Source: a virus
Direction: 5' to 3' (one strand)
IMG/VR virus record: IMGVR_UViG_3300010150_000207
Location: 1 to 21,966 of that record
DNA length: 21,966 nt
The translations under genes were made by a program, and so were the position numbers. Under the pieces are notes generated by a model. That model ran no database searches. It was not told where the DNA came from and was given only the letters and a program-made list of their open reading frames with translations. This document shows positions 1-21,966 of this stretch, one piece after another (the first letter of the stretch is position 1; each line of letters opens with the position of its first letter).

Positions 1-506
1 AACTCAATTTCTTCACTACCATTTGTAGTAATCAATTTAATATAAGAAGTTCCGCCTTCATTAATATCTAATGCGGCTGCGTTATCGTCTAGTATAGTGA
101 GTGAGTTAGCTTGAGTAGCTAAGTTTAATGTTCCACCATGCTTAAGAATTAAATCTGCTGCTGATGTTATTGTTATGTTTCCGCTTGATACTGTTTTTAG
201 TTCAAAAGCTGCGGATGTAGTTGCTATAGTATTGTTAGCTCCTGTAATTACAGTAGCACCAGTTTTTAATTGGTCAATCTTACTGTCTGAGCCTACTAAT
301 ATAGCTGAACTAGGTGTTAGAGTACCAGCTGAATGGTCAAGCATTGCAACATACAAATCTCCTCCGATTGTTGTTACTGCGTTACCGACTGCCGGTGAGC
401 CTACAAATAGCTTCTGCGAATTAGAAGAATATGCTAATTCACCAGCACCTAATGAGGTAGGAGCAGCGGAGGAGCTACTTCTTTTGATTTTAATGGTTTG
501 TGCCAT
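1..506 (-). CDS. Tail fibre protein, N-terminal part (partial)
   Basis: The frame runs from the ATG at 504-506 to the left edge without a stop (about 168 residues visible), so the C terminus is outside the window. The start reads MAQTIKIKRSSSSAAPTSL, then GAGELAYSSNSQKLFVG and AVTTIGG, followed by VAMLDHSAGTLTPSSAIL, SKIDQLKTG and an Ile/Ala/Thr-rich ladder. This N-terminal pattern (basic start, GELAY...KLFVG) is common in fibres of marine phages, and resembles the N-terminal domain of the major tropism determinant family. AGGA lies 7 bases before the ATG. The role would be receptor binding at the tail tip. It is the third gene behind the internal promoter. Confidence 0.75.
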   Translation of the reverse strand, partial: MAQTIKIKRSSSSAAPTSLGAGELAYSSNSQKLFVGSPAVGNAVTTIGGDLYVAMLDHSAGTLTPSSAILVGSDSKIDQLKTGATVITGANNTIATTSAAFELKTVSSGNITITSAADLILKHGGTLNLATQANSLTILDDNAAALDINEGGTSYIKLITTNGSEEIE

Positions 507-526
507 GATTATTTCCTATCGAGCTA

Positions 527-907
527 TTAAAAGCCCCCTGCGTCTACCGTATCTGAGTCCGCTGATTCATTCCCTATCATTATAGGCACGAATTCAAAGT
601 TTCCTGTTGATGTTTCTCGGTAGATCTTTAACTGATTATCATCAGTGTCATAAAATAAATCTCCTTCCGCCAGATTTGTTGTATCTGAGGAGGGAGCTGT
701 TGTAGCAACATAAAATTGATTTGCTAGAAAGTTGAGTGCATCTTCTACGTTATCTTGTCCTCCAAGAGTTCCTGTAGGATTTGCAAAAGTAATTGTAGAT
801 GCTTCATTTGTTGAAGACGCTATAGCAGAAGAAATCGTAAGCGTAGTAGTTTGAGCAGTGGCACTTATAGAAGTTGTGCTAGGAGTTATAGTTACTGTGG
901 TTGCCAT
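527..907 (-). CDS. Fibre-like structural protein (126 aa)
   Basis: The first 50 residues are almost only Thr, Ser, Ala and Ile (VTITPSTTSISATAQTTTLT), a beta-rich low-complexity segment. Then VEDALNFLANQFYVATTAPS is followed by AEGDLFYDTDDNQLKIYRE and NFEFVPI. The GxLxYDTDxNQLKxY motif is a frequent tail fibre and collar element. It is coupled to the previous gene (TAATG overlap); 20 bases separate it from the next start. It is too short for a complete fibre, so it is likely an adaptor or fibre base. Confidence 0.65.
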   Translation of the reverse strand: MATTVTITPSTTSISATAQTTTLTISSAIASSTNEASTITFANPTGTLGGQDNVEDALNFLANQFYVATTAPSSDTTNLAEGDLFYDTDDNQLKIYRETSTGNFEFVPIMIGNESADSDTVDAGGF

Positions 908-1245
908 TATCTTGTTACATTCGGTGTAACTCTCGCTACACCCTCGATTACTCTAGTAATACTGTTTGCTGATGCATTATGTAATTCTAAATCATAATAA
1001 TATTTACCTGCTGCAATATTTGCTGTAATAGCATATCCTAAGTTCATGGTTAGTTTACCTTGAGTTGGAGCTGTTATAGGGCAAGTAAAAGTTGCTGTAA
1101 GAGTACTTGAGGTAGGGGAAGGTCTAAGTTGTGCTGATGCACTGTGATTTGATAAGTTGATTGCACTACCGTCTTCTGCAAGTGCAATTTCAAGGGCGAA
1201 ATCCGCTCCCTGGTCAATAACTATATCATATTTTCCTGCTGCCAT
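907..1245 (-). CDS. Small fibre/baseplate-adaptor protein, Ig-like (112 aa)
   Basis: The sequence fits a small beta domain found next to fibre genes in many marine phages: DIVIDQGADFALEIALAEDG, then INLSNHSASAQLRPSPT, then a C-terminal AAGKYYYDLELHN and VIEGVARVTPNV. This resembles N-terminal domains of baseplate or fibre proteins such as BppU, which provide the attachment to the tail. The start has AGGAG 6 bases before ATG, directly behind the promoter. The stop TAA overlaps the next ATG (TAATG), so the two are coupled. A virion role is likely; precise partner unknown. Confidence 0.7.
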   Translation of the reverse strand: MAAGKYDIVIDQGADFALEIALAEDGSAINLSNHSASAQLRPSPTSSTLTATFTCPITAPTQGKLTMNLGYAITANIAAGKYYYDLELHNASANSITRVIEGVARVTPNVTR

Positions 1246-1265
1246 ATTGTACTCCTATATGCTAA

Positions 1266-1294
1266 ATTATATCAAAAACTTGAGGTGATGTCAA
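1266..1294 (-). promoter_or_regulatory. Perfect sigma70 promoter with extended -10
   Basis: On the minus strand: -35 TTGACA (1289-1294), a spacer of exactly 17 bases (1272-1288), -10 TATAAT (1266-1271), preceded by TGA so that TGnTATAAT is also present (1272-1274). It lies in the longest gene-free gap, 73 bases. The expected start is near 1259, giving a very short leader that holds AGGAG (1252-1256) 6 bases before the ATG at 1245. Confidence 0.9.
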
Positions 1295-1295
1295 G
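1274..1295 (-). terminator. Weak hairpin plus T tract overlapping the promoter
   Basis: On the minus strand CTTGA (1291-1295) pairs with TCAAG (1279-1283) across a 7-base loop and is followed by five T (1274-1278). The stem has only five pairs, and part of it forms the -35 box, so it may be coincidence. If it works it would end transcription from the J and 150-residue genes just before the new start. Confidence 0.25.
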
Positions 1296-1318
1296 AATTA
1301 TTTTTGAGGGGTAGTTAT

Positions 1319-1771
1319 CTAAACTGTTGGAGCATAGTAATGTGCACCATAAAGGTCATTACACGCCTGAACTTTAAACGCGTCGAGTCTAAAACCTCCC
1401 CCTTCATTTAGTACATCCAACACCCATTGTTTCATTTGGTCTGTTGTTAAACTATTATGAGGAGTCCATCCACTAACAATTCCTGTGTACGGACTTGCAT
1501 CTCCATTTGCTCTAGATGCAGGAAAGAACCCTAGTTGGTATATTCCTGTAAGAGTTTGATCCGACTGTCCTTCTACTAAATGAGTTGCATTGGAAGTTGT
1601 TGTATCTGTTGCAGTATAACTTAAAAATACTTTATCTACAATCATCTCTAAATCTCCACAGTCTTTTGTTTCATGGTGTGAGTATGCCCAAGTAATATTT
1701 ATCTGACAATCCAAAGTTGTTGTTACTGCATTTCCATCACTATCTGTTCCTGTTTTTATTATCCAATTCAT
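1319..1771 (-). CDS. Hypothetical protein after the tail-tip gene (150 aa)
   Basis: I do not recognise a family. The protein has three Cys (DCQINITWAYSHHETKDCGD near residues 21-40 and ACNDLYG near 137), no signal peptide and no long hydrophobic stretch. The N-terminal half is strand-like (LDCQINITWAYSHH, DKVFLSYTATDTTTSNATHL), and the C-terminal half has a helix (TTDQMKQWVLDVLNEGGGF) that then returns to a hydrophobic segment FRLDAFKVQA. It begins eight bases after the J stop, with a weak AGG motif, and is followed by a 73-base gap with the only promoter in the window. An accessory tail or adhesion protein is likely by position only. Confidence 0.75.
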   Translation of the reverse strand: MNWIIKTGTDSDGNAVTTTLDCQINITWAYSHHETKDCGDLEMIVDKVFLSYTATDTTTSNATHLVEGQSDQTLTGIYQLGFFPASRANGDASPYTGIVSGWTPHNSLTTDQMKQWVLDVLNEGGGFRLDAFKVQACNDLYGAHYYAPTV

Positions 1772-1779
1772 ATTATTAC

Positions 1780-4700
1780 CTAAAATTTATCTGTCTGTTC
1801 CACGTTATGTGTTACAATGTTTTCTACAATATAAGTATCTGCATCTTCAACATTAAAGTTATAAGTTTGTACTTCTTGATTTATTCTCTGTTTACGCCAA
1901 ACTTTTTCTAGTACTAAATTATTTGTAACTAAGAAATCACCTTCTGCTATATCTTCTGCAGTTTTCCACATATATGTGTCTCCTCTTAATATTAAGAAAG
2001 GATGCTCATATGTTGCATGTACTTTTTCATTTAGTATATAGAACCATGTATAATAATCTACAAAGATTTCTTCTACTGTAGAAGTAGTTTTAGTTGTATT
2101 TACTAGTGTAGGAGCTGTCCAAGTTTTATAGGCATTTTCGTCGCTTTCACTTAAAGTAGTGTCTGTTATAGCTTCTAGTGAATCTCCAACTACTATATCT
2201 TGGACTTTTTTACTTGTACCGTCTGCCATCATTATATTTGAGCCGTAAACCAAGCAACCGCCGCCGCCGCCGCCGCCACCGCCGCCACCGCCGCCTCCAC
2301 CCGGAGGAGTTCCACCTGTTGTTAGTGTCCAACCTCTTTGGATTCCTCCAATAGTTACTGTTGTTGATTTAGCAGTTAAGTTTAAACTTGATGTAGTCAT
2401 TTGTACATTTACATAACTACCATTTGATATTTGTTGGCTACTTGTTCCAAAACTACCGTTATCGATTTTAAACTGTGCACTTCCACCCGCTATTGAAACT
2501 GTTTTTGTTCCTTGGAATCCACCAGTTACTTGTGTATTTGCGTATAGAGTAGTGCTTGTAGATTGTCCAACCAAATTACTAAAACTAAATGCAGGGTCTG
2601 TTGTACCAAATTTAACAAAATTATATTTAACAAATCCTAACTTAGAAACATTATTGTCTCCTTGAGCTGCTACATATAGATTTATTGTTCCTGTTCCTTC
2701 ATATTTAAATGAAACTGGAATCATTCCTTGTGTTCTTGAAGCAAAATCAGGGTTTGTTGAAGTACCTCCACTACTACTTGAACCTGTTACTGGAGGGAAT
2801 ACTCTAGATTCATGAATAGCATGGTCAATATTTCTACACAGTCTTGCACTAAATGGGCCAGATTCTTGTTGAGTAGCAAAAGTAACAGTAGTAGTACTAT
2901 TAGTATGTAAATTAGAACCGTCACTTACATGAAAATGTAATGTCTTGACGTGAGCTGTTCCACCTACTCCTGAAACTAAAATATTTCCTACATAATATCC
3001 TGGACCTGTGCCTACATCTCCAAGATACCTATAGTTCATATCATTATTAAAAAATGTTCCAATAGTAGTACCACTTACATTTGCTCCTGTTGAAGCTAGT
3101 GTAATATTTGCAGTTGTTAATGTACCTGCAACTGTAACATTGTTCCCTTCTAGTGTACCTTTAAATTTAGCATTTCCTGCAGTATCAATCATAAAAGTAT
3201 TAGAGGATATAAAACCATCTGATCCAAGGAGTATACCTCCAGTATTTAAGAAAGATCCGTTTCCTTGTGTGCTGTCACTAGTATTAAACTGACCGACAAT
3301 ACCTCCACCCGCTAAATGGAAAGTTGATATGCCCCATCCACCTACACCACCACCAACTACTGTTGATGAGTTATTTACTGCTGCATGGGTAACTTTTGAG
3401 TCTGCTGTACTTTGAGCTGCTGCTGCTGAGTTAGTAGCTGTATTTGCTTTACCATAAGCTTGTCCAGCTGTTGTAGCTGCTGCTGCAGCTGAGTTAGTAG
3501 CTGTGTTTGCTTTACCGTAGGCTTGACCAGCTGTTGAAGCTGCTGCTGCGGCTGAGTTAGTAGCTGTGTTTGCTTTACCAAATGCACTAGATGCTGTAGA
3601 AGCGGCTGCTGCTGCTGAGTTAGTAGCTGTGTTTGCTTTACCAAAAGCCTGACCAGCTGTTGTAGCTGCTGCTGCAGCTGAGTTAGTAGCTGTGTTTGCT
3701 TTACCAAAAGCTTGTCCAGCTGTTGTAGCTGCTGCTGCTGCTGAGTTAGTAGCTGTATTTGCTTTACCAAATGCACTTCCAGCTGTTGAAGCTGCTGCTG
3801 CAGCTGAGTTAGTAGCTGTATTGGCCTTAGAGAAAGCACTACCGGCTGTTGAAGCTGCTGCTGCAGCTGAGTTAGTGGCTGTATTGGCCTTAGTAAAAGC
3901 ACTACCGGCTGTTGAAGCTGCTGCTGCAGCTGAGTTAGTAGCTGTATTAGCCTTAGTAAAAGCACTTCCAGCTGTTGAAGCTGCTGCTGCGGCTGAGTTA
4001 GTAGCTGTATTAGCCTTAGTAAAAGCACTACCAGCTGTTGAAGCTGCTGACGCCGCTGAGTTAGTGGCTGTATTTGCTTTAGCAAAAGCACTACTAGCTG
4101 TAGAAGATGCCGCATTAGCTGCTGTAAAAGCATTGGCTGCTGTACCTGCTAGTGTTGATGTGGCTCCTGCTGTATTAAATGCTGCAACTGTTATACTTCC
4201 GCTAAAACTTCCTGTTGCGGCTTGTAGCTCTCCTTTAAATTTAGCATTACCTGCCGTATCTACATAAAATTGATTTGCTGAAATAAAACCGTCTGAGCCG
4301 AGTAAAAGTCCTCCTGTATTTAGGAAAGCAGCATTGCCTTGTGTACTATCGTTTGTATTAAAGTTACCTACAATTCCTCCACCTGCTAAATGATATGTTG
4401 TAATGCCCCAGCCTCCAACACCTCCTCCTACTATAGTAGAAGAGCTGTTTACACTTGCATGAGTAACTTTTGAGTCTGCTGTACCTTGAGCATTATTAGC
4501 TGCTCCGTGTGCTGTATTACCTTTATCAAATGCTGAGTTGGCTTGTCCAAAAGCTGAGTTGGCTCGTCCAAATGCTGAGTTAGCTTGTCCATGAGCTGTG
4601 TTACCTTTATCAAATGCTGAGTTGGCTTGTCCATGAGCTGTATTACCTTTATCAAATGCTGAGTTGGCTTGTCCAAAAGCTGAGTTTGCCTTATCGTCAT

Positions 4701-7700
4701 TTGTAAACCCAGAATCATTATTAAGATCTGATACATCTTTACCTGCAATACTAATTCTATTTGCATTGATAGTACCAGTTGTTATTCTTCCTCCGTCAAT
4801 TGTTGTTGTTCCGCTAGAACCTAAATCTCCTGATGTTAGTGCAGTAGTCGTATTACTACCGTCTGTTATTTGGTTAGTTCCTGTGAATGTTACAAGTCCT
4901 GTAAAGTTTTGTCCCTGATATGCTATAGAGAATGTAATAGTTGGAGTACTATCATTGAATTCATCTTCAACAACACTCCAATAAGCATACCAATACTTAT
5001 TTGAATTGCTACCTGTGTATGTTGGTTGTATCTGATTCCAATTTGTTCCACCTGTACCAATAACACCACCACTTAATAAGCTAGTGCCAAAGTTATATGA
5101 TACTCCTGCAGTTGAAGGATTGGTAGGTGCACTACCCGATGCTGATTGATAATAAATATATCCAGTAGCAGTCCTTGGTCCAGTTCCTCCTGGAGAACCG
5201 TCGTCACCTGATTTTGATTTTGTAAAAGTCTGTGCTTTTGTTACTGTAAGCTCGTTTTCTATATTAATAGAGTACTCAATCTCTGCGGTATTTGCTGCAG
5301 TTGTAAATGAACTGTGATTGCCTACTGTAACGTTTGCACTGTTTGTTGCTGTATTAAGTGTAAAACTACCCACACTAATATTAGTATCGGAGTTAGTTGT
5401 TACTGAGTATTGGTCATTAGTAGGCGTGCTTGTATTTGCCACAGGAGTCAGTCTTGTAGCGCCTCTAAATACTTCTATAAATGTTCCTGAATTTGTAAAG
5501 TCTGATACTACCCCTAATTTTGTAGCAGGGAAAGTATGAGCTTCATTTGATATTATTGTACTATATCCAGGACTTCCTTGTTGTAAAGAAGTAAGTGTTA
5601 TTGAGTCAAAAGCTAATTGTGTTTGGTTGCCGTCCGCTACTCCTACTGTAATTGTTTGTGGAGTAGTATTTATACTTGAAGGTACACTAAATGAGAATGT
5701 GTCTGCGTCTCCTGCGTTGCCATCCGTATAACTACCTTCATCAGAGATACCATCTCCTGTAAATTTAAAGAAAGGATTATCAAAGTTCTGTGCAGTTGCA
5801 GTTAAAGTAATTGTTCCACTTGGTTGGGGTGCTGTTCCTCCAGAGTTATATGCTATAGCATAATCACTTGCAGTTAAGCTTACTGTTCTTGAGTCTGTAC
5901 CTGCACCTGCTGCTCCAGGTATACTTTTACCTAGTGATATAACTCTTGTTGCTATAGTTTCATTGCTGTATCTATCTGTTACTGTTACTGTAATAGTAGC
6001 ATTTGTTTGAGTTATAGCACTTACGGTTATTACACCTGTAGAAGCGTTAATTGATGAAGTACAGTTAGAGTCTGATTTTGATAAACCAAAAGTGTTTAGA
6101 GCAGTACCACTACTAGCAAAGGAGTAAGCTATAGATCCTTTCTTTACTGTATATAAATTTGAAAAACTTGCAAAGTCACTGACAGCACCTGCAGCATTTG
6201 AAGGGAAGTTATGGTTTTCATTTGTGCCATTAACTGTGTACGCGTCTGTTCCTTTATTGCCACTAGCATAATTTATTATTGAGAAAGTTCCACTTGTATT
6301 TGCTACTTCTCCTATGATAGTGTCTTTTATTATATTCGGTTGTATTCTTTGTGCAAAGATGTTCTTATTAGATAAATTTGCTGTTGGATTGTATGCAACT
6401 TCTAATCTTGTATTATCGTATATGTGGTTGATTGTTGCTATAAAATGAGTAGAGCCAGTATGAAACTTAAATAAGTCTCCTGCTTCGTATTCTGTTGTAA
6501 AACTTGTGCCTGTACCTGTTACTAGTGAACTTCCTGCTGTTACTGTGGCTGTACCTGTTTTTTGTACGAAAGCTGTTGCATCTAAATTTTTAGCATATCT
6601 AAATGTTTCTGCTCCAGTATTATCTACAAGATACTCGATTGCTTTTAGTGGGTCAGTAGTATCACTGTAATCCCAGAGTAAATATCCTGTGTTTCCACTA
6701 GGTAAATTTGCAAAGCTACATGAAGTTTGTGCAGTTGTTCCGCTCGTTACTGTTATTGTTTGTAAATCACTTTCTGCGGGAGTAAAGTTATATGTGCTTT
6801 CTGTGAACTGTACTAAAGCATTGGATGAATCTATATTAAAACCTGTTGTTAATATACCACCTTTTCTTGCAATAGGTTCTAGATTTTTTGCAGGTTTTTC
6901 AGGATTAATAGTAATTCTTTTCTGTATAAAAGGAGAAGGTTGCCCTGAAGTATTAATAGTTCTTATTCTTACAATATATGTACCTGCTTTTGGTATATCT
7001 TTAAAAGTAAAGCTTTGTCTTTCAGGAGATACCTCAACTCTATCAAAAGTAGGTTTACCTTGTGTTGATTGTTGAGTATATAAGTTATGTTCTATTTGAA
7101 AATTTTGTAGGTGTTCGTAAGGGGACTCAATCTGAGTGTCGTTATCATCAGTTCTTAAACTTAATGGAATACCCCAATATACATCTAATCTTGGAGCTAC
7201 GAATCTCTCTTCTAAAGAACTAGAAATATCTGCGTTGTCTGCATCATCTACTAGTCCTTTTTGTACTTTTAGAGTTACGTTTCTTGGGGAAGGAACACCA
7301 TCACTAGATTTTGGAGGTCTCATCACATCAGGTATAGCAGGAATACTCCATCCTCTATCTACTTCATCAAATTTGCCTACAGTATGCTTTGTAGCTGATA
7401 TAGAGAAACCTTTATCAGTACTTTCATTAATCTGACTTATCATGTAAGTTTGAGGAGAACCTGCTAATTTTTCTCCACTTGCTGTAGTTTGTGAAATAGC
7501 AAAGATTACTTCTTCATCAGGCGCGGCACTAAAAGCTGAACTTACAACTACGTGTGTTGTATTATAAGAACTTATTGCTTTTGTTTCTATTCTGGCATCT
7601 TCTGACCAAGCAATATCTAGTACATCTCCATCATCATCTCGTGCATTTACAGAATCTTCTTTAGAGTCTAAGTTATATAAGGAGTCTCCGCTATTTTTTG

Positions 7701-10257
7701 CTTGAAGTATTAAATCTCCTTGATTGTAGACTACACTATTAATTACAGCGCTTGGCTGAGCTAAATAAGCACCTGATTTAGGAAAAATAAGAGTTAAGTC
7801 AGAGTTAGCAGCAGAACTTAAAGCTACCGATCTATCTACAGGAATTACTGTTGTTGTTGCTCCACTAGAAACTCTTCCACTTAGTTGTACATTATCTCTG
7901 TCCGCATCTTGAACTTCTATTAAGTCTCCTGGTCTCAAAACTTGAGTACCAATACCACTAACAAAAGATACAACCTCACTATCATTAATTTCAGTTAATA
8001 AATGATATTTACCCACTCTATGTGCTTGTGCTTGTGAAGTACACCCAAAAGCTAATGTTGTTTTTTCTACTATTCTTCCTGTTTTTGCTATATTCTCACT
8101 ATCTTCTACTAATTCTACGGCAGGTTTATAATGATTTTCTGGGTCATTCCAAGTTACTCGTATTTGATTGGCTCTTACTCTTTTAGAAGGATATTGATAA
8201 GTAAAACCTCCTTCTACTACATTTCCTTTTGTAAATGTAAATATAGGTGCTTTTTCTTGTTGTACATTTAAAGAAATTTCTCCGTTATGCCATAGTAATA
8301 TACCTCTAAACACGCTCATAAGTTGTTTAAGTATTTTTATGGCTTCTGATGATTTAGTAATATATACATTGCACTCAAAACGAGGTTCAAGTCCATTATC
8401 TCCATTTGATACTAACTCATCGCAATATTTTGCGACTTCAAATAGTTGGTATTTGTCTATTAATTCTTGGCTTCCATCAGGGTCTAAATATTTACCTAGT
8501 CCATACCTTTCATTAGTAAGAATATCAAAAAATATCCAAGCTGGATTAGTTGTATAGACAGGGAGATGGTTTATACTATTAGGGTCAGAGAACTCTTTTT
8601 TGTCTCCTCTAAATTTACCGTCCCAATCCTGGTAAGTACTTTCAACAACTCCTGAACTTATATTTCTATTATAAGAAGCTACTGTTGTTCTATTTCCATT
8701 TGCATCTAAAGTATCTTTGGGTATGTAGTTTGTTGGTACTTTACATTTTATACCTCTTATCTCATAATGTCTTTGAGGTACAGTAGTAGCATCTTTAGAG
8801 TCTACCATTATAGCAGCTAAAGCAGTATATGGATAGTTTAATTTATCTTCTATAATTGCTTCTGCAAAACTAACTTGAGTTATATTGTTATAAGATTTAT
8901 TAGTTATATTGTAAGGATCTGGTGTATATCTTCTAACTTTTATAGTAAAGTCATCAAATGGTTGAAATTGCTCTGTATCAAAGCTAAAAACTGTTGCAAA
9001 TTGTGTAGCAATTTTTCCTGAAATTATAGCATCATGCGCTGACATATTAACATTTACAGGTCTAGAGCCATCTTTTTCTCTAGGGATAGAAGCCATGTCG
9101 TCTAGTCCAAATACTGTTTCTTCAAAAGTTTGTCCATCTCTTGTGTATGAAAACACTATTCTAAGTTCTACCCAGGCATTTCCACTATTGCCGTCTTCAG
9201 AGTCACTATTATTTAATCCTGTAGGATGATTAATAGTAACTTTTAATTGATCAATAATAGAAGGGTCTGATACATTAAATAGGCTCGCTGCAATATTAAC
9301 ACCTGCATGTGTTATAGGATCCATTTCTTCGCCCGCATGGTCACGTAATTTATTATTTGCATTTCTAGGTTCGCTTGTCATACCTAAAGCACTTTGACTT
9401 GAGGCAGGTAAGTCGGAACCTATTGCTACTCCAACTGCTCCTGAACCGACTCCTTCAGGTGATTTTATAAATTTTTGGTGTCTATGTCCAGTTCTAAAAG
9501 CATAAGAAAAGTTATTAAAGTTATATATAGGAGCACTGTCTTCAGTTAAACTAGGAGAGCTTAAAGTAGTAGGAACATTAGTTCTATCCACTCCTTGTCC
9601 TACAGGAGCTATAGTAGCATTACTACCACTAAAAGAAGCTGCCTGGTCTACTAAATCTACCGTTGTTACTGCATTAGTAACTGTTGTTTTAGGAGGAGGA
9701 GAAATGTTAACTGTGTTGTTTGTGCTATCAAATGATGTGATAGTTGCAATATGAACTCCGCCATCTAGTCCTGCTCCTGCAATTCTTATTTTAGGTTGCA
9801 TGTCAACTAGAGTTGTTAAGTTTCCTGCTACATGAGTATTTGCAAAAGTTATTCCTCCACTGGAGCTAGGGGTTACTAAATTTGTATTTGCTGATACATT
9901 AGCATTACCAACTGCCGCTCCTCCATCTATTCTTACATACCTTGTTCCATCATTAACTGATAAGCCTGAAAACATATTTCCAGATTGATTATCTGTAATT
10001 GTACCTGTACTAGCATCATATGAGGTATTAGAACTTTGTTTAGCAGTATAAGTAGTACTTAATGTTTTATCAAGCACAGGAACACCGTCTAAATAAATAG
10101 TATACGCTCCATCTACTAAACCTTCAATTTCTCCTTCTGATAGGACATCGTAGACTACTGCAGATTGATCAATTATTTCTGATTTTTTCTTTAGAGGCAA
10201 AGATCCCTTTGCGCTACCTGTACCTGCTATTCCTGTTCCAAATCTTTTATTAGTCAT
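1780..10257 (-). CDS. J: Tail tip / host-specificity protein J-like, with Gly15 and C-terminal Hint domain (2825 aa)
   Basis: Residues 1-60 carry the J signature (SAVVYDVLSEGEIEGLVDGA), and about 560-780 the tip core (PAWIFFDILTNERYGLGKYL, RGILLWHNGEISLNV). A fibronectin type III-like region lies near 1010-1120. Residues about 1340-1795 are Ig-like repeats with collagen-like Gly linkers; DGGRITTGTINANRISI follows. Heptad arrays at 1856-1929 and 2059-2287 alternate with two copies of an 85-residue module (1927-2011, 2285-2369). A further beta domain (about 2570-2650) precedes Gly15 (2653-2667) and a Hint domain (2668-2818). Lambda J has 1132 residues. No Shine-Dalgarno motif is seen; it starts one base after the I stop, so coupling is likely. 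Lambda J binds the receptor and starts tail assembly. The gene is one open frame, not a fusion from a frameshift. Confidence 0.93.
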   Translation of the reverse strand: MTNKRFGTGIAGTGSAKGSLPLKKKSEIIDQSAVVYDVLSEGEIEGLVDGAYTIYLDGVPVLDKTLSTTYTAKQSSNTSYDASTGTITDNQSGNMFSGLSVNDGTRYVRIDGGAAVGNANVSANTNLVTPSSSGGITFANTHVAGNLTTLVDMQPKIRIAGAGLDGGVHIATITSFDSTNNTVNISPPPKTTVTNAVTTVDLVDQAASFSGSNATIAPVGQGVDRTNVPTTLSSPSLTEDSAPIYNFNNFSYAFRTGHRHQKFIKSPEGVGSGAVGVAIGSDLPASSQSALGMTSEPRNANNKLRDHAGEEMDPITHAGVNIAASLFNVSDPSIIDQLKVTINHPTGLNNSDSEDGNSGNAWVELRIVFSYTRDGQTFEETVFGLDDMASIPREKDGSRPVNVNMSAHDAIISGKIATQFATVFSFDTEQFQPFDDFTIKVRRYTPDPYNITNKSYNNITQVSFAEAIIEDKLNYPYTALAAIMVDSKDATTVPQRHYEIRGIKCKVPTNYIPKDTLDANGNRTTVASYNRNISSGVVESTYQDWDGKFRGDKKEFSDPNSINHLPVYTTNPAWIFFDILTNERYGLGKYLDPDGSQELIDKYQLFEVAKYCDELVSNGDNGLEPRFECNVYITKSSEAIKILKQLMSVFRGILLWHNGEISLNVQQEKAPIFTFTKGNVVEGGFTYQYPSKRVRANQIRVTWNDPENHYKPAVELVEDSENIAKTGRIVEKTTLAFGCTSQAQAHRVGKYHLLTEINDSEVVSFVSGIGTQVLRPGDLIEVQDADRDNVQLSGRVSSGATTTVIPVDRSVALSSAANSDLTLIFPKSGAYLAQPSAVINSVVYNQGDLILQAKNSGDSLYNLDSKEDSVNARDDDGDVLDIAWSEDARIETKAISSYNTTHVVVSSAFSAAPDEEVIFAISQTTASGEKLAGSPQTYMISQINESTDKGFSISATKHTVGKFDEVDRGWSIPAIPDVMRPPKSSDGVPSPRNVTLKVQKGLVDDADNADISSSLEERFVAPRLDVYWGIPLSLRTDDNDTQIESPYEHLQNFQIEHNLYTQQSTQGKPTFDRVEVSPERQSFTFKDIPKAGTYIVRIRTINTSGQPSPFIQKRITINPEKPAKNLEPIARKGGILTTGFNIDSSNALVQFTESTYNFTPAESDLQTITVTSGTTAQTSCSFANLPSGNTGYLLWDYSDTTDPLKAIEYLVDNTGAETFRYAKNLDATAFVQKTGTATVTAGSSLVTGTGTSFTTEYEAGDLFKFHTGSTHFIATINHIYDNTRLEVAYNPTANLSNKNIFAQRIQPNIIKDTIIGEVANTSGTFSIINYASGNKGTDAYTVNGTNENHNFPSNAAGAVSDFASFSNLYTVKKGSIAYSFASSGTALNTFGLSKSDSNCTSSINASTGVITVSAITQTNATITVTVTDRYSNETIATRVISLGKSIPGAAGAGTDSRTVSLTASDYAIAYNSGGTAPQPSGTITLTATAQNFDNPFFKFTGDGISDEGSYTDGNAGDADTFSFSVPSSINTTPQTITVGVADGNQTQLAFDSITLTSLQQGSPGYSTIISNEAHTFPATKLGVVSDFTNSGTFIEVFRGATRLTPVANTSTPTNDQYSVTTNSDTNISVGSFTLNTATNSANVTVGNHSSFTTAANTAEIEYSINIENELTVTKAQTFTKSKSGDDGSPGGTGPRTATGYIYYQSASGSAPTNPSTAGVSYNFGTSLLSGGVIGTGGTNWNQIQPTYTGSNSNKYWYAYWSVVEDEFNDSTPTITFSIAYQGQNFTGLVTFTGTNQITDGSNTTTALTSGDLGSSGTTTIDGGRITTGTINANRISIAGKDVSDLNNDSGFTNDDKANSAFGQANSAFDKGNTAHGQANSAFDKGNTAHGQANSAFGRANSAFGQANSAFDKGNTAHGAANNAQGTADSKVTHASVNSSSTIVGGGVGGWGITTYHLAGGGIVGNFNTNDSTQGNAAFLNTGGLLLGSDGFISANQFYVDTAGNAKFKGELQAATGSFSGSITVAAFNTAGATSTLAGTAANAFTAANAASSTASSAFAKANTATNSAASAASTAGSAFTKANTATNSAAAAASTAGSAFTKANTATNSAAAAASTAGSAFTKANTATNSAAAAASTAGSAFSKANTATNSAAAAASTAGSAFGKANTATNSAAAAATTAGQAFGKANTATNSAAAAATTAGQAFGKANTATNSAAAAASTASSAFGKANTATNSAAAAASTAGQAYGKANTATNSAAAAATTAGQAYGKANTATNSAAAAQSTADSKVTHAAVNNSSTVVGGGVGGWGISTFHLAGGGIVGQFNTSDSTQGNGSFLNTGGILLGSDGFISSNTFMIDTAGNAKFKGTLEGNNVTVAGTLTTANITLASTGANVSGTTIGTFFNNDMNYRYLGDVGTGPGYYVGNILVSGVGGTAHVKTLHFHVSDGSNLHTNSTTTVTFATQQESGPFSARLCRNIDHAIHESRVFPPVTGSSSSGGTSTNPDFASRTQGMIPVSFKYEGTGTINLYVAAQGDNNVSKLGFVKYNFVKFGTTDPAFSFSNLVGQSTSTTLYANTQVTGGFQGTKTVSIAGGSAQFKIDNGSFGTSSQQISNGSYVNVQMTTSSLNLTAKSTTVTIGGIQRGWTLTTGGTPPGGGGGGGGGGGGGGGCLVYGSNIMMADGTSKKVQDIVVGDSLEAITDTTLSESDENAYKTWTAPTLVNTTKTTSTVEEIFVDYYTWFYILNEKVHATYEHPFLILRGDTYMWKTAEDIAEGDFLVTNNLVLEKVWRKQRINQEVQTYNFNVEDADTYIVENIVTHNVEQTDKF
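1804..2256 (-). other. Hint (intein/Hedgehog-like) domain at the J C terminus
   Basis: This is a 151-residue domain (residues 2668-2818 of J) with intein blocks in order. Block A is CLVYGSNIMMADGTSKKV, with Cys1 and the ADGT and VGD motifs. Block B contains TYEHPF (Thr2749, His2752, TxxH). Block F/G is YNFNVEDADTYIVENIVTHN, ending in His-Asn. No homing endonuclease is inserted. After Asn there is Val, not Cys/Ser/Thr, and only seven residues (VEQTDKF) before the stop. Known chemistry predicts an N-S shift at Cys1 and cleavage at the N junction, with possible Asn cyclisation; canonical splicing is not expected. This resembles bacterial intein-like domains. All motifs are seen; activity is inferred. 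Confidence 0.88.
2257..2301 (-). repeat. Fifteen-glycine tract before the Hint domain
   Basis: Fifteen consecutive Gly codons (residues 2653-2667): ten GGC, four GGT and one GGA, so the tract is strongly GC-rich against an AT-rich gene. It is preceded by two Pro codons and followed directly by the Cys1 codon of the Hint domain. Confidence 0.97.
3151..3405 (-). repeat. Duplicated J module, copy 2
   Basis: Residues 2285-2369 begin ADSKVTH and contain GGGVGGWGI, LAGGGIVG, NTGGILLGSDGFIS and TAGNAKFKG. Differences from copy 1 are mostly conservative (Tyr/Phe, Ile/Val, Ser/Asn). It is followed by AGTLTT and the distal beta region of J. Confidence 0.9.
3397..4083 (-). repeat. Tandem 63-bp repeat array in J (11 copies)
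   Basis: Residues 2059-2287 hold eleven near-identical 21-residue units (GKANTATNSAAAAASTAGQAF and variants; each is three heptads). First residues of the units differ in blocks (A, T, S, G), as expected from expansion by unequal recombination. The frame is kept throughout, so copy-number changes would only change stalk length. Confidence 0.93.
4225..4479 (-). repeat. Duplicated J module, copy 1
   Basis: Residues 1927-2011 begin ADSKVTH and contain GGGVGGWGI, LAGGGIVG, NTGGLLLGSDGFIS and TAGNAKFKG. It is a paralogue of the copy at 3151-3405: by eye about 70 of 85 residues are identical. Each copy directly follows a heptad array, so array plus module forms a repeated unit. Confidence 0.9.
4471..4692 (-). 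repeat. Heptad repeat array 1 in J (Ala/Asn-rich)
   Basis: Residues 1856-1929 are about ten 7-residue units of the forms AFGQANS, AFDKGNT and AHGQANS. Ala at positions one and two or three apart in a 7-residue period suggests a trimeric coiled-coil stalk. The DNA shows 21-base periodicity. Confidence 0.85.
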
Positions 10258-10258
10258 A

Positions 10259-10936
10259 TTATTTTATTTTTTGTGCTATACCGCCTGCGCCACGTTTGCC
10301 ACCACCGACGCTGCTGCCGTAATCTCCTGAACCTTCTTGGTCCGGATCGTTAATATTTACCCATCCTGTGTTTTGTTTAATTCTTTTAGTTGTAAACCCA
10401 AAGTTTACTGGAGCTCCTGATACTTCCATTTTTCCATAACATAATGGTATAGGAATACCTTGTTTAGCTACGTTTACTGGTCCTCCAAAAATAGCTGCTT
10501 CTACATCTTCAGGTGGAGTATCATCTGCAATTAACCCCATAATACCATCAAACATTAAATATCCACCAACAGCTATTAAAACTGCCCCTAATCCTTGAAG
10601 CCCTGGAACAAATACTAGAACAGATCCAATAATTGTTAATACAGCACCAAGATCTCTTTTGAAACCATCACTAAATATCTCTGAGCCTTGTGGTACTGGC
10701 ATTATAAAAATTTCTTCGCTTCCAAAACTTAATCCTTCTTCTCCTTCTCTTAAAAAATCTTCTCCTTTTTTAAAAACATATTCAATACCTTTTTCTTGCT
10801 CATCAAAGAAAAAATTTAAAAATCCTTCTCTTTGTACTGCAATAGCTCTTACTAATTGTTTTGCATGTTTTATATCAAGATTAAACTCTTTTCCAAATTT
10901 AGTTCCTGCTTTTCCTAATAAATGTACTTTTGTCAT
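10259..10936 (-). CDS. I: Tail assembly protein (lambda gpI-like)
   Basis: The 225-residue length matches lambda gpI (223). The first 85 residues are a ubiquitin-like domain of the I family (VHLLGKAGTKFGKEFNLDIK, then KQLVRAIAVQREGFLNFFF). After that come hydrophobic segments at about residues 95-135 (VLTIIGSVLVFVPGLQGLGA and VLIAVGGYLMFDGIMGLI), then the conserved FGGPVNVAKQGIPIPLCYGKMEVSG motif ending in a Gly-rich tail. In lambda gpI acts with J, L and K to make the tail tip and is not found in the finished particle. GGAG lies 5 bases before the ATG, and the start overlaps the K stop. One base separates its stop from the J start. Confidence 0.92.
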   Translation of the reverse strand: MTKVHLLGKAGTKFGKEFNLDIKHAKQLVRAIAVQREGFLNFFFDEQEKGIEYVFKKGEDFLREGEEGLSFGSEEIFIMPVPQGSEIFSDGFKRDLGAVLTIIGSVLVFVPGLQGLGAVLIAVGGYLMFDGIMGLIADDTPPEDVEAAIFGGPVNVAKQGIPIPLCYGKMEVSGAPVNFGFTTKRIKQNTGWVNINDPDQEGSGDYGSSVGGGKRGAGGIAQKIK

Positions 10937-11241
10937 TTTGGCTCCACTATACAGTAGTCTTTTTCTGGGTATGATACTATTAAATATGGTATACCTACCG
11001 AGTTACAATTGTTTATGTCATCCTCACTTGGATTACATTTTGAGTCATAGTGACTATGGACAACATATTTTATGTTTGATTTGAGTTGATATATACCGAA
11101 AGTTATTGCGTCCATTTTAAAGTGTGATTTTTTATTTTCTGCAATATTCTCAAATTCAATAAATTCATCATCATTAGTAATGATTCCACACATTTCTTCG
11201 GGTGCTCTTTTCTTAGCTGTCTCGTATAAACTATCCATCAT
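10933..11241 (-). CDS. K: Tail tip assembly protein, JAMM (Mov34/MPN) domain only, gpK-like
   Basis: The 102-residue protein has the JAMM metal site: PEEMCG with Glu16, then HSH (His62, His64), seven residues, Ser72, two residues, Asp75. This matches E...HxH-x7-S-x2-D of zinc isopeptidases and of the N-terminal half of lambda gpK. The C-terminal NlpC/P60 cell-wall hydrolase domain of lambda gpK is absent. The gene lies between L and I, as in lambda, where K assists tip assembly. The start has two consecutive ATG codons at 11241, overlapping the L stop (TGA). The stop overlaps the next ATG. The site residues are seen; the protease activity is inferred. Confidence 0.88.
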   Translation of the reverse strand: MMDSLYETAKKRAPEEMCGIITNDDEFIEFENIAENKKSHFKMDAITFGIYQLKSNIKYVVHSHYDSKCNPSEDDINNCNSVGIPYLIVSYPEKDYCIVEPK

Positions 11242-12476
11242 GAGAATGATTTTGACCCTGGAAATCCTCCAAAAGGAATAACTACTGTAGTACTAAAATC
11301 AGTTTCTGGTACTGAAGCAGCACTATCTGCATTGTTCGGATTAAATCCAAATCTCATACCACATCCTGTTAAAGACTTACTACATATGTCTCCTCTTTCC
11401 CAGCTATTTCCATGCGCAGGAGGAGTATTTACATTAGTATTTTTTACTTTCCATAATAAAGTTTTTTGGTAAGTTTCATGTCCTGCAGAGGCAGTATTAT
11501 CTGTAAAAGTAGTATAATCATTATATCTATCATTTTCGTATTTAAAATAACTTGTACCATGAGAGTAAGCAGAATATATTCTTACTCTTCTCCAATTATT
11601 ATTAGAGTCGGAAGGAGCGCCAGGGCTACTAACAGTTTTATGTGCTTGCCAGTAATCGTTTATAGTTACGCTTGATACAGTGCCGTCTATATTAAATCTT
11701 CTTTGTGTTGAAGTAGTTTTATAAAAATTATTTTTTGTTATTCCTCCACTGCTATATGTTGTGAAAGTAGTAGAACTAGGTACTAGGTATTCATCATCTT
11801 TGTTTGCATATACTGTGTACTCTAAGTTTTTACTAGCTAAAACACTAGTGTATGCAGGGCTGTACTTACTTTCAATATTCCAGCTACATCCGCTTCTTGC
11901 TCTTTTATATTCGGGGTTTTCTGTATGTTCACTTGCTCCTTGATAAATCCAACCACATCTGTTAGGAACTATAGTTCTATTTGGAAGTCTTATTCCTTGT
12001 AAATCAAAAGGTGCTTGTAGTTGAAAAGTTAATGCTGTTTTATTTCTTTGTTTTAAGGCGTCAATATAATACACGTCTCTTGGGTACTCTACAGGAGGAT
12101 TATTAGTATCTCCTTCGCTTTTTAAGTATTTTCTTAATGTAGTTCTTCTTATTACTTTGTTTCCTGAAAAATCTTCAAAATCTGCGTTACTTACTTGTAC
12201 GGACAGAGTACTCAATACATTAGCAAAAGTTATCGTAGGCGCAGGAAATTTTGTTGCAGAAGATCTTTCTAGTCCTTCCATTTCTATAGGTAATGCCTTA
12301 TAAGTATTTGTTTGAGAATTATTACTATAATCTAGCATTGTGACTTCTCCTAAACTTGCGTCTAATCCATCGTGAAAATAGGCAAACTCATTGTCGGCAT
12401 ACTCTAGTTCATATAAATAAACCAGTGCTGAGCCGGGGTCTTGTTTTGCTAAATCTTTTGCTATAATTTTTTCCAT
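11238..12476 (-). CDS. L: Minor tail protein (lambda gpL-like) with an internal insertion
   Basis: The first 200 residues match the gpL pattern: a beta domain, a VLSTLSVQVSNADFEDFSG segment, VIRRTTLRKYL, and PNRCGWIYQG. The protein has exactly four cysteines (174, 197, 365, 372), which correspond to the C-x-W...GC and C-x6-GC pairs of gpL that bind an iron-sulphur cluster in lambda. Lambda gpL has 232 residues; here the pairs are separated by about 165 residues (198-360), rich in Tyr, Asn, Thr and Trp, which look like an inserted beta domain. Its role would be in the tail tip. The last codons overlap the next start (ATGATGG). The four-cysteine ligand set is seen; cluster binding is inferred from the family. 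Confidence 0.87.
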   Translation of the reverse strand: MEKIIAKDLAKQDPGSALVYLYELEYADNEFAYFHDGLDASLGEVTMLDYSNNSQTNTYKALPIEMEGLERSSATKFPAPTITFANVLSTLSVQVSNADFEDFSGNKVIRRTTLRKYLKSEGDTNNPPVEYPRDVYYIDALKQRNKTALTFQLQAPFDLQGIRLPNRTIVPNRCGWIYQGASEHTENPEYKRARSGCSWNIESKYSPAYTSVLASKNLEYTVYANKDDEYLVPSSTTFTTYSSGGITKNNFYKTTSTQRRFNIDGTVSSVTINDYWQAHKTVSSPGAPSDSNNNWRRVRIYSAYSHGTSYFKYENDRYNDYTTFTDNTASAGHETYQKTLLWKVKNTNVNTPPAHGNSWERGDICSKSLTGCGMRFGFNPNNADSAASVPETDFSTTVVIPFGGFPGSKSFS

Positions 12477-12871
12477 TATGCTTCGTAAACTCTCCTAAAA
12501 GATGCGTCTAATGTATAGTAGTCATCATACTCCCATTTTTGTGTCCACTGTGAACATACTACTTTTATAGTTTCTGTGCTACTTCCTGCGTTAGTATCAG
12601 CAATATCAAATCTAAATTTAGAAGCTCCTGCCAAACTCTCAAAGAAAGATACTAAATCATCTATTTCTGCTTTTGGTCGAGTTTGAAAGCTTACTGATAT
12701 TTCTTGTTTTAAATTATTTATACCTTGTTGTAATCTTTGTTCATACCCATCTCCAAACTGTACAAAGTGTACTCGTGGTGTATTAGTTCGTGAAAACTGT
12801 TTATCGGGTTGTACGGCACTGGAAAATCCAGTAATGTTAGAGCCGTCATTTTGCATTATTCCTAAAGCCAT
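12476..12871 (-). CDS. M: Minor tail protein (lambda gpM-like)
   Basis: The 131-residue protein carries the family signature TPRVHFVQFGDGYEQRLQQG (about residues 31-50) followed by strand-rich segments EISVSFQTRPKAEIDDLVSFFESL and a C-terminal WEYDDYYTLDASFRRVYEA typical of the phage minor tail protein M family. In lambda, gpM joins the distal tail with gpL after the tip complex forms. The order tape measure, M, L, K, I, J is fully conserved here. Translation is probably coupled at both ends, since stop and start codons overlap as TAATG on each side. Confidence 0.9.
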   Translation of the reverse strand: MALGIMQNDGSNITGFSSAVQPDKQFSRTNTPRVHFVQFGDGYEQRLQQGINNLKQEISVSFQTRPKAEIDDLVSFFESLAGASKFRFDIADTNAGSSTETIKVVCSQWTQKWEYDDYYTLDASFRRVYEA

Positions 12872-15800
12872 TATATAGTACTTAAAAGTCCTCCTGCTCG
12901 TTGTTCTTTAGCGATTGTATCTTGTGCTATCGCTGCTATTGTTTTTCCTAGTTCTCTTGCTCCATCTCCTGACATTAGAGTTTCAGATCCTCCATTTTGA
13001 TCTACGTTTACAGTAACATTTACATTATTGGTTCCGCCTGAGCCTGACATTTTTACAGGTATACTTCTATCATTTCCTAGTGGTACAACTGCTTCTGTAC
13101 CGTGTAGGGTTGCGTTATACCCTGCTTCTGGACCTGCTGCTATACCTCCTCCTGAGAAAGATTTTCCTGAAGGACTAATAATTCCACCGTATCGACCCTT
13201 TGTTGGTACTCCAAATGCACTAGATAACTGTAATGCCATTTCTGCCATTGCGAGTGCCATTTGAATTTTTGCTACTTCTAACATAATATCTGCGGCTTCT
13301 TCTTGTTTTCCTGCGAGTGCAAATCCTTGTGCTGTTAGTGTAGCAAACTGAGTAATTGCTGTACCAAACTCCATTACATTTTGACCAAACTTATTTTCAC
13401 CAATTGTTTCCATAATATTTGGAAATAGTTCTCCTGCTTTTTTACTAAAATATCCAGGGTCTATACCGCCGGCAGAAGGTTGAGTGCCGGTTTTAGTAGT
13501 AGGTGCATTAGGATCGTTTGGCTTTTCTTCAGAAGTAGGTACAAATCCAGTAGTTGTAGGCGCACCCGCTTTTATTTCATCAAGCTCCTCTACCGCGTTT
13601 CCTACTGCTTTATCGAGTTCAGTAAAAGTTAGTCTTGCGCCGTCTATCTCTTGATTTGCTATTGAAAGTTTTTGTGCATTATCGGTAACTTGTTCCCCTA
13701 GTGATAGAAAGTTTCTTCGTACCTGTTCTAACTCCTCATTTAATTTTGCAATAACAGGGCTTTCTTTAAATAGGGCTTTTGACTGTTTTTGCATTGCTGG
13801 AGTTTCTTTTCCTAATTGGGCTGCTATTCCTGATGGTGTTGTAAACTTATTGAAGAATTTTTCTACACCTGATTCTTTTCCGTAAGGATCCCCTGCTGCG
13901 TGTCGTGCTATATTAGCTACTCTGATTTTGTTTTCTTCGTCTTTTATTTGTTGAGCAATTTCTCTCATTCGAGCTGTATTTTCGTTTTGAGTTGTTATTA
14001 CACTGCCGTCTGTACCGAATTTCGCTATTGTTTGTTCATATCCTTTAACTGTTTTACCTTGCTCTGTTCTAGCCGCTTCAGCTGATGCAACTTTGGCTTC
14101 TGCAAGTGCTTTTTTTGCATTATACAAACCATTTATATGATGATTTGCTGCTTTATGCATTGCTCCACCAATTAGATTTGCTGCTCCTGTAGCTCCTCTT
14201 TGGAAGGGTGAGTTATCATCTGTAAATCCTTCCTTAAATGAATCTTTTAGTTGTTGTTTAAATACTTGTTGTTGAAATCTAGGGTCTAATGGAGTACCTC
14301 CATAAGTTATTTTCATAATATTATTTGCAACTTGTTTACCCATTTCATCTGTAAGTTGTTTTGCTATATTTTTACCGAAATCTTTAAATGCGTCTTTTTC
14401 TCCTCTTAGTGCTTTACCTAAAGATGTTCCTAATTCTTCTGTAAGACCTTCCATTGCCATTTTATTAATTCTAAATAAAGTTTTTTCCATTAACATAGTA
14501 GCTGCTAAAGTATCTAAAGCAGTCTCTTCCATTAATTTTGCATTTTTAAGTTGAGCTTCTCTAATTTTTTTCTCTTCTGCACCTAAGTTATCTGTTATGT
14601 TCTGCTCTGCTTGAAATACTGCTGTTTGTGCTTCAAACATTTTCTTCATAGCACCTGCAGTTTTATACGCCGCGTCTGCATCTTTTTTCTCTCCAAATAC
14701 AGAGTTAGTTGTACTAGCAACTTGTTGTTGTGCTATAGCCATCATTTGCATAATTTCTACATTTGCCATTGCTAAGAATTTATAGGCTTCCATTTTACCT
14801 AGTACTATATCTAACTGTTTCTCATATGCTTCTGTTTCTTCTGTAGTGTTACCTTGTGCCTTTATAAGCTGCTGTAATGATAATACCATTTGTTCTTGAG
14901 ATATTATAACATTCTGATAAGGAACTTTTGGTAAGGCTTGTGCAAACTGATTAATCTGTTTAGACGCGTTTGCAGTTGCTTCTTGTAGGGATTTAACAGC
15001 TTGTCCTGATAGTACATTCTCTGCTGAATATTTTCTCATTGCTCCTACAGAACTATTTAATAGTACAGGATTTGTTTCTAGTTGCTTATTAAACTTTGCA
15101 AATCTAGGGTCAAACTTAGTTAAAGTGTCAAAAGTTTTTGACAATTCATTTCTAAGGTTTATTACTTCTTCGTTATCTCCTCCAAGAGCTTCAAACATGG
15201 CATTATACTCTGTTATTCTGTTTTGTAAATCAGCACTTTGAAAAGCATTACCAATTGATTCTATTTCTTGGCTACGAGTAGCAAACATGTCTTTATCAAA
15301 AACTTTAGCTGTTCTTTCTAGTTCGTCGTTTAATCCTTTTTGTGTTTCTGTAAGTTTTTTAGTCTTATTTTCTAGTTCTTCTATTGTTTTATCTACACCT
15401 CTAAATCTTTCATATAAACTTTTTCCCATCTGGACAAGCATAACTGCTATTCCAACAAACCCTGCAAATCTCATTATACCATTAGCAACTTTACCTAAAG
15501 CTACAAAACCCATTTTTATTGTACCCATAACTTTACCGTGCTCTGCTTGCATAGTGTAAAGTTCCATCACAAATTGGGCTCTCATTCTTGCAAAACCTCT
15601 AGTGGATTCTACTACCATCTGTTGTCTTTGTAGTTTAAGAAGATTGAATGTTCTAGTAGCTTCTGCTCTACTAACATTTTCAAAAGTAAGTAAACTAGTT
15701 GTTTTTGTTTTTAAAGAATTTTGGTATTGAGCAACATCTTTATCAGTATAATTACCTGCTAACATTCTTTCTTTTCTTGCTTTTGATTCATTAGTATTTC

Positions 15801-16803
15801 CATCTAAGAGTAAATTACCTAAATTTTGTTGAATCTGATTAGAAGCTCCTCTAGTATCTATTTGAGGGATTGCTTGTCTAATTAGTCCACCAGATATAGT
15901 CGCTGCAAATACACCTAAAGCTGCAGTAGCCGATTCTATATTTTCTACTAAGAATCCACCAAAAAATTCTGCAATTGGCCCTATAAAGTTTCTAAAGTTA
16001 TTTAAAACTTCATCAAAAGCAACGCTGAGTTTGTTTAATTGGTTGACTGAATCGTCTCCAAGCATTTCTGCAATAGCTCCGTATCGCTCTTCTGATTGAC
16101 GAAGAACTTCGTTTGCAACGGCTTGGGATTTTTGAAAAGTGGTAAGTTGATTTTTGTTAAGACCTAATGCAGAAGCATATCTTATTGATGCTTCTTCTAA
16201 TCTTAGAATAATACCGAGTTCGTCTAGTAATTCGGGTTCCGCTTTGGTAACACCACGAACAAGACGATTGAATGAGTCTGTTACATCTCGACCGAGTGCA
16301 ATAGAGACAATTTTAGCACTTTCACCAAGTTCTTTTAACTGACCTGGTGATAGTCCTGCAGCAAGTCCGATAGCTGCGGCTTGTGAAGCTTCTTTGAATG
16401 TTATCTGAGCTGCGGTAGCTGCTTGAATTTCACGAGCAATAGTTTTCATTGCTCTACCTGTTGTAGCTGCAAAAGCTTCTTGACCTTCCATAAGTACTCG
16501 GAAGTCAGCAGCATCTTTTAGAAATCTAAATAAAGCATCAATGGCGAATAACTGAGCGGCTAAAGTAGCGTATGCAGGAACTAGCCCTCCTGTAATACCC
16601 TGAGACATCTTACTAAAGTTTTTAGTAACATTGGATGACATTTGTGCCACACCTTTTCCGGCACGGTCAGCTGATGATGCGTTTTTATCTAATTGATTAA
16701 AACCTGCTCCAGCTTTTTTTGCATCCTTTTCTACTTTATTTAATCCAGAAGCAGTGACCTTAAAGTCTACCTGACCTCCTGATTTCTTTTTTCCTCCTGC
16801 CAT
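12871..16803 (-). CDS. H: Tape measure protein (1310 aa)
   Basis: It sets tail length and is packed inside the tube before ejection. It is the longest gene directly after G/GT. The protein is mostly alpha-helical: N-terminal coiled coil with Lys/Ala (residues 1-70), hydrophobic segments at about 70-95 (LVPAYATLAAQLFAIDALF) and 425-460 (GIMRFAGFVGIAVMLVQMG), long charged coiled coils to about 1090, then a Gly/Pro-rich region with the GPEAGYNATLHGTEAVVPLG motif and a strand NVNVTVNVDQNGG, both typical of the end of tape measures. With about 0.15 nm per residue the tail would be near 200 nm, an inference from the known scaling. No lysozyme or peptidase motif was recognised. AGGA/AAGG lies just before the ATG; the stop overlaps the next start (TAATG). 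Confidence 0.93.
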   Translation of the reverse strand: MAGGKKKSGGQVDFKVTASGLNKVEKDAKKAGAGFNQLDKNASSADRAGKGVAQMSSNVTKNFSKMSQGITGGLVPAYATLAAQLFAIDALFRFLKDAADFRVLMEGQEAFAATTGRAMKTIAREIQAATAAQITFKEASQAAAIGLAAGLSPGQLKELGESAKIVSIALGRDVTDSFNRLVRGVTKAEPELLDELGIILRLEEASIRYASALGLNKNQLTTFQKSQAVANEVLRQSEERYGAIAEMLGDDSVNQLNKLSVAFDEVLNNFRNFIGPIAEFFGGFLVENIESATAALGVFAATISGGLIRQAIPQIDTRGASNQIQQNLGNLLLDGNTNESKARKERMLAGNYTDKDVAQYQNSLKTKTTSLLTFENVSRAEATRTFNLLKLQRQQMVVESTRGFARMRAQFVMELYTMQAEHGKVMGTIKMGFVALGKVANGIMRFAGFVGIAVMLVQMGKSLYERFRGVDKTIEELENKTKKLTETQKGLNDELERTAKVFDKDMFATRSQEIESIGNAFQSADLQNRITEYNAMFEALGGDNEEVINLRNELSKTFDTLTKFDPRFAKFNKQLETNPVLLNSSVGAMRKYSAENVLSGQAVKSLQEATANASKQINQFAQALPKVPYQNVIISQEQMVLSLQQLIKAQGNTTEETEAYEKQLDIVLGKMEAYKFLAMANVEIMQMMAIAQQQVASTTNSVFGEKKDADAAYKTAGAMKKMFEAQTAVFQAEQNITDNLGAEEKKIREAQLKNAKLMEETALDTLAATMLMEKTLFRINKMAMEGLTEELGTSLGKALRGEKDAFKDFGKNIAKQLTDEMGKQVANNIMKITYGGTPLDPRFQQQVFKQQLKDSFKEGFTDDNSPFQRGATGAANLIGGAMHKAANHHINGLYNAKKALAEAKVASAEAARTEQGKTVKGYEQTIAKFGTDGSVITTQNENTARMREIAQQIKDEENKIRVANIARHAAGDPYGKESGVEKFFNKFTTPSGIAAQLGKETPAMQKQSKALFKESPVIAKLNEELEQVRRNFLSLGEQVTDNAQKLSIANQEIDGARLTFTELDKAVGNAVEELDEIKAGAPTTTGFVPTSEEKPNDPNAPTTKTGTQPSAGGIDPGYFSKKAGELFPNIMETIGENKFGQNVMEFGTAITQFATLTAQGFALAGKQEEAADIMLEVAKIQMALAMAEMALQLSSAFGVPTKGRYGGIISPSGKSFSGGGIAAGPEAGYNATLHGTEAVVPLGNDRSIPVKMSGSGGTNNVNVTVNVDQNGGSETLMSGDGARELGKTIAAIAQDTIAKEQRAGGLLSTI

Positions 16804-17603
16804 TTACCTTTTCCTTTTAGCTTCCTTTTGCTTTCTTGCTACCTCGGTGTTAATCGAGTCGGCTCTTTCTCTATCTATTGATTTCATAAAGAACACAACT
16901 GTCTTTTTATCTTCTATTTCGTAAATGTCTAGTAATTCTCCAAGACCTGACAAATTTTTTCCCATATACATACCACTCATACCGTCCCATGTATCTTGTA
17001 ATAGACTACACATAAAAAATGCCAACTGCACTTCATATGGGTATATATCTATAGCAGGAGGCATCTTATCAGGGTCGGGCTCTTGGCCTAACTGTTCGCA
17101 TACAGCGAGATATTTATCTAAGTCAATGCTTGTTTCTTTGTATTGTCTTTTTAATAAAGCAAGTATTTGTTCTACTTGCTTTTGGTAAAATTTTCTAAAT
17201 CACCTAGCATATCAGAAACCCAGCTATCAAAATCTCCAGAATTTTTTAGTAGTAATTCTGCGTTATCTGATGAAAACTCTAAACAGTCATCAGCGTTTAC
17301 GTCACTAATGTCTACTAATAAGAGCTCGTTTAAGTAAGAATACTTTAAACCTTTCCAATCTTTAATAACTGCTTTAGAGTATTCTACTAAAAATTTATCG
17401 TTATCAAGTTGCTCTTCGTATGCTCTAGTTCTTTTATTTAGAACTTGCTTTATTGCTCTGCTTCTAAGTTTTAGCAATTCTTCTCTTGCTAAGTATGTTA
17501 ATTTTACTGCGAAACCGTCCATTCCTGGAAACTCGATTTCGACTGTTTTACTTGGAGTTAATAAACTCTTCAGTGAAACTTTTGGTTGTTTTTGTTCCGT
17601 CAT
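16804..17603 (-). CDS. GT: Tail assembly chaperone, long form by -1 frameshift (lambda gpGT-like)
   Basis: The G frame is joined to a second frame by a -1 shift: bases 17603-17187 are read in the G frame, then base 17187 is re-read and translation continues to the TAA at 16804. This gives 266 residues (lambda GT has 279). After the shift the protein reads YQKQVEQILALLKRQY and continues through the Met at 17064 without a stop. The added part is helical and contains PYEVQLAFFMCSLLQDTWDG and a basic end. A separate start at 17064 is unlikely, because no Shine-Dalgarno motif precedes it and the frame is open up to the slippery site. In lambda the T part links the chaperone to tube subunits. The stop is immediately followed by the tape measure ATG. 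Confidence 0.87.
17172..17603 (-). CDS. G: Tail assembly chaperone, short form (lambda gpG-like)
   Basis: This 143-residue protein (lambda gpG has 140) lies between the tube and tape measure genes, where siphovirus tail assembly chaperones are found. It starts with a disordered lead (EQKQPKVSLKSLLTPSKTVE), then a strand pair (VEIEFPGMDGFAVKLTYLARE) and helices (ELLKLRSRAIKQVLN), with an acidic C-terminal part (VDISDVNADDCLEFSSDNAELLLKN) similar in organisation to the family. The role is to bind the tape measure protein and recruit tube subunits; it is not kept in the virion in lambda. AGGA lies 6 bases before the ATG. A slippery heptamer five codons before the TAG gives the longer GT product. 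Confidence 0.85.
   Translation of the reverse strand: MTEQKQPKVSLKSLLTPSKTVEIEFPGMDGFAVKLTYLAREELLKLRSRAIKQVLNKRTRAYEEQLDNDKFLVEYSKAVIKDWKGLKYSYLNELLLVDISDVNADDCLEFSSDNAELLLKNSGDFDSWVSDMLGDLENFTKSK
17187..17193 (-). promoter_or_regulatory. Programmed -1 frameshift heptamer A-AAT-TTT
   Basis: On the minus strand the zero-frame codons AAT TTT are preceded by A, so tRNAs can re-pair on AAA TTT one base back (an X-XXY-YYZ heptamer). It lies in the only overlap of the two frames: the new frame has a TGA just upstream, and the G frame ends at TAG (17172) four codons downstream. A Shine-Dalgarno-like AGGTG (17201-17205) lies 7 bases upstream and could stimulate the shift, as in dnaX. I did not find an obvious strong stem downstream. 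Confidence 0.85.
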
Positions 17604-17613
17604 TTTTTATCCT

Positions 17614-17640
17614 AAAAAGTGGGAGAGCCTAAGCCCTCCC
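17614..17640 (-). terminator. Intrinsic terminator after the tail tube gene
   Basis: On the minus strand GGGAGGGC pairs with GCTCTCCC (8 pairs including one G-T wobble, loop TTAG), followed by AC and five T residues. It lies between the tail tube stop codon and the Shine-Dalgarno sequence of the G chaperone gene, so it should reduce transcription of everything downstream. Confidence 0.88.
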
Positions 17641-17652
17641 GAGTTTGTTTTA

Positions 17653-18945
17653 CTACGATACGTAAGTAAGTTTTACTTCGTTTGTAGCTGATGCAGCCGT
17701 ACCTGATGATAAGTCTGTCGGTAAACCGTGGAAAGCCACGTCTACTGATACTACGTCATCAAAGCTGTGTGTTGGTAGTTCTAGATGAGCTTTGTCTACT
17801 TCAACGTCTACTTTTGGAGTGTTTCCACTTCCTCCAATAGAGAATTTCAAGTCAAAAGCGTTAGTAATAACACCTCTTGATTCTTGTAATCTTTCAAATA
17901 AGTCTAATGACCCATTTGCTGTATCGTTTAAGTAACAGGTAAAGTTACCTGAAACTGATCTTGTTCCCATTACATGTCCTAATGGTAGGTTAACTGAACC
18001 TAGTGTTTCTGGTGTTAAATAACTTAGATTGTTTTCAATCGTAATGTTACCACCTGTTAGTGTTACTCCGTAAGTTACATCATTTGTTCCATCAACTGCT
18101 AATGCACCTAGTGTACCATCTGATGCTGATACATCAAAAATGATTTCTAAATCTGTTAGCTTTTGTCTAATAAAATTGCCTGTTGAACTTATTCCTTCGT
18201 TTACTATGCCTAAAGCTGTAGTTCCTGTCACACTGTTACCAGAGTCTGTTGCTCTAGTTTCTAAAGTTGCTACTTCTTCTACACTTTTACCATTTCCAGA
18301 CCAGCCAATTTGTGCTAATCCATCAATATCAAAGTCTATTGAAGCTGAACCTACTGAACAGTCTGCTAGTTTATAAACCGTTACTCCGTCTGTACCAGTT
18401 GTATAAGTATTGCCTTCAGAATCCTTAGATGCTCCTAGTACAAAGAATAAATCAAATGTACCTAAAGTAACTTGGTTTGAGTTTGCAAAATTAAACACAT
18501 TTGGCTCATAAGCTGCAGCGGTTGTAGGGAAGTTCCCTCCAGATCCTTTGTTATAGCTAGTGCCTTCTTCTGTTCCACCTGGTGCAGACATAGCTGACCA
18601 TAATGGGCCTTCTACTGCAAACTTTTTAGCATTACCTGCGTGTTGTCCGTTTGTTGCACCATCTGTAATTGCTGATGCGCTTCCTGAACCTGACGTAGTT
18701 GGCCTCATATAAGTTGAAAACGACCATTCTGCTGGCGCAAAAGAGTCAGTAAACATTGCTCTACCTCTTTTTGAGTAACCAGTTGAATTTGCTGCTTCAC
18801 TTAAAGTAACCTCTGATGTATTTGTGCCTTGACTAAAAGAAAATCCATCTAATACAGGTATCTCATAAAGAGCTGTATTAGCTGTAGTTCCATCATAGCT
18901 ATGAGTCATAAATACTTTGGTATCTCTACTAAAGAAAAATGCCAT
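17653..18945 (-). CDS. Major tail tube protein (430 aa)
   Basis: The protein forms the tail tube by stacking rings around the tape measure. Evidence is mainly context: it lies between the tail terminator gene and the G/GT chaperone genes, exactly where lambda V sits, and it has its own intrinsic terminator, as expected of an abundant product. The sequence is predominantly beta with many Gly, Ser and Thr residues. It opens with FFFSRDTKVFMTHSY and an LDGFSFSQGTNTSEVTLSEA segment like the first strands of tube proteins. At 430 residues it is longer than lambda gpV (246), so extra surface domains are likely. A strong Shine-Dalgarno sequence (AGGAG, 6 bases before ATG) fits high expression. Confidence 0.8.
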   Translation of the reverse strand: MAFFFSRDTKVFMTHSYDGTTANTALYEIPVLDGFSFSQGTNTSEVTLSEAANSTGYSKRGRAMFTDSFAPAEWSFSTYMRPTTSGSGSASAITDGATNGQHAGNAKKFAVEGPLWSAMSAPGGTEEGTSYNKGSGGNFPTTAAAYEPNVFNFANSNQVTLGTFDLFFVLGASKDSEGNTYTTGTDGVTVYKLADCSVGSASIDFDIDGLAQIGWSGNGKSVEEVATLETRATDSGNSVTGTTALGIVNEGISSTGNFIRQKLTDLEIIFDVSASDGTLGALAVDGTNDVTYGVTLTGGNITIENNLSYLTPETLGSVNLPLGHVMGTRSVSGNFTCYLNDTANGSLDLFERLQESRGVITNAFDLKFSIGGSGNTPKVDVEVDKAHLELPTHSFDDVVSVDVAFHGLPTDLSSGTAASATNEVKLTYVS

Positions 18946-18959
18946 TCTTTTCTCCTATT

Positions 18960-19421
18960 TTAATATCGAATCTCGACTGTAATTTCTCCTACGCCGAGAG
19001 GTTCGAGTACTCCTTCATCTGTTGTCACCGTTCCAATTGTTGTTTGAACCGTTGATTGAGATGCTCCTGTTGAATCATAATACGTTAAGGGATCTTTATC
19101 CTCTAGTACCGTTTCAACATCTTCTAACAATTCTTCGAGTGCTAAAATAACATCACTGTCATCTGATGCATAACATCGAATCGTTAATCTTAAAAATCTA
19201 AATCTAAACCCACCGCCATCATACTCTCGAGTTTCTGAGCCTGCCCCTATGTGAATAGTAGGAAACTCATTTACTTCGTCCCAAAACTTCAATCGTCTTT
19301 CTACTTTTGCGATTGAACTTCTATATGGCGGAGTTCCATTTATTTGCTCTAATTCTAATGCTAGTGCTTCTACAATGGCGCGTCTACGCGTGGTATGTTT
19401 CCTTGCTAAACTGCTTTCCAT
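18960..19421 (-). CDS. Tail terminator protein (lambda gpU-like position)
   Basis: This 153-residue protein starts with an amphipathic helix (RRRAIVEALALELEQINGTPPY), followed by FPTIHIGAGSETREY and alternating strands (FRFRFLRLTIRCYASD), then a helix LALEELLEDVETVLEDKD and a C-terminal strand GVGEITVEIRY. This helix-strand-strand-helix-strand order is the usual pattern of tail terminators (lambda gpU, gp17 of SPP1), which form the ring that ends tail-tube growth and joins the head. The gene lies directly before the tail tube gene, as expected. AGGAG lies 6 bases before the ATG, inside the end of the previous gene, and the stop and start codons overlap (TAATG). Confidence 0.75.
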   Translation of the reverse strand: MESSLARKHTTRRRAIVEALALELEQINGTPPYRSSIAKVERRLKFWDEVNEFPTIHIGAGSETREYDGGGFRFRFLRLTIRCYASDDSDVILALEELLEDVETVLEDKDPLTYYDSTGASQSTVQTTIGTVTTDEGVLEPLGVGEITVEIRY

Positions 19422-21040
19422 TATACTCTCCTAATCCTTAGAAATCTATCTCCTATTATACTTTGTGCTATCTCTCGTACAGATTCTCCTATAATTTTTC
19501 TTGGGTCTCTCTGTGTACTTCCCATTGCATTACCTGGTTCAAAAGTTTCGTATGGGTCTCTCATGTAAGTATAATTTACATTTAATCCACCTCTTGGACC
19601 AACCATTACATCTTTTGCTTCGGCACTGGCTGCAAATCGGCCTGTTCTAAAGTTTAAAGCAGGACTTGTCATTTTTGATGCAACTACTTTTGGTAACAAC
19701 TCATTTAATAAAGCTTCTAAAGCCAGTGGGTTGTTATTTGTCTGTAAACTAGCCTGTCTTGCTTTCTTAGCTGCTTTTTTTCTAACTGCTCCACCAAATT
19801 TTGCTTTAACTTTTGACTTTGCTTTAGAAATCTGTTTTGTTCTTGCTCTTGTTTTTTCTTTATCTTTGTATTTAGCCTCTTTAACAAGATTTTTATTAAT
19901 TTTAAATCTCATATCAGGCATGCCACTGGCTGTTTTTATAGTACTAGGTATTTTTGCAAATACCCCTCTATCTATCATTTCACCCATAGACAAAGAAGCT
20001 GTTTTTTCCAAATCCTTGCTAAACTTTGTTAGTAATTTATCTTCTAGAGCAGCAAAAAATCCATCCAATCTCGGATCGTTTTTTTCATACTTTCCTGAAT
20101 CAGCCGCGTTAGCTAATTTATTATCTGATCCTAGTCCGAATACGATTTTTATTTTTAAATCTTTTTCTGCAAAGTTATCGCTAAATAAATCAATTTCACT
20201 GAACCCTTCTAAAGAGTAAGCTGCATTAAACTCTTCGTTTACTATTTTGGCTATAGTATTAACTGCAGTTGGCTCATAATTTACTCCGCCTCTGCTACCT
20301 CCATACTCAAACATACTCTGAAAATCTTTATTTCTCATTTTTTCTAAGAAATGTACCATTTTTACTGTTGAATCGTTTCTTTTATATGTTCTATCATTTC
20401 TACCACCAGCTTTGAAGTCTCCAGTATGTAGTCTTGTTGATCTTCTGCTTCTTTTTTTAAAACTGTCTGAATCTTTATCAATAGTACCAAAAGAGTCACC
20501 GCCAGATGTAGCTAAACGATTCTGATTTTCAGCAACAAATAGCTTATCATTCTCTAATCCTATAGCTGTTTGTTTTGCTATCTCATCTATTACCATCTTT
20601 TGAGCTTTGTAATGCCTATCTGGGTCTACAAATTTTTTACCGTCTTCTCTAGTGCCTTCTCTGCCCTCTCCCATTGTAAAACTTTTATTAAAGTTTAAAC
20701 ATACAGTACTACCTTTTGTAGTTATTAGTACATCATTTGGACTAACTACAAATCCATGTTTTTCTAATGCGTCTTTCCAAACTGCTGGAGTATTATATCC
20801 TCTAGTTGCTTGTGAGGCTTGTAGTTCAATTCTCTTTAACTCTACTGCTGTAATGCCAATTCCATCTGCTCTTAACATCTTTTTAAAGTTTTCAACTACA
20901 ACACCTTTTGTCCATTGTTCAGTATAAAACATTTCAGTTACATACCTACTAGACTGGTCTCTTACATAACGTTGATAGCTTTCATCTTTATAAGTACCTA
21001 GTGCAGTTTCAATTTCATGAAATAAATCTTTTAAAGCCAT
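19421..21040 (-). CDS. Neck / tail-completion structural protein, enlarged (539 aa)
   Basis: I do not recognise the whole protein. It sits where lambda Z or HK97 gp10 (tail-completion proteins, usually below 200 residues) would be, between the connector and the tail terminator. The last 80 residues resemble gp10-like proteins: FRTGRFAASAEAKDV, then a YTYMRDPYETFEPG segment, then a helix GESVREIAQSIIGDRFLRI. The first 350 residues are mixed helix and charged segments of unknown role. Residues about 385-430 form a very basic stretch rich in Lys and Arg (KAKSKVKAKFGG, VRKKAAKKAR), which might contact DNA at the head exit or be a linker. The start overlaps the previous stop (TAATG) without a Shine-Dalgarno motif, which suggests translational coupling. 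A structural role is likely; the exact role is inferred from position. Confidence 0.6.
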   Translation of the reverse strand: MALKDLFHEIETALGTYKDESYQRYVRDQSSRYVTEMFYTEQWTKGVVVENFKKMLRADGIGITAVELKRIELQASQATRGYNTPAVWKDALEKHGFVVSPNDVLITTKGSTVCLNFNKSFTMGEGREGTREDGKKFVDPDRHYKAQKMVIDEIAKQTAIGLENDKLFVAENQNRLATSGGDSFGTIDKDSDSFKKRSRRSTRLHTGDFKAGGRNDRTYKRNDSTVKMVHFLEKMRNKDFQSMFEYGGSRGGVNYEPTAVNTIAKIVNEEFNAAYSLEGFSEIDLFSDNFAEKDLKIKIVFGLGSDNKLANAADSGKYEKNDPRLDGFFAALEDKLLTKFSKDLEKTASLSMGEMIDRGVFAKIPSTIKTASGMPDMRFKINKNLVKEAKYKDKEKTRARTKQISKAKSKVKAKFGGAVRKKAAKKARQASLQTNNNPLALEALLNELLPKVVASKMTSPALNFRTGRFAASAEAKDVMVGPRGGLNVNYTYMRDPYETFEPGNAMGSTQRDPRKIIGESVREIAQSIIGDRFLRIRRV

Positions 21041-21636
21041 TAAATAACAACTTTATATAAATCAAGTACTCTTTTTATATGGTCAGGAAAGTCACTGCTA
21101 TTTCTTAGACCTGCAGTACCTTGATTCTGTTGGACTGCTCCGCCCAAAGTTCTTCTTTCTTTATGCTCATCTTTTATATAGTAGTTAACTAAGTCAAATA
21201 AAGCTAACTGTAAATCTCTTGGTGTTGAGGCATACCCTGCTCTATATGTAATCTTTACAGCGCCTACACCTCTTGCCCAATGTATCTGATTACCGCCTGC
21301 ATTAGTTCTAATTATTGCATCGGCTTCTTCATCAAGATAGTATTCATATTTAGCTGTAGTAAGTTCTGTATAACTATCTGAATAGTTTTGTCTTTCTTCT
21401 ACTTTTGTTATAGAAACTACAGGACTCTCACTCACAATTATGGTGTTAGTAAAGTTATCTTCAATTGTAAAAGTTTCAACTTTGTCTGTACTATAAAAAT
21501 CTACGAAACTTGTTCCGCAATACTTTTTAACTAAATCAGATACCTGAGGTACTATAACATTTAAGCGATCATCATCCTTCTCCCCTCGAAGGCCTTCTGC
21601 GTCTTTATATTCGTTTACTGTTATTAAGTCTGCCAT
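21040..21636 (-). CDS. Head-tail connector protein (HK97 gp6 / SPP1 gp15-like)
   Basis: This 198-residue protein begins with a short helical segment (ITVNEYKDAEGL, then DDDRLNVIVPQVSDLVKKYCG) typical of the gp6-like adaptor family, whose members form a ring below the portal. The centre (about 55-130) is beta-rich and contains the SPVVSITKVE pattern seen in this family. The C-terminal part has the conserved helix PRDLQLALFDLVNYYIKDEH and a final helix PDHIKRVLDLYKVVI. Length and position between capsid and neck genes fit. No Shine-Dalgarno sequence is visible before the ATG, because the terminator hairpin and its T tract end four bases upstream; initiation may be weak. The stop codon overlaps the next start (TAATG). 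Confidence 0.82.
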   Translation of the reverse strand: MADLITVNEYKDAEGLRGEKDDDRLNVIVPQVSDLVKKYCGTSFVDFYSTDKVETFTIEDNFTNTIIVSESPVVSITKVEERQNYSDSYTELTTAKYEYYLDEEADAIIRTNAGGNQIHWARGVGAVKITYRAGYASTPRDLQLALFDLVNYYIKDEHKERRTLGGAVQQNQGTAGLRNSSDFPDHIKRVLDLYKVVI

Positions 21637-21640
21637 AGTT

Positions 21641-21669
21641 AAAAAGGGTGGGTTTTAAGGAAACCCACC
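21641..21669 (-). terminator. Intrinsic terminator after the major capsid gene
   Basis: Read on the minus strand, GGTGGGTTT pairs perfectly with AAACCCACC (9 base pairs, loop of 5), then comes C and five T residues. It starts 20 bases after the capsid stop codon. The last T lies only four bases before the ATG of the connector gene at 21636, so the hairpin occupies the ribosome landing area of any read-through transcript. Confidence 0.9.
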
Positions 21670-21688
21670 GAAAACCTGTAATTAGCTA

Positions 21689-21966
21689 TTAACTAGCTGC
21701 TGCGTACTTCCATCCGTGTACTGTGTGTGCACCTTCAATTAACTCGGCAAAGCCTAGTCTTTGTGAAGCTACTAATACTCTTCTTTGGTTCGCTACTTCG
21801 TAGTCAGATTCTATTGTTACACCTCTTAGTCTAGGCATTACATAGTTTCTTGGGTATACTGCGATAGCACCAGTTTTTGTCGCTGCTTTAGTAGCAAATT
21901 CATCACATAAAATGACTCTTGAGCCAAATACTTGTCCGATTTCACCACTTAATTTAGTAGCCATGT
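21689..21966 (-). CDS. Major capsid protein, C-terminal part (partial)
   Basis: The frame is open to the right edge of the window, so the true start lies outside; the Met at 21964 is probably internal. The visible 91 residues contain a run of basic and aromatic residues followed by short beta-strand-like segments (VYPRNYVMPRLRGVTIESDY, then ANQRRVLVASQRLGF), a pattern typical of the C-terminal end of phage major capsid proteins. Position supports the call: it comes immediately before a head-tail connector gene and is followed by a strong intrinsic terminator, as after the abundant capsid gene in several phages. The role would be the icosahedral shell. The fragment alone cannot prove the HK97 fold, and a decoration or other head protein is possible. 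Confidence 0.65.
   Translation of the reverse strand, partial: MATKLSGEIGQVFGSRVILCDEFATKAATKTGAIAVYPRNYVMPRLRGVTIESDYEVANQRRVLVASQRLGFAELIEGAHTVHGWKYAAAS

Follow-up and report, generated by a model that had tools for sequence, protein, structure and literature searches.

In a viral sequence of 21,966 nt (IMG/VR record IMGVR_UViG_3300010150_000207, hereafter the window), we identified what is very probably a marine T5-like phage promoter of sigma70 type and late class, predicted to drive the distal tail-fibre block. It combines exact consensus boxes, near-invariant across relatives, with an A-rich upstream box and a discriminator resembling that of other virion-gene promoters of the lineage.

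Architecture and conservation of the promoter

Positions 1294..1266 of the minus strand read TTGACA TCACCTCAAGTTTTTGA TATAAT, that is, a -35 hexamer (1289..1294), a 17-nt spacer (1272..1288) ending in the TGA of an extended -10 (1274..1272), and a -10 hexamer (1266..1271). All 12 box positions match the sigma70-type definition (TTGACA, 16-18 nt, TATAAT), confirming the exact boxes of the ideal sigma70 promoter with extended -10 that an earlier sequence-only reading had proposed. The site extends beyond what that reading had stated, as a conserved AAAAATAATTC box lies just 5' of the -35 hexamer (minus strand, 1305..1295; -46..-36). Downstream of the -10, the sequence continues as TTAGCA-TATAGGAGTACAAT-ATG, comprising the discriminator TTAGCA (1260..1265) and a Shine-Dalgarno motif AGGAG (1252..1256), conserved as ATAGGAGTA. 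From its distance to the -10, transcription is predicted to start at A1260 or A1258 (1258..1260), which would give an mRNA leader of about 13-15 nt carrying AGGAG.

The promoter sits in a 73-nt gap (1246..1318) that separates the stop codon of a 150-aa gene (1319..1771, minus strand) from the ATG at 1245 of a 112-aa gene (907..1245, minus strand). The description of this gap as the only one over 60 nt depends on the gene calls: an ORF at 16804-17064, next to the T5.143 homologue, leaves 107 nt between it and the gene at 17172 (region 16804-17171), an exception that stands unless the product there is made by frameshift. Frameshifting is usual at this position, and the ORF probably encodes a tail-assembly chaperone of the frameshifted kind known from other long-tailed phages.

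A search with the 112-aa protein retrieved 80 further loci (81 including the window), which were grouped at 95% gene identity into 38 clusters. Across these related contigs, whose counts are not independent, the promoter lies directly upstream of the downstream gene in 81/81 loci, the boxes match the consensus at 12/12 positions in 35 clusters and at 11/12 in 3 (n = 38), the spacer is 17 nt in 38/38 clusters and TGn is present in 37/38. The comparison with homologous gaps of related phages, which the sequence-only reading had proposed as a check, thus finds the boxes conserved in all 38 clusters. Mean pairwise differences are 0.018 in the -35, 0.009 in the -10 and 0.08 in the box at -46..-36 (37 aligned clusters). 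The spacer differs by 0.29, the sequence further upstream by 0.51 and the third positions of codons in the downstream gene by 0.52, compared with 1-2% in the boxes. Such a pattern is that expected of a promoter under strong selection, and this extreme conservation supports the promoter reading.

A mere chance match to the consensus was also weighed. Many weaker box matches occur in the window, in numbers not above those of shuffled sequences; the exact TTGACA-17-TATAAT arrangement, however, has a single match, against an average of 0.04 in 100 dinucleotide-preserving shuffles of the window. Because the boxes are near-invariant while the spacer, the upstream sequence and third codon positions vary, and since the site is placed between genes and kept in 38 clusters, a chance origin is vanishingly improbable.

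Phage identity, promoter family and upstream box

Window proteins match T5 pb2, T5.143, pb6, T5.146-148 and the MCP, in T5 order; for the major tail protein the hits, at about 30% identity, are to T5-like phages of Aeromonas, Vibrio and enterobacteria. Together these matches place the window in the late operon of a marine T5-like phage, of which it covers the tail part. Long relatives also carry terL-T5.153-portal and, on the opposite strand, D2-D3-ligA-ligB-D5-D6-pri-pol-D10 to D15. At the DNA level, the first 2.4 kb of the window matched none of the phage records searched. T5-like contigs were also found inside MAGs of unrelated phyla, a placement that probably reflects misbinning.

The fibre promoter belongs to a genome-wide family. 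Summed over 19 relatives, 176 promoter matches (≤1 mismatch) were detected versus 17 for the reversed control; nearly all are intergenic and most have AAAAATARTTC upstream. Each genome has about a dozen matching promoters. Several regions are dense in promoters on both strands (G001, 85.5-92 kb; G002, 21.5-24 kb; G004, 20-23 kb; G005, 77-79.7 kb), mostly lack this box and, in G002 and G004, lie near a dmp homologue; they are presumed to be the pre-early region. In the long relatives (G001-G017), 21 of 130 promoters have an ATG exactly 6 nt after TATAAT, at the expected +1, as do 28 of the 46 unique T5.156 promoters among the held-out contigs L507-L586; the resulting mRNAs would be leaderless, a category to which the fibre promoter does not belong.

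The closest known system is that of Escherichia phage T5 and its relatives (N25, H207, G25, J5), with which the marine set shares genome synteny, use of the host sigma70, many copies, a near-perfect -10, a 17-nt spacer and an A-tract at equal distance, AAAAATTTA/TCA preceding a TTGCTT-type -35 in T5. In a T5-like coliphage the same A-tract/-35 layout has been described, with consensus TTGCTw / TATAATA and AAAAATT near -43 (PMC3326045). The marine promoters differ in their -35, TTGACA instead of the TTGCTw that is typical of the coliphages without being universal there (some T5 promoters have TTGAC), and in their upstream box, AAAAATARTTC. With a T5-like genome, an A-tract near -43 and many near-consensus promoters (counted in relatives, the window being a fragment), the fibre promoter is best read as a lineage variant of the T5-type set and not as a Tequintavirus-style promoter. 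It adds to the already known T5-type promoter system a new member distinguished by its -35 and its upstream box.

AAAAATARTTC occupies -46..-36 upstream of most promoters of the long relatives, where T5 has its A-tract, and in the window (AAAAATAAT) it falls on the A-rich position of a UP element proximal subsite (about -46..-38). The window matches 6 of the 8 specified bases of the consensus for this subsite, AAAAAARNR, and the box fits a UP-type contact for polymerase. A UP element has been described in T5 N25 (PMC12464699). In clostridial genomes the same 40-nt arrangement stands directly before a tRNA gene in 9 of the 25 loci checked, which were found through a pattern search and so show occurrence, not frequency. 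Some of the strong tRNA promoters in low-GC bacterial hosts carry an identical AAAAATARTTC-TTGACA-17-TATAAT, differing in being cellular; the arrangement therefore need not be phage-specific, and a view of the box as a phage signature is weakened.

Alternatively, a phage regulator of timing, either an activator or a repressor, could bind the box. The box is unusually exact, including a TTC at -38..-36 that a UP element does not need, and presumed pre-early promoters mostly lack it. Early and late promoters both carry the box, however, which led us to reject it as a separator of these two classes, and the clostridial tRNA promoters indicate that the layout can be a generic feature of strong promoters. 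A regulator site is accordingly improbable, and a UP-type contact of the polymerase alpha subunit is preferred.

Discriminator signature and timing class

In the discovery set, an A occupies -6 in 68/71 early-region promoters versus 1/27 virion-gene promoters. As this pattern was seen after the fact, it was tested on previously unused contigs, upstream of the early genes pri and ligB and the late genes T5.153 and T5.156. There, A at -6 was found in 50/50 early and 12/65 late promoters, and AT at -6/-5 in 46/50 early and 0/65 late promoters; nominal Fisher values (3e-21 and 7e-28) are overstated, the sequences being related, and the four gene families agree. One group of early-region promoters breaks the -6 rule with a T (G003 5592, G004 28902, G005 71331) and is followed by GTAAGTG...CACTTAC, possibly a small structured RNA.

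Each of the 37 aligned clusters has a T at -6 in the fibre promoter, which lacks an ATAT discriminator and stands, like T5 late promoters, ahead of virion genes on the late strand; by its discriminator it looks late-class. The suggestion that it might act early is therefore unsupported, the T at -6 matching other virion-gene promoters and not early ones. The annotated T5 late promoter G25, which has an A at -6, counts against this assignment.

The literature on T5 discriminators was read only after the held-out test. The discriminator is reported to be the main difference between early and late T5 promoters, ATATT being present in every early one, and gpT5.026 to weaken the polymerase contact at this element, shifting the early/late balance (PMC7472727). 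The marine -6/-5 pattern, seen in a distant relative, agrees with this T5 difference. Searches of six relatives with phmmer and with phrog_4215 gave no gpT5.026 homologue, a further difference from T5 and a point against the late-class reading. We consider it possible, though somewhat short of an even prospect, that -6/-5 forms a deeply conserved T5-like early/late code (AT early, otherwise late), retained in a marine lineage whose proteins are about 30% identical to those of T5. If kept without a detectable gpT5.026, the code would have to be read by another factor or by the polymerase itself. How T5 switches from early to late with one host sigma70 polymerase for all classes has been stated to be unknown (PMC7472727); the marine set comes from a distant, independent lineage whose early and late promoters are nearly identical apart from one or two discriminator bases.

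Firing early or throughout infection is an alternative to late timing, given that full consensus boxes with an upstream element need, in principle, no activator or other helper. The discriminator is nevertheless of the late type, without AT at -6/-5. T5 itself keeps its late genes silent early, through DNA entry in two steps and through changes to the host polymerase, which also argues against early or constant activity, and we regard it as unlikely.

The distal fibre block and its expression

The genes below the promoter are syntenic among relatives. The 112-aa protein matches phrog_1084 (9e-26) and phrog_3304 (4e-20; annotation: L-shaped tail fibre assembly); a 126-aa gene follows (527..907, minus strand; weak PHROGs match, syntenic in relatives), and then a fibre-like gene of which the window contains just the start (3..506, minus strand; phrog_15769, 4e-23, and synteny of relatives). 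In the longer relative G003, the genes next in line lead to large fibre-like proteins, from 59.1 kb down to about 48 kb. Above the promoter, the 150-aa gene and the C-terminal part of a J-like protein form an exchangeable module present in only about a third of relatives. The fibre block stays with its promoter while upstream genes are exchanged.

The conserved site might alternatively be a joint at which exchangeable tip and fibre modules recombine, and not a promoter. Two loci (L054, L055), compared with window 907-1771, are 87-89% identical upstream and 62-71% downstream, with the mosaic junction inside the promoter, at about the -10. Against a joint, the spacer and flanks vary while the boxes and spacer length stay constant, and the same boxes recur at unrelated genes, so that this explanation appears highly unlikely and a promoter remains the favoured reading.

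Host RNA polymerase would thus use every standard contact, from the A-rich upstream element through TTGACA, the 17-nt spacer and TGn to TATAAT, to begin a short-leader mRNA with a Shine-Dalgarno motif that opens the distal fibre block. In G003 the nearest late-strand promoter upstream precedes T5.153, 25 kb away. Because late-strand promoters are few, with a single exact one in this 22-kb stretch, the promoter may serve to supply fibre mRNA at a point about 25 kb beyond the portal-region promoter. The separate expression of the fibre genes, as first proposed, is plausible: the placement allows it, the block keeps its promoter and the genes are of fibre or fibre-assembly type. Such a promoter would work with whichever upstream tip module the phage carries, and we infer that a strong private promoter would give stable fibre-block expression whatever that module. 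T5 likewise has annotated promoters within its tail region (P-G25 and P-J5), but G25 lies between pb2 and T5.139, whereas the marine promoter stands directly before the distal fibre block.

An offset of attenuation at upstream terminators, also suggested initially, is possible. No terminator was found directly upstream of the promoter in the window. A possible attenuator lies 16 kb upstream, in the form of a stem-loop that follows the major tail protein gene (17621..17640, minus strand). G001, G002 and G003 retain a stem, though in G001 and G002 its sequence is entirely different; a T-run, present in the window and G003, is missing in two of the four lineages.

The J-like protein (2825 aa) has further features of its own. 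About 12 tandem repeats of the TATNSAAAAASTAGSAFTKAN type span window 3375-4133. At its end (window 1780-2300, minus strand), a poly-Gly run (about 2258-2300) accompanies a Cys-led domain (...VTHNVEQTDKF) that looks Hint/intein-type, although Pfam reported no such domain at 0.001; this C-terminal domain occurs in about a third of relatives, mostly near 33% identity.

Follow-up and report, generated by a model that had tools for sequence, protein, structure and literature searches.

A BIL-type Hint domain at the C terminus of a phage J-like tail-tip protein and its proposed self-removal in maturation

The window analyzed here, a stretch of 21,966 nucleotides (positions 1 to 21,966 of the IMG/VR virus record IMGVR_UViG_3300010150_000207), encodes on its minus strand a J-like tail-tip protein of 2825 amino acids (1780..10257), which ends in a Hint domain. 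With a probability of roughly 60%, this C terminus of J represents a type A BIL-type Hint domain that removes itself in the course of maturation. This reading is supported by the fold, the intact catalytic set, purifying selection, the C-terminal place and the finding that J cores occur with a Hint domain, with a Peptidase_S74 domain or with neither of them; from these observations we infer the cleavage itself, its timing and its service to assembly.

The host range of a phage is set by its tail tips and fibers, and Peptidase_S74 is a well-known self-cleaving maturation domain at the ends of such proteins. Here, the tail Hints suggest a little-described route by which the host-contacting part of a phage is trimmed or finished. 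If true, a second and chemically different self-processing domain would stand in the place of Peptidase_S74, which would mean convergent self-removal in receptor-binding machines.

The Hint domain of the J-like protein

The minus strand of the window represents a phage tail module, in which ORFs matching minor tail proteins and a tail assembly protein are followed by J; further upstream lies an ORF of 1310 amino acids, which by size only would fit a tape measure protein. The ORF of J matches phrog_31 'central tail fiber J' in the PHROGs search (E 9e-118) as well as the Pfam family Phage-tail_3 (E 5e-19). Within J, the matches to lambda_TipJ and to the J families of PHROGs fall on a core of 285 amino acids (7770..8625, minus strand), which served as the query for relatives with other ends. 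By eye, long alanine-rich near-repeats (KANTATNSAAAAASTAGSAF) are visible at about 3390-4110 of the window (J residues ~2050-2290) and perhaps form a coiled stalk. This part of J also gives weak matches to models of XopAD and SMC.

In front of the Hint lies a domain (2302..2985, minus strand) that is conserved together with the Hint in Hint-bearing relatives, with 41-90% identity to the window in an alignment of nine sequences. Its model is poor (mean pLDDT 57.1) and therefore no fold is assigned to it. Using the J segment directly before the Hint as a query, matches were obtained only in Hint-bearing loci or in contigs ending there. The linker that follows consists of 15 glycines (residues 2653-2667; 2257..2301, minus strand), the last of which is Gly(-1). 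Consecutive GGN codons encode it, so that G+C reaches 89% here compared to 36.5% for the window. Two contigs (L123 and L124) end within this poly-glycine tract, and since they break off in such a GC-rich stretch, Hint ends may go missing in assemblies.

The BIL-type Hint domain including its C-terminal tail comprises residues 2668-2825 (158 residues; 1783..2256, minus strand, as are all features of the domain). Cys1, the predicted nucleophile of an N-S acyl shift, is Cys2668 (2254..2256) and stands directly after the 15 glycines. Block B contributes the TxxH motif as TYEH (residues 2749-2752; 2002..2013), Asp2807 (1837..1839) is found at the place of block F position 13 (F:13) as judged by the spacing to His-Asn, and the His-Asn pair of block G corresponds to residues 2817-2818 (1804..1809). 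After the Asn only the seven-residue tail VEQTDKF follows before the stop (1783..1803), and no endonuclease insert is present. The original prediction, made from the letters of the DNA, had described a complete Hint with its full catalytic set at the C terminus of J. Motifs, fold and profile bear this out, its residue numbers for Cys1, TxxH and His-Asn are exact in the translation, and so are the missing endonuclease and the seven residues behind Asn starting with Val.

An HMM search and a structure prediction had been proposed as checks. Taken alone, residues 2668-2825 match the Pfam family Intein_splicing with E 2e-6, which lies below the curated cut-off, and PT-HINT with E 1.5e-5 and a score of 25.7, by which the cut-off of 27.7 is missed; phrog_38766 is matched with E 3e-11. 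The AlphaFold model, built with 51 aligned sequences, displays a Hint fold with a mean pLDDT of 92.6. Against this model, 87 of the 997 aligned PDB chains reach a Z-score of at least 5, and all 50 PDB entries listed are inteins, BIL or Hedgehog domains. The top match is 6y75, BIL2 of the Tetrahymena BUBL1 locus (Z 20.7, 1.7 Å over 139 residues), followed by 2lwy, a BIL domain of C. thermocellum (Z 19.0, 1.4 Å over 131 residues), and further down by the Ssp DnaB intein (Z 18.5) and Hedgehog 1at0 (Z 17.4). The profile of the 51 Hint sequences yields the same order, with 2lwy at 1e-16, 6y75/6tmm at about 7e-15 and the first intein only at 7e-11. Thus, by structure and by profile the domain is nearest to BIL domains, ahead of inteins and Hedgehog, and the predicted Hint fold of the J C terminus is firm.

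With Cys1, TxxH, His-Asn and no nucleophile at +1 (Val2819), the window presents the features of a type A BIL domain. A class 1 intein has Cys, Ser or Thr at +1 and is inserted inside a conserved host protein, which splicing makes whole; in the window Val2819 occupies +1 and merely seven residues stand behind the Hint. Neither the sterol-recognition region of Hedgehog (Hog) proteins nor the toxin domain of PT-HINT proteins is present in these seven residues after Asn. An intein that has lost its endonuclease was rejected, as there is no C-terminal extein and no +1 nucleophile, and a coincidental motif match was rejected by fold and profile.

Conservation and spread of tail Hints

Searching with the window Hint by tblastn resulted in 37 phage records, of which 27 belong to Erwinia phages, nine to Vibrio phages and one is phage NCTB. 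The Vibrio matches are probably ordinary inteins, since in the one of the nine stretches inspected the Hint is embedded in a longer gene and followed by Cys at +1, and others are annotated as DNA helicase. More queries added Dickeya phage AD1, Yersinia phage fHe-Yen9-02, Alcaligenes phage Afa-NA1 and Salmonella phage Sen-NF as well as matches in phage records of Proteus (4) and Ruminococcus (3). The Hint is located at the gene end in Erwinia phages SNUABM_5 and Y3, Dickeya AD1, Yersinia fHe-Yen9-02, Alcaligenes Afa-NA1 and NCTB. These genes are annotated as tail, tail fiber or virion structural, with gp132 of NCTB being termed 'large intein domain protein'. NCTB harbors three Hints, two in fiber-like genes, where GGGG directly precedes Cys1 and seven amino acids stand between HN and the stop, and one stand-alone copy. 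Such stand-alone Hint-like genes directly behind a tail-Hint gene are seen in L009 (7698-8159, gp135 of NCTB) and L010 (6474-6938); both are without Cys1 and TxxH, keep the C-terminal His-Asn and look as if they were one half of a pair.

In IMG/VR, a profile scan with patterns containing TxEHP and VE..D.Y revealed 164 relatives, the best 80 of which were taken. Together with the loci found before, these make up a set of 71 different Hint-to-end sequences, which, because the window and its near relatives are among them, is also given as 29 clusters at 50% identity. Where the host genes of the Hints could be assigned, in phage records as well as viral contigs, they are mostly tail or fiber genes. 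For nine representative relatives, the PHROGs search returned tail families for three (L052, L071, L074). For L044, L047 and L060 the families matched were solely virion-structural or unknown ones, and L070, L080 and L082 gave no match.

Among the 68 sequences reaching position 1, Cys is present in 64 and Ser in two, the remaining two being stand-alone copies. TxxH is kept in 65/68, and the terminal pair is HN in 70 sequences and YN in one of the 71. Cys1, TxxH and HN occur together in 63/68, or in 65/68 if Ser1 is allowed. The +1 residue, on the contrary, is nearly free, with 15 kinds in 71 sequences, no Cys, three Ser and seven Thr. In the 51 aligned Hints T82, H85, H150 and N151 are invariant, and ranking the 160 columns of these 51 sequences by conservation places Cys1 7th and +1 137th; here, the TxEHP and VE..D.Y scan patterns themselves account in part for the conservation seen at T, H and Asp2807, so that only Cys1, His-Asn and +1, which these patterns do not contain, are free of this bias. 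Twenty of the 71 sequences are missing from the alignment, including L018, both stand-alone copies (NCTB and L010), three truncated ones (L014, L015 and L061), those taken from the phage collection and near-copies. At the place of F:13, assigned by the spacing to His-Asn, Asp is found in 41/51 and Asn in 10/51; in inteins this position is most often His, according to the part of PMC4031507 consulted.

Over 12 Hint pairs dN/dS ranges from 0.07 to 0.33, and the selection acting on the Hint is purifying. Since Cys1 and His-Asn are kept and +1 is free, both junction chemistries appear to be maintained and canonical splicing does not. At the level of sequence, a catalytic set that is kept together with a nearly free +1 is what characterizes BIL domains of type A. 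As a control, large phage inteins were matched without any demand on +1: in the 26 rows obtained, two of which were set aside by eye as chance matches to HN, Ser, Thr or Cys stands at +1 in all 24 recognizable junctions, near-copies included.

The surroundings of the domain vary more. Gly occupies -1 in 37/68 sequences, with Asn, Ala, Pro, Leu and others in the rest, and in 34/68 the 12 residues before the Hint contain a GGG run; poly-glycine is therefore common yet dispensable. The tail after Asn has at most 25 residues in 56/71 (six in L015). Two loci, L049 (1954-2448) and L051 (3448-3942), carry Ser in place of Cys1 and an acidic stretch between poly-glycine and Hint, with TxxH and HN kept. 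L018 harbors a degenerate Hint without TxxH and with YN at its end.

Alternative ends of J cores and the exchanged cassette

The profile of the J core (285 aa) detected 433 relatives, and from 80 of these 433 loci the 30 in which the 3' end of the gene is present form the complete J set. Five of the 30 end in a Hint (L142, L153, L154, L179, which is the same contig as L002, and L190), two end in Peptidase_S74 (L162 and L163; PF13884, E 3e-18) and none has both. The other 23 end in neither domain, as called by a two-sequence S74 profile and the Hint profile on all 30 and by Pfam on 10 of them. A self-removing end is therefore inessential for the J core. The J of the window itself gives no match to PF13884 (Peptidase_S74) at E up to 1.

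A tree was built from 29 cores, 28 of the 30 (two near-copies were dropped) and the window. On this tree the Hint label needs three changes, all three forced by well supported branches, and these may be gains or losses. The Hint ends appear at three separate places, two of them beside near-identical cores without Hint: L190 (Hint) and L192 (no Hint) have almost identical cores, and L179 (Hint) is placed among L171, L185 and L187, which are all Hint-less. Still, the label is clustered, as only 2 of 500 shuffles were as low. Outside this set, an S74-like ORF is found close to a Hint gene in L054-L058, L059, L062 and L076, and since both occur nearby in those loci, S74 and Hint are not alternatives everywhere.

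Downstream of J, the window encodes a protein of 150 amino acids (1319..1771, minus strand), which is weakly DUF7936-like and part of an exchanged cassette. PF25590 (DUF7936) matches 10 of 10 aligned members of this gene (best E 7e-7), the copy of the window giving only E 0.006, below the cut-off. DUF7936 is the only match worth naming in Pfam; in the PDB no match was obtained, and PHROGs contained nothing better than E 0.019.

The borders of the cassette are seen in pairs of relatives. L179 and its Hint-less sister L185 share 93.9% identity over 9.5 kb up to L179:11904, the next 1.9 kb are without any match of at least 150 bases, and 97.4% identity resumes at L179:13831, where the 150-aa gene ends. 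What has been exchanged in L179 is therefore the last ~490 residues of J including the Hint plus the 150-aa gene. L190 and L192 likewise rejoin just behind the 150-aa gene (L190:15485, 86.7%), with the upstream border blurred by repeats. To judge from these alignments, the Hint end recombines as a cassette together with the 150-aa gene. In L185 four small genes of 140-236 amino acids (15115-17279) take the place of the cassette before orf112.

Within the core set, all five complete J genes with a Hint are followed by a homologue of the 150-aa gene, which starts 3-44 bases past the last codon of J. By contrast, it follows none of the 18 other J genes for which the region downstream is present (16 with neither end, two with S74), as recognized by a match to orf112, the next gene. 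Seven more complete Hint-less J genes, behind which neither gene is seen within 40-5649 bases, are left out of this count. The loci are related and the counts are not independent, so the three placements on the tree are the better measure. In loci selected for their Hint, the 150-aa gene is also found behind it in L002-L005, L049, L051, L061 and L082. In the other tail-Hint families examined, the HMM of the gene yielded only E 0.074 on the opposite strand in the near-copies L080, L089, L093 and L094. PF25590 gave four matches in 34 records, all in the J family of the window; this search is insensitive, as L005, which has the gene, was missed. Since the other families examined are without it, the 150-aa gene is tied to this J end and not to Hint chemistry in general, which weakens it as a general partner. 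The recurrence of the Hint in many phages, Peptidase_S74 in the same place in two relatives and this linked downstream gene had not been foreseen by the original prediction.

In L170, downstream of a Hint-less J, a 132-aa gene (17578-17973) shows a weak Hint-like match (E 3e-7), with no His-Asn in its last 12 residues.

Proposed maturation, known systems and outlying loci

In the proposed maturation, the receptor-facing end of J would fold first. Cys2668 would then attack the carbonyl of Gly2667 in an N-S acyl shift, helped by TxxH, to form a thioester, and Asn2818 would cyclize with the help of His2817, cutting the chain after Asn2818. The Gly thioester would be resolved mostly by water, leaving J with a poly-glycine stub and releasing the 151-residue Hint and the 7-residue tail. 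This follows the scheme given for type A BIL domains, in which Cys1 forms the thioester, Asn cyclizes and the thioester is hydrolyzed or taken by the freed amino group (PMC4031507, in the portion available). Release of the Hint would be the simplest useful outcome, because the tail is short and poorly conserved and a glycine linker stands in front. Its role would be like that of Peptidase_S74, which caps tail fibers and cuts itself off after folding; such ICA (S74) domains help tail spikes to fold and trimerize and then cleave themselves, as described in the accessible text of PMC3742443. Since S74 ends occur on the same kind of core, this analogy suggests that Hint and S74 do the same job. 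Counting against self-removal, Gly stands at -1 in little more than half of the sequences, most complete J relatives, 23/30, have neither Hint nor S74, and S74-like ORFs stand near Hint genes in other loci; moreover, the conservation of His-Asn would be unexpected if only the N-terminal release mattered.

Covalent attachment and ligation of the tail share their first step with self-removal. In the former, which appears unlikely, an amine or other nucleophile of a neighboring virion subunit, of the 150-aa protein or of the host surface would take the poly-glycine terminus of J. The closest solved fold is the BIL domain of the Tetrahymena BUBL1 locus, and loci of this type conjugate ubiquitin-like modules, for which no paper was found in the literature search; in addition, the 150-aa gene belongs to the cassette, and Hedgehog relies on just such a Gly-Cys thioester for its reaction with cholesterol (PMC5874633, as far as its available text goes). 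However, the seven residues behind the Hint leave no sterol- or substrate-binding extension, and the 150-aa protein can be no general acceptor, as the searches for its gene next to other tail-Hint families did not detect it in those examined. The chemistry also does not need a conserved His-Asn, which is not kept in Hedgehog, and for a host amine or lipid nothing was found that favors attachment over hydrolysis. That the Hint thioester acts as a one-shot ligase, joining the poly-glycine end of J to an amine on a tail subunit, on the 150-aa protein or on the host envelope, is a rather improbable variant; if true, it would give a covalent link within the receptor-binding apparatus. As the Hint passes through a thioester, covalent linking in the virion is directly testable in cultured phages carrying it.

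In type A BIL splicing, the freed amino group of the tail would attack the thioester, so that J ends in poly-glycine-VEQTDKF and the Hint is gone. The original prediction had held canonical splicing to be impossible without a +1 nucleophile; its lack does not rule out splicing, since type A BIL domains can splice without one (PMC4031507, again for the part seen). Both junction residues are conserved, and within some clusters the tails are alike, such as TDIVAQAEKT, TDIVAKAEKK and VDLVSKAEKN in Erwinia, Dickeya and Yersinia phages. Furthermore, L074, L083, L084 and L100 have 103-111 residues behind the Hint (with an fn3 match in L074, the one tested), where the sequence would allow either ligation or release. 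Nevertheless, this outcome is doubtful for the window: tails are mostly short and vary even among its close relatives (VEQTDKF, SEQVKE, ALAIKE), by which little would be gained from splicing, and cleavage products dominate in the type A BIL domains studied, as reported in the same accessible part of PMC4031507. With respect to Gly2667, where cleavage or attachment of a nucleophile had been expected, cleavage at Gly2667-Cys2668 is still likeliest; Gly2667 alone proved too narrow, since the Asn side is selected at least as strongly as the Cys side and a prediction has to cover both junctions.

An inactive Hint, serving as a folding or trimer cap or being an old intein remnant, would be in line with the loss of parts in L018 and in the stand-alone copies of NCTB and L010. 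A remnant, however, would lose its catalytic residues, and with Cys1, TxxH and HN kept together throughout most of the 29-cluster set this reading is quite improbable. Least probable is a Hint of the polymorphic-toxin type by which a C-terminal cargo would be set free in the host. In favor of it, tail proteins come into contact with the host and one of the weak Pfam matches is PT-HINT, but the few residues behind the Hint, in the window as in most of the family, leave no cargo, and no PADLOC defense family was matched; toxin release is thereby largely refuted.

Compared to known systems, the tail Hints share with type A BIL domains (2lwy, 6y75) the Hint fold, Cys1, TxxH and His-Asn, the absence of a conserved +1 nucleophile and of an endonuclease. 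They differ in Asp or Asn at F:13, where His is usual in inteins, and in their place at the end of phage tail proteins, with a GGG run before half of them and few residues behind. With Peptidase_S74/ICA they have in common their position at the C terminus, seen on the same J core in L162 and L163, and, by analogy, the proposed self-removal after folding; no sequence kinship was found, and the chemistry of Peptidase_S74 is different. Canonical class 1 phage inteins possess the same fold and catalytic residues, but have Ser, Thr or Cys at +1 and sit inside a longer protein. The Hog domain of Hedgehog resembles the Hint of the window in fold, C-terminal place and the Gly before Cys1, whereas the tail Hint offers no room for a sterol-recognition region and keeps His-Asn.

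Already known are the Hint fold and its chemistry, as well as single genes labeled 'contains intein domain' in NCTB and Erwinia phage Y3. The latter belong to the same family with the same gene-terminal place; they differ in being fiber-like genes of phages of ~260 kb instead of a lambda-type J, and the records state no function. In the literature searched, whose coverage is partial, neither a C-terminal BIL-type Hint that recurs at the end of phage tail proteins nor S74 in the same place or the cassette was found. C-terminal tail Hints are not described in the accessible parts of PMC5259590, PMC3556154, PMC5526547, PMC6143709, PMC7664689, PMC5874633, PMC8213781, PMC4031507, PMC3742443, PMC6669764, PMC6690015 and PMC7765530, and the words intein and hint are absent from the paper on Dickeya phage AD1.

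A scan of genome contigs revealed five further Hint loci, three in Planctomycetota MAGs and two in Streptomyces. In one of the former, a Phycisphaeraceae MAG (L134, 4350-6600), two tandem Gly-rich Hint genes lie downstream of an ORF that by eye is tape-measure-like, and this locus is perhaps a prophage. It resembles a cluster of viral loci, L064-L114, in which Asn occupies -1 and the tails comprise 47-106 residues.
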